Below the pieces are notes generated by a model. The model did no database searches and had not been told where the DNA came from. It saw nothing but the letters and a program-made list of their open reading frames with translations. Positions 1-45,131 of a DNA stretch of 45,131 nt are shown piece by piece. Numbering within the stretch: the stretch's first letter is position 1; the number at the start of each line of letters is the position of its first letter. A program made the position numbers and the translations under genes. This DNA is from Ignavibacteriota bacterium (GTDB lineage Bacteria > Bacteroidota > Ignavibacteria > UBA10030). Location of the stretch: contig PLMK01000036.1 in assembly GCA_003142475.1 (NCBI GenBank), forward strand, positions 1 to 45,131, read 5' to 3'.

Positions 1-456
1 CAATTCATTCGTGCAACGTGGCATCCGTTTGCCGGCATTGTTGCGTTAACCTTTTTATTTTTCCTTATTGGAGCAATTCTTGCTCTGTTGATGAAATCTC
101 TTACGTTATTTATAAAAGCACAAGTCTCGTGGCTTCATGTATATTCGGTTTCTGTTTGGGGAGCGGCGCCTATTATTTTCTTAAGCCCGCTTGCAATGAG
201 TTTGTTTAAAATCATGGAGAATCCATTGTATGTGCTGCCATCGCTCGTGCTTATTCTCCTCTTCCTCTCCTGGACATTTTTACGCGTGCTGAAGGGAATT
301 TCGGTAATGTACGATCTGAATCCGATGAAGACATATGTCGGCGGAATTCTTATGTGCATTATTCTTTTAGGCGTATTGTTCCTCTACTACGATTCAGTCT
401 TTGCTTTAAGTTCGTATTTAAAATTCATCGTTCATCTCGCACAGAACCTCGGGTAA
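1..456 (+). CDS. C-terminal part of a Yip1-like multi-pass membrane protein (5' truncated)
   Basis: The reading frame is open from the first base, so the N-terminus lies outside the window; 151 residues are visible. They form about five hydrophobic segments separated by short polar turns, including a pattern of the type L-x-W-x5-L-x-G-I-S (residues about 96-108) that recalls the bacterial Yip1 domain. No enzymatic motif is visible. The stop codon overlaps the smc start (TAATG), so the two are probably co-transcribed and translationally coupled. The Yip1 assignment rests on hydrophobicity pattern and loop spacing only; the membrane location is much surer than the family. Confidence 0.6.
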   Translation, partial: QFIRATWHPFAGIVALTFLFFLIGAILALLMKSLTLFIKAQVSWLHVYSVSVWGAAPIIFLSPLAMSLFKIMENPLYVLPSLVLILLFLSWTFLRVLKGISVMYDLNPMKTYVGGILMCIILLGVLFLYYDSVFALSSYLKFIVHLAQNLG

Positions 457-3400
457 TGTACTTATCCAAATTAGAAATATTTGGGTTCAAATCGTTTGCA
501 CAGAAAGTGAACCTATCGTTTGACCAAGGGCTTACCGCAATCGTCGGGCCGAATGGCTGCGGTAAAACAAATGTGGTTGATGCTATCCGTTGGGCTTTGG
601 GTGAGCAGAAACCTACAACGTTGCGATCTGACAAAATGGAAGATGTCATTTTCAACGGTACAAAATCGCGCAAGCCTCTAAACGTTGCAGAGGTTTCCAT
701 TACCATCGAGAACACAAAAGGAATACTTCCATCTGAATATAGCGAAGTTACAATCACGCGCCGTGTGTTTCGCTCCGGCGAGAGCGAATATTATTTGAAT
801 AAAACACTCTGCCGCTTGAAAGACATCCGCGATTTGTTTATGGATACCGGCATGGGTTCGGATGCGTACTCTGTCATCGAGTTGAAAATGGTGGAAAGCA
901 TCCTGAGCGATAACTCAGATGAGCGGCGCCGCTTGTTCGAAGAGTCCGCAGGTGTTACGAAATACAAATATCGGCGTAAAGAAGCATTCCGACGTCTTGA
1001 TGTTGTTCGTCAGGATCTAACACGCGTGAATGATATCATTCGCGGTGTGGAGAAAGCTGTGAATTCGCTCGAACGTCAAGCGCAGAAAGCGGAAAAGTAC
1101 AACGAATTGGTGAAGCAACTACAAACATTAGAATTGGATTTGCTTATTCGCGATTTCTCCAACGTGGTTTCGAAAATAGAACCACTGACACAGCAGCTTT
1201 CCATTGCGGTGGATGAAAAGAATCGGTTGGAAGTGGAAGTGAAGCAGGAAGAAGCACTTTTAGATGTACTGCGGCAGGAATCGGAAGAATTAGAGCGACA
1301 ACTCACTGCAACTCAAGAAGACCTCATAACACGACAAACGGCAATCCACGAACTGGAACAGCACCGTGCCACATCGGTAGAGCGCAGGCGGTCACTTCAG
1401 GAAAATATAGAACGATTCAATCGGGAAAAAATAGAACTTACCGAACAGCGGGTGGAGTTGGAGCAGAAACAAGCTGAATTAACCAATTCGTTAGAACAAC
1501 TTCAGACAAAAATTACTACCGCAGAAGAAGTATATCGTCTTAAGAAGACTCAACTCGATGAATTTGAAATCCAGCTGAACGCCAAACGTGCAGAACTGAA
1601 GACAAATCAAGAACAAGTGATTACGCTGATGCATGAACTTGCAGAGCTACGTAATCGTGAGAACCAAGTAAAAGCGCGCATTGAAAATATCCGTGGCCGT
1701 GTTAGCTACACAACAGAAGAGAATGCCGGATATCACCGCGATATCGAGAAAAATTCCGGTTTGATTGCCACGCTTACAGCGGAGAATAAACAGCTTCGTC
1801 TCTCATTTGCGGAAGCAGAAGTGCGAACGCATACGATGGAAGATTACAAGCAAAAGCTTCAGGATGAAATTGAACACCTGCGCCGGCAAGATCACGAAGT
1901 ATTAGGTGATGTTGAACGCAAGCAAGCGCGTATAGATTTTCTAAAAGGATTAGTCGAGAGTTTTGATGGATACTCTGAAGGTGCGAAGTATCTTATTACG
2001 AGCAACGAATGGAGTGCAAAGATTCAGACAACTGTAGGCGAAGCTGTCCAAACAGAACCACAATATCGCATTGCTATTGAAACCGCACTTGGTGAAACGG
2101 CAGGATTTGTTGTTGTCGATAATGTGCAGGAAGCATATGCCGCAATCGATTTCCTGAAGAAGAATAATAAGGGAAAGGCAACATTCATTTGTCTTGACCG
2201 GTTGTCGAGTATTTCTAATCATCGTGTTCCAATCCATAGCGTTGGTGTTATCGGTTGGGCGAGCAGTCTGGTGCAATTTGATAGTCACCATGAAAGATTA
2301 TTCAATTTTCTCTTTGATGATACGCTTTTAGTAAAAGATGTTCCCGCTGCACTCGATATTATTAATAATCATCCTAATGTTCGATGTATTACGTTGGAAG
2401 GTGAAATCGTCACGGGCAGTGGAGTTGTTCGCGGCGGCAGTGTACGACAGGATGAAGGCGGACATATAAGCAAGAAGTCACAATTGGAAGAATTTACAGC
2501 TGAAGTCCGCAAATTACGTAATCGGCACGAAAACATTACGCATGATCTTCAGAAAAAAATGGATGATGTAGAAAATGTCAACCTGAAGAAACTTACCGAA
2601 GAAGCACGCACAATCGAACAACAAAAAACTTCTTTGGAAATCCGCATAGCACAAATCGAATTTGAAAAGAAGCGTGCGCAGGATAATATTGAACGTAACG
2701 ATACAGAAGCGGAAAAACTTGTACAGGAAATTGGATTGTTGGATAAAGAAATTCAAACGCTCACGCCGTCTATTGGTGCATTAGAAAGGCGGCAGGCGGA
2801 AGCTGAACAGCAGGTTGGTGCAGCAATGAGCGAAGTGGAAACAATGGATGCGCTTTGGAATGAATACTCTGGCGTTGCAAATGAAGCGAACCTGTTGGTA
2901 CTTGCACATAAAAGTGAAGAACGCAGTATTCTCCAGGAAAAAGAATACACCACTGCAACATTGCGGACTATCTCGGCGACATTTGATCAGCGGACAGAAG
3001 AAATTTTTAAAGCTAAAGAAGATATAGGAACGATTGTAGCCGATCTGGACGCAATTGCTGTTACGCTTAGCGAAGTACAGCAAGAATATGACAGTGTGCT
3101 GGAACAGAAGAAAACCGTCGATCAGGAATTTTCTGCCAAGCGCGGTCAGATTCATGAAATTGATTTGAAACTGAAAGATGAGCGGCTGAAGCAGGAGGGT
3201 TCTCTGAAATCAGCACACGATCTTGAAATTAAGATTCAAGAACTGACAATGAAATCAGAAAATCTCAAAGTTCGTGCTAAGGAAGATTTCGATATCGATA
3301 TTCAACCGCAAGAATTTCCTGATGCGAACCAGTATGATTTTGCGGCGGCACGCGAAGAAGTCCACAAGATGAAAGAGAAAGTCAACGCACTTGGTGCGGT

Positions 3401-4004
3401 GAACTTTGCAGCGTTCGATGAATACAAGAGCGAGAAAGAACGGCTTGATTTTATTTCTGCCCAGCGGGACGATCTGGAACAATCCGAAAAGACAGTGCTG
3501 GAAACAATCAATGAAATTAATACTACGGCGCAGCAACAGTTTCTACAAACATTTGAATTGATACGCGAAAATTTCATTACAACATTTAAAAGTTTGTTTG
3601 ATGAGGGCGACGAATGCGATCTCCGGCTGGATGCAGAAGAATTGGATCCGCTCGAAGCGCGTATAGAAATAATCGCAAAGCCGCGCGGCAAGCGCCCAAC
3701 ATCGATTGATTTGCTTTCCGGCGGTGAGAAAACTCTCACTGCAATTGCATTATTATTTGCTATTTACCTGGTGAAGCCGAGTCCGTTTTGTATTCTTGAT
3801 GAGGTAGATGCCCCTTTGGATGATTCCAACATAGACCGGTTCGCGCGCATTCTGCGTAAGTTTTCAGATAATACGCAGTTTGTAGTTGTAACACACAATA
3901 AACGAACTATGGAAGCCACGAATGCAATGTACGGTGTGACGATGGAAGAAGAGGGTGTATCTAAACTTGTTTCGGTTCGCTTTAATGAAGTTCAAAACAA
4001 TTAA
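456..4004 (+). CDS. smc: Chromosome segregation protein SMC
   Basis: Structural maintenance of chromosomes ATPase that, with ScpA/ScpB, organises and segregates the chromosome. At 1182 residues it has normal length. The N-terminal MYLSKLEIFGFKSF is typical of SMC and fixes the start at 456, although the frame is open further upstream. Walker A GPNGCGKTN lies at residues 31-39, followed by a long Glu/Lys/Gln-rich coiled coil, a globular hinge at roughly 500-660 with a GG-containing stretch, and a second coiled coil. The ABC signature LSGGEKTLTA begins near 1087 and Walker B PFCILDEVDAPLDD sits near 1110-1121. All ATPase motifs are intact. The start overlaps the stop of the upstream membrane protein. 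Confidence 0.97.
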   Translation: MYLSKLEIFGFKSFAQKVNLSFDQGLTAIVGPNGCGKTNVVDAIRWALGEQKPTTLRSDKMEDVIFNGTKSRKPLNVAEVSITIENTKGILPSEYSEVTITRRVFRSGESEYYLNKTLCRLKDIRDLFMDTGMGSDAYSVIELKMVESILSDNSDERRRLFEESAGVTKYKYRRKEAFRRLDVVRQDLTRVNDIIRGVEKAVNSLERQAQKAEKYNELVKQLQTLELDLLIRDFSNVVSKIEPLTQQLSIAVDEKNRLEVEVKQEEALLDVLRQESEELERQLTATQEDLITRQTAIHELEQHRATSVERRRSLQENIERFNREKIELTEQRVELEQKQAELTNSLEQLQTKITTAEEVYRLKKTQLDEFEIQLNAKRAELKTNQEQVITLMHELAELRNRENQVKARIENIRGRVSYTTEENAGYHRDIEKNSGLIATLTAENKQLRLSFAEAEVRTHTMEDYKQKLQDEIEHLRRQDHEVLGDVERKQARIDFLKGLVESFDGYSEGAKYLITSNEWSAKIQTTVGEAVQTEPQYRIAIETALGETAGFVVVDNVQEAYAAIDFLKKNNKGKATFICLDRLSSISNHRVPIHSVGVIGWASSLVQFDSHHERLFNFLFDDTLLVKDVPAALDIINNHPNVRCITLEGEIVTGSGVVRGGSVRQDEGGHISKKSQLEEFTAEVRKLRNRHENITHDLQKKMDDVENVNLKKLTEEARTIEQQKTSLEIRIAQIEFEKKRAQDNIERNDTEAEKLVQEIGLLDKEIQTLTPSIGALERRQAEAEQQVGAAMSEVETMDALWNEYSGVANEANLLVLAHKSEERSILQEKEYTTATLRTISATFDQRTEEIFKAKEDIGTIVADLDAIAVTLSEVQQEYDSVLEQKKTVDQEFSAKRGQIHEIDLKLKDERLKQEGSLKSAHDLEIKIQELTMKSENLKVRAKEDFDIDIQPQEFPDANQYDFAAAREEVHKMKEKVNALGAVNFAAFDEYKSEKERLDFISAQRDDLEQSEKTVLETINEINTTAQQQFLQTFELIRENFITTFKSLFDEGDECDLRLDAEELDPLEARIEIIAKPRGKRPTSIDLLSGGEKTLTAIALLFAIYLVKPSPFCILDEVDAPLDDSNIDRFARILRKFSDNTQFVVVTHNKRTMEATNAMYGVTMEEEGVSKLVSVRFNEVQNN

Positions 4005-4013
4005 GAAAGTGCG

Positions 4014-4040
4014 GTAGTGGCGAGATAATCTTGCCCCTAC
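4014..4040. repeat. Imperfect palindrome, REP-like hairpin
   Basis: Between smc and the next gene lies an inverted repeat: GTAG, GGC and GAT pair in order with ATC, GCC and CTAC, with small internal mismatches. No run of T follows on the + strand, so it is not an obvious terminator. It resembles the short GTAGGGGC-type palindromes dispersed between genes in many genomes; only one copy was noticed here. Confidence 0.55.
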
Positions 4041-4049
4041 ACTAAAAAA

Positions 4050-4766
4050 ATGATTCGTGTCTTTTGTGATTTTGATGGTACTGTATGCTCGCAGGATGTT
4101 GGTGAGCAGTTTTTTTTGAAATTTGCAGGTGAAAAAGCGGAGCAAAACATTCAGCGTTTGCTCGGCGATGAAATCACAATGCAGGAATGGTTGACGGAAT
4201 TGTGTGAAGCGATTACTTCAATCCATCAAAAGGAGTTTTTGGATTTCGTAGATCAGTTTGTGATTGATCCGCACTTCTCAGAATTTAGTCGCTTCTGTAA
4301 AGAGCAAAAGATCCTGTTGACGATTCTCAGTGATGGATTAGATGCTTACATCGAGCGTGTTCTTTCGAATGCGGGATTGAACCAGATACCGTTTTTTGCA
4401 AATCACACGGAGTTTCTAAACGTGAGCGGCAGAGATAAACTTGTAGCTACATTTCCGTACACTGATGCAGAATGTAACCTGTGCGGCAATTGCAAGCGCA
4501 ATCATATACTGAACACATCAGCTGATGATGATGTTATCGTTTATATTGGCGATGGATTTTCTGATCGATGTCCGGTTAGGTATGCAGATATAGTCTTTGC
4601 TAAGCGGCAGTTAATCAAGCATTGTCAGGACCAGAATATTACATATTTTGAATTCAATAACTTTGGCGATGTACAGATAAAGATGGAAGAAATTGTTCAG
4701 CGCAAACGCATTCGTCATCGGCAAGAAGCTGCAAGGGCGCGTCGCGAAGTTTTTATGCAGGGATAA
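4050..4766 (+). CDS. MtnX-like HAD superfamily phosphatase
   Basis: Predicted cytoplasmic phosphatase of HAD class IB (238 residues). The nucleophile motif DFDGT is at residues 7-11 (MIRVFCDFDGTV), motif II appears as ILSDGLDAY near 90, and motif IV as YIGDGFSDRC near 170. A cysteine cluster, CNLCGNCKR near 146-154, matches a feature of the MtnX-like/YktC-type branch and could bind metal. Characterised MtnX acts in methionine salvage, but no other salvage gene is nearby, so the substrate is left open. No good Shine-Dalgarno sequence precedes the ATG. The next gene starts 3 bases after its stop, suggesting one operon. Confidence 0.8.
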   Translation: MIRVFCDFDGTVCSQDVGEQFFLKFAGEKAEQNIQRLLGDEITMQEWLTELCEAITSIHQKEFLDFVDQFVIDPHFSEFSRFCKEQKILLTILSDGLDAYIERVLSNAGLNQIPFFANHTEFLNVSGRDKLVATFPYTDAECNLCGNCKRNHILNTSADDDVIVYIGDGFSDRCPVRYADIVFAKRQLIKHCQDQNITYFEFNNFGDVQIKMEEIVQRKRIRHRQEAARARREVFMQG

Positions 4767-4769
4767 TAC

Positions 4770-5351
4770 TTGAAATCTTTTCGAGAAATAGTATTTACTC
4801 TCAGAAGCTACACACCAATTCCATTTCTCGTAGCGATGGTTGCCTTTGCTCAACCAACAGCCGTAACAATGGCAGCCGGATTTATCGTTGTGGCGGCAGG
4901 AGAGTTTATTCGTTTTTGGGGCGTTGCATATGCCGGAAGTCTCACACGTGTAACCAGCAGTGTTGGCGCGCCTGAAGTGATTGTAGCGGGACCGTTTGCT
5001 CGTGTTCGCAATCCGCTTTACGTCGGCAACTTGTTTACGTATGTCGGTATCGGCATTATGTCAAACGCACTTTTCCCGTGGCTTGTAATAATCGCGGCAG
5101 TGTGGTTTAGTTTCCAATATTATCAGATCGTGATGTTGGAAGAAAGTTTTCTGGAAAAAGAATTTGGCTCGGTGTATTTTGAATTCAAGCGCAATGTGCC
5201 GCGTTTTATTCCGCGCTTGTCGGCGTACGTTAATCCGATTCAGTCAAAACAATTGGCGAATTGGAAAGAAGCAATACATTCTGAGCGGCGAACATTCCAA
5301 GCATTAGGTTTTGTGCTTGTGATTCTCATTGTTCTTTGGTATGTGAGGTAA
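4770..5351 (+). CDS. Isoprenylcysteine carboxyl methyltransferase-like membrane protein
   Basis: A 193-residue integral membrane protein with about four or five hydrophobic segments. GPFARVRNPLYVGN (residues about 72-85) followed by the paired glutamates of MLEESFLEKEFG (about 126-137) is the hallmark of the ICMT/phospholipid-methyltransferase family, in which these residues bind S-adenosylmethionine. The natural methyl acceptor in bacteria is mostly unknown. It starts with TTG three bases after the HAD phosphatase and ends three bases before lpxB. This placement fits an envelope-related operon but does not prove a shared function. Confidence 0.82.
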   Translation: MKSFREIVFTLRSYTPIPFLVAMVAFAQPTAVTMAAGFIVVAAGEFIRFWGVAYAGSLTRVTSSVGAPEVIVAGPFARVRNPLYVGNLFTYVGIGIMSNALFPWLVIIAAVWFSFQYYQIVMLEESFLEKEFGSVYFEFKRNVPRFIPRLSAYVNPIQSKQLANWKEAIHSERRTFQALGFVLVILIVLWYVR

Positions 5352-5354
5352 CGC

Positions 5355-6476
5355 GTGGTTCAGCGCGTAATGATCATTGCTGGTGAAGCATCGGGTGATT
5401 TGCATGGCTCCGGCGTTGTGCGGGAGTTGAAACGCTTATCGCCTACTGTTGATGTGTTTGGTGTCGGCGGCGATAAAATGAAGCGCGAAGGCATGGATCT
5501 TATCTATCACATCAACGAGCTTGGGTTTATGGGCTTTATAGAAGTGTTGCAACATCTTCCATTTATCAAGACGATGGAACACACTCTTGAGCAAATCGTC
5601 AAGTTCAAGAAACCGGATGTGCTGGTGCTGATTGATTATCCCGGATTCAATCTCCGGTTTGCACGCATCGCTAGACGTTATAATGTCAAAATCGTTTACT
5701 ATATAAGTCCGCAGGTTTGGGCTTGGCATAGATCGCGTGTGAAAAAGATTCACTCGCTTGTTGATAAGATGCTGGTCATTTTTCCGTTTGAAGTGGATTT
5801 CTATCATACGGAAGGAATCGATGCAGAGTTCGTCGGTCATCCTTTATTGGAAGTGTTGGAATCGAGACTTAACCGGAAGAATTTTTGCAAGCGGTTCTCA
5901 TTAGATGAGCAGAAACCAATTGTGGCATTGCTCCCGGGAAGTCGCAAGCAGGAGATCGATTATATATTTCCTGAGATGCTTTCCGCTGCACGGATTATTT
6001 CTATGCAGAACAATGCAGAAATTGTAGTTGGTATTGCACCAACTTTGGAAGAGGAATATTTCAAAACGCTCTACAATTTAAAAGGCGTTCATTTTATAAA
6101 AGGATTGACGTACGAAGTAATGGCAAATGCTGATTTTGCATTTGTCACTTCAGGCACGGCGACATTGGAAACAGCATGTTTTGGAACCCCGATGTTTGTG
6201 GTATACAAAACCTCATGGTTGACGTACTTGATAGGTCGCGTGCTCGTGCATGTCAAAAATATTGGGCTTGTCAATATTGTGGCGGGTAAGACTATTGCGC
6301 CGGAGTTTATTCAGAATAAAGCAGCTGCGAAGAAAATGGCAAAGTCAGCGGTGAGACTATTGAATGATGAAAAACGACTTACTGATATGAAAGCAGATCT
6401 ATCTAAAGTGAAGGTAATGCTCGGTACGGTTGGCGCATCGCAGCGAGTTGCAGAACGAATTATGAAGATGCCGTAA
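5355..6476 (+). CDS. lpxB: Lipid-A-disaccharide synthase
   Basis: Membrane-associated GT19 glycosyltransferase joining UDP-2,3-diacylglucosamine and lipid X (2,3-diacylglucosamine 1-phosphate) to form the lipid A disaccharide. It has 373 residues, a normal length. Visible landmarks are GEASGDLHGSG (10-20), ISPQVWAWH (117-125), GHPLLE (161-166), LLPGSRKQE (192-200) and SGTATLE (266-272), all typical of LpxB. The start is GTG, three bases after the methyltransferase gene. lpxK follows directly, so two steps of Kdo-lipid A synthesis are neighbours; this also implies an LPS-bearing outer membrane. Confidence 0.97.
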   Translation: MVQRVMIIAGEASGDLHGSGVVRELKRLSPTVDVFGVGGDKMKREGMDLIYHINELGFMGFIEVLQHLPFIKTMEHTLEQIVKFKKPDVLVLIDYPGFNLRFARIARRYNVKIVYYISPQVWAWHRSRVKKIHSLVDKMLVIFPFEVDFYHTEGIDAEFVGHPLLEVLESRLNRKNFCKRFSLDEQKPIVALLPGSRKQEIDYIFPEMLSAARIISMQNNAEIVVGIAPTLEEEYFKTLYNLKGVHFIKGLTYEVMANADFAFVTSGTATLETACFGTPMFVVYKTSWLTYLIGRVLVHVKNIGLVNIVAGKTIAPEFIQNKAAAKKMAKSAVRLLNDEKRLTDMKADLSKVKVMLGTVGASQRVAERIMKMP

Positions 6477-7523
6477 ATGAGACGTGCAAGACTTTTTCTA
6501 TTGCCGTTTTCTCTGTTTTATTGGTTCGGAGTTGTTGTTCGCAATTGGTTCTTTGATATAGGTGTTTTAAAAACAAAAAAAATAAGCATGCCTGTGATTT
6601 CTGTCGGTAATATTTCAGTGGGCGGAGTTGGCAAAACACCATTTGTGGAAATGCTGATCGAAAGATTAAAAATCGGTCATCACCTGGCAGTTGTTAGCCG
6701 TGGGTATAAGAGGAAAACAATAGGAACGATCATTGTCAACGATGGTCGTGGAAAATTATCTTCGGTTGAAAATTCTGGAGATGAGCCGATGCAGCTTGTG
6801 CACAAATATCCGGAGTTAATAGTTGTTGTCGATGAACAACGTGTGCGGGGAGCGCATAAAGCCATCGAGCTTGGTGCAACAATGATTCTGCTCGATGATG
6901 GATTCCAACACAGGTATTTACACCGGGATCTTAACATTGTGATTCTTACTGCGGAAGAAATTTTGAATGGAGATTTATTACTGCCGGTTGGAAATAGACG
7001 CGAGCCATTGACCTCGTTGAAGCGCGCGGATCTCATTGCAGTAACACGATGTGTGGATATAAAAGAATATGAACGTGCTTGCGCAATAGGTCGGGAGTGT
7101 CATTTGCTTCCAATTAAAACGCCAACTGTTGGATTGAAAACGAAACTGAAAACATTCAAACGTGTTTCATCCAATGAGATTGTGAAAGCTGATAATTTTA
7201 TAAATAAAAATGTGATTGCGTTCTCCGGAATCGGTAATCCGAAATCATTTGAAGAATTGATGATAAAAACGAACGTAAAAGTCTTGAAGCATATTGCTTT
7301 CTCAGATCACCATTGGTACAAGGATGAAGATATTAAGACAATTATTAATACAAGAAAAGAAACAAATGCTGATTTCATTATCACAACAGAAAAAGACACA
7401 GCGCGGCTTAAGGATCGGTTTGTAGAATTTCTGGAAACGGAACATGTAATAGTTGCTGAAATTCAGCAGGAAATTATCTCTGGAGAACAAAATTTAAACG
7501 AGTTATTAAAACGCGTAAATTAA
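6477..7523 (+). CDS. lpxK: Tetraacyldisaccharide 4'-kinase
   Basis: Inner-membrane kinase that phosphorylates the 4' position of the lipid A disaccharide made by LpxB. It has 348 residues with a hydrophobic N-terminal stretch (about 5-22) acting as membrane anchor. The P-loop is ISVGGVGKTPF around residues 46-56. LDDGFQHRYLHRDLNIV (about 138-154) and a C-terminal FSDHHWY plus IITTEKDTARL segment match the family. The ATG follows the lpxB stop with no spacer, so the two are translationally coupled. Confidence 0.96.
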   Translation: MRRARLFLLPFSLFYWFGVVVRNWFFDIGVLKTKKISMPVISVGNISVGGVGKTPFVEMLIERLKIGHHLAVVSRGYKRKTIGTIIVNDGRGKLSSVENSGDEPMQLVHKYPELIVVVDEQRVRGAHKAIELGATMILLDDGFQHRYLHRDLNIVILTAEEILNGDLLLPVGNRREPLTSLKRADLIAVTRCVDIKEYERACAIGRECHLLPIKTPTVGLKTKLKTFKRVSSNEIVKADNFINKNVIAFSGIGNPKSFEELMIKTNVKVLKHIAFSDHHWYKDEDIKTIINTRKETNADFIITTEKDTARLKDRFVEFLETEHVIVAEIQQEIISGEQNLNELLKRVN

Positions 7524-7640
7524 AACATCAAAGACGAAAAAACATATTCACAGGGAACTTGCGGGAACAATCTTACAAGAATTTCCTTAATTTCATAAAA
7601 TAAACAAGAAATAATACTCACTGAAAGGATAACATTCAAA

Positions 7641-10409
7641 ATGGCAAAAGTACCAAAGTATGTCTATTTCTTCGGCAGTGGAAAAGCCGAAGGTAAAGCC
7701 GAGATGAAAAATCTTCTCGGCGGTAAAGGTGCAAACCTTGCCGAGATGGTTAATATCGGGTTGCCGGTTCCGCCGGGTTTCACTATCACGACCGAAGTAT
7801 GTACCGCATATTACCAGAATAAACAAAAGTATCCAAAGTCGCTGCAGAAAGAAGTTCTTACCGCGCTTGCGAAAGTTGAAAAGGCGATGGGTGCGAAACT
7901 TGGCGATGCCAAAAATCCGCTGCTTGTTTCTATTCGTTCCGGCGCGCGCGCGTCGATGCCCGGCATGATGGACACTATCCTCAACCTTGGTCTTAACGAT
8001 AAAACAGTTGCAGGCCTTATTGCCAAGACGAAGAACGAACGTTTCGTGTATGATTCATATCGACGTTTCGTGCAGATGTATGGAGACGTTGTGCTTGGAT
8101 TGAAACCGGTGAACAAGGACGACATCGATCCATTTGAAGAAATTATCGAAGCAAAGAAACATCAGAAAAATATAAAGCTCGATACCGAACTAACAGCCGA
8201 AGATTTAAAGGAACTTGTTGTGAAGTTTAAAGCGGCAATCAAAGAAAAAACCGGACACGACTTCCCCGAAGATCCGCTTGAACAAATGTGGGGTGCTATT
8301 GGTGCAGTGTTTGGTTCTTGGATGAACGACCGTGCAATTGCTTATCGCAAGATGTATGATATTCCAGAGTCATGGGGCACTGCAGTAAACGTGCAAACGA
8401 TGGTGTTCGGCAACATGGGTGAAGATTCCGGAACTGGTGTTGCGTTCACTCGCGATGCAGCTACCGGCGAAAATTATTTCTACGGTGAATATTTGATGAA
8501 CGCGCAGGGAGAAGATGTTGTTGCCGGTACGCGCACACCGTTGCCGATATTAAAACTCAAAGAACAGGATGCTAAACTGTACGAACAGTTAGACAAAATT
8601 CGCAGGACATTAGAAAAACATTATCATGATATGATGGATGTTGAGTTTACTATCCAGCAGGGCAAATTGTTCATGCTCCAATGCCGTGTTGGAAAGCGGA
8701 CTGCATTTGCTGCAATCAAGATAGCGGTAGATATGGTTGTTGAGAAACTTATTTCAGAAAAAGAAGCGCTGATGCGCATCGAGCCGGATCAATTAAATCA
8801 ATTACTTCGCCCGATTTTTGATCTAAAAGAAAAAGAAGCAGCGGTTAAATCCGGACGTTTGTTGGCGAAAGGTTTGAATGCAGGTCCAGGTGCCGCTACC
8901 GGACGCCTCGTGTTCAATGCTGTTGATGCAGAAGCGTGGAAGAATCGCGGCGAGAAAGTCATTCTCACGCGTATCGAAACTTCACCGGAAGACATCAAAG
9001 GCATGGATGCATCAGAAGGTATTCTTACTGCGCGCGGAGGTATGACCTCACATGCAGCACTTGTTGCTCGCCAAATGGGCAAGGTATGCGTTGCAGGCTG
9101 CGATGAGTTGAATATCGATTATGCTAAGCACACGATGGCTGTCAAAGGCAAAGTGTTGAAAGAAGGCGATTGGATTTCACTGGATGGCTCAACCGGTCAA
9201 GTGCTCGAAGGTAAAATTCAAACGAAGCCGTCAGAGGTATTGCAAGTACTTGTCGAAAAAACTCTCGATCCGAAAGATGCACCTGTATACCGAACTTTCG
9301 AAAAAGTAATGGTGTGGGCTGATAAATATCGAACACTGAATATTCGTACAAACGCCGATCAGCCGGATCAAGCTGCGAATGCAATCGCATTCGGAGCCGA
9401 AGGAATCGGCCTTTGCCGAACCGAACATATGTTCTTCGGTGAAGGAAAGATTGGACCGATGCGCGAGATGATTCTTGCCGATACAGTTGAACAGCGCAGG
9501 GTAGCACTCGCAAAACTGCTCCCATTACAGCGTGTAGACTTCGCCGGTATCTTTGAAGCGATGAACGGAAAACCGGTAACGATTCGCACAATTGATCCGC
9601 CATTGCATGAGTTTGTGCCGCACGAAGAAAAAGAACAGCGTGCACTCGCACAATCAATGGGCATCAGCTACGAGAAAGTAAAAGAGCGCGTCGAAGGTTT
9701 GCATGAGTTTAATCCGATGCTTGGGTTGCGTGGATGCAGGCTCGGTATTATCTTCCCGGAAATCACCGAGATGCAGGCACGTGCAATTTTTGAGGCCGCT
9801 GCTGATACACAGAAAAAAGGCATTGCTGTAGCACCGGAAGTTATGATTCCTCTCGTTGGCAATGTGAAAGAACTTCAGCATCAAGAAAAACTTGTTCGTG
9901 CAACTGCTGAAGCGGTTATGCAGGAAAAAGGAGTGAAGTTCAAATATATGGTTGGTACGATGATCGAAATTCCGCGAGGCGCTATTACAGCGGATGAGAT
10001 AGCAACAGTTGCTGAATTCTTCAGCTTTGGTACAAACGATCTGACGCAGACGACGCTTGGTGTAAGCCGAGATGATGCGGCAAAATTCCTTGTTCCTTAC
10101 GTTGCGAAAGAAATATACGCGAAGGACCCGTTTGAAGTGCTGGATCGCGGTGGTGTTGGCAAAGTTATGCAGATCGCCGTGGAAAAGGGCCGCGCAACAC
10201 GCCCCGGTATAAAACTCGGCATCTGTGGTGAACACGGTGGTGAACCATCAAGCATTGAGTTCTGTCATATTATCGGCTTGAACTATGTAAGTTGTTCGCC
10301 ATTCCGCGTTCCGATTGCTCGCTTGGCTGCCGCACGTGCAGCGCTGTTGAATCCAACAGCACCTGCGAAGAACGCCGGCAAAAAAGCAAAAACGTCGCGC
10401 AAGAAGTAA
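7641..10409 (+). CDS. ppdK: Pyruvate, phosphate dikinase
   Basis: Interconverts pyruvate + ATP + phosphate with PEP + AMP + pyrophosphate, in glycolytic or gluconeogenic direction. The 922-residue protein holds the N-terminal ATP-grasp part ([13 protein letters not shown] near 24-36), the swivelling phosphohistidine domain ([12 protein letters not shown], catalytic His at 471) and the C-terminal TIM barrel with [14 protein letters not shown] (catalytic Cys at 875). A Lys/Ala-rich tail of about 20 residues ends the protein. A good ribosome site, GAAAGGATAAC, precedes the ATG. It stands alone, 117 bases after lpxK, and is followed by a hairpin terminator. Confidence 0.98.
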
Positions 10410-10434
10410 ACTGACGTATAGTTCATTAAATCAT

Positions 10435-10464
10435 AGGAGGCGGAATATTTATTTACCGCCTCCT
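10435..10464 (+). terminator. Probable terminator after ppdK
   Basis: A perfect 9-base stem (AGGAGGCGG pairing with CCGCCTCCT) encloses a 12-base AT-rich loop. The downstream T-tract is weak, so termination may be partial. It separates ppdK from queA. Confidence 0.6.
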
Positions 10465-10496
10465 TCATCTTAAAAACTATAGAAGGGATATGAGCA

Positions 10497-11534
10497 ATGA
10501 AGCTCTCCGATTTCAAATATCCGCTTCCTCGTAACTTGATAGCGAAGCAACCGGCAAATCCACGCGACCACTCGAGGTTAATGGTAATGAACCGCGTTGA
10601 CGAAACTATCGATGAGCGAAAGTTCCATGAAATCGCAGATTTTTTTCAGAAGGGTGATTGTCTTGCAATAAATGAGACGCGTGTGTTTCAGGCACGGCTC
10701 TATGGGAAGAAAGAAAAAACGAATGCAAAAATTGAAGTCTTTCTGCTGCGCGAGCTGAACGCTGAAGAAAATATCTGGGACGTTATAGTCGATCCGGCGC
10801 GCAAAGTACGCATCGGTAATAAAATTTATTTTGATGACGGCAAACTCTGGTGCGAAGTAATCGATAATACAACTTCGCGCGGACGTACGGTACGCTTCAA
10901 TCACAAAGGTGATTTTTTCAAGATTATCGATCGCATTGGACTGACACCGTTGCCTCATTATATAAAGCGGGATGCAACTAACAAAGATAAAGACAGTTAT
11001 CAGACTGTCTATGCTCGCGTAGTAGGTGCTGTTGCAGCGCCGACTGCGGGATTACATTTTACGAAAGCGCTCCTGAAAAAACTGGAAGCGAAAGGTGTGA
11101 AGATTGCACCGGTTGTATTGCACATTGGTCTCGGAACATTTCGTACAGTTGAAGTAGAAGACCTTACGAAGCATAAAATGGATTCTGAATATTTCGAGAT
11201 AACCAACGAAACTGCAAATATTATTAATAAAACAATAGACTCAAAACACAATGTTTTTGTTGTCGGCACAAGTACTTGCCGTGCAGTGGAATCCAGCGTA
11301 ACAGTTGATGGCCACGTTAAGCCGGCTAAAGGATGGACAGACAAGTTCATTTTTCCGCCATACAGTTTTAAAGTTACGGATAGGTTAATCACGAATTTCC
11401 ACTTGCCTGAATCAACGTTGTTGATGCTGGCAGGCGCGTTTGCTGGACAGGAATTCTTGATGCGCGCATACAAAAAAGCCATAAAAGATGGATACCACTT
11501 TTACAGTTATGGCGATGCGATGTTGATTGTATAA
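10497..11534 (+). CDS. queA: S-adenosylmethionine:tRNA ribosyltransferase-isomerase
   Basis: Transfers and isomerises the ribosyl group of S-adenosylmethionine onto 7-aminomethyl-deazaguanine in tRNA, giving epoxyqueuosine. At 345 residues the length is normal. The N-terminus (FKYPLPRNLIAKQPANPRDHSRLMV) and the AAPTAGLHFT signature (about 180-189), plus LHIGLGTFRTVEVEDLTKHKMDSE, are diagnostic; the second is named here by its landmark HKMDSE. AGAAGGG precedes the ATG at a useful distance. No other queuosine gene is in the window. Confidence 0.97.
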   Translation: MKLSDFKYPLPRNLIAKQPANPRDHSRLMVMNRVDETIDERKFHEIADFFQKGDCLAINETRVFQARLYGKKEKTNAKIEVFLLRELNAEENIWDVIVDPARKVRIGNKIYFDDGKLWCEVIDNTTSRGRTVRFNHKGDFFKIIDRIGLTPLPHYIKRDATNKDKDSYQTVYARVVGAVAAPTAGLHFTKALLKKLEAKGVKIAPVVLHIGLGTFRTVEVEDLTKHKMDSEYFEITNETANIINKTIDSKHNVFVVGTSTCRAVESSVTVDGHVKPAKGWTDKFIFPPYSFKVTDRLITNFHLPESTLLMLAGAFAGQEFLMRAYKKAIKDGYHFYSYGDAMLIV

Positions 11535-11563
11535 TTTATTTTGTGGGTTGATTTTTTTAATAA

Positions 11564-11619
11564 GGGAGTTTTATTTCTAATGAAAGTGTGACCGGGAATG
11601 GAACTCCCTCCTTTTTTTT
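11564..11619 (+). terminator. Rho-independent terminator after queA
   Basis: GGGAGTT (11564-11570) pairs with AACTCCC (11602-11608), followed by a T-run to 11619. The loop is long (about 31 bases) and has weak internal pairing. Confidence 0.6.
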
Positions 11620-11652
11620 ATTGCATGAACTTTTTTGACGAATGTTGTAGAA

Positions 11653-12372
11653 ATGTCGAAATCAAGACCTAAAATATTTGCAATTATTCCCGCCGCGGGA
11701 TCTGGCACACGAATTGGTGGAGACATTAAAAAACAGTTTCTGCCGTTGAAGGGGAAACCGATTATCGTGCATACGCTTCAACAATTCGAACATTGTTCGG
11801 ATGTTGATGAAGTAGCGCTTGCTCTTCCGGAATCGGCGATGTCTGAAATGGAATTAATCGCTGAGCGATACCGGTTGCACAAAATCAGTAAAATGGTACT
11901 GGGCGGCGTGAAACGGCAAGATTCGGTTCGCAATGTGCTGGATCGGTTGACACTGAAAGAATCAGATATCGTTATTGTGCATGATGGTGTGAGACCGTTC
12001 ATTGAAACAAAACGTATTACGCATCTTTTAAAAGTCTGTAAAGAATATGATGCGGCGGTACTAGCAGTTCAGCCGAAAGATACGATTCGGCGTTCAACCG
12101 GAGGTGGTTTTTTTGATCAGACAATGGATCGTACAGCACTTTGGCTGATTCAAACACCGCAGGCGTTTCGAGCGAAATTATTGGTGAAAGCTTACGAAAA
12201 AGCGAAAAAGGACAAGTATTATTCAACTGATGAAGCGGCGCTTGTTGAGCGGTTAGGAGTAAAAATTCGGATCGTAGAGGGTAGTTATGATAATATTAAG
12301 ATCACAACTCCTGAAGATTTAGAATTGGGCTTGCTGATCTTTGAGCGTTGGCATATGAAAGGATGGATGTAA
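11653..12372 (+). CDS. ispD: 2-C-methyl-D-erythritol 4-phosphate cytidylyltransferase
   Basis: Makes CDP-methylerythritol in the non-mevalonate isoprenoid pathway. The nucleotide-binding start IIPAAGSGTRIGG with the following KKQF, then VHDGVRPF near 111, IQTPQAFR near 166 and the ITTPEDL end are all present in 240 residues. The frame is open to a TTG at 11635, but ATG at 11653 gives the usual short lead before the glycine-rich loop and is preferred; neither start has a clear Shine-Dalgarno sequence. No ispF is adjacent. Confidence 0.95.
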   Translation: MSKSRPKIFAIIPAAGSGTRIGGDIKKQFLPLKGKPIIVHTLQQFEHCSDVDEVALALPESAMSEMELIAERYRLHKISKMVLGGVKRQDSVRNVLDRLTLKESDIVIVHDGVRPFIETKRITHLLKVCKEYDAAVLAVQPKDTIRRSTGGGFFDQTMDRTALWLIQTPQAFRAKLLVKAYEKAKKDKYYSTDEAALVERLGVKIRIVEGSYDNIKITTPEDLELGLLIFERWHMKGWM

Positions 12373-12440
12373 GTTGCTTCTTGGTGCCAAAATGAATATC
12401 TTACATATGTTCTGTTGAAGCTCGAATAAAGGAATGACGT

Positions 12441-13124
12441 ATGATAAATATGGTTATTGTAGTGCTTTTGAGTTATATCGTGGGATCGATTCCGACAAGT
12501 GTCATGCTTTCCAAGTGGAGGCATGGTTTTGATATTCGCAGCAAAGGAAGCGGCAATGCGGGCGGCACAAATGTATTCCGAGTACTCGGCTGGAAATCAG
12601 GTGTGTTCGTTATTATTAGCGATGCGTTGAAAGGTGTCATTGCGACGACGGTTATTGCGCGTTTGTTCTGGGATCCGACATTGCCGTTTTACAATCACAC
12701 GCCCTTTGATGATTTCACCATTATCCAAATGATTTGTGGCGCAGCAGCAGTAATAGGGCATGTCTGGACGATGTTTGCCGGATTCAAGGGCGGAAAGGGT
12801 ATTGCGACGGGTGCTGGAATGCTGATCGGCATCGCACCGACGGAATTTGCTGTTTCTATAGGCGTGTTCCTCATTTTTTTATATGCATTCAGATATGTCT
12901 CGCTCGGTTCCATTATGGCGGCGGCATCTTTTCCGTTATCGCTCATCATTCGATACAATATTCTTTCGGATGAAATTCACAGCTATAAAACATTGGTGTT
13001 CTTCAGTACCGGTATTGCACTCTTCCTTATTTATTCACATCGCGCCAATATCAAGCGATTGATTGAGGGAACTGAACGGAAAATTACATCCTCGAAAAGT
13101 AAAACTGACTCGGTCGAATCCTAA
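12441..13124 (+). CDS. plsY: Glycerol-3-phosphate acyltransferase PlsY
   Basis: Membrane enzyme that transfers the acyl group from acyl-phosphate to glycerol-3-phosphate, the first step of phospholipid synthesis. It has 227 residues and several membrane segments. The three family motifs are visible: SIPTS near 14-18, the GSGNAGGTNVFR loop near 37-48, and GHVWTMFAGFKGGKGIATGAG near 107-127, landmark FKGGKG. A hydrophilic Lys/Ser tail ends the protein. AAAGGA precedes the ATG. gpsA, which supplies its substrate, follows. Confidence 0.96.
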   Translation: MINMVIVVLLSYIVGSIPTSVMLSKWRHGFDIRSKGSGNAGGTNVFRVLGWKSGVFVIISDALKGVIATTVIARLFWDPTLPFYNHTPFDDFTIIQMICGAAAVIGHVWTMFAGFKGGKGIATGAGMLIGIAPTEFAVSIGVFLIFLYAFRYVSLGSIMAAASFPLSLIIRYNILSDEIHSYKTLVFFSTGIALFLIYSHRANIKRLIEGTERKITSSKSKTDSVES

Positions 13125-13181
13125 ACTACGTTCAATTCTGAGGAAGTCACTGAATTTCTAATCTAATGTGCCGTCAATGAT

Positions 13182-14186
13182 ATGAAGATCACTGTTCTTG
13201 GTGCAGGCGGTTGGGGAACTACGATTGCCCTCGTTTTGTACGACAACCATCACGACGTCAATCTTTGGACGTTTGACAGTGATCAAGCAGACCTCATTCG
13301 CAAGAAGCATGAAAACCCTCAGTTTCTTCCTGGTGTAGTTCTGCCATCTGAAATAAAAATTACCACCGATATCGAAGCTTCATGCCGCGAACGCGATATG
13401 ATTGTCGCAGCAGTGCCATCTCAATTTCTTCGTTCCGTTCTCCAACGCATTGCTCATCTCGATTTACAACATACGATCATATGTAATGTTGCCAAGGGCA
13501 TCGAGAATGGTTCCTTGATGACCATGTCTGAAGTTTTATTGGATGTGCTTATGCATGAACGCCGTGAGAATATTGCGATTCTCTCTGGACCAAGTCATGC
13601 GGAAGAAGTCAGTTTGAAAATACCGACTATGGTCGTGTCGGCTTCTTTTAAATTGAAAACAGCAAAGATTGTACAGGAAGCGTTTGTAAATGATTACTTC
13701 CGCGTCTATGTGAACGAAGACATTCGCGGTGTTGAATTGGGCGGCGCTATAAAAAATGTTATTGCAATTGGAGCCGGCTTGAGCGATGGCGCTGGTTTTG
13801 GAGATAATACAAAGGCGGCAATTATGACGCGTGGAATCTATGAGATTACTCGACTTGGCGCTAAAATGGGAGCTCAACCAATTACATTCGCAGGTCTTTC
13901 CGGCATGGGAGATTTAATTGTCACTTGTATGAGCCACCACAGTCGCAATCGCTTTGTCGGTGAGGAAATTGGGAAGGGTAGAAATGTCGCTGAAGTGCTG
14001 AGCGATATGACGATGGTTGCGGAAGGTGTCGCCACGGCGAAGTCTGTTCATCAGCTTGCACAGAAGCATCACGTCGATATGCCGATGGCGGAAGAAGTCT
14101 ATAAAGTACTTTTTGAAGATAAAAATCCACGCCAGGCGACATTGGACTTAATGCTTCGCGATACACGCGGCGAAGGTGCACATTAA
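13182..14186 (+). CDS. gpsA: Glycerol-3-phosphate dehydrogenase (NAD(P)+)
   Basis: Reduces dihydroxyacetone phosphate to glycerol-3-phosphate for phospholipid synthesis. Of normal length (334 residues), it begins with the Rossmann motif ITVLGAGGWGTTIA. Further landmarks are NVAKGIENG (about 108-116), LSGPSHAEEV (about 133-142), the catalytic Lys in GAIKNVIAIGAG (about 189-200) and LSGMGDLIVTC (about 246-256). It lies 57 bases behind plsY in the same direction, so substrate and user enzymes are likely co-regulated. Confidence 0.97.
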   Translation: MKITVLGAGGWGTTIALVLYDNHHDVNLWTFDSDQADLIRKKHENPQFLPGVVLPSEIKITTDIEASCRERDMIVAAVPSQFLRSVLQRIAHLDLQHTIICNVAKGIENGSLMTMSEVLLDVLMHERRENIAILSGPSHAEEVSLKIPTMVVSASFKLKTAKIVQEAFVNDYFRVYVNEDIRGVELGGAIKNVIAIGAGLSDGAGFGDNTKAAIMTRGIYEITRLGAKMGAQPITFAGLSGMGDLIVTCMSHHSRNRFVGEEIGKGRNVAEVLSDMTMVAEGVATAKSVHQLAQKHHVDMPMAEEVYKVLFEDKNPRQATLDLMLRDTRGEGAH

Positions 14187-14257
14187 GTTTGGTAATCAAT
14201 TCTTGATTCTTACGCAATTCCTGTCTTTCAGATAAAATAAAAAACGTTGGAATAACG

Positions 14258-14791
14258 ATGAATAAAGTAATAACAATTTTTGGCAGCTCACGACCTATGG
14301 AGGGCGATGAGGAATATCAATTAGCATACAAAGTCGGAAAACAATTGTCGCTTGCCGGTTTTACCGTATGCAATGGCGGATTCGGCGGCATTATGGAAGC
14401 GTCAGCTCGCGGCGCAAAAGAGGCAGGAGGCAAGACCATTGGAGTAACATTTAATATAAAAGGGCGTGCGGCAAATTCCTGGATTGATGAGCAAATTCAC
14501 GTTCCAGCGTTAATCGATCGGATGATGAAGCTTGTAGAATTGGGTGATGCGTATGTCGTGTTGAAAGGCGGAACCGGAACGTTGCTCGAACTTGCTGCCG
14601 TGTGGGAGTTCATCAACAAAGGTTTGCTTGCCGAGAAGCCGATTGTGATTATTGGTGACTTTTGGAGCGGTGTTGTGGAGACATTGCGTGAAGAATTATT
14701 GTGGGAAGGTGTCGGTGATTGCACAAAGTTTATTCATTGCACTTCATCGCCTGAAGAATGCGCTTCATTTTTGAGGCGAAAACTTAGCTGA
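14258..14791 (+). CDS. LOG-family (TIGR00725/00730-like) nucleotide-binding protein
   Basis: A 177-residue Rossmann-fold protein of the SLOG/LOG group. GGFGGIMEASARGAKEAGG (about 42-60) and LKGGTGTLLELAAVWE (about 104-119), equivalent to the PGGxGTxxE motif, are seen; the proline is a lysine here. Relatives include cytokinin-activating phosphoribohydrolases and proteins once mis-named lysine decarboxylases. The sequence alone does not decide which activity it has. Confidence 0.8.
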   Translation: MNKVITIFGSSRPMEGDEEYQLAYKVGKQLSLAGFTVCNGGFGGIMEASARGAKEAGGKTIGVTFNIKGRAANSWIDEQIHVPALIDRMMKLVELGDAYVVLKGGTGTLLELAAVWEFINKGLLAEKPIVIIGDFWSGVVETLREELLWEGVGDCTKFIHCTSSPEECASFLRRKLS

Positions 14792-14867
14792 TTTTATTTT
14801 CATTCAAATCCAATAAGCAAGAATAGAAGATGGTAATGTAAAGCCTTCGCACTATGAAAATATGCTA

Positions 14868-15974
14868 TCAGTGTTGGATTACATATTCAATCACATCGAG
14901 CATAATTTCTGCCGACTTATCCCAGGTGAGAGATTGAGCGTATTCCAATGCACCGTTCGTGAGACGCGAGCGGAGGTGTTCGTCTCGAAGGAGAAGCAGA
15001 ATTTTTTCCGCAAGCTGTTCGATGTTGCCGTATTCATAAAGTAATCCGGTTTCGCCGTCAATCACGGCATCGCGTAGACCAGGAACATCGCTTGCAACTG
15101 CAGGCACGCCGCATGCATTTGCTTCCGTCACCGTCAATCCCCATCCTTCTTTTGCGGACGTGTTTACAACTACTTGCATTTGGTTGAGAAGTTGGATTTT
15201 TTCTTCTAACGGAAGAAATCCTGTAAACGTTGTGGCATGGTTAATCTGAAGTTCATGCGCGAGACGTTCAAAGGCCGGCTTGCCGTCACCATCACCAATA
15301 ATTATAAGCTTTGCTTCTGGCAAAACTTTTAAAACGATGGCAAAGGCGCGTAGTAAGTGATCGACGCTTTTGTACTTTTTTATTCTTCCCACATACCCAA
15401 TGATTGGTTCAAGCCTTGTTACGCCGGGAAGCTGGCGGTATGCCGTATGATTGACGGCGCAAGGAACAAGAAAAATATTTTCCTGTTGGTATCCGCGTGA
15501 AAGCAATTCCGTGCGCGTGCTTTCGGAGATCGCAACTAATGGAGTATTTCTATAAACCGACAGGGCAAACCGCTCTGCACAATAGACGTACGTTGCTGCT
15601 AGAATGGAAGCTTCTTTATAGATACTTTTATCAAACAAGTGCATTACCATTCCTAGGAGCGGTTCGCGAACATACATCGGCGTATAAAACGGAATTTTGT
15701 TGATGTCGTCTATAACAATGTCATAGTGCTCACGGCGGAATTGTCTCTCGTACTCAATCGGAACAACATAATTAAACAGGTTGCGGTTTCCTCTTCGCAC
15801 AATGTGAATACCATCTATTACTTCTTCTCTGGGAGCACTGGAAAATTGCGAACACAGAAGAGTGATATCATGCCCTTGTGCGGCTAGCCGCTTGAAAATT
15901 TGGTGGAGATACACCTCCGCGCCGCCGCCTGCCGGGTTCTTAATGTCCTGCCAATTGAGAAGAAGTATTCGCAT
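14868..15974 (-). CDS. Glycosyltransferase family 4
   Basis: A 368-residue GT-B fold glycosyltransferase. The N-terminal GGGAEVYLHQIFKRLAAQGH (about 17-36) is the acceptor-side start typical of GT4. YVGRIKKYKSVDHLL near 200 and the donor-binding SAKEGWGLTVTEANACGVP near 283-301 (EX7E type) are clear. It is likely to act in surface polysaccharide or glycolipid synthesis. It starts 5 bases after the stop of gmd on the same strand, so the pair probably adds or builds a GDP-mannose-derived sugar; the true donor and acceptor are unknown. Confidence 0.88.
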   Translation of the reverse strand: MRILLLNWQDIKNPAGGGAEVYLHQIFKRLAAQGHDITLLCSQFSSAPREEVIDGIHIVRRGNRNLFNYVVPIEYERQFRREHYDIVIDDINKIPFYTPMYVREPLLGMVMHLFDKSIYKEASILAATYVYCAERFALSVYRNTPLVAISESTRTELLSRGYQQENIFLVPCAVNHTAYRQLPGVTRLEPIIGYVGRIKKYKSVDHLLRAFAIVLKVLPEAKLIIIGDGDGKPAFERLAHELQINHATTFTGFLPLEEKIQLLNQMQVVVNTSAKEGWGLTVTEANACGVPAVASDVPGLRDAVIDGETGLLYEYGNIEQLAEKILLLLRDEHLRSRLTNGALEYAQSLTWDKSAEIMLDVIEYVIQH

Positions 15975-15979
15975 AATAA

Positions 15980-16999
15980 TTATTCTTGTTTTCTTTTAAT
16001 TTGTTTCATTTGGTGTTCAACCATCATCTTCACGAGCTCGGAAAACGATGTACGCGGCGACCAGCCCAATTCTGTTTTTGCTTTTGTTGCATCGGCAACA
16101 GTGGTGCCAGTTTCGGTTAACCGAATGAATCGCGGATCGACAACAACGTGTTTCTGCCAATCCAAGCCAACACTTCCAAAAGCTTCTTCGCACAATTGCC
16201 GTACGGTTCTTACATCTCCAGTACCAATGACATATGTCTCCGGTGTTTTATGTTGTAACATCATCCACATTGCTTCTACATAATCGCCGGCAAATCCCCA
16301 GTCACGTCTCGCATCTAAATTACCGAGGGCAATAGTTCCGCTTTGTACGATAGGTTCACCTTGTTCATTCAAGTCCAGAGAGTTAAGAATTCCTAATTTA
16401 ATGCATGCCGCACCATATGCCACCTTTTGCGTTAGGAAGTGCATTCCACGACGCGGACTTTCATGGTTAAATAAAATTCCGCATGCGATAAAAAGTTTAT
16501 AGCTTTTATTGTAGATTTGCGCCATTGTGTGCGCATATAATTTTGCGGCGCCGTACGGATTTACGGGTTCAAACGGAGTGTGCTCATTTTGCGGTACAAT
16601 TGTTGGCATACCAAACATTTCGGAAGAAGATGCTTGATAAATTCTGCAATCCGGTTTTACATATCGAACAGCTTCGTAAATGCGATGTGCGCCGATGCCT
16701 GTTATTTCTGCCGTTTCAATGGCAAGCCGCCAAGATTCACCGGGATATGATTGAGCAGCAAGGTTGTAAATTTCATCAGGCTGGTACGAACGAATAGTTT
16801 CCGCAATGGAAAACGTGTCTAACAAATCTCCATAGGCAAAATGAATTTTATTAGAAAGGTGTGCAATAAGTGAACTCGGTAGTGCAGAAGTCTTGCGCAT
16901 TAATCCAATTATTTTGTAATTCTTGGAAAGGAGGAACTCGGTCAGGTAAGAACCGTCTTGCCCAGTAATGCCAATGATGAGTGCTGTCTTTTGTTTCAT
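15980..16999 (-). CDS. gmd: GDP-mannose 4,6-dehydratase
   Basis: Converts GDP-D-mannose to GDP-4-keto-6-deoxy-mannose, precursor of GDP-fucose, rhamnose or perosamine. The 339-residue extended SDR begins with the family-specific GITGQDGSYLTEFLL (about 10-24). The catalytic Ser region SSSEMFG, the YGAAK (YxxxK) motif, ESPRRGMHFLTQK and LDARRDWGFAGDYVEAMW follow in the expected order. No GDP-fucose synthase or other reductase is adjacent, so the end sugar is not set by context. It heads a two-gene run with the glycosyltransferase. Confidence 0.93.
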   Translation of the reverse strand: MKQKTALIIGITGQDGSYLTEFLLSKNYKIIGLMRKTSALPSSLIAHLSNKIHFAYGDLLDTFSIAETIRSYQPDEIYNLAAQSYPGESWRLAIETAEITGIGAHRIYEAVRYVKPDCRIYQASSSEMFGMPTIVPQNEHTPFEPVNPYGAAKLYAHTMAQIYNKSYKLFIACGILFNHESPRRGMHFLTQKVAYGAACIKLGILNSLDLNEQGEPIVQSGTIALGNLDARRDWGFAGDYVEAMWMMLQHKTPETYVIGTGDVRTVRQLCEEAFGSVGLDWQKHVVVDPRFIRLTETGTTVADATKAKTELGWSPRTSFSELVKMMVEHQMKQIKRKQE

Positions 17000-17082
17000 T
17001 CTCTTTCTCTTTCAATTCAAGTTTTTCATGAATTTTATAATGCAAAATTGCACAGCCAATGTATAAGGAAAAGCGTTGAACT

Positions 17083-18252
17083 TCAAGGAGTTTCAGACAG
17101 GTCGATCAATAAAAATGATTGACAAATTTCATCGCACACGAGATATCCTTTTGCGGTGAGTTGAAATCGTTCGCCTTCCATCCGTGCAAGACCTTTTTGA
17201 ATCAACTCGGAAATGATGATAGAATTTTCTTTTAAGAGATCGCGTACAAAACGTTGACGAATATTTTCAAAGTCAATTCCTTCGCTTCGCAAACCGAGAA
17301 AGACTGCCTCTTCCAGTAATTTTGTTTCAGAGAGATGTTCGCCTCCCGATAATGGCAATATCCGCTTGTTCAATTGTTCGATGTACGCGGTAATGTTTGA
17401 AACATTCCACCATCGCTCATTTTCCCAAAATGAATGCGCCGACGGGCCGAACCCGAGATAATTTGAATGATTCCAGTAGTTAATGTTGTGCCGGCATTTA
17501 TAATTCTGTTTGGCAAAATTTGATACTTCATATTGTTCAAAGCCATGAGAGGTGAGAAAATTAATTGTAAATTCATATAATTCAGCATCACTATCGGCAT
17601 CGAGCGGTATGACTTGTTTTGATTGAACCATATTAAAGAGCTGTGTGCCGGGTTCAAGAATTAGACTGTAGCACGAAATGTGAGTTGGTTGAAGTTCGAT
17701 TGCTTGCTTCAGATTTGATTCCCATCGCCGTAAAGATTGATTCGGTAAAGAGAAAATTAAATCAAAGCTAACATTCGTAAATCCTGCCGCGTACGCATCA
17801 AGCACACATTGCTTCGCTTCGGATGCGGTATGGATGCGTGTCAGAAATCTCAGGTCATCGTCATAAAATGATTGAATGCCCATGCTGATTCTGTTGATAC
17901 CAGCAGAACGGAATGCTTTGAGCTTTTGCTTATCCACTGTTCCTGGATTTGTTTCTAATGTGATTTCAGCATTCGTTTGAATCGAGAAATATATCGCAAG
18001 AAGGTTTAGTAATTTTTCTATTTCAGATGGATGCAGGAGAGACGGAGTTCCACCTCCGAAGAAAATTGTCTCAACAGACTCGTGAAAGCGTTTATCTTCT
18101 GCACGCAATTGGATTTCCATTTCCAGTGCAGCAAGAAATCTCTCAATCAGCAAATGGTGTGTCTCTCCCGATTCTGCCGGGGCAATAGAATAGAAATCAC
18201 AATAGATGCATTTATGCTCGCAGAATGGAATATGGAGATAAAGAGAAGCCAC
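17083..18252 (-). CDS. hemW: Radical SAM heme chaperone HemW (coproporphyrinogen oxidase-like)
   Basis: A 389-residue radical SAM protein. The N-terminal LYLHIPFCEHKCIYCDFYS has the CxxxCxxC cluster site with the fourth nearby residues typical of HemW/HemN; FFGGGTPSLL, ETNPGT and RISMGIQSFYDD follow. HemW delivers heme rather than oxidising coproporphyrinogen, and a C-terminal winged-helix-like part is present. The start is GTG at 18252, right before MASLYLHIPF. The length and lack of the HemN N-terminal extension favour HemW over HemN. Confidence 0.93.
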   Translation of the reverse strand: MASLYLHIPFCEHKCIYCDFYSIAPAESGETHHLLIERFLAALEMEIQLRAEDKRFHESVETIFFGGGTPSLLHPSEIEKLLNLLAIYFSIQTNAEITLETNPGTVDKQKLKAFRSAGINRISMGIQSFYDDDLRFLTRIHTASEAKQCVLDAYAAGFTNVSFDLIFSLPNQSLRRWESNLKQAIELQPTHISCYSLILEPGTQLFNMVQSKQVIPLDADSDAELYEFTINFLTSHGFEQYEVSNFAKQNYKCRHNINYWNHSNYLGFGPSAHSFWENERWWNVSNITAYIEQLNKRILPLSGGEHLSETKLLEEAVFLGLRSEGIDFENIRQRFVRDLLKENSIIISELIQKGLARMEGERFQLTAKGYLVCDEICQSFLLIDLSETP

Positions 18253-18454
18253 TTAATAATTTCGTTGTATTGATGTTCTAATTAAACAAACATGCTAAGA
18301 ATATAAAACTCTTGAAATTGTTGGCTCAGTGCGTCGTTAATGTAAAATAACAACAATCTAGAGTAATAGTTAGTGCTGAAAGGTACAAACCTGTCTGCAC
18401 AAATCATAGAGATAGTCGACTATTCAGCGTGATCTAAATTCAGCTGTATCGGTT

Positions 18455-18483
18455 TTGTCTTTTCTCCGAAAACTTTCTATATT
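18455..18483 (+). promoter_or_regulatory. Possible sigma70-type promoter
   Basis: TTGTCT and TATATT are separated by 17 bases in the 274-base divergent gap between hemW and the small gene at 18527. Nothing else was recognised in that gap. Confidence 0.35.
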
Positions 18484-18526
18484 CTTTATATTAATATGTT
18501 TCTTACAAATGAATTAAGTTTTGATT

Positions 18527-18793
18527 ATGTCAACTAAACCTCCAGCATCAGTTGTTGAATCTCCGGCAGAATCTCTGGAAAAACTTGTTTACAATGTAGT
18601 TGCGGAAATTCCAACGGAAGAACCGAACGATCGCAACCGTCTTGCGTATTGTCTCTGGGGCTGGTTAAGTGAGCGGCAAGGGACGCTTCTACAAACTATT
18701 TGCGCAGCAGGTACTCGCAGCTCGCTTACATCCGAAGAAATTTTCGATATTATCTATAAACGACTTGAGGAAAAAGGAATCAAGATTCCTTAA
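18527..18793 (+). CDS. Small conserved-looking protein of unknown function
   Basis: An 88-residue soluble, acidic protein that I do not recognise. A low-complexity Ser/Pro/Glu N-terminus (about 20 residues) is followed by a compact helical-looking part with CLWGWLSERQG and EEIFDIIYKRLEEKGIKIP. Its codon use is like that of neighbours and the frame ends cleanly. ATG at 18527 is chosen over an upstream TTG at 18521. It has a candidate promoter of its own 44 bases upstream. MarC follows after 70 bases, with no implied functional link. Confidence 0.6.
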   Translation: MSTKPPASVVESPAESLEKLVYNVVAEIPTEEPNDRNRLAYCLWGWLSERQGTLLQTICAAGTRSSLTSEEIFDIIYKRLEEKGIKIP

Positions 18794-18863
18794 GTCAATT
18801 GCAGGAAATTAAGGCATCGTTCTCATGCTTTTAATACACTATCATACTCTAAGTTGAACCGTT

Positions 18864-19457
18864 ATGTATTACGATTTTACAATATTTGTTCTTTCATTTA
18901 TCCCAATATTTGTTGCTATTGATGTACTCGGCTTGGTTCCCATCTTTCTTTCACTCACGAGTGATATGAAACCCCCAGAGAAGAAAAAATTAATCACAGA
19001 TGCAACGTTGACTGCACTTGCTGTTTCTCTGGTGTTTCTTTTTGGTGGTAGAATGCTTTTTAATTTTCTTGGAATCACAGAAAATGATTTTCGTGTCGGC
19101 GGTGGGATTGTTCTCTTGGTGCTTGCCGTTGTTGACCTTGCCTTTACCAATGAGAAAATTCGGACCCCCCAGACATCCGTTGGTGTTGTTCCTATTGGTA
19201 TTCCGCTTATCATCGGCCCCGCCGTTCTTACGACATTGCTCATTGTTGTAGATTCATATGGATATCTTGCGGCTGTGAGCGGGCTCTTGGCGAATCTATT
19301 TCTTGTCTGGCTGATATTCCGTTATTCCGATTACATTATTCGTGTTATGGGAGAAGCAGGATCGAAGGCGTTTGCAAAAGTTGCCGCACTATTTATGGCA
19401 GCAATCGCGATTAAGATGATTCGTATTGGACTGACAGCTATGATTGCGGCGAAATAA
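18864..19457 (+). CDS. MarC family integral membrane protein
   Basis: A 197-residue protein with six hydrophobic segments. FIPIFVAIDVLGLVPIFLSLT at the N-terminus, the central GGGIVLLVLAVVDL segment and the IPLIIGPAVLTTLLIV segment (PxxxGPA type) are typical of the MarC/YhgN family. The physiological substrate of the family is not established, and the earlier link to antibiotic resistance has been withdrawn for E. coli MarC. It stands alone with no clear partner. Confidence 0.9.
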   Translation: MYYDFTIFVLSFIPIFVAIDVLGLVPIFLSLTSDMKPPEKKKLITDATLTALAVSLVFLFGGRMLFNFLGITENDFRVGGGIVLLVLAVVDLAFTNEKIRTPQTSVGVVPIGIPLIIGPAVLTTLLIVVDSYGYLAAVSGLLANLFLVWLIFRYSDYIIRVMGEAGSKAFAKVAALFMAAIAIKMIRIGLTAMIAAK

Positions 19458-19531
19458 ATCTCCACTACCATTCTGAATTTAATGTTAACGATGCGATATT
19501 TTTAACCATATGCTTAAAGTGAAACAATAAT

Positions 19532-20323
19532 ATGAATTTTGGACTAAATAATAAAATAGCAATCGTGACGGCGGCAAGTCAGGGACTTGGTAAAGCATCG
19601 GCGATGGCACTGGCGCAGGAAGGTGCAACAATTGTTATTTGCTCGCGTCGCCAAAAGGAAATTACAGAAGCTGCAAAAGAAATCCGTGAGACAACCGGTG
19701 CAACCATTGTGCCTATGGTGGTTGATGTTACAAAATTGGAAGACATTAAAAGATTAGTCTTAGAAACAAAACAACAATTCGGCACTGTACATGTTCTTGT
19801 CAACAATGCGGGCGGTCCGCCGACTGGCACAATTTCATCGCTTACCGATGAAGATTGGTACAAAGGTCACGACTTGACATTGATGAGTATGGTACGATTA
19901 ACACGGGAAATTCTACCGATGATGATTCAACAGAAATGGGGAAGAATTATCACTATCACATCGATTGCCGCGAAACAACCGATCAACGAACTGCTTCTTT
20001 CTTCTGCGATTCGTCCGGGAATTCTTGGACTCACAAAAGTACTTGCGAACCTCCATGCAAAAGATAACATTACCATCAATACAATTTGCCCCGGAAACGT
20101 TCTTACACAGCGGCAGGAAGAACTCAGCTCTTCTCGCGCAAAACAAAAGAACATGACATTAGATGAATATCTAAAAGAAACGGCAAGCGCGATTCCTGCA
20201 GGGCGCTTGGGAAAACCCGAAGAGATTGGCAATACAGTTGCGTTCTTAGCTTCTGAACAGGCGAGTTACATAAATGGTGTGAATCTTTTAGTCGATGGCA
20301 GCGCAACCAAAGGAATCCATTGA
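19532..20323 (+). CDS. SDR-family oxidoreductase lacking the catalytic Tyr/Lys (BKR-like)
   Basis: A 263-residue Rossmann protein of the short-chain dehydrogenase family. The coenzyme motif reads TAASQGLG (about 13-20) and VNNAGG is near 90. The catalytic serine lies in ITSIAA near 140, but the usual YxxxK is replaced: the equivalent residues are Ser157 and Arg161 in LSSAIRPGILG. A branch of beta-ketoacyl-ACP-reductase-like SDRs is known to lack a perfect tetrad, so this is probably a family trait rather than damage. The C-terminal NLLVDGSATKGIH is normal. Its stop overlaps the TTG start of uppP. Confidence 0.85.
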   Translation: MNFGLNNKIAIVTAASQGLGKASAMALAQEGATIVICSRRQKEITEAAKEIRETTGATIVPMVVDVTKLEDIKRLVLETKQQFGTVHVLVNNAGGPPTGTISSLTDEDWYKGHDLTLMSMVRLTREILPMMIQQKWGRIITITSIAAKQPINELLLSSAIRPGILGLTKVLANLHAKDNITINTICPGNVLTQRQEELSSSRAKQKNMTLDEYLKETASAIPAGRLGKPEEIGNTVAFLASEQASYINGVNLLVDGSATKGIH

Positions 20324-21126
20324 ACGATATCATCAAAGCAGTAATTTTAGGAATCGTTGAAGGTATAACGGAATTTCTTCCAGTTTCATCGACAGGCCAT
20401 CTGATTCTTGTCAATCAGTTCATTGCATTCGATGAACAGTTCACGAAAATGTTCGATATCGTAATTCAACTCGGGGCGATTCTATCTGTTGTCGTGTTCT
20501 TTCGGAAACGGCTGTTCGTATTTGTAAAAGTGAACGGTTCGTACTTCCAAAGCCAGACCGCCGATCTGTGGAAGAAAGCTATCGTCGGTGTGTTTCCTGC
20601 CTTAGTGATCGGTGCAAAATTCGGGAAACAAATTCAAGAGTCTTTATTCAATCCTATGATTGTTGCATTGGCACTGGTTATCGGAGGCATTGCTTTGATT
20701 CTTTTAGAGAATCGCAAGCAACGGGAAAAGATTTCATCGATTTCCATGCTGAATTATAAAACGGTGCTCTTAATCGGGTTGATACAATGTCTTGCAATGA
20801 TTCCCGGAACGTCACGTTCGGCGGCAACAATCATTGGTGCTATGCTACTGGGATGTTCAAGACTTGTTGCAGCAGAATTTTCTTTTTTCCTAGCCATTCC
20901 TACGCTATTTGCAGCATCGGCATATTCGTTAATCAAAACAGGCTTTACCATGACGCCAGAAGAAATAGTCGTGCTCGCTGTTGGTTTTGTTGTTTCTTTT
21001 ATCGTTGCACTCCTCGTTATTGCAGGATTCATGAAGTATATCAGCAGGCGGGATTTTAAACCATTCGGGTACTACCGCATCATTCTTGGCGGAATTATTC
21101 TTGTTTTTTTCCTATTGGCGAGGTAG
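20320..21126 (+). CDS. uppP: Undecaprenyl-diphosphatase
   Basis: Membrane phosphatase (BacA family) that dephosphorylates undecaprenyl diphosphate to recycle the lipid carrier for peptidoglycan and polysaccharide synthesis. It has 268 residues and multiple hydrophobic segments. GIVEGITEFLPVSSTGHLIL (11-30) and IPGTSRSAATIIGAMLLG (about 159-176) carry the catalytic Glu, Ser and Arg positions. It starts with TTG overlapping the SDR stop by three bases, so translation is coupled. Confidence 0.97.
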   Translation: MNDIIKAVILGIVEGITEFLPVSSTGHLILVNQFIAFDEQFTKMFDIVIQLGAILSVVVFFRKRLFVFVKVNGSYFQSQTADLWKKAIVGVFPALVIGAKFGKQIQESLFNPMIVALALVIGGIALILLENRKQREKISSISMLNYKTVLLIGLIQCLAMIPGTSRSAATIIGAMLLGCSRLVAAEFSFFLAIPTLFAASAYSLIKTGFTMTPEEIVVLAVGFVVSFIVALLVIAGFMKYISRRDFKPFGYYRIILGGIILVFFLLAR

Positions 21127-21199
21127 AATCTCTCTGTCAAACACATCGCCTTGTGATTGTTTACATTCTCAATCGATCTCACTTTATGAATAAACTGTT

Positions 21200-21823
21200 A
21201 TGAACATTTCAATTATTCTTGGACATCCTGCAAAAGGGAGTTTCAATCATGCTATTGCTGAGACTGTAAGAGACGCAATGAGTGGAAAAGGATATAAAAT
21301 ATTTTACCATGATCTTTACGCGGAAAAATTTGATCCAGTATTACCAGATGGAGAAACTTTAAAAAGCGGAGCAATTGCTCCCAACATTCAGCGTTATTGC
21401 AACGAAATAGCGGGTTCAAATGTTATTATTATTGTTCATCCAAATTGGTGGGGACAACCGCCTGCTATACTTAAAGGCTGGGTTGATCGTATTCTCCGCC
21501 CGGGTGTTGCGTATAAATTTCAGGAAAGTGACAGTGGAGAAGGGATCCCAATAGGTTTATTAAAGGCCAAAGCAGCGATAGTCTTTAACACTTCAAATAC
21601 TCCTTTGGAAAGAGAGCAAAATGTGTTTGGAGATCCTTTGGAACAACTTTGGAAAAAGTGCATATTTGATTTATGCGGTGTCAATAAATTTTATCGAAAA
21701 GTGTATAGTGTTGTTTGCACCAGCACACCGGAACAAAGAAAAGCTTGGCTCAAAGATGTACGGGAAGTTGTAAGCATTACAATTTTGGAAAAGTTGCAGG
21801 ATGAGAATTCTAGAGAAAGTTAG
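21200..21823 (+). CDS. NAD(P)H-dependent flavodoxin-fold oxidoreductase
   Basis: A 207-residue quinone-reductase-like flavoprotein (NQO/MdaB/KefF type). ILGHPAKGSFNHAIAE (6-21) is the FMN/FAD phosphate-binding start, and VHPNWWGQPPAILKGWVDRIL (about 79-99, here cited by its WWGQPPAILKGW core) is the family signature. It probably reduces quinones or nitro compounds for detoxification. The C-terminal part, after about 190, is short and polar. It has its own spacing from uppP (73 bases) and is convergent with folA. Confidence 0.85.
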   Translation: MNISIILGHPAKGSFNHAIAETVRDAMSGKGYKIFYHDLYAEKFDPVLPDGETLKSGAIAPNIQRYCNEIAGSNVIIIVHPNWWGQPPAILKGWVDRILRPGVAYKFQESDSGEGIPIGLLKAKAAIVFNTSNTPLEREQNVFGDPLEQLWKKCIFDLCGVNKFYRKVYSVVCTSTPEQRKAWLKDVREVVSITILEKLQDENSRES

Positions 21824-21886
21824 CAGGTCTTCTCGTTGTATAAAAATATTTGTGTTTTACATGTGCTAGCTCAGAAAAGAAGAGAT

Positions 21887-22351
21887 TTATTTCCGAATAT
21901 AGTGTGCATATCTTACTCCCACACCATGTTCTTCTTTTATCAATCTAAAGTTTCTTTTTAGAATTTCTTGGTATGGGGGGAAGTAGGTATCACCATCAAC
22001 ATCTCGATCGAGAAGCGTTAACTGAAGTTCGTCAGCAAACCTGAGTGCATCTGTATAGACCCGCCCTCCACCAATTACAAACACTTCTTTTTCATTCTTT
22101 AATGCTTGTAATGCAAAATCTAATGATGGGTAGGATTTTACACCGTTGATGACTCGTGATGTAATTACAATATTGGTACGATTGGGAAGCGGGTTATCAA
22201 GAGAGTCAAATGTTTTACGACCCATTATGACAGTATGACCGGTAGTAAGCTGTTTGAATCGTAAGAGGTCTTCGGGAATGTGCCATGGGAGTTTACTTTT
22301 TTTTCCAATAACACGATTACGGGCGATTGCGGCGATGATAATGAGTTTCAT
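21887..22351 (-). CDS. folA: Dihydrofolate reductase
   Basis: Reduces dihydrofolate to tetrahydrofolate with NADPH. The 154-residue protein opens with MKLIIIAAIARNRVIGKKSK and continues with LPWHIPEDLLRFK (substrate-binding Asp/Glu), VIMGRKTFDSL and VIGGGRVYTDAL, all in normal order. A GGAAG ribosome site precedes the ATG. It follows thyX on the same strand after 66 bases, so both are probably co-transcribed for folate-dependent thymidylate synthesis. Confidence 0.96.
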   Translation of the reverse strand: MKLIIIAAIARNRVIGKKSKLPWHIPEDLLRFKQLTTGHTVIMGRKTFDSLDNPLPNRTNIVITSRVINGVKSYPSLDFALQALKNEKEVFVIGGGRVYTDALRFADELQLTLLDRDVDGDTYFPPYQEILKRNFRLIKEEHGVGVRYAHYIRK

Positions 22352-22417
22352 TTGATTTACTTCCCGTTCCGATTGATTTTATTGATCGGCGTACGGGTGC
22401 GGATTATTTCTTTTCAC

Positions 22418-23347
22418 TTATGATTCAAGCCATGGCGGGCGAATGCCAAGCAGCACAAGTTTTTGTTCTATCTCGCTGCGCTCAAGATTGAATTTAATCT
22501 TTTCACCATCCGGCGGAAGGAAACCAAATTTAACTGCCAATGCTCGTGCGCCATTCGCGTCACCAGCCTGCAAAAGTGCAATTATTTCAATCTCTTGTTT
22601 TGATAATTCCATTGCGCCGAATTGATAATCTTTGAATGCTTCCCACACCATCGGGCACCACTTGCTCACAATTTCGCTGCCGATCGTAGTTGCGTATGTG
22701 CGGATTTCTAATTGTGCATGTTTATCCATTCGAAGCGCAAGAAAATGTAGAAGATTGTGCAGATTAGTTTTCCAATAAGCTTCGGTATAAGTGCTCAGCG
22801 GTAAATCCTTACGCGCCTGCTCGCGCGCAAGTCCGGCTTCAATGCGTTCGTTGTATATTGTACGGGCAAGTTCTTGCAATTCATGCTCGCGTGCTGATAA
22901 TATTTTGCCTTTGTCGAGTTCGAAAAATCCCTCACTTCCTTGCCTGTTGCTCTTCGCTTGCAAACGCCAAGCGTCCGGTTTAGTATCTTGCGCGGCGTCG
23001 ATGGCGAGGGAGTATCGTGTAGAATATTCGTTGATGCTTGCGGTGCGGTGTCGAATCCATTGCCGCCAGCAATCCATCGGTACGCGAACGTGCAGTTTGA
23101 TCTCGCACATTTCCAGCGGTGATGTGTGATGATGGCGTACTAAATAGCGGATAAGTCCCTCATCTTCTCGGAGCTTCTTTGTTCCTTTTCCATAAGATAC
23201 CCGTGCGGCTTGAACGATGGAAGAATCAGATCCCATATAGTCGATGATACGCACAAAACCATCATTTAATACGTTGAAGGGAACTCCAAGGATTTTATCT
23301 AATTCCGGGACGCTTGTGCGATCAAGTTTTTCAAAAGTTTGTTCCAT
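22418..23347 (-). CDS. thyX: FAD-dependent thymidylate synthase ThyX
   Basis: Methylates dUMP to dTMP using methylene-tetrahydrofolate, FAD and NADPH. The ThyX motif RHRTASINEYSTRYS lies at residues 99-113 and the second FAD/dUMP region LHNLLHFLALRMDKHAQLEIR near 190-210 (core HFLALRMD) is intact. At 309 residues it exceeds many ThyX proteins (about 220-260) because of a C-terminal extension of about 65 residues ending in IRPPWLES. folA lies downstream in the same run although ThyX does not itself oxidise tetrahydrofolate to dihydrofolate. Confidence 0.96.
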   Translation of the reverse strand: MEQTFEKLDRTSVPELDKILGVPFNVLNDGFVRIIDYMGSDSSIVQAARVSYGKGTKKLREDEGLIRYLVRHHHTSPLEMCEIKLHVRVPMDCWRQWIRHRTASINEYSTRYSLAIDAAQDTKPDAWRLQAKSNRQGSEGFFELDKGKILSAREHELQELARTIYNERIEAGLAREQARKDLPLSTYTEAYWKTNLHNLLHFLALRMDKHAQLEIRTYATTIGSEIVSKWCPMVWEAFKDYQFGAMELSKQEIEIIALLQAGDANGARALAVKFGFLPPDGEKIKFNLERSEIEQKLVLLGIRPPWLES

Positions 23348-23391
23348 TGCTTCCTACTAAAGAATTGTTGAAGATGTGTGGTGTCACAATA

Positions 23392-24291
23392 TTAAAGCGC
23401 GTAGTTGAGTATCTTTGAAACTAATTTTGCTGCTGTTACATCGGCATGGTGCAAGCCCTTCATTGGTGCCAGTTCAACAACATCAAAACCGACTATATGT
23501 CGTTTGCGTGCAACCTTCCGAAGACATTGTGTCACTTCATACCAAAATAAGCCGTTTGGTTCCGGTGTTCCTGTAGCCGGCATTATAGATGGATCGAACG
23601 CATCAATATCAAATGTGATGTATACGTTTTCAGAAAGTTTTTCTACAACGAAATCATCCCAGTACTTCAGCACTTTCGTATAATGACCACGGCGAATCTC
23701 GTGCGCATAAAATGTATGGATTCCATGATCGCGTATAAATTCCGCTTCTTCTTTACATTGTGCACGAATGCCAACCTGCACAAGTTGGCGTGGATCGAGG
23801 AACTCACATACTCTCGCCATTACCGATGCATGGCTGTACTTGTTTCCCAAATATTCGGTACGGAGATCAGAGTGTGCGTCGAACTGAAGGACAGAAAGAT
23901 TGGAATACAATTTTGCATGTGCCGCAATTACAGAAGAAGAAATTGAATGTTCGCCGCCAAGAGTTACTACAAACTTTTGCCGTTCGACCATTTCAAACAC
24001 GGTGTCGTAAATAAGCTGCAGAGCTGCTTCATCTTTCTTTTTTTCGAAATTAAGAGGTGCAAGGGTTGCAATACCATATTCCTTGTAGATTTCACGCTTT
24101 GTCTCTTCATCAAAAAACTCGACTTGCCGCGATGCTTTCAGAATTGCATCTGGCCCGTTCTTGGTTCCTGTACCGTAACTCACTGTGTGTTCGTACGGTA
24201 CTGGCAGAACGACGACTTTTGAGGTTTCAAATGCAGAATATTGTTTTTCGATACCGAGAAAGTTCCGTTTGATATCGAGTGCCTTTACCAT
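23392..24291 (-). CDS. speB: Agmatinase (ureohydrolase family)
   Basis: Manganese hydrolase of the arginase superfamily, 299 residues. Metal-binding motifs are GGEHSIS (about 116-122), FDAHSDLR (about 139-146) and FDIDAFDPSIMPATGTPEPNG (about 223-243, core FDIDAFDP). The GTGTPEPNG segment favours agmatinase over arginase, pointing to putrescine production from agmatine; formiminoglutamase or guanidinase relatives cannot be excluded. AGAAGGCACT precedes the ATG and a well-formed promoter lies 26 bases upstream. Confidence 0.9.
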   Translation of the reverse strand: MVKALDIKRNFLGIEKQYSAFETSKVVVLPVPYEHTVSYGTGTKNGPDAILKASRQVEFFDEETKREIYKEYGIATLAPLNFEKKKDEAALQLIYDTVFEMVERQKFVVTLGGEHSISSSVIAAHAKLYSNLSVLQFDAHSDLRTEYLGNKYSHASVMARVCEFLDPRQLVQVGIRAQCKEEAEFIRDHGIHTFYAHEIRRGHYTKVLKYWDDFVVEKLSENVYITFDIDAFDPSIMPATGTPEPNGLFWYEVTQCLRKVARKRHIVGFDVVELAPMKGLHHADVTAAKLVSKILNYAL

Positions 24292-24316
24292 AGTGCCTTC
24301 TCCAAAATTGTGCTTT

Positions 24317-24345
24317 AATATATCTCAAACCTGAAGGAAAAGCAA
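24317..24345 (-). promoter_or_regulatory. Promoter for the agmatinase gene
   Basis: Reading the minus strand, TTGCTT (24345-24340) and TATATT (24322-24317) are exactly 17 bases apart, just upstream of the agmatinase ribosome site. Confidence 0.55.
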
Positions 24346-24358
24346 GTTTGATCCACGC

Positions 24359-24387
24359 TTGACAAAGTGGGCTTTTGTTCCGATAAT
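24359..24387 (+). promoter_or_regulatory. Promoter for the DUF2085 gene
   Basis: A consensus TTGACA (24359-24364), 17-base spacer and GATAAT (24382-24387). The expected transcript start would lie only about 8 bases before the ATG at 24402, and no Shine-Dalgarno sequence is present, so the mRNA may be nearly leaderless. Confidence 0.6.
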
Positions 24388-24401
24388 AACACCACAAGAA
24401 T

Positions 24402-24929
24402 ATGAACATATCATTCAAAATTAAAATTTATATTATCATCACTTTCCTTGTTGCGTTGTGGTGTGCAGGAATTATTGCCGCACCTGTACTTAAGCACGCC
24501 GGTTTGCACGGCAGTGCAGATATTGCATACTCAATCTTCTCACGTATCTGTCATCAAAACGATGCGCGCTCATTTCATGTTGAAGGAGAAAAGTTTGGTG
24601 TATGCATTCGATGCAGTGCAATCTATTTTGGGTTTCTTGCAGGATTGCTGTTAATGCCGCTGTCAGGTGCACTTAAACGAATACGCGTTCCGAAACCAAT
24701 GCTGATAATTACGGTAATTATTCCCATATTTGTTGACATAATGTTGAACAATACCGGTCTTCATTTCAGTACAACAATAACGCGTATGGCAACCGGTTTG
24801 TTATTCGGCGGCGCTATGCCGTGGTGTATTGTTCCTCTTTTTATTGAGGCGTGTTCACAGTTGATTAATAAAAAGAAAATTCATTCACCAGATTCTGGAG
24901 TATGTACGTATGTTAGAAAAACCCAGTAA
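24402..24929 (+). CDS. DUF2085 family membrane protein
   Basis: A 175-residue membrane protein with about four hydrophobic segments. The DUF2085 landmarks are ICHQNDARSF near 49-58 and GVCIRCSAIYFGFLAG near 66-81, i.e. a CHQ motif and a CxRC pair exposed beside a membrane helix, suggesting metal or redox chemistry, although the family has no proven function. The end overlaps the next gene by 20 bases, so they form a pair. Confidence 0.85.
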   Translation: MNISFKIKIYIIITFLVALWCAGIIAAPVLKHAGLHGSADIAYSIFSRICHQNDARSFHVEGEKFGVCIRCSAIYFGFLAGLLLMPLSGALKRIRVPKPMLIITVIIPIFVDIMLNNTGLHFSTTITRMATGLLFGGAMPWCIVPLFIEACSQLINKKKIHSPDSGVCTYVRKTQ

Positions 24930-25458
24930 ACTACGCTCAGCTATTCTTGGCGGACTCATTATCGGCGCGATCTCTGGCATCCCGGGCTTAAACCTGCTTA
25001 ATTGTTGCTGTTGTGCAGGAATTCTTTTAGGCGGTGCGATATCGGTTTATCTTTATAGAAGGGAATTTACAAGTGAAATGCCGCCGATGGAATCATCCGA
25101 TGCATTGATTTTGGGAATCATTGCCGGTATTGTTGGTGCATTGATTACTACATTTCTCAGTGCAATGATTTCTCTGATTCTCGGACCGGTAGAAACAGAA
25201 ATGATGCGTAACTTTATGGAGAAATTAACACAGAAGTTAGAAGACCGCGGATCTATTCCCCAGGGCACATTGGATAACATGCGCGATCAATTTGAACAAG
25301 CGATGAAGGAGGGAGGCACTGTCGGTGGCATTCTTCGATCCCTCGTCTATGCTTTAATTCTTTATCCAATTTTTTCCATGCTTGGCGGGCTTATTGGTTT
25401 TGGAATTTTTGGGAAGAAAAAACCAACGGCTCCGCCAACGCCGCCATTGCAGCAATAG
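24910..25458 (+). CDS. Membrane protein with a CCCC motif, unknown function
   Basis: A 182-residue protein that I cannot assign to a characterised family. It has a Gly-rich first helix ending in NCCCCAGILLGGAISVYLYRR (cysteines about 32-35), a second Gly/Ala-rich helix (about 62-92), an amphipathic charged stretch (95-132) and a final hydrophobic segment before a Pro-rich tail. Similar proteins with a cysteine run and a YLYRR turn occur as small uncharacterised membrane proteins in other phyla. It overlaps the DUF2085 gene by 20 bases and is likely co-translated with it. Confidence 0.75.
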   Translation: MLEKPSKLRSAILGGLIIGAISGIPGLNLLNCCCCAGILLGGAISVYLYRREFTSEMPPMESSDALILGIIAGIVGALITTFLSAMISLILGPVETEMMRNFMEKLTQKLEDRGSIPQGTLDNMRDQFEQAMKEGGTVGGILRSLVYALILYPIFSMLGGLIGFGIFGKKKPTAPPTPPLQQ

Positions 25459-25520
25459 CGTTGGTAGCAGTTTCCGGAAATTTCAATTCGCTAATTCTCG
25501 GGAAAATTTTTAGAGTCTTA

Positions 25521-26405
25521 TTATTTTCCTGATTCATTCAACAGCATGAGCAGAGTATTTGTGAATTCGTATGACATTTTAAGAGAAGCTGGAGCAATAA
25601 AACTTGAACGGTCGTATAACGTATGCATAACGCCTAGAACTTTTGGCATATCGATAGAGTCAGCTTTATAGCCGTTATGCACATACTTGCTCAATCGATC
25701 ACCATCGCCTTTTGGCACTATGGAAATAGAAATATTTTCGAGGTTATATTCTGCGAACGACATATAATCTGAACTGGGGTATTCTGAATGTTCGACTAGC
25801 GGGAATCCATTCTTTTGCGCTGCCTCATGTATATAGCGCATCAAAAACCGATTGTTGCTGCCGACCGGTCCAATAAACACTTCATCGCCTGTTCCTTCGA
25901 TGTCTAGATTTATCATTGCAAGATGTTTTTGAGGAATGATAAATTGATTGATGTAATACATTGATCCCATCAAATTCGCTTCTTCTTGATCGAAGAAACA
26001 AAAATCAACGGAGTAATTCCACTCCATATTCTGCAAGTGCTGGATAAGAGCGAGTACTACAGCAACGCCGCTTCCATTATCGTTGGCACCTGGTGAATCT
26101 TTGAATGCATCGTAATGTGCGCCGACAACAATACGTTTGGTCCCTTGTCCAAGACGTACAATAATATTTTCACCTGCAATAATTATCGTGTCCATCTTAA
26201 CGCGGGAAATGTTTTTAAATGGCGCCGTTACGTATCCAACGCCCATTTTATGAAGTTGTTCTTTGATGAACTCGCCACGTTCGATGTGCGTCTTGCCTTC
26301 AATGCTAAGAACGGAGGCGTACAATTCGTTCTCTATCGGCATCTGCGCGATGACAAACGAAGATGCAAGAAGAGAAATAATTAGAAGAATCCATAAACGT
26401 TTCAT
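25521..26405 (-). CDS. Secreted M28-family metallopeptidase
   Basis: A 294-residue zinc aminopeptidase-like protein exported by an N-terminal signal peptide (MKRLWILLIISLLASSFVIA, then Q). Zinc-ligand motifs are GAHYDAF near 95-101, SPGANDNGSG near 104-113 and FDQEEANLMGS near 137-147. It probably trims peptides in the periplasm or outside. It is the last gene of a run purA - histidine kinase - peptidase, with only 7 bases between kinase stop and its own start. Which peptides are cleaved is unknown. Confidence 0.9.
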   Translation of the reverse strand: MKRLWILLIISLLASSFVIAQMPIENELYASVLSIEGKTHIERGEFIKEQLHKMGVGYVTAPFKNISRVKMDTIIIAGENIIVRLGQGTKRIVVGAHYDAFKDSPGANDNGSGVAVVLALIQHLQNMEWNYSVDFCFFDQEEANLMGSMYYINQFIIPQKHLAMINLDIEGTGDEVFIGPVGSNNRFLMRYIHEAAQKNGFPLVEHSEYPSSDYMSFAEYNLENISISIVPKGDGDRLSKYVHNGYKADSIDMPKVLGVMHTLYDRSSFIAPASLKMSYEFTNTLLMLLNESGK

Positions 26406-26412
26406 ACGTTCC

Positions 26413-27645
26413 TCACTTATTCAATTTGATACGAAATGTAGTTTTGAATCCAGAATTGTTCTCTTTGAGGAAGAGCCGGCCGGCGTGGTATGTTTCGATG
26501 ATGCGTTTTGATAAGCTTAATCCTAAACCCCAACCGCGCTTTTTTGTCGAAAAGCCGGGGCGAAATACATCATTTCGATGTTTGAGTATAATACCTTTGC
26601 CGGTGTCGGAGACATCAACGAATACATGCTTGCCATGTTCTGATAGAGAAAAAGCAATTGTTCCCTCGCCGTTCTCAATTGCATCGAGTGCATTCTTGGT
26701 AAGATTCTCTAAAACCCATTCGAACAATTCTCGGTTGATATGTGCGTGGACCGGTTCTATCGATTCGATGACAAGATGAACTTTCTTGCCGGTTTGTGGA
26801 ATCCGCCGTTGGAAATATTCAGTTACTTTGCCAATCACTTCGTTAAGATTTTCGTCATGCAAGTCTGGTTTCGAACCGATTTTTGAAAATCGATCTGCGA
26901 TTTTCTGGAGATGGTGAAGATCACTTTCCATATCTAACAATGTCTCCATTGTTTTCTTGTCGCCCAAAGATTGTTCCTTCAGCAGTTCCACCCAGCCGAG
27001 CATACTGGATATCGGCGTGCCAAGTTGATGTGCAGTCTCTCTTGCCATCCCGACCCAAATGTTGCTTTGCTCGCTTCGTTTGACATAACTGAAACTTATG
27101 TAACCGATAAGAATAAAAAGCGCGGCGATGGCAAGTTCAGCATATGGAAGCCAGCGAAGTTGGACTATGAGCGTCGATTCACCATAATGGAGATAATTTA
27201 GTATGATTGTGTCCTGATAGGTAACCTTGATGGGAGGATGAGACTGATCCATTTCAGTGAGAAGAACTTTGAGAAATTGGCGTTGTTCTTCCCGAGATTG
27301 TGTAGAATCTAGATAGATGTTTTTTATACTTTTACTGTAAGGAAATTCTGGCTCGTTGTTTTGATCCGTCATCGCCACGGGGAAATCAATTGTGTTGATG
27401 ATTTCAGTGAAGAGAAAATTATAGTCGCCCTCGCCCGCTTTGCCATTAGCAATATACTCAAACGATTTGGCATAAAGATCTGCAACTTCTTTTTCTTTCT
27501 GGCTCAATGCATGGACAAGATCATGTGTGTACCATAGCGTACCGGCAATAATGATGAAAGCAAACACCATCAAAAAAATCTTCAATCGACCGGATAAAGA
27601 AATAGAACCAGTCACAGCAGATTTGATAAGCGATGCTGTCTTCAT
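26413..27645 (-). CDS. Membrane sensor histidine kinase (orphan)
   Basis: A 410-residue kinase with membrane segments at about 21-39 and 168-187 enclosing a periplasmic sensor part of about 130 residues. The phospho-acceptor His is residue 206 in ARETAHQLGTPISSMLGW, a variant of the H-box common in Bacteroidota-type kinases. N-box ENLTKNALDAIENGEG, DTGKGI and STKKRGWGLGLSLSK complete the catalytic domain. No HAMP or PAS domain is evident and no response regulator gene is nearby. It sits 15 bases behind purA. Confidence 0.93.
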   Translation of the reverse strand: MKTASLIKSAVTGSISLSGRLKIFLMVFAFIIIAGTLWYTHDLVHALSQKEKEVADLYAKSFEYIANGKAGEGDYNFLFTEIINTIDFPVAMTDQNNEPEFPYSKSIKNIYLDSTQSREEQRQFLKVLLTEMDQSHPPIKVTYQDTIILNYLHYGESTLIVQLRWLPYAELAIAALFILIGYISFSYVKRSEQSNIWVGMARETAHQLGTPISSMLGWVELLKEQSLGDKKTMETLLDMESDLHHLQKIADRFSKIGSKPDLHDENLNEVIGKVTEYFQRRIPQTGKKVHLVIESIEPVHAHINRELFEWVLENLTKNALDAIENGEGTIAFSLSEHGKHVFVDVSDTGKGIILKHRNDVFRPGFSTKKRGWGLGLSLSKRIIETYHAGRLFLKENNSGFKTTFRIKLNK

Positions 27646-27660
27646 ATCGAATGAATGCTG

Positions 27661-28971
<1,311 letters not shown>

Positions 28972-29131
28972 TTAGTAAATGGTAATTAGATACCTTCGGT
29001 TCGGTATTCCCCAATAAAGCTTTTATGAGAACTGATATCTGACTGCTCTTTATTATCTGTTAAAAACTATTTAGTCAAAATTTCCACAAAAGACAAGCAT
29101 CGGAATAAAGCTAACTGAAGCAATTTGCGTT

Positions 29132-29677
29132 CTACCATTTTTCCTTGTGAATTTTTCCCGAATTGAACTTTTCCTTTGGTTTATCTTCACCTGTTGGATG
29201 ACCGATGAGAATGACATTCAGCGGAATGATATTTTCTGGAATATTCAAAATTGTTTTTACGGCGTTCATTCTGTCGGGATACGGATATGCCGCCGTCCAT
29301 ATTGCGCCGAGTCCAATTGCTTCTGCAGCAAGTAAAATATTTTGACTGGCGAGAGTGGAATCGATCACAGCATACTCTTCCATCTGCTTGTGCGCTTTTG
29401 CAGGTACTCCACACACAATAATTGCAGCTCCGGCTTTGAAAATCATCTTTGCATACGGCAGCGCGTCGCCAAGTGCATCAAGTGTTTTCCGATCGGTTAC
29501 GATAATAAATTCCCACGGCTGGCAGTTGACTGCGCTCGGTGCTGCCATTGCGGCTTTCAGCAGAATATCAATTTCATTCTGTGTTACCGATTCACCAGTG
29601 AAATTCCGTACGCTTTTACGATTGCGAATGACAGAGAGTGTGTCAGGATATTTTGTTTGTTTCATATTCATCTTCAT
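29132..29677 (-). CDS. Nitroreductase family protein
   Basis: A 181-residue FMN-dependent oxidoreductase-like protein. RNRKSVRNFTGESVT (18-32) and AAMAAPSAVNCQPWEFIIV (about 41-59) are the family FMN-binding start, and the middle has EAIGLGAIWTAAYP. The C-terminal IGHPTGEDKPKEKFNSGKIHKEKW is the common end of small NfsA/NfnB-like nitroreductases. The natural substrate is not evident. Three ATGs lie in the first five codons; the first is used because AGG precedes it suitably. It is divergent from murA. Confidence 0.9.
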   Translation of the reverse strand: MKMNMKQTKYPDTLSVIRNRKSVRNFTGESVTQNEIDILLKAAMAAPSAVNCQPWEFIIVTDRKTLDALGDALPYAKMIFKAGAAIIVCGVPAKAHKQMEEYAVIDSTLASQNILLAAEAIGLGAIWTAAYPYPDRMNAVKTILNIPENIIPLNVILIGHPTGEDKPKEKFNSGKIHKEKW

Positions 29678-29727
29678 AGGAACCTGATAGTATTTTTTAA
29701 GCCAATCAAAAGTAATATATTGTTACT

Positions 29728-29756
29728 TTGCCTTTCAAACCATTAACGTCTATATT
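29728..29756 (+). promoter_or_regulatory. Promoter for murA
   Basis: TTGCCT (29728-29733), a 17-base spacer and TATATT (29751-29756) precede the murA ribosome site AAAGGAG by about 35 bases. Confidence 0.5.
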
Positions 29757-29801
29757 AATTTTACGAATAAACATAATCCTTTTAGATTAAAGGAGCAAGC
29801 C

Positions 29802-31073
29802 TTGGATAAATTTGTCATCAACGGCGGGAAATTTCTTAGTGGTACGGCCACTATTGGCGGTGCGAAGAATGCTTCATTGGCGTTAATGCCCGCAGCAATT
29901 CTTGCGGTCGGTACTTCTCATCTTTCCAACACACCAGACCTGCGCGATGTGATGACAATGAGCCGGTTGCTTGAGACAATGGGTATTCAAGTCTCGTCAG
30001 TCAAGCAGACAATGACCATCGATACAACAACGATCAATAGTTATGAAGCACCGTACGAACACGTGAAGAAAATGCGTGCGTCCATTTATGTACTGGGTCC
30101 ATTGGTGGCAAGATTCGGGCAAGCTAAGGTTTCACTTCCCGGTGGTTGTGCATGGGGACCGCGTCCGGTAAATTTACACATCGAAGGCATCCGCAGACTT
30201 GGGGCCGAAATTGATCTTGAAGCTGGTTACATAATAGCGAAGGCAAAACGTCTGCATGGCGCGCGGATTCTTTTTGATATTGCCAGCGTTGGTGCAACGG
30301 GCAATGTAATGATGGCTGCGGTACTTGCAAAAGGTACGACACTTATTGAGAATGCGGCACAAGAACCAGAGATTGTTCAGCTTGCAGAATTCTTATTAAA
30401 AATGGGTGCAAAGATTCATGGTATTGGTACAGGTCGTTTAGAAATTGAAGGCGTTGATGAATTACATTCTGCAGACATTGCAACAATTCCGGATCGCATC
30501 GAAGCCGGAACGTTTCTCATTGCCGGTGCAATAGCGGGGAAGCAAGGCAGTGTTGTGCGGTTAGAAAAATGCAATCCACATCATATCGGTGCTTTAATCA
30601 TAAAGTTGGAAGATGCCGGAGCAAAAGTTACCACTGGTACCGATTGGGTAGAACTCTCTCCGCCGGAAAGGATTGCACCTGTTAATGCGACGACTGCGAT
30701 TTATCCTGGTTTCCCAACTGATATGCAAGCACAATGGATCGCGTTGATGTCGTTGGCAGGCGGCACCAGTATAATAAAAGACACGGTGTATTATGACCGC
30801 TTCATGCACGTACCTGAACTTGTTCGACTTGGCGCCAACATCACTGTGAAAGAAAATATTGCTACAGTTGTCGGTGTGAAAAAATTAACAGGAGCGAAAG
30901 TAATGTCCACAGATTTACGCGCGAGTGCATCGCTTGTTCTTGCCGGACTTGTTGCGGAAGGAACAACGGAAGTTCTTCGCGTATACCATATTGATCGTGG
31001 ATACGAATCAATGGAGAAGAAACTCCAAGTACTTGGTGCTGACATTCGCCGTGAACAAGGCGAGGAGTTTTAA
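29802..31073 (+). CDS. murA: UDP-N-acetylglucosamine 1-carboxyvinyltransferase
   Basis: Transfers enolpyruvate from PEP to UDP-GlcNAc, the first committed peptidoglycan step. The 423-residue protein has GGAKNASLALMPAAIL (about 18-33, catalytic Lys), the PEP-adduct cysteine at 116 in PGGCAWGPRPVNLH, and RIEAGTFLIAGAI near 231-243. The cysteine is present, so this version should be fosfomycin-sensitive rather than the naturally resistant Asp type. The start is TTG with a strong AAAGGAG site. Confidence 0.97.
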   Translation: MDKFVINGGKFLSGTATIGGAKNASLALMPAAILAVGTSHLSNTPDLRDVMTMSRLLETMGIQVSSVKQTMTIDTTTINSYEAPYEHVKKMRASIYVLGPLVARFGQAKVSLPGGCAWGPRPVNLHIEGIRRLGAEIDLEAGYIIAKAKRLHGARILFDIASVGATGNVMMAAVLAKGTTLIENAAQEPEIVQLAEFLLKMGAKIHGIGTGRLEIEGVDELHSADIATIPDRIEAGTFLIAGAIAGKQGSVVRLEKCNPHHIGALIIKLEDAGAKVTTGTDWVELSPPERIAPVNATTAIYPGFPTDMQAQWIALMSLAGGTSIIKDTVYYDRFMHVPELVRLGANITVKENIATVVGVKKLTGAKVMSTDLRASASLVLAGLVAEGTTEVLRVYHIDRGYESMEKKLQVLGADIRREQGEEF

Positions 31074-31108
31074 TTACCGAATGAAACCTTCCGAAGGTAA
31101 CTCAGATC

Positions 31109-33325
31109 ATGCAAATCCGCACATTCCAAATTTCTGTACTTATCCTTATTCTCTTTGCCATTGTCTGTACGCGCATTCCGCTTTTTAATTATTTAGGATT
31201 TGAATTTTCTGCGCTCACAGTTCTGCTCGCCGGATATATTTCTGGAATTTTAACACTTGCACTTTGGCGACAAACCAATCCCGAATGCAAATCGGATGTC
31301 TGGCGTTTTATCGGCAGGAGTGCCGCTGCCTCATCTATTCTTCTTGCGATTCCATTTATCATTTCGCTAGCAAATGCATTATTTGTGAAGAATTGTTCTA
31401 TCGGCGGTGGTGCAAAGTTGTATGCGTTAACGGTAATTCCTGGTGTATTCTTTTCCATCTCGTTTGCCCTGTTGGTTGGGATAGTGTTTGGAAGATGGCG
31501 TAAAACTATTTTTACTGTAATCTACATTTTCATTCTTTTCCATATTCTCGTTGTTACTCTCATCCGTCCGCAAGTATTTGCATTCAATCCGATCATAGGA
31601 TTCTTTCCCGGCTTTACCTACGACGAAACACTTCAGGTAACTCAACGATTATTGACGTACCGGTTGGCAACACTTGCCGCCGCCGGATGTTTTGCGGCTG
31701 GATCTGTTTGGTTGTGGCAGATACATCAGAATAAAAAGGAAACGGTTCATGCAATACGGTCTGCACTTCCTATTGTTGAACTCGTTGTCATTGCCGTGCT
31801 TGCCCCTGTTGTTGTCATCATATTCGCGTTAAGCGATAATCTTGGATTTTCTTCATCTGAAAAATTTATCCGGCAAAAACTTGCCGGTAATTATAAGACA
31901 ACACATTTTGAAATCATCTATTCAGCAGGAAGTATTACACGTGAGCGCATCGAGCAAATTGGCATGTTGCACGAGTTTTATTTTGATAAGATCTCGCATG
32001 GAATGAACATTCATTCGCAGGAGCGAATTGTGTCTTTTCTTTATGCTTCGCCTGAACAGAAAGGGCGGCTTATTGGTGCAGTGAACACTGAAATCGCGAA
32101 GCCGTGGTTGAGGCAGATGCACATCAATCTTTCGGGCTTTGAATCATCATTGAAACATGAAATGGTGCACGTGCTTGCGACAGAGTTCGGGTGGTCGCCT
32201 TTGAAAATTGCACCGAATTCCGGATTGGTTGAAGGTATCGCCATGGCGATGGGGCGGACTTCTATGATAGAAGAACCGCTTGATCGTGCGGCGGCACTGG
32301 TGTTCGCTTCCGGTGTTCACCCGAATCTTAAATCACTTTTCACGCTCACCGGTTTCGTTCAAGCTAATCCCTCCATTAGTTACACGCTTGCCGGATCCTT
32401 TTGCCGATTTCTCATCGACTCGTTCGGTATAGATCAGTTCAAGCGATTGTATGCGGGTGGTGATTTTAAAAATATCTACCAACGGGATTTAAAATCGTTG
32501 CTCATGGAGTGGCAAATTTCTGTTAAAAATATTCATCTCGATTATGCTGATAGCATAAAAGCTGCGTACTTCTTCCGGCGTCCCTCAATTTTTGGAAAAG
32601 AATGCGCGCGTGTAATCGCAAACTCGAATACCGAGACAAGAGAACATCTTATCCATCATGATTTTGAAAAAGCACTTGTGTCTGCAGAACAATCTTTGAG
32701 GTTGAGTAAGACACCTGAAGCTGTCTCTCAGAAAGCAGCTGCTCTATTTGAGATGCGGCGATTTAAGGATTACATCGAGTTTGTAAATTTACAATTTCGG
32801 GATACAACAATTGGCTATGCTCTTTTGGCGTTTCATCTTCGACTTGGCGATGCATACTGGGCGTTGGATTCCCTTGCGCAAGCGAGACAAGAGTACGAGG
32901 TAATGTCACGCATTCATTTGAACTCTTCATACGAAGAGGCGTGTATACTTCGGTTGGAAACATTAAAAAATTCACAGGAGCATGGTGAGCTTCTAGTCTG
33001 TTTTGCATATTCTATGGAAGACACAACGCGCATTGCGCGACTGGAACGATTGACAAGTCCGATAGCGCGTTATTTACTTGCACGCGAATATGTGGCGAAA
33101 CAACGCTTTGCTGAAAGTGCACGAATCCTGGAATCGGTTGGGCCTATGGAATCAAAGACACTCGAATATTTTCGCTTACACCGATTAGGGAAAGTTTGGT
33201 TCGAGTTACAGGAATTTGAAAAAGCTAAGACCGCATTTGCGCAATCGCTTCCGATAGTTCCGAATACTTTTCTTCAATTGGAAACGACCGAATGGATTGA
33301 ACGGTGTGAGTGGATGAGAAATTAA
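31109..33325 (+). CDS. Multi-pass membrane protein with gluzincin peptidase and TPR-like domains
   Basis: A 738-residue protein. The N-terminal part has about seven hydrophobic segments (to about residue 245). It is followed by an extracytoplasmic peptidase-MA-like domain with HEMVH at 350-354 and the downstream Glu in LVEGIAMAMG at 375, the HExxH...E gluzincin arrangement. Residues from about 530 to the end form helical repeats resembling TPRs. The order membrane-protease-TPR suggests a surface-associated protease or chaperone-like scaffold. It starts 35 bases after murA, possibly co-transcribed. The substrate is unknown. Confidence 0.8.
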   Translation: MQIRTFQISVLILILFAIVCTRIPLFNYLGFEFSALTVLLAGYISGILTLALWRQTNPECKSDVWRFIGRSAAASSILLAIPFIISLANALFVKNCSIGGGAKLYALTVIPGVFFSISFALLVGIVFGRWRKTIFTVIYIFILFHILVVTLIRPQVFAFNPIIGFFPGFTYDETLQVTQRLLTYRLATLAAAGCFAAGSVWLWQIHQNKKETVHAIRSALPIVELVVIAVLAPVVVIIFALSDNLGFSSSEKFIRQKLAGNYKTTHFEIIYSAGSITRERIEQIGMLHEFYFDKISHGMNIHSQERIVSFLYASPEQKGRLIGAVNTEIAKPWLRQMHINLSGFESSLKHEMVHVLATEFGWSPLKIAPNSGLVEGIAMAMGRTSMIEEPLDRAAALVFASGVHPNLKSLFTLTGFVQANPSISYTLAGSFCRFLIDSFGIDQFKRLYAGGDFKNIYQRDLKSLLMEWQISVKNIHLDYADSIKAAYFFRRPSIFGKECARVIANSNTETREHLIHHDFEKALVSAEQSLRLSKTPEAVSQKAAALFEMRRFKDYIEFVNLQFRDTTIGYALLAFHLRLGDAYWALDSLAQARQEYEVMSRIHLNSSYEEACILRLETLKNSQEHGELLVCFAYSMEDTTRIARLERLTSPIARYLLAREYVAKQRFAESARILESVGPMESKTLEYFRLHRLGKVWFELQEFEKAKTAFAQSLPIVPNTFLQLETTEWIERCEWMRN

Positions 33326-33331
33326 CGTTGA

Positions 33332-34771
<1,440 letters not shown>

Positions 34772-34786
34772 GAAAAAGAAGTGCTT

Positions 34787-34824
34787 AAGCTGGGAAGGAG
34801 TTCTGCTCCCGCCCAGCTTTTTTT
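34787..34824 (+). terminator. Rho-independent terminator after eno
   Basis: AAGCTGGG (34787-34794) pairs with CCCAGCTT (34812-34819), with a further GGAG/CTCC inner stem, and is followed by a run of T to 34824. This is the clearest terminator in the window. Confidence 0.85.
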
Positions 34825-34841
34825 ATTCTGAGGAGAAATGT

Positions 34842-36239
34842 ATGATCCCAAAAATCAAATTTGGAACAGACGGTTGGCGCGGTATTATTGCCGATGACTT
34901 TACATTTGAAAATATCGCGAAGGTTGCACTGGCGGCAGCGAATTTCTATAAACGGCACAAGAAAATTAAAAATGGAATCGTGGTTGGTTACGATTCACGT
35001 TTCCTTTCGCAGGAGTTTGCCGAAAAAGTTGCCGAAGTGCTGGGCAATCGCGGTATTAAGGTTATTCTTTCCGATAAAATTTCTTCAACGCCGATGGTCT
35101 CATTGCTGACAAAGAAATTGAATGCTGCCGGCGGTGTGGTTATTACAGCAAGTCACAATCCGGCAAAATACAACGGCTTCAAGATCAAAGGTGACTTTGG
35201 CGGTCCAGCTTTTCCCGAGACTATTCAAAAGGTGGAGAAGGAACTTAAGAAAGTTATTAAGTCGAAAGTAGTATGTAAGAAATCCTTTACAGAGTTAGTT
35301 GAGAAAGGCGTTATCAAGAAGATCGACTTCACTTCTGTATATATCGAAGATATCAAGAGTAAGATCAATATTGATCTCATTAAATCAGCAGGAATCAAGA
35401 TTGCTTATGACGCAATGCACGGTGCGGGTCAGGGTGTGATGGATCAAATTCTTCCGTTGAAGATTTCGATTCGCGGCGATTTCAATCCGTCGTTCGACGG
35501 AAGTCATCCTGAGCCTTTACCTCAGAATACTCCCGGATTGATTGAAGCAATTGTAAAGAACGGTTGCGACATCGGTATTGCAACTGACGGCGACGCAGAC
35601 CGCATCGGTGCATTCGATGAGAAAGGAAACTTCGTTGATTCACACCGTATCTTTGCGCTTCTCCTTAAATATTTTATTGAAGAGAAAAAGATGACTGGCG
35701 AAGTAGCGAAATCATTTTCCGTTAGTCAAATTATCGACAAGATGTGCAAGAAATATGGCTTGGTTCTGCATGAAACACCCGTTGGTTTCAAGTATCTCTG
35801 TCGGCTCATGGTAGAAGGAGATATCCTTATTGCAGCAGAAGAAAGCGGCGGGATTGCTGTCAAAGGACATCTTCCGGAGCGTGACGGTACGTATATCGGT
35901 CTTCTGCTTGCAGAAATCATGGCCACACAGAAAAAGAAATTAAGCGAACTGGTCTCCGAACTTATGAATGAATTTGGCTGGTATTACTTCGATCGGAATG
36001 ATGCCCATCTTACCGAGAAGGAAAAGAATCGCATCATGGCGTTCTATAAAAAAGGCCCGAAGCAGATTGCAGGATTCCCAATCCAGCGAATCGAAACCAA
36101 AGACGGCTTCAAACTCTTTGTCGAGAACGGCTGGGTGCTGGTACGCGCATCTGGAACGGAACCGCTGATTAGATTCTATGCTGAAGCAGAAACGCCAGAA
36201 AAAGTAGAAACATTGTTGAAGGCAGCACGTGGAGTGTAA
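34842..36239 (+). CDS. Phosphoglucomutase/phosphomannomutase family protein
   Basis: A 465-residue alpha-D-phosphohexomutase. FGTDGWRG at the start, the phosphoserine loop TASHNPAKYNG (Ser104), the metal loop TDGDADR near 248-254, the sugar-binding ESGG near 332-335 and the phosphate-binding RASGTEPLIRFY near 433-444 are intact. Glucose, mannose or glucosamine phosphates are possible substrates; the ESGG rather than GEQSGH form argues against GlmM. It may supply GDP-mannose for gmd or glucose-1-phosphate. AGGAGA precedes the ATG. Confidence 0.92.
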   Translation: MIPKIKFGTDGWRGIIADDFTFENIAKVALAAANFYKRHKKIKNGIVVGYDSRFLSQEFAEKVAEVLGNRGIKVILSDKISSTPMVSLLTKKLNAAGGVVITASHNPAKYNGFKIKGDFGGPAFPETIQKVEKELKKVIKSKVVCKKSFTELVEKGVIKKIDFTSVYIEDIKSKINIDLIKSAGIKIAYDAMHGAGQGVMDQILPLKISIRGDFNPSFDGSHPEPLPQNTPGLIEAIVKNGCDIGIATDGDADRIGAFDEKGNFVDSHRIFALLLKYFIEEKKMTGEVAKSFSVSQIIDKMCKKYGLVLHETPVGFKYLCRLMVEGDILIAAEESGGIAVKGHLPERDGTYIGLLLAEIMATQKKKLSELVSELMNEFGWYYFDRNDAHLTEKEKNRIMAFYKKGPKQIAGFPIQRIETKDGFKLFVENGWVLVRASGTEPLIRFYAEAETPEKVETLLKAARGV

Positions 36240-36257
36240 TGAAATAGTAAAGTCTTT

Positions 36258-36287
36258 TCCGCCAAAGGCGGATGCGCCTCTGGCGCA
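36258..36287. repeat. Two tandem perfect hairpins (REP-like)
   Basis: TCCGCC-AAA-GGCGGA (36258-36272) is followed at once by TGCGCC-TCT-GGCGCA (36273-36287), two perfect 6-base stems with 3-base loops. They lie just before a separate terminator hairpin, which suggests a dispersed palindromic element rather than part of the terminator. Confidence 0.6.
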
Positions 36288-36300
36288 GAGTATTTGAGAC

Positions 36301-36329
36301 AACCTCCGGCAATGTCCGGAGGTTTTTTT
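36301..36329 (+). terminator. Rho-independent terminator after the phosphohexomutase gene
   Basis: AACCTCCGG (36301-36309), loop of 6, and CCGGAGGTT (36316-36324), ending in a run of seven T. Confidence 0.85.
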
Positions 36330-36356
36330 ATATTTCTGTAAGAAACGGAATTTATA

Positions 36357-36479
36357 ATGAGCGAATTACATCGCGGCGATGAACTTCAACTTGAAATTAC
36401 GGATGCAGCATTCGAGGAGCTGGAAGCCTGTCATTGTAACACGCGCAGCGTGTTACTGTTTAAAAGGACAATATGCTGA
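36357..36479 (+). pseudogene. First rlmD 5'-end copy, fused to a palindromic element (40-codon ORF)
   Basis: The ORF starts like RlmD (MSELHRGDELQLEITDAAFE versus MLKRGDEVQLEITTAAFE in rlmD itself) and then runs in frame into a 51-base element encoding a Cys-containing tail (ELEACHCNTRSVLLFKRTIC). Its stop TGA overlaps the ATG of the next copy. I call it a gene-end remnant; a translated leader peptide is the alternative. Confidence 0.6.
36418..36468 (+). repeat. 51-base palindromic element, copy 1
   Basis: Begins AGCTGGAAGCCTG and ends TTTAAAAGGA. It contains the perfect hairpin GTAACACGC-GCA-GCGTGTTAC (36436-36456) and ends in the AAAAGGA ribosome site used by the next ORF. Confidence 0.75.
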
Positions 36480-36589
36480 AACGCGGTGATGAGATACAAC
36501 TTGAGATTACTGATGCTGCATTCGAGGAGCTGGAAGCCTGCAAATGTAACACGTGCAGCGTGTTTCTGTTTAAAAGGAAACTATGCTAA
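36473..36589 (+). pseudogene. Second rlmD 5'-end copy, fused to the palindromic element (38-codon ORF)
   Basis: Starts MLKRGDEIQLEITDAAFE, nearly identical to RlmD at protein level, then continues into ELEACKCNTCSVFLFKRKLC. Four cysteines lie in the last 16 residues. Its stop TAA (36587-36589) overlaps the rlmD ATG (36583), and its own ATG overlaps the stop of the first copy, so the three starts form a coupled chain. AAAAGGA precedes the ATG. Confidence 0.6.
36528..36578 (+). repeat. 51-base palindromic element, copy 2
   Basis: Same element as at 36418, with the hairpin at 36546-36566. One C-to-T change converts a C-G pair to a T-G wobble, and an outer pair is lost. It provides the AAAAGGA ribosome site for rlmD itself. 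Confidence 0.75.
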
Positions 36590-38040
36590 AACGAGGTGAC
36601 GAGGTACAACTTGAAATTACAACCGCGGCATTCGAGGGTAAAGCCGTTGCTCGCCATGAAGGATTGGTAGTATTTGTTGAGAATGCCGTACCCGGTGATC
36701 TCGTTTTAGCTAAGCTGTTGAAAATCAAGAAGAGTTTTGCAGAGGCTAAAGTTGTCCTTGTTGAGCGTCCATCGCCATTGCGCGTGGAGCCCCGCTGTAA
36801 GTACTTTGGTGTTTGCGGTGGATGCAAATGGCAGCATGTAGATTATCAAGCACAGCTTCGGTTTAAACAACAGCAGGTAGTTGATTCATTCGAGCGCATC
36901 GGTGGATTTTCCAATCTCAATGTTCTTCCTATTGTTGGTGCGGATGAAATATATTTCTATCGTGGTAAAATGGAATATTCGTTTGCCGAGAAACAATGGC
37001 TGACATCTCCACCGATAAGATTGGAAAAAGATAAATCTTCTAATGAAATATCGTTAGAAAATATTTCGTCAATCGTCGATTCACCATCGCCTATTTTTCT
37101 GGGCTTGCATGTTCCGCAGCGCTACGATAAGGTTCTGGACATTGATGAATGTCACTTGCAGTCCGTCGTTTCCAATCAGATTTTGAATTTTACGCGTGAC
37201 TTTGCCCATCGGAACCATCTTAACGTGTATGATTCGGACCGCAACAGTGGTTATCTCCGCTTCCTCGTTATTCGCGAGAGCAAAAAGACAAAAGAAGTGA
37301 TGGCAAATTTAGTGACATTCGAACATCGGCCGGATGTGATGAAACAATATGCAGTAGAGTTGAAAGGGAATGTTGAACAAGTGACAACTGTGGTGAACAC
37401 GATTAACAGCAAGAAAGCACAAATTGCATTTGGGGAAACAGAGAATGTCTATCTCGGCAATGGCTGGATTCATGAGCGATTGGGTGATCATAATTTTTCT
37501 GTTTCAGCAAGTTCATTCTTTCAAACCAATGTCGCGCAGGCAGAGAAACTCTATGGTGTGGTGAAAGAATTTGGTGAGTTCAAGTCGACGGATGTTGTGT
37601 TTGATCTCTATTCTGGAACAGGTTCTATCGCTATCTTTATTTCTGATCTTGTGAAAGAAGTGGTTGGAATAGAGTCTGTGGAAAGCGCTATCCATGATGC
37701 AGAAAAGAATGCACAGTCGAATAATATAACAAACTGCCATTTTCTACTTGGAGATTTAAAAGACCGGTTGACTAAAGATATATCGTGGATGTCATCTCAC
37801 CCGAAACCGGATGTGCTCATCATCGACCCACCGCGCAACGGTATGCATCCCAAAGTTGTAGAAGAAATTCTTGGACTGGCGCCAGAACGCATCGTTTATG
37901 TCAGCTGCAATCCTGCAACGCAAGCACGCGATGTGGAATTGCTCTGCGCTGAAAAATATCAATTGATCAAACTTCAGCCAGTGGATATGTTTCCGCATAC
38001 ATTCCATATCGAAAATGTAGCGCTTTTGCACAAAAGGTAA
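36583..38040 (+). CDS. rlmD: 23S rRNA (uracil-5-)-methyltransferase RlmD/RumA family
   Basis: SAM-dependent enzyme making 5-methyluridine in 23S rRNA; RlmC/RlmCD-type specificity cannot be excluded. In 485 residues there is an N-terminal TRAM domain (1-60), an iron-sulfur site with Cys72, Cys78, Cys81 (CKYFGVCGGC) and Cys190, the SAM motif FDLYSGTGSIAIF near 345-357, IIDPPRNGMHPK and the catalytic Cys442 in YVSCNPAT. The whole set is intact, so the gene should work despite two partial copies of its start immediately upstream. The start is set by AAAAGGA and homology. Confidence 0.95.
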   Translation: MLKRGDEVQLEITTAAFEGKAVARHEGLVVFVENAVPGDLVLAKLLKIKKSFAEAKVVLVERPSPLRVEPRCKYFGVCGGCKWQHVDYQAQLRFKQQQVVDSFERIGGFSNLNVLPIVGADEIYFYRGKMEYSFAEKQWLTSPPIRLEKDKSSNEISLENISSIVDSPSPIFLGLHVPQRYDKVLDIDECHLQSVVSNQILNFTRDFAHRNHLNVYDSDRNSGYLRFLVIRESKKTKEVMANLVTFEHRPDVMKQYAVELKGNVEQVTTVVNTINSKKAQIAFGETENVYLGNGWIHERLGDHNFSVSASSFFQTNVAQAEKLYGVVKEFGEFKSTDVVFDLYSGTGSIAIFISDLVKEVVGIESVESAIHDAEKNAQSNNITNCHFLLGDLKDRLTKDISWMSSHPKPDVLIIDPPRNGMHPKVVEEILGLAPERIVYVSCNPATQARDVELLCAEKYQLIKLQPVDMFPHTFHIENVALLHKR

Positions 38041-38107
38041 ATTAAAAAGAGGAGCATATGAGTACCTGGAAGCGAGCATAACTCTACTATCTTCCAAGGA
38101 CACTATT

Positions 38108-39016
38108 CTATTTTAAATGTTCTTCAAAAAACAAGGCTATGGATTTTTCGTACGTTACACCGCCAACTTCCCACACATTGTTATGTTCGGCACCATCGAT
38201 GAGCAGAAGACGCTTTGGTTCGTTGGCGGCGTCATATAACAACTTTGAGTAATCAGATTTAATGAACGAATCATTTTTTCCATGAACAATTAAAATCGGT
38301 ACATGCACGCGTTTAATATCTGCAACTGGTGCGACAAGTCGCGCTTTGAAGTTCGCCATTTTTTGGGATTGTACTAGCGCGATGTTCCGCAAGAAATGCC
38401 ATGGCAGTTTGATTATGCGCTTCTGGTAATCCACGAAAACAACTCGTAAAGTTGTGTAGCTTCCTTCTGAAATAACGCAAGCAATCCGAGGATCATTAGC
38501 GGCGGCCTGAATTGCTACTGCACCACCCATTGATGTTCCGAAGACGCCAATCTTACCAATCTTCATGTTTTTTCTTGACTTCAAGTACGAAATCACTGCC
38601 GAAACATCAAGCTTTTCATAAAAGCCGTAGGTGCAATAGTATCCTTCGCTTTCACCATGCTGACGCGAATCATAGAGAAATATATTGAATCCCTTATCGT
38701 ACAGAGATCGGGCAAAGTTTACACCGGCGATTTTACAATCACCAACGCCGTGCAGATATATGATAGTGCCGCGTGCTTTTTTCTTTTGACGTACGAACCA
38801 GCAGTTTAATTTCAATCCATCGAATGTCTCTACGGTTACATTCTCTTGAGGAAGTCCGGCATCTTTCGGTTCCAGTAGATTGGTGAAGCGAGCATACCAA
38901 TCCTTCTTACGTCGAATGGGTTTTAAAAGAATGAGCGGTCCAGCAACGAGAAGAACAAATGTTGCCTGAATAAGAAAGAGAACGGACAGAATGAACAGGT
39001 TATAGATGATTTCCAT
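38108..39016 (-). CDS. Membrane-anchored alpha/beta hydrolase
   Basis: A 302-residue serine hydrolase with an N-terminal hydrophobic anchor (about 5-30). The oxyanion/HG region is IIYLHGVGDCK, the nucleophile elbow GTSMGGAVAIQ (GxSxG, near 160-170), and the acid and His candidates are in VHGKNDSFI and DGAEHNNVWEVGG near the C-terminus. It resembles the BEM46/YqkD-like or FrsA-like hydrolases (DUF1749-type sequences are more distant); no substrate can be named. It is convergent with rlmD. Confidence 0.88.
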   Translation of the reverse strand: MEIIYNLFILSVLFLIQATFVLLVAGPLILLKPIRRKKDWYARFTNLLEPKDAGLPQENVTVETFDGLKLNCWFVRQKKKARGTIIYLHGVGDCKIAGVNFARSLYDKGFNIFLYDSRQHGESEGYYCTYGFYEKLDVSAVISYLKSRKNMKIGKIGVFGTSMGGAVAIQAAANDPRIACVISEGSYTTLRVVFVDYQKRIIKLPWHFLRNIALVQSQKMANFKARLVAPVADIKRVHVPILIVHGKNDSFIKSDYSKLLYDAANEPKRLLLIDGAEHNNVWEVGGVTYEKSIALFFEEHLK

Positions 39017-39198
39017 TGAAATTCTGTAATGAAATGTCTTTAATATCAGAGTGAAAAATGTCTCTTTTAGAATATATCAAGGCATAAGGATGGAAGCAAG
39101 CAGTTCCAGGCACGTGTATTGTAGGCTTGAATGAAGCCCCATCACTCACTATCTTGCATTGAAGCCCCAACCTTTTCACAGAATAAAGGTCTAATTGT

Positions 39199-39807
39199 AT
39201 GTCTGACGAACAAAGGAATTGCGAGCGTATGGCATCCAACGACACTGAATTAATTATGCAAACCCAGCGTGGAAATATGGACGCATTCGAACAGCTTGTG
39301 CAGCGATATGATAAACGAGTTTTGACCATTGCGGCAGGATATGTAAGCTGCTCCGACGATGCAAAGGATATCTATCAAGAGGTATTCCTCCGAGTCTATA
39401 AAGGTTTGCCAAAATTCCAATATAAGAGTGAGTTCTCAACTTGGCTCTTTCGGATTACGACGAATGTTTGCTTAAGCCATCGGATGCGCGGGCGAAGACA
39501 TTCCCATACATCACTCGATCAGAATGTAAACGATGAAGACGGTCAGTCGCATGCGTTAAAAGACACGCTGTCCGACAATACGACAACTGATCAACAAACG
39601 CACGATGCAGAGATTTCGATAAGAGTGGGGCAAGCATTGAAGACTCTCTCACCGCGCCAGAGGATGGTTTTTTCGCTTAAACATTACGACGGTTACAAAT
39701 TGAAAGAGATTGCCGAAATGATGAAATGCAGCGACGGAACTGTAAAGAAGTATTTATTTGAAGCGACGGCACGTTTGAGAAAGCAATTGAAGGATTTTGC
39801 GAATTGA
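39199..39807 (+). CDS. ECF-type RNA polymerase sigma factor
   Basis: A 202-residue sigma70-family protein of the two-domain (ECF) type. Region 2 spans about 18-95, with DAFEQLVQRYDKRVLTIA, DAKDIYQEVFLRVYKGL and STWLFRITTNVCLSHRM. A variable acidic linker (about 96-135) precedes region 4, with LSPRQRMVFSLKHYDGYKLKEIAEMM and GTVKKYLFEATARLRKQL (landmarks LSPRQR and GTVKKYL). The anti-sigma gene begins 21 bases downstream. ATG at 39199 is used, although Met at residue 11 is possible. Targets probably include this operon. Confidence 0.93.
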   Translation: MSDEQRNCERMASNDTELIMQTQRGNMDAFEQLVQRYDKRVLTIAAGYVSCSDDAKDIYQEVFLRVYKGLPKFQYKSEFSTWLFRITTNVCLSHRMRGRRHSHTSLDQNVNDEDGQSHALKDTLSDNTTTDQQTHDAEISIRVGQALKTLSPRQRMVFSLKHYDGYKLKEIAEMMKCSDGTVKKYLFEATARLRKQLKDFAN

Positions 39808-39828
39808 AGAAAAAGCGAGGAATAGTAT

Positions 39829-40806
39829 ATGAAACATAAACAGTTTGAGGAATGGCTCCAGCTTTCCTTATATAATGAGTTGAGTGAACAAGAACAAACA
39901 GTTCTCGATAATCATCTTACAACATGCGAACGCTGTCGAGTTGAGTTAAATGAATTGAAAGAAATGCATGCAACGTTGGCACATCATCGACCGATAGCTA
40001 TACAGGAGTCGCTATTGCAGGATGCGCGAAGAAACCTGCGTTTGCGAATTCAAACCGATGCTGAGCAAAAATCATTGTGGACGAAATTAAAGGGTATACT
40101 CGATGGATTTCTCACTCCACCGCTTCAAGTAGCGTTGGGCGGAGTTGCAACACTCGTAATGGGAATCCTTGTTGGGTATTTCGTTTTTAAAACGCCATCC
40201 GAAAAAAACTTACCACTGCGACAGGCGGCATTTGCTTCGTCTGCGATGGAAGCGGGAGAATCTCAGATAACGAATATTCGCTTTATAGATCGTAACACAC
40301 AAAATGGAGATGTGGAGTTCACATTTGAAACGATCACGCCGGTGCGTATTCGCGGCAATGTCAATGATGAGAATGTGCAGAAGGTATTGGCTCGGGCACT
40401 TGTAAGCGATCAGAACGCGGGCGTCCGGCTTCGTGCTGTAAATATGATCGGCACGCAGACTGAACAAAAGCAAGCCGGTGCTCCAGTACTTGATACTGAA
40501 GTAAAAGCCGCCTTGATCACTGCACTGCTGCATGATCGAAATCTTGGTGTGCGAAAGGAAGCTCTCAATGTGCTTAAGAATTATTTGCCGGATCCTATCA
40601 TCGTACGTGCATTCCTTAGCGTTTTAGCGAATGAAACAAATACAGGTTTGAAGATTACAGTTATTAATTCGTTAGACTTATCTAAATATGAAAACCAGCC
40701 GGTGAACCGTGAGATTCTTGATATGTTTAAGAACAAAGCTCAATCGGACGACAACAATTATATCAGAATCAGAGCAAAGTTAGCTTTGCAGGAGGTACAA
40801 CAATGA
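39829..40806 (+). CDS. Zinc-finger anti-sigma factor with HEAT-like C-terminus
   Basis: A 325-residue single-pass membrane protein. The N-terminal ZAS motif is His29-x3-Cys33-x2-Cys36 (NHLTTCERC), the form that binds ECF sigma factors. A membrane segment lies at 98-120. The outer part has beta-rich sequence (about 140-180) and then three helical repeat-like segments from about 185 to the end (for example LVSDQNAGVRLRAVNMIG and LLHDRNLGVRKEALNVL). These are HEAT-like and may sense a partner. The stop overlaps the start of the DUF4097 gene (ATGA). Confidence 0.9.
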   Translation: MKHKQFEEWLQLSLYNELSEQEQTVLDNHLTTCERCRVELNELKEMHATLAHHRPIAIQESLLQDARRNLRLRIQTDAEQKSLWTKLKGILDGFLTPPLQVALGGVATLVMGILVGYFVFKTPSEKNLPLRQAAFASSAMEAGESQITNIRFIDRNTQNGDVEFTFETITPVRIRGNVNDENVQKVLARALVSDQNAGVRLRAVNMIGTQTEQKQAGAPVLDTEVKAALITALLHDRNLGVRKEALNVLKNYLPDPIIVRAFLSVLANETNTGLKITVINSLDLSKYENQPVNREILDMFKNKAQSDDNNYIRIRAKLALQEVQQ

Positions 40807-41951
40807 AAATTCTTACTCGAATACTCATTGCCACTATCGCGGCTTCATTCGCGATAACACTTGCCTTGGCAAGCGAAGAAGGCACGAGATCGAAATCCTT
40901 TAACGTTAGCAAAGGAGGTACTGTCGAAATATCAACGAGCGTCGGAGATATTCGAATTTCAACATGGGAAAAGAATGAAGTATACGTGAATGTAGAAGGT
41001 CTTGATGATGAAGACATCAGTCAAGTGAAGATGTCGCAAAGTGGAAATGTTGTACACATATCATATCGAACACGATGGGGCGATGGATCCGGGCATGCCC
41101 GCTTCAATGTAAATGTGCCATCGCAATTCAACCTCGATCTCAATACATCAGGAGGGGATTTAGAAGTAAAGGGCGGACTTACTGGAAAGATAGATGGATC
41201 GACTTCGGGTGGTGATATCAAACTTGGCAACGTGTTTAGCGGTCCTATAAATGTAACGACATCTGGTGGAGACATTACTACTGATAAGCTTGAAGGAGAA
41301 GGGCATCTTAAAACCTCCGGTGGTGATATACATGTTGGAAGCGTCAATGGCTCACTTTATGTCAACACATCGGGCGGCAATATTCGGGTTGAGACTGTGT
41401 CAAAAACTCTTGACGCAAAAACAGCCGGCGGCGACATCGTTATTGGTGATGTTGGCGGCGAAGCGCGCGTTTCTACTTCTGGCGGCGATGTAAATGTCGG
41501 TAAAGTCTCAGGTAAAGCAACACTCAGTACGGCGGGTGGCGATATCGAGCTCAGGGGTGCAAGTGGTAAGGTAAGCGCGAGAACATCTGGCGGCGATGTA
41601 AAATTGCAGAACATCACCGGTTCGATTGATGCAAAGACAGCAGGTGGTGAGGTTGAAGCAGAACTTATTCCTGGTGGCAAAGGTGGAAGCAGGCTTGCGT
41701 CCGCTGGCGGAGATGTGCGGCTCTATATTGATGAAAATTCTAAGGCAACGATTGAAGCTACTATACGTCTCGATGGATGGGGCTGGAAAAAAAGCCGTTA
41801 TGTTGTGAAATCTGAATTTCCCAAAGAAACATATGAAACAGATGAAGAAGCCGGTGAAATCCGTGCGGTCTATAAATTAAACGGCGGCGGCGAGTTGGTT
41901 GAACTGAGCACATCAAATTCAAATATCGAAATTCACAAGCTGCGTCATTAA
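40803..41951 (+). CDS. Secreted DUF4097-family beta-repeat protein
   Basis: A 382-residue exported protein (signal peptide MKILTRILIATIAASFAITLALA) built of about eleven TSGGDI/TAGGDV-type repeats from about 118 to 300, each predicted as a short beta-strand turn stacking into a right- or left-handed helix. The C-terminal part is a different beta fold ending in LVELSTSNSNIEIHKLRH. It is coupled to the anti-sigma gene and may be the output or ligand of this sigma system. Copies of its last ~20 codons recur at 42903-42962 and 44506-44574. The function of DUF4097 is not established. Confidence 0.92.
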   Translation: MKILTRILIATIAASFAITLALASEEGTRSKSFNVSKGGTVEISTSVGDIRISTWEKNEVYVNVEGLDDEDISQVKMSQSGNVVHISYRTRWGDGSGHARFNVNVPSQFNLDLNTSGGDLEVKGGLTGKIDGSTSGGDIKLGNVFSGPINVTTSGGDITTDKLEGEGHLKTSGGDIHVGSVNGSLYVNTSGGNIRVETVSKTLDAKTAGGDIVIGDVGGEARVSTSGGDVNVGKVSGKATLSTAGGDIELRGASGKVSARTSGGDVKLQNITGSIDAKTAGGEVEAELIPGGKGGSRLASAGGDVRLYIDENSKATIEATIRLDGWGWKKSRYVVKSEFPKETYETDEEAGEIRAVYKLNGGGELVELSTSNSNIEIHKLRH

Positions 41952-42018
41952 AAATGTTAGGACACATTTGATGATAGCATAAATCGAAAGTAAAGTAAAT
42001 TGAAGGGAAAAGGAGAAA

Positions 42019-42855
42019 GTGAATCATAAATTTAATGTTCTCGTACAGTATTTACTTATACTTATTTTGTGTGATGGCATTAATAATGTAGTACATGGTC
42101 AAGATAGTAAACTGGACACGATACCGCCTAAGATTATCGAACTTTCTCAAGGTTGCAAATTGGTTTTAGACGCAAAGATAGACTTAACCGATACTGTTTC
42201 AATTGAGATTGTAGATGGAATACGTAACATCTTGCCACGGATACAAAAGTTGGTACCTGCGGATAGTGCAACGATCAACTTAGTTATAAGTAGCAAATAT
42301 ATCTTACCTGTATGGGGTGTGGGTGGGAGGACAACTAGTGTCTCTACTGACCAACATAGGGTAGAGACGATAGAGTTATATTACGATCCAAAACATCCGA
42401 ACTTTAGGGTAGAGTTTATTCTGCGTTCTTTGGTTCACGAGTTTCACCATGTATGCCGTATCCGTATGCTTCAATTTCAGTTGACGTTACTTGAATGTAT
42501 GATTAATGAAGGGCTTGCCGACCATTTTATGGTTGAAGTCCTCAATTGCGAGCAAACCCCATGGAGTAGTGCGCTCACAGAAGAACAAATCAAGCAAAAC
42601 ATGATTCGGGTAAAACCATTATTGCGTATAAAGCATGAATCGTGGACAACGGAATTTAACAAGAAGTATTTCAATCCATGGATGTTTGGCAGGACAGGAG
42701 ATGATCCGATTCCAGGATGGACTGGATATTCAATTGGATGGAGGATAGTTGAAAACTATCTAAGAGCTCATCCTGAAGCTAGAGCATCATCTTTAGTCTT
42801 TTCACCTGCTGAGGTAATTGTTAGTTCAACACCTGAACTAATAGTTTCAAAGTAG
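42019..42855 (+). CDS. Secreted DUF2268-like putative zinc protease
   Basis: A 278-residue protein starting with GTG behind GGAGAAA, with a weakly hydrophobic signal-like N-terminus (about 8-27). HEFHH at 140-144 is a HExxH zinc site and ILECMINEGLADHF-type sequence places Glu164 as a likely third ligand (visible as LLECMINEGLADHF). The later WTGYSIGWRIVENYLRAHPEA agrees with DUF2268 predicted proteases. It lies between two copies of the DUF4097 gene end and is absent from the usual sigma/anti-sigma/DUF4097 set, so it looks like an inserted accessory gene. Confidence 0.8.
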   Translation: MNHKFNVLVQYLLILILCDGINNVVHGQDSKLDTIPPKIIELSQGCKLVLDAKIDLTDTVSIEIVDGIRNILPRIQKLVPADSATINLVISSKYILPVWGVGGRTTSVSTDQHRVETIELYYDPKHPNFRVEFILRSLVHEFHHVCRIRMLQFQLTLLECMINEGLADHFMVEVLNCEQTPWSSALTEEQIKQNMIRVKPLLRIKHESWTTEFNKKYFNPWMFGRTGDDPIPGWTGYSIGWRIVENYLRAHPEARASSLVFSPAEVIVSSTPELIVSK

Positions 42856-42902
42856 GTGTCATTGACCATGATGGCATATATCGATTTGAAGCTTGCTATA
42901 TA

Positions 42903-42962
42903 GATGATATTGAACTCAGTACTTCAAATTCGAATATCGAGATTTATAAATTATGTCGCTGA
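42903..42962 (+). pseudogene. Remnant of a DUF4097 gene 3' end (copy B)
   Basis: In frame it reads DDIELSTSNSNIEIYKLCR and stops, matching LVELSTSNSNIEIHKLRH of the intact gene. ELSTSNSNIEI is identical in protein, whereas several third codon bases differ. The frame stays open upstream to about 42840 (GIYRFEACYIDD...), a possible eroded part of the same domain. No start codon or domain remains. It lies 60 bases before the serine hydrolase start. Confidence 0.75.
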
Positions 42963-43022
42963 TACTTGTTTGTGGCATTGCGTTGTTATAATGTTTCCAA
43001 TCAAAATAAAAAAGGAAATTAT

Positions 43023-44501
43023 ATGAGGCAAGGCGCCATAATTCTACTCCATGCAATTCTTTTTATCATCGCAATACATACTCCTGTTTTTGCTCAAAGC
43101 TCACTCGATTCATTGCTGCGAACATTGCCGGAAACTTGCAAGTTGCTGATGCAGCAGCGCGGATGGCCGAGTCTTTCAATAGCCATTGTGCTTGATCAAA
43201 AAATAATTTATTCACAGGCATTCGGATATGCAGACGTCGACAAAAAGATACCGGCGACGACAAATACGATCTATCGGGTTGCTTCAATGACAAAGCTGTT
43301 TAACGCGACGATGCTCATGCAGCTTGCTGAACGAGGGAAAGTGAATTTAAATGATCCCCTGATCAAATATATTCCTGCATATAAACCGAAATATTTACCA
43401 AACACCGGTCCAACGACTTTGCGCCAGCTCGCGACGCATACATCAGGATTGCATGTAGATGCAGCGCAGGGTTTCTGGCATTACTTCTCAAATTTCGAAT
43501 GGGTCGTTTCAAAAGGAAAGGAAAAGATCGTCTGGGGTGTTATGAAAAACGATCTGCTCTCAACATTGGATAAAGTTGAGATAGAGTACACACCCAATAT
43601 GTATCCTCACTATTCGAATTTTGGTTTTCAACTGCTCGGCATTGCTCTCGAAAATGCAGCACATGAACCTTTTGAGAAATATATCAAATCCAACATACTC
43701 GATCCGCTTGATATGAGGAATTCAGATTTCAGTCTCAATGATGAACAGCAGAATCGTTTTGCAGTGGGATATACGTATCTTGAGCCGGATTTTCAACGTT
43801 ATCGTGCTCCGGATTGGGATTTATCAATTCTCAAATATTCAGGCGGTTTGTACTCGACACCGGAAGATATTGCTCGTTTTATTTCTTTTCAGTTTCGAGA
43901 TCAATCCAACAATGATCAAAAAATCCTGAGCGGCGATGGATTGAGATTTATGCACACTCCGCAAACAATGCGCAGTCCAGAATCGCACGATACCTATGGC
44001 ATAGGGTGGGCAGTGTACGAATATGAAGGTCATCAGGTCATGGGCCATGGCGGCGGACATTGGGGCTTTGGATCAAAAGTTGAGATTTTACCAGATTTGA
44101 AATTGGGTGTTGTTGCCATGACGAACTGCAATTATCCTCAAGGATATCTAGGTCCGGACAAGGATTTGACAAGGATCATCATTGAAAAGTTTATTCCAAT
44201 TTTGGAGGCGAAGAAAACTGAACCGGCGTTTAATCCCCGAAACGTAGACCTTCAAAAATATTCTGGTCGATATACCGTTCCCGGAGATTATGCTCATGCA
44301 GATGTACAGGTCAGAGATGATACGCTGTGTTTTTCCTTGGTAGAGAAACCTCAATTTAATGCAGCCATCCTGCCGGTAGGGTTGCATCGGTTCTGTTTTG
44401 CGGTCGATCCGGAAAAAAATCCCATGTTTCGATTTAGTACAGATGATTCTGGTAAGGTTGTTAACCTTGAATTTTTGGAATTCAGATTCAAGAAAAAGTA
44501 A
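43023..44501 (+). CDS. Secreted class C beta-lactamase-like serine hydrolase
   Basis: A 492-residue exported serine hydrolase (signal peptide to about residue 22, ending VFAQ). The active-site triad motifs are SxxK (Ser88-Met-Thr-Lys91 in RVASMTKLFN), YxN (Tyr197 in HYSNFGFQL) and HxG (His342 in MGHGGGHWGFG), typical of the PF00144 esterase/peptidase/penicillin-binding family. A C-terminal beta domain of about 100 residues follows. ATG at 43023 with AAGGAAA is preferred to TTG at 42966. Whether it has any beta-lactamase activity cannot be judged. Confidence 0.9.
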   Translation: MRQGAIILLHAILFIIAIHTPVFAQSSLDSLLRTLPETCKLLMQQRGWPSLSIAIVLDQKIIYSQAFGYADVDKKIPATTNTIYRVASMTKLFNATMLMQLAERGKVNLNDPLIKYIPAYKPKYLPNTGPTTLRQLATHTSGLHVDAAQGFWHYFSNFEWVVSKGKEKIVWGVMKNDLLSTLDKVEIEYTPNMYPHYSNFGFQLLGIALENAAHEPFEKYIKSNILDPLDMRNSDFSLNDEQQNRFAVGYTYLEPDFQRYRAPDWDLSILKYSGGLYSTPEDIARFISFQFRDQSNNDQKILSGDGLRFMHTPQTMRSPESHDTYGIGWAVYEYEGHQVMGHGGGHWGFGSKVEILPDLKLGVVAMTNCNYPQGYLGPDKDLTRIIIEKFIPILEAKKTEPAFNPRNVDLQKYSGRYTVPGDYAHADVQVRDDTLCFSLVEKPQFNAAILPVGLHRFCFAVDPEKNPMFRFSTDDSGKVVNLEFLEFRFKKK

Positions 44502-44505
44502 GAAC

Positions 44506-44574
44506 AGCGGCGGTGAGTTGGTAGAACTGAGTACATCGAATTCGAATATCGAGATTCATAAGCTGCGGCATTAG
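44506..44574 (+). pseudogene. Remnant of a DUF4097 gene 3' end (copy C)
   Basis: Reads SGGELVELSTSNSNIEIHKLRH and then TAG. Against 41883-41951 it differs at 10 of 69 bases; eight changes are synonymous, one is Gly to Ser and one is stop to stop. Similarity continues about 12 bases past the stop (AAATGTTAGGAC versus AAATATTAGCAC). It begins four bases after the serine hydrolase stop. No start codon is present, so it is not a gene. Confidence 0.85.
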
Positions 44575-44622
44575 AAATATTAGCACTAACTTGCATTCAT
44601 ACTAATCAGAAATAATCAAAAA

Positions 44623-45131
44623 ATGGAAAATATAGTATTAATCTTATTCACGACTTTTCAAATTTATCTGTTTAGTTCCTTGCCATTAAAATCGCAGCAA
44701 CTCGTCCAAGTGAATAAAGAAAATAAATTAAAATGTTCCTGTCTCCAGTCAAAAATCCAATTCGATGATTCGTCGATCGAGAAAATTATTTTACATCCGG
44801 AAGATGTGCTTGCCAATCCAAATTCATTTTGGGAAAGTGATTCAGCATACCGGCTTGTTAAACTTTGGCATCAAAGGATTTCGTTTCCTATCCCGATGGA
44901 ACACTGGAAAGGATGGTTGCAAGGTTTCAAGAATCAATCTATCGGAGAAAGGGTGAAGAATACCCAGCTTGTTGCAGCAAAATCTATGATAAAAAAAGAA
45001 GAAGAATTTAACGAAAAAGCTATTCCTTACATTTGTTCATTTCTACCTAAAAACTGTCCCGCTATAAGCACTACAATCTATTTTACAACTGCTATTATGG
45101 CTTCCGGTTTTCAATCGGGAAACAGTATTGT
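44623..45131 (+). CDS. Exported protein of unknown function, 3' truncated by window end
   Basis: An ATG at 44623 opens a frame that stays open to the end of the window, giving 169 residues. The first 25 or so are hydrophobic (MENIVLILFTTFQIYLFSS), suggesting a signal peptide. The rest is mixed alpha/beta without a recognised motif; FLPKNCPAISTTIYFTTA near 144-161 recalls the pre-HExxH strand of DUF2268/DUF5700-like proteases, but no zinc motif is visible before the cut. No Shine-Dalgarno sequence is clear. It follows directly after copy C. Confidence 0.7.
   Translation, partial: MENIVLILFTTFQIYLFSSLPLKSQQLVQVNKENKLKCSCLQSKIQFDDSSIEKIILHPEDVLANPNSFWESDSAYRLVKLWHQRISFPIPMEHWKGWLQGFKNQSIGERVKNTQLVAAKSMIKKEEEFNEKAIPYICSFLPKNCPAISTTIYFTTAIMASGFQSGNSI

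Follow-up and report, generated by a model that had tools for sequence, protein, structure and literature searches.

Orphan copies of a DUF4097 gene end behind accessory enzyme genes in an Ignavibacteriota genus, and their probable origin in repeated one-sided recombination

The window analysed here, a stretch of 45,131 nucleotides of contig PLMK01000036.1 from an Ignavibacteriota bacterium (assembly GCA_003142475.1), carries near its 3' end an operon in which two regulatory genes are followed by a DUF4097 gene (gene A) and by several enzyme genes (Table 1). A DUF2268 protease gene, whose product has a signal-like N-terminal stretch (by eye), lies between the 3' end of gene A itself (copy A) and a second copy of that end (B), and a PF00144 serine hydrolase gene (SerHyd) lies between B and a third copy (C). 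Gene A has orthologs in all six genomes of the genus (G000 to G005, G000 being the window's own genome), and sigma/anti-sigma relatives are found upstream of it in 22 of 27 loci from other genera and families.

Table 1. Features of the locus (C7 is the window's contig, in a numbering that runs past the window end).
Feature	Position	Strand	Basis or remark
ECF sigma factor, first gene of the host operon	39199..39807	+	Pfam Sigma70_r2/r4_2
Anti-sigma-type protein, zf-HC2 and HEAT repeats	39829..40806	+	profile match
DUF4097 gene A, 382 aa, recombination anchor in the proposal	40803..41951	+	PF13349, 4.6e-20
Copy A (3' end of gene A)	41883..41951	+	sequence comparison
GTTAGGACAC, cassette-start-like box, immediately 3' of gene A	41956..41965	+	sequence reading and shuffle test
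Cargo 1, DUF2268 Zn-protease	42019..42855	+	PF10026, 6.6e-26
Orphan 3' end B	about 42903..42962	+	sequence comparison; homology from ~42910
Cargo 2, beta-lactamase-family serine hydrolase (SerHyd)	43023..44501	+	PF00144, 2.1e-68
Orphan 3' end C	44506..44574	+	starts 4 nt past the cargo 2 stop codon
Cargo 3, DUF5700 Zn-peptidase	44623..45131, on past the window end to ~C7:45585	+	beyond copy C
DUF4097 paralog 2, 37% identical to gene A	C7:45712-46791		3' of the DUF5700 gene

An earlier note, made from the window alone, had described three DUF4097 3' ends on the same strand, each with a stop codon and with one gene between each pair, and our comparison confirms it, the 38-nt core of the copies being found at 41901, 42912 and 44524 by a repeat search. 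Copies A and C are similar beyond chance (E = 3e-20) and, in agreement with the earlier count, differ at 10 of 69 bases, 8 of these differences being synonymous third-position changes; what remains is a Gly/Ser difference in the first codon of the copies and a TAA/TAG difference between the stops. In the 21 codons compared there are 8 differences, and every one is at position 3 (chance 1.5e-4). With changes sitting almost only at third codon positions, these two copies diverged while coding, as had been proposed. This part of the claim stands for C and not for the other orphan ends (hereafter tails), which are further decayed, with first- and second-position changes in B, in tails o1 and o2 of G003 and in tails o2 and o3 of G004. 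Copy B is shorter and more diverged (62% identity with A across 63 nt, with homology from GAACT onwards only), and a deletion relative to G003, which took an attC-like palindrome together with the 5' part of the tail, explains why its homology does not start before about 42910. Slippage and a simple recent tandem duplication, which had already been doubted, are both disfavoured by the coding pattern of the differences in C and by the different cargo. Among the tails, C is closest to gene A of its own genome (87%), with two orphans, of G003 and G004, at 86%. When B is compared with 12 other tails, the full-length gene of G001 comes first (71%), followed by that of G003 (70%). The gene A end of G002, whose identities to the other A ends are 67-70%, was excluded from the A-A means and counts.

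In a set of 329 ORF ends from its genome (21 stretches, 445 kb), the DUF4097 gene is the only one whose 3' end recurs outside an ORF in its own stretch. A second gene with a recurring 3' end, an integron integrase gene on another contig, shows the same feature, which is thus not peculiar to DUF4097. The tail was also considered as a dispersed repeat, and no other strong genome match was listed for a 106-nt query, in a search that listed neither B nor C and is therefore not sensitive. A 19-nt degenerate core matched without mismatch in G000 at the three tails and at one isolated site (C60:3318), which is intergenic and has no tail flanks. Outside the genus, no orphan tail was found in 23 gene A loci of other genera and families (L048-L051 and L053-L071, from whole genomes, with 0.7 to 13.8 kb behind gene A covered, under 2.2 kb in four of them); the downstream matches in L050 and L071 are the ends of a second DUF4097 gene. 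A limited literature search found no title or abstract describing this locus.

In the six genomes of the genus, gene A is conserved and the genes added behind it vary, and relatives show empty as well as intermediate states. The site is empty in G002 and G005, the order in G001 is A-SerHyd-DUF5700 with a partly deleted tail behind SerHyd (by eye), and in both G000 and G003 a DUF2268 gene is added between A and SerHyd. Seven orphan ends are present in three genomes (G000, G003 and G004), with partly species-specific cargo. A clean orphan end follows the added genes in 7 of the 15 cargo units; the other eight comprise one with a decayed tail, one with a piece of gene A and no tail, and six with nothing recognisable. 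The joint behind SerHyd that carries copy C in the window is very similar in G003 and G004 and decayed in G001. Relatives of SerHyd occur at the same site in G001, G003 and G004 and elsewhere in G009 and G060, and the idea that SerHyd travels with tails everywhere was rejected because no tail was found close to it in the latter two (the G009 contig ends inside the SerHyd gene). It might be suspected that the arrangement is an assembly artefact, as the named relatives are metagenome bins and the G005 contigs break between gene A and the paralog. Nevertheless, the arrangement recurs with different content in independent assemblies, among them a 732-kb contig of G004 and the record PMDB01000035.1, which speaks against this, and an empty site in two species makes an assembly accident unlikely, so that we regard this explanation as scarcely credible.

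The age of the cargo can be compared with that of the host genes. Between G000 and G003, divergence at 4-fold sites (G002 excluded from the pairs) is 0.25-0.34 for cargo and 0.50-0.64 for host genes (SerHyd differs at 25% of these sites, host genes at 50-64%), a contrast that has to be read with the caveat that silent-site constraint may differ between the two classes. The added genes resemble each other too closely across species to be explained by vertical descent; the cargo is younger than the host split and was acquired from other lineages. In a tree of the four SerHyd genes of the genus plus those of G009 and G060, the host clade G001+G003 is rejected (AU p 0.017). The host genes, in contrast, unite G001 and G003, with support of 96/97 and 83/85, and for them G000+G003 is rejected (p 6.5e-43 and 5.4e-65); the G001 sequence of PPDK is partial. 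The SerHyd grouping of G000 with G003 is itself weak (57/14), and G000+G004 is not rejected for this gene (p 0.12). The tail-SerHyd-tail homology between G000 and G003 has both edges inside tails (2911-4553 of L041, 88%), its left edge being partly due to the G000 deletion (change point +13, interval 12-107), and no single sharp change point was found to separate gene A from the cargo, either for A-DUF2268 (G000/G003) or for A-SerHyd (G001/G004).

In G004, a 66-nt piece of gene A is kept just upstream of a DUF5916 gene, and with 84.8% identity to gene A of G001 and 68.2% to that of G004 itself it is, to judge from these values, a clearly foreign part of gene A. The same piece is also a point in favour of another possibility, which we consider quite unlikely, that the locus is a decayed tandem DUF4097 array, in which every cargo gene originally sat behind an entire gene A and the body of that copy has since been lost. 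This would also fit gene A being directly followed by a DUF5916 relative in 7 of the 27 loci of other genera and families, tail o1 of G003 reaching about 8 codons further 5' than the other copies, and the 8 cargo units without a clean tail, which are compatible with loss. However, at E <= 1e-10 the genomes of the genus show no second full- or half-length gene A, the sole further match being the paralog with its roughly 40% identity, it is unlikely that bodies would be lost in most cases so as to spare the same last 20 to 30 codons, and the cargo is younger than the host split. The decay of an older array of paralogs, one of two origins suggested by the earlier note, is accordingly not favoured, although G004 has one longer relic. 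As for the tails being DNA kept as a regulatory or recombination element, their 12-codon core is 84% identical among the orphans; this reading is nevertheless very improbable, since no unusual single-strand fold appeared in the five tails, out of 13, that were folded (z -0.64 to +0.72), the three window copies have no terminator-like site, decayed copies are present in G001, G000 and G003, and C has the identity pattern of DNA that was coding until recently.

Our preferred reading, with a probability of roughly 0.6, is that the orphan ends are scars left by one-sided recombination that took place repeatedly with DNA of related species. The incoming DNA would consist of the 3' part of a foreign gene A and the gene downstream of it; the foreign 3' part would pair with the resident gene A as a homologous anchor, while the far end would fuse with the resident chromosome close to where gene A stops, in many cases at or beside the GC-rich AACGGCGGCGG (several joints do lie there). 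Gene A would thereby stay whole with the new gene adjoining it, and the resident's old last ~20 codons would be left on the 3' side, followed by the older gene, so that repeated events would yield the order A - newest gene - old tail - older gene - older tail. The tails might later serve as short homologies for further shuffling, or decay. Each tail would then be a displaced end from another lineage, with DNA uptake as the proposed route and illegitimate joining as the proposed event at the far end. The copies, the empty and intermediate sites, the young cargo and the foreign piece in G004 belong to the observed part of this account.

An origin in repeated recombination with DNA of related strains had been suggested before, and it gains from the same arrangement with partly other genes in G003 and G004, from the empty site in G002 and G005, and from A and C differing as orthologs of different species do. 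The support comes mainly from the cargo genes, the tails (63 bases) being too short to settle descent. The expectation that B and C would match full-length genes elsewhere is borne out for B, whose nearest gene (in G001) is directly followed by the same serine hydrolase, and fails for C, which is nearest to gene A of its own genome; no full-length gene A followed by a DUF5700 gene occurs among the sampled genomes, and no donor strain was found. Several observations weigh against the one-sided mechanism: all the left-over pieces come from the final 50 codons of gene A, for which an extra reason is needed, a clean tail is lacking behind more than half of the cargo units, and the clean third-position pattern is confined to C, the tail closest to its own gene A. 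Additionally, tail o1 of G004 is 98% identical to the end of gene A over 59 nt, which requires either a very close donor or later gene conversion.

A further explanation, unlikely but deserving some weight, is that the end of gene A is a target of an integron integrase (non-attI, attG-like), with the cargo genes being cassettes inserted at G^TT a few bases past the stop codon and the orphan tails standing in the place of attC, as in published delta-attI cassettes. Integrons have R boxes and are cut at G^TT. An integron integrase exceeds the curated cut-off in four of the six genomes and in none of 14 controls (all 14 giving sub-threshold matches), and real attC arrays exist in G000 and G004. 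The DUF2268 unit of G003 starts with TGTTAGGGCAC and ends with GTGCCCTAACA (1 of 200 shuffles as good), GTTAGGGCAC, the G003 counterpart of GTTAGGACAC, is complementary to the end of that unit, and the ~130-nt palindrome after it folds like four resident attC sites (z -2.0/-2.3; resident sites -1.2 to -2.4). Matching ends are also seen in the 443-aa unit of G004 (GATGTTAGCA / TGCTAACATC, 0 of 200 shuffles as good) and, by eye, in the 488-aa unit (ATGTTAACGGC / GCCGCTAACAT), the box differing from unit to unit and yet matching its own end each time. That IntI1 recombines attI-ORF-delta-attI cassettes is reported in PMC12901181.

On the other side, start and end boxes are complementary by the shuffle test in 2 of 15 units, and 13 of 15 show no cassette-like ends, in a test where some end stretches were only 12-32 nt and where the 488-aa unit falls into the 13, its end box overlapping the stop codon and so lying outside the stretch tested. 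For the GTTAGGACAC box, no complementary end is left in the window (68 of 200 shuffles as good). The motif common to four integrase upstream regions, GTCTAATCATAGTTA, taken as attI, is unlike the tail, and so the tail was rejected as a resident attI, as it was as an attC-like fold (none unusual in the five tails folded). At a setting that finds the resident sites, an attC scan returned none in the six regions between gene A and the DUF4097 paralog, and a relaxed scan matched in G003 only, at the palindrome and at a weaker site beside it; this attC-like sequence, considered as a repeat family, had just one further match in a search of 61 genomes, a weak one in G001. Tried as an attC, the sequence behind the 488-aa gene does not fold (z +1.1); the tails are not of constant length, and a piece of gene A without a tail occurs in G004. 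The integrase above the cut-off in G000 lies only on contig C49 and none is beside this locus. A broader version, in which the 3' end of an ordinary operon gene would be a preferred landing site for integron-type cassettes, so that a surface operon under sigma-factor control would become, at a distance from the integron, an expression platform for foreign secreted enzymes, with gene-end copies replacing attC and spreading with the cargo between species, seems to us rather improbable.

The host genus belongs to little-studied environmental bacteria, in which one operon repeatedly gains enzyme genes behind the same gene. If one-sided recombination is the cause, the short gene-end copies may record the order, and partly the foreign source, of acquisitions at one locus, and such scars would reveal in uncultured bacteria a process known mostly from laboratory transformation. 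The locus also suggests a route that places accessory secreted enzymes behind a sigma-factor operon with no integrase at the site and, if such scars are common, scanning for orphan gene ends would locate hotspots of acquisition that have neither integrase nor transposase.

Known systems resemble the locus in different respects. PMC5361080 describes sequential displacement with orphan immunity arrays at T6SS effector loci of Vibrio and strings of orphan 3' regions at Rhs loci, where effector 3' ends are displaced by modules anchored in a conserved upstream region, with homology-facilitated illegitimate recombination as the authors' tentative cause. Under the reading favoured here, the locus shares with these arrays the conserved upstream anchor, the foreign module added downstream with the newest first, the old 3' end pushed back together with its old neighbour, and the kind of recombination proposed; it differs in that the anchor is an ordinary surface/stress-type protein gene, whole and with an unchanged C-terminus, the cargo consists of single enzymes without immunity partners, and the remnant is mostly the last 20 to 30 codons. 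With homology-facilitated illegitimate recombination in natural transformation, as outlined in PMC3240628, it would share one homologous end, one illegitimate end and an insert of ~1 kb, whereas here the process would be visible from its outcomes and the 3-10 bp microhomology joint is a feature of the precedent. Finally, integron and delta-attI cassettes, as presented in PMC12901181, also have one gene per unit, the same orientation and insertion beside a fixed point, and the complementary end boxes (two units by test, one by eye) and the integrase elsewhere in the genome are further likenesses; unlike integrons, the locus has no integrase, most of its units have no attC, and its repeat is a gene end unlike the resident attI motif.

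Downstream of the DUF4097 gene that closes a sigma-factor operon (gene A), orphan copies of the gene's own 3' end (tails) recur between added genes (cargo units), and we consider it fairly likely (a probability of about 0.6) that these tails are scars of repeated one-sided recombination with DNA from related species. In genome G000 the order is A, DUF2268 protease, tail B, PF00144 serine hydrolase (SerHyd), tail C, DUF5700 peptidase and a second DUF4097 gene (DUF4097-2, 37% identical to gene A). The three gene ends with genes between them, as described in the earlier note, are confirmed.

Features of the gene A locus and related gene ends (window, C7:1-45131 of G000, genome size 3.58 Mb; L045 and L101, extracted loci)
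Feature	Position	Remarks
Operon of ECF sigma factor, anti-sigma-type protein and DUF4097 gene A	window 39199-41951	
Gene A 3' end (copy A)	window 41883-41951	last 69 bases
Orphan tail B	window 42903-42962	shorter and more diverged
Orphan tail C	window 44506-44574	recurrence of the last 69 bases of gene A
Tail-less 66-base piece of foreign gene A	L045 (G004) 8279-8344	reverse strand; directly upstream of DUF5916
Integron integrase gene and diverged copy of its 3' end	L101 (G000:C49) 5606-6565 and 6867-6935	

Gene A is found in all six genomes of the genus (the relatives being metagenome-assembled Ignavibacteriae/Bacteroidetes, such as PLMS01000093.1, G001; JAFGLB010000091.1, G002; PMDB01000035.1, G003; RPQN01000053.1, G005), and the site exists in empty and intermediate states. 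It is empty in G002 and G005, with 44 and 61 bases from A to DUF4097-2 (the G005 contig stops inside the latter). G001 reads A-SerHyd-DUF5700-DUF4097-2, with a partly deleted tail 3' of SerHyd (read by eye), G003 reads A-DUF2268-tail-SerHyd-tail-esterase-DUF5700-DUF4097-2, and G004 reads A-SerHyd-tail-PF00144-tail-peptidase C69-(piece of A)-DUF5916-tail-DUF5020-PF00144-DUF4097-2. Altogether, three of the six genomes carry seven clean tails; 7 of the 15 cargo units have one behind them, and six have nothing recognisable. In other genera and families, 23 gene A loci from whole genomes had no orphan tail (0.7 to 13.8 kb behind gene A covered). Outside the genus, a DUF5916 relative lies directly 3' of gene A in 7 of 27 loci; the piece of A-DUF5916 order in G004 is the same as this A-DUF5916 order.

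The cargo is younger than the split of its hosts. Between G000 and G003, differences at 4-fold sites are 0.25 for SerHyd, 0.27 for DUF5700 and 0.34 for DUF2268, versus 0.51 for PPDK (a host gene used for comparison), 0.57 for the anti-sigma gene, 0.64 for gene A and 0.50 for DUF4097-2 (Fisher p from 7.9e-14 to 0.026 across twelve comparisons). Host-gene trees place G001 with G003 (support 96/97 for flanking genes, 83/85 for PPDK) and strongly reject G000+G003; in this sister pair SerHyd (0.37) exceeds PPDK (0.23, p 0.0012) and is close to gene A (0.34, p 0.59). SerHyd itself rejects G001+G003 (AU p 0.017), its own best grouping being weak (57/14) and G000+G004 not being rejected (p 0.12). It also has relatives outside the gene A locus, in another genus (G009, 91% protein identity over 358 residues) and another family (G060, 76%), and no tail was found near either. 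The 66-base piece in G004 is 84.8% identical to gene A of G001 versus 68.2% to that of G004 itself.

Copies A and C of G000 are mismatched at 10 of 69 bases. Eight mismatches lie within the 21 compared codons, each at position 3; the remaining pair consists of a Gly/Ser change directly ahead of these codons and TAA/TAG. The identity of the two copies (87% over 63 nt) lies inside the range of gene A ends among five species (76-87%, mean 81%; G002, at 67-70%, left out). The other orphans also changed at positions 1 and 2 (A against B: 7 at position 1, 4 at position 2, 13 at position 3), as expected once coding stopped. The earlier note's expectation that B and C would be closest to full-length genes elsewhere held for B, nearest to gene A of G001 (71%; then G003's, 70%), which adjoins SerHyd, but not for C, whose closest match is A in the same genome (87%), followed by orphans of G003 and G004 (86%); descent cannot be read from the tails alone. 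Because clean tails mark only 7 of 15 units and C is nearest its own A, the proposal of repeated recombination with related strains is partly supported: the cargo genes and the one foreign piece speak for it, but the tails themselves give less.

SerHyd borders the full-length gene A in G001 in the way it borders orphan B in G000 (homology starts at 2911 of L041 and 4321 of L042; change point +24 within the tail, interval 22-30), and therefore DUF2268, next to A, probably came after SerHyd. The SerHyd stop-tail joint is very alike in G000, G003 and G004, with a decayed form in G001, so it probably arose once, judging from this likeness. The gene after that tail varies: G000 and G001 have DUF5700 there, G003 an esterase and G004 a PF00144 gene. 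From the probably late DUF2268 and the shared joint, it seems that units are added directly behind A and that older ones shift away; the G003 esterase would be an exception.

Among 329 ORF ends in G000 (21 stretches, 445 kb), gene A is the sole gene with a non-ORF copy of its own end within its stretch, and in a set of 68 loci (651 ORF ends, partly overlapping, relatives contributing many) nothing more turned up than an integron integrase gene and one ORF overlapping attC repeats. The integrase gene of G000 has its last codons copied about 300 bases downstream (82.8% identity over 99 bases, 15 of 17 differences at third codon positions); this second case shows that scars of this type are not limited to DUF4097. 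Elsewhere in G000, an intergenic 19-base site (C60:3318-3336, L052), lying between two unrelated genes and matching the tail core without mismatch, may be chance or a relic, and two adjacent minus-strand ORFs (L145, G000:C41:40001-60000, at 9874-12384 and 12636-13508; 837 and 291 codons including stop) have a 69-base 3' end in common (98.6% identical).

Part of the cargo may have reached the lineage in the form of integron cassettes, given its integron-like ends, a palindrome and the resident integrases. The start box is complementary to the unit's own end in the DUF2268 unit of G003 (11/11 bases; 1/200 shuffles as good) and in a 443-aa gene of G004 (10/10; 0/200); the shuffle test gave no such result for the other 13 of 15 units (at least 32/200 shuffles as good; several end stretches short); a 488-aa gene of G004 shows 10/11 by eye, outside the stretch used in the shuffle test. 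The palindrome, about 130 bases long and 3' of DUF2268 in G003, has folding scores (z -2.0 and -2.3) on a par with those of four resident attC sites (z -1.2 to -2.4), against -0.3 for a single control stretch taken from the SerHyd coding sequence. At normal setting, an attC scan that detects resident sites found none in the six A-to-DUF4097-2 regions, and a relaxed scan found only this palindrome and a weaker 78-base match beside it. Integrases above the curated cut-off occur in 4/6 genomes of the genus versus 0/14 controls, and attC sites of about 155 bases occur in L101 and L103. L112 (G004:C8:58000-72000) is apparently a cassette array: attC-like repeats separate its genes, a PF00144 hydrolase among them, and the sole trace of an integrase close by is a fragment. 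The tails may themselves be integrase sites, but this reading finds no support: the motif GTCTAATCATAGTTA, common to four integrase upstream regions (L101, L103, L105, L106; G000, G004, G001) and the probable attI of the chromosomal integrons, does not resemble the tail, which was rejected as resident attI.

Under one-sided recombination, incoming DNA would be taken up and anchored in gene A by homologous recombination, and the other joint, mostly illegitimate and close to the end of the resident gene, would displace that end as a tail. The left-over pieces fall in the last 50 codons of gene A, mostly starting around AACGGCGGCGG, a confinement that the model does not by itself predict; loss of longer repeats by recombination may lie behind their shortness, and the GC-rich stretch AACGGCGGCGG may favour joining. 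This type of recombination is known from transformation (PMC3240628), and the same model has been proposed for T6SS immunity arrays (PMC5361080). The locus would be a further form of such gene-acquisition arrays.
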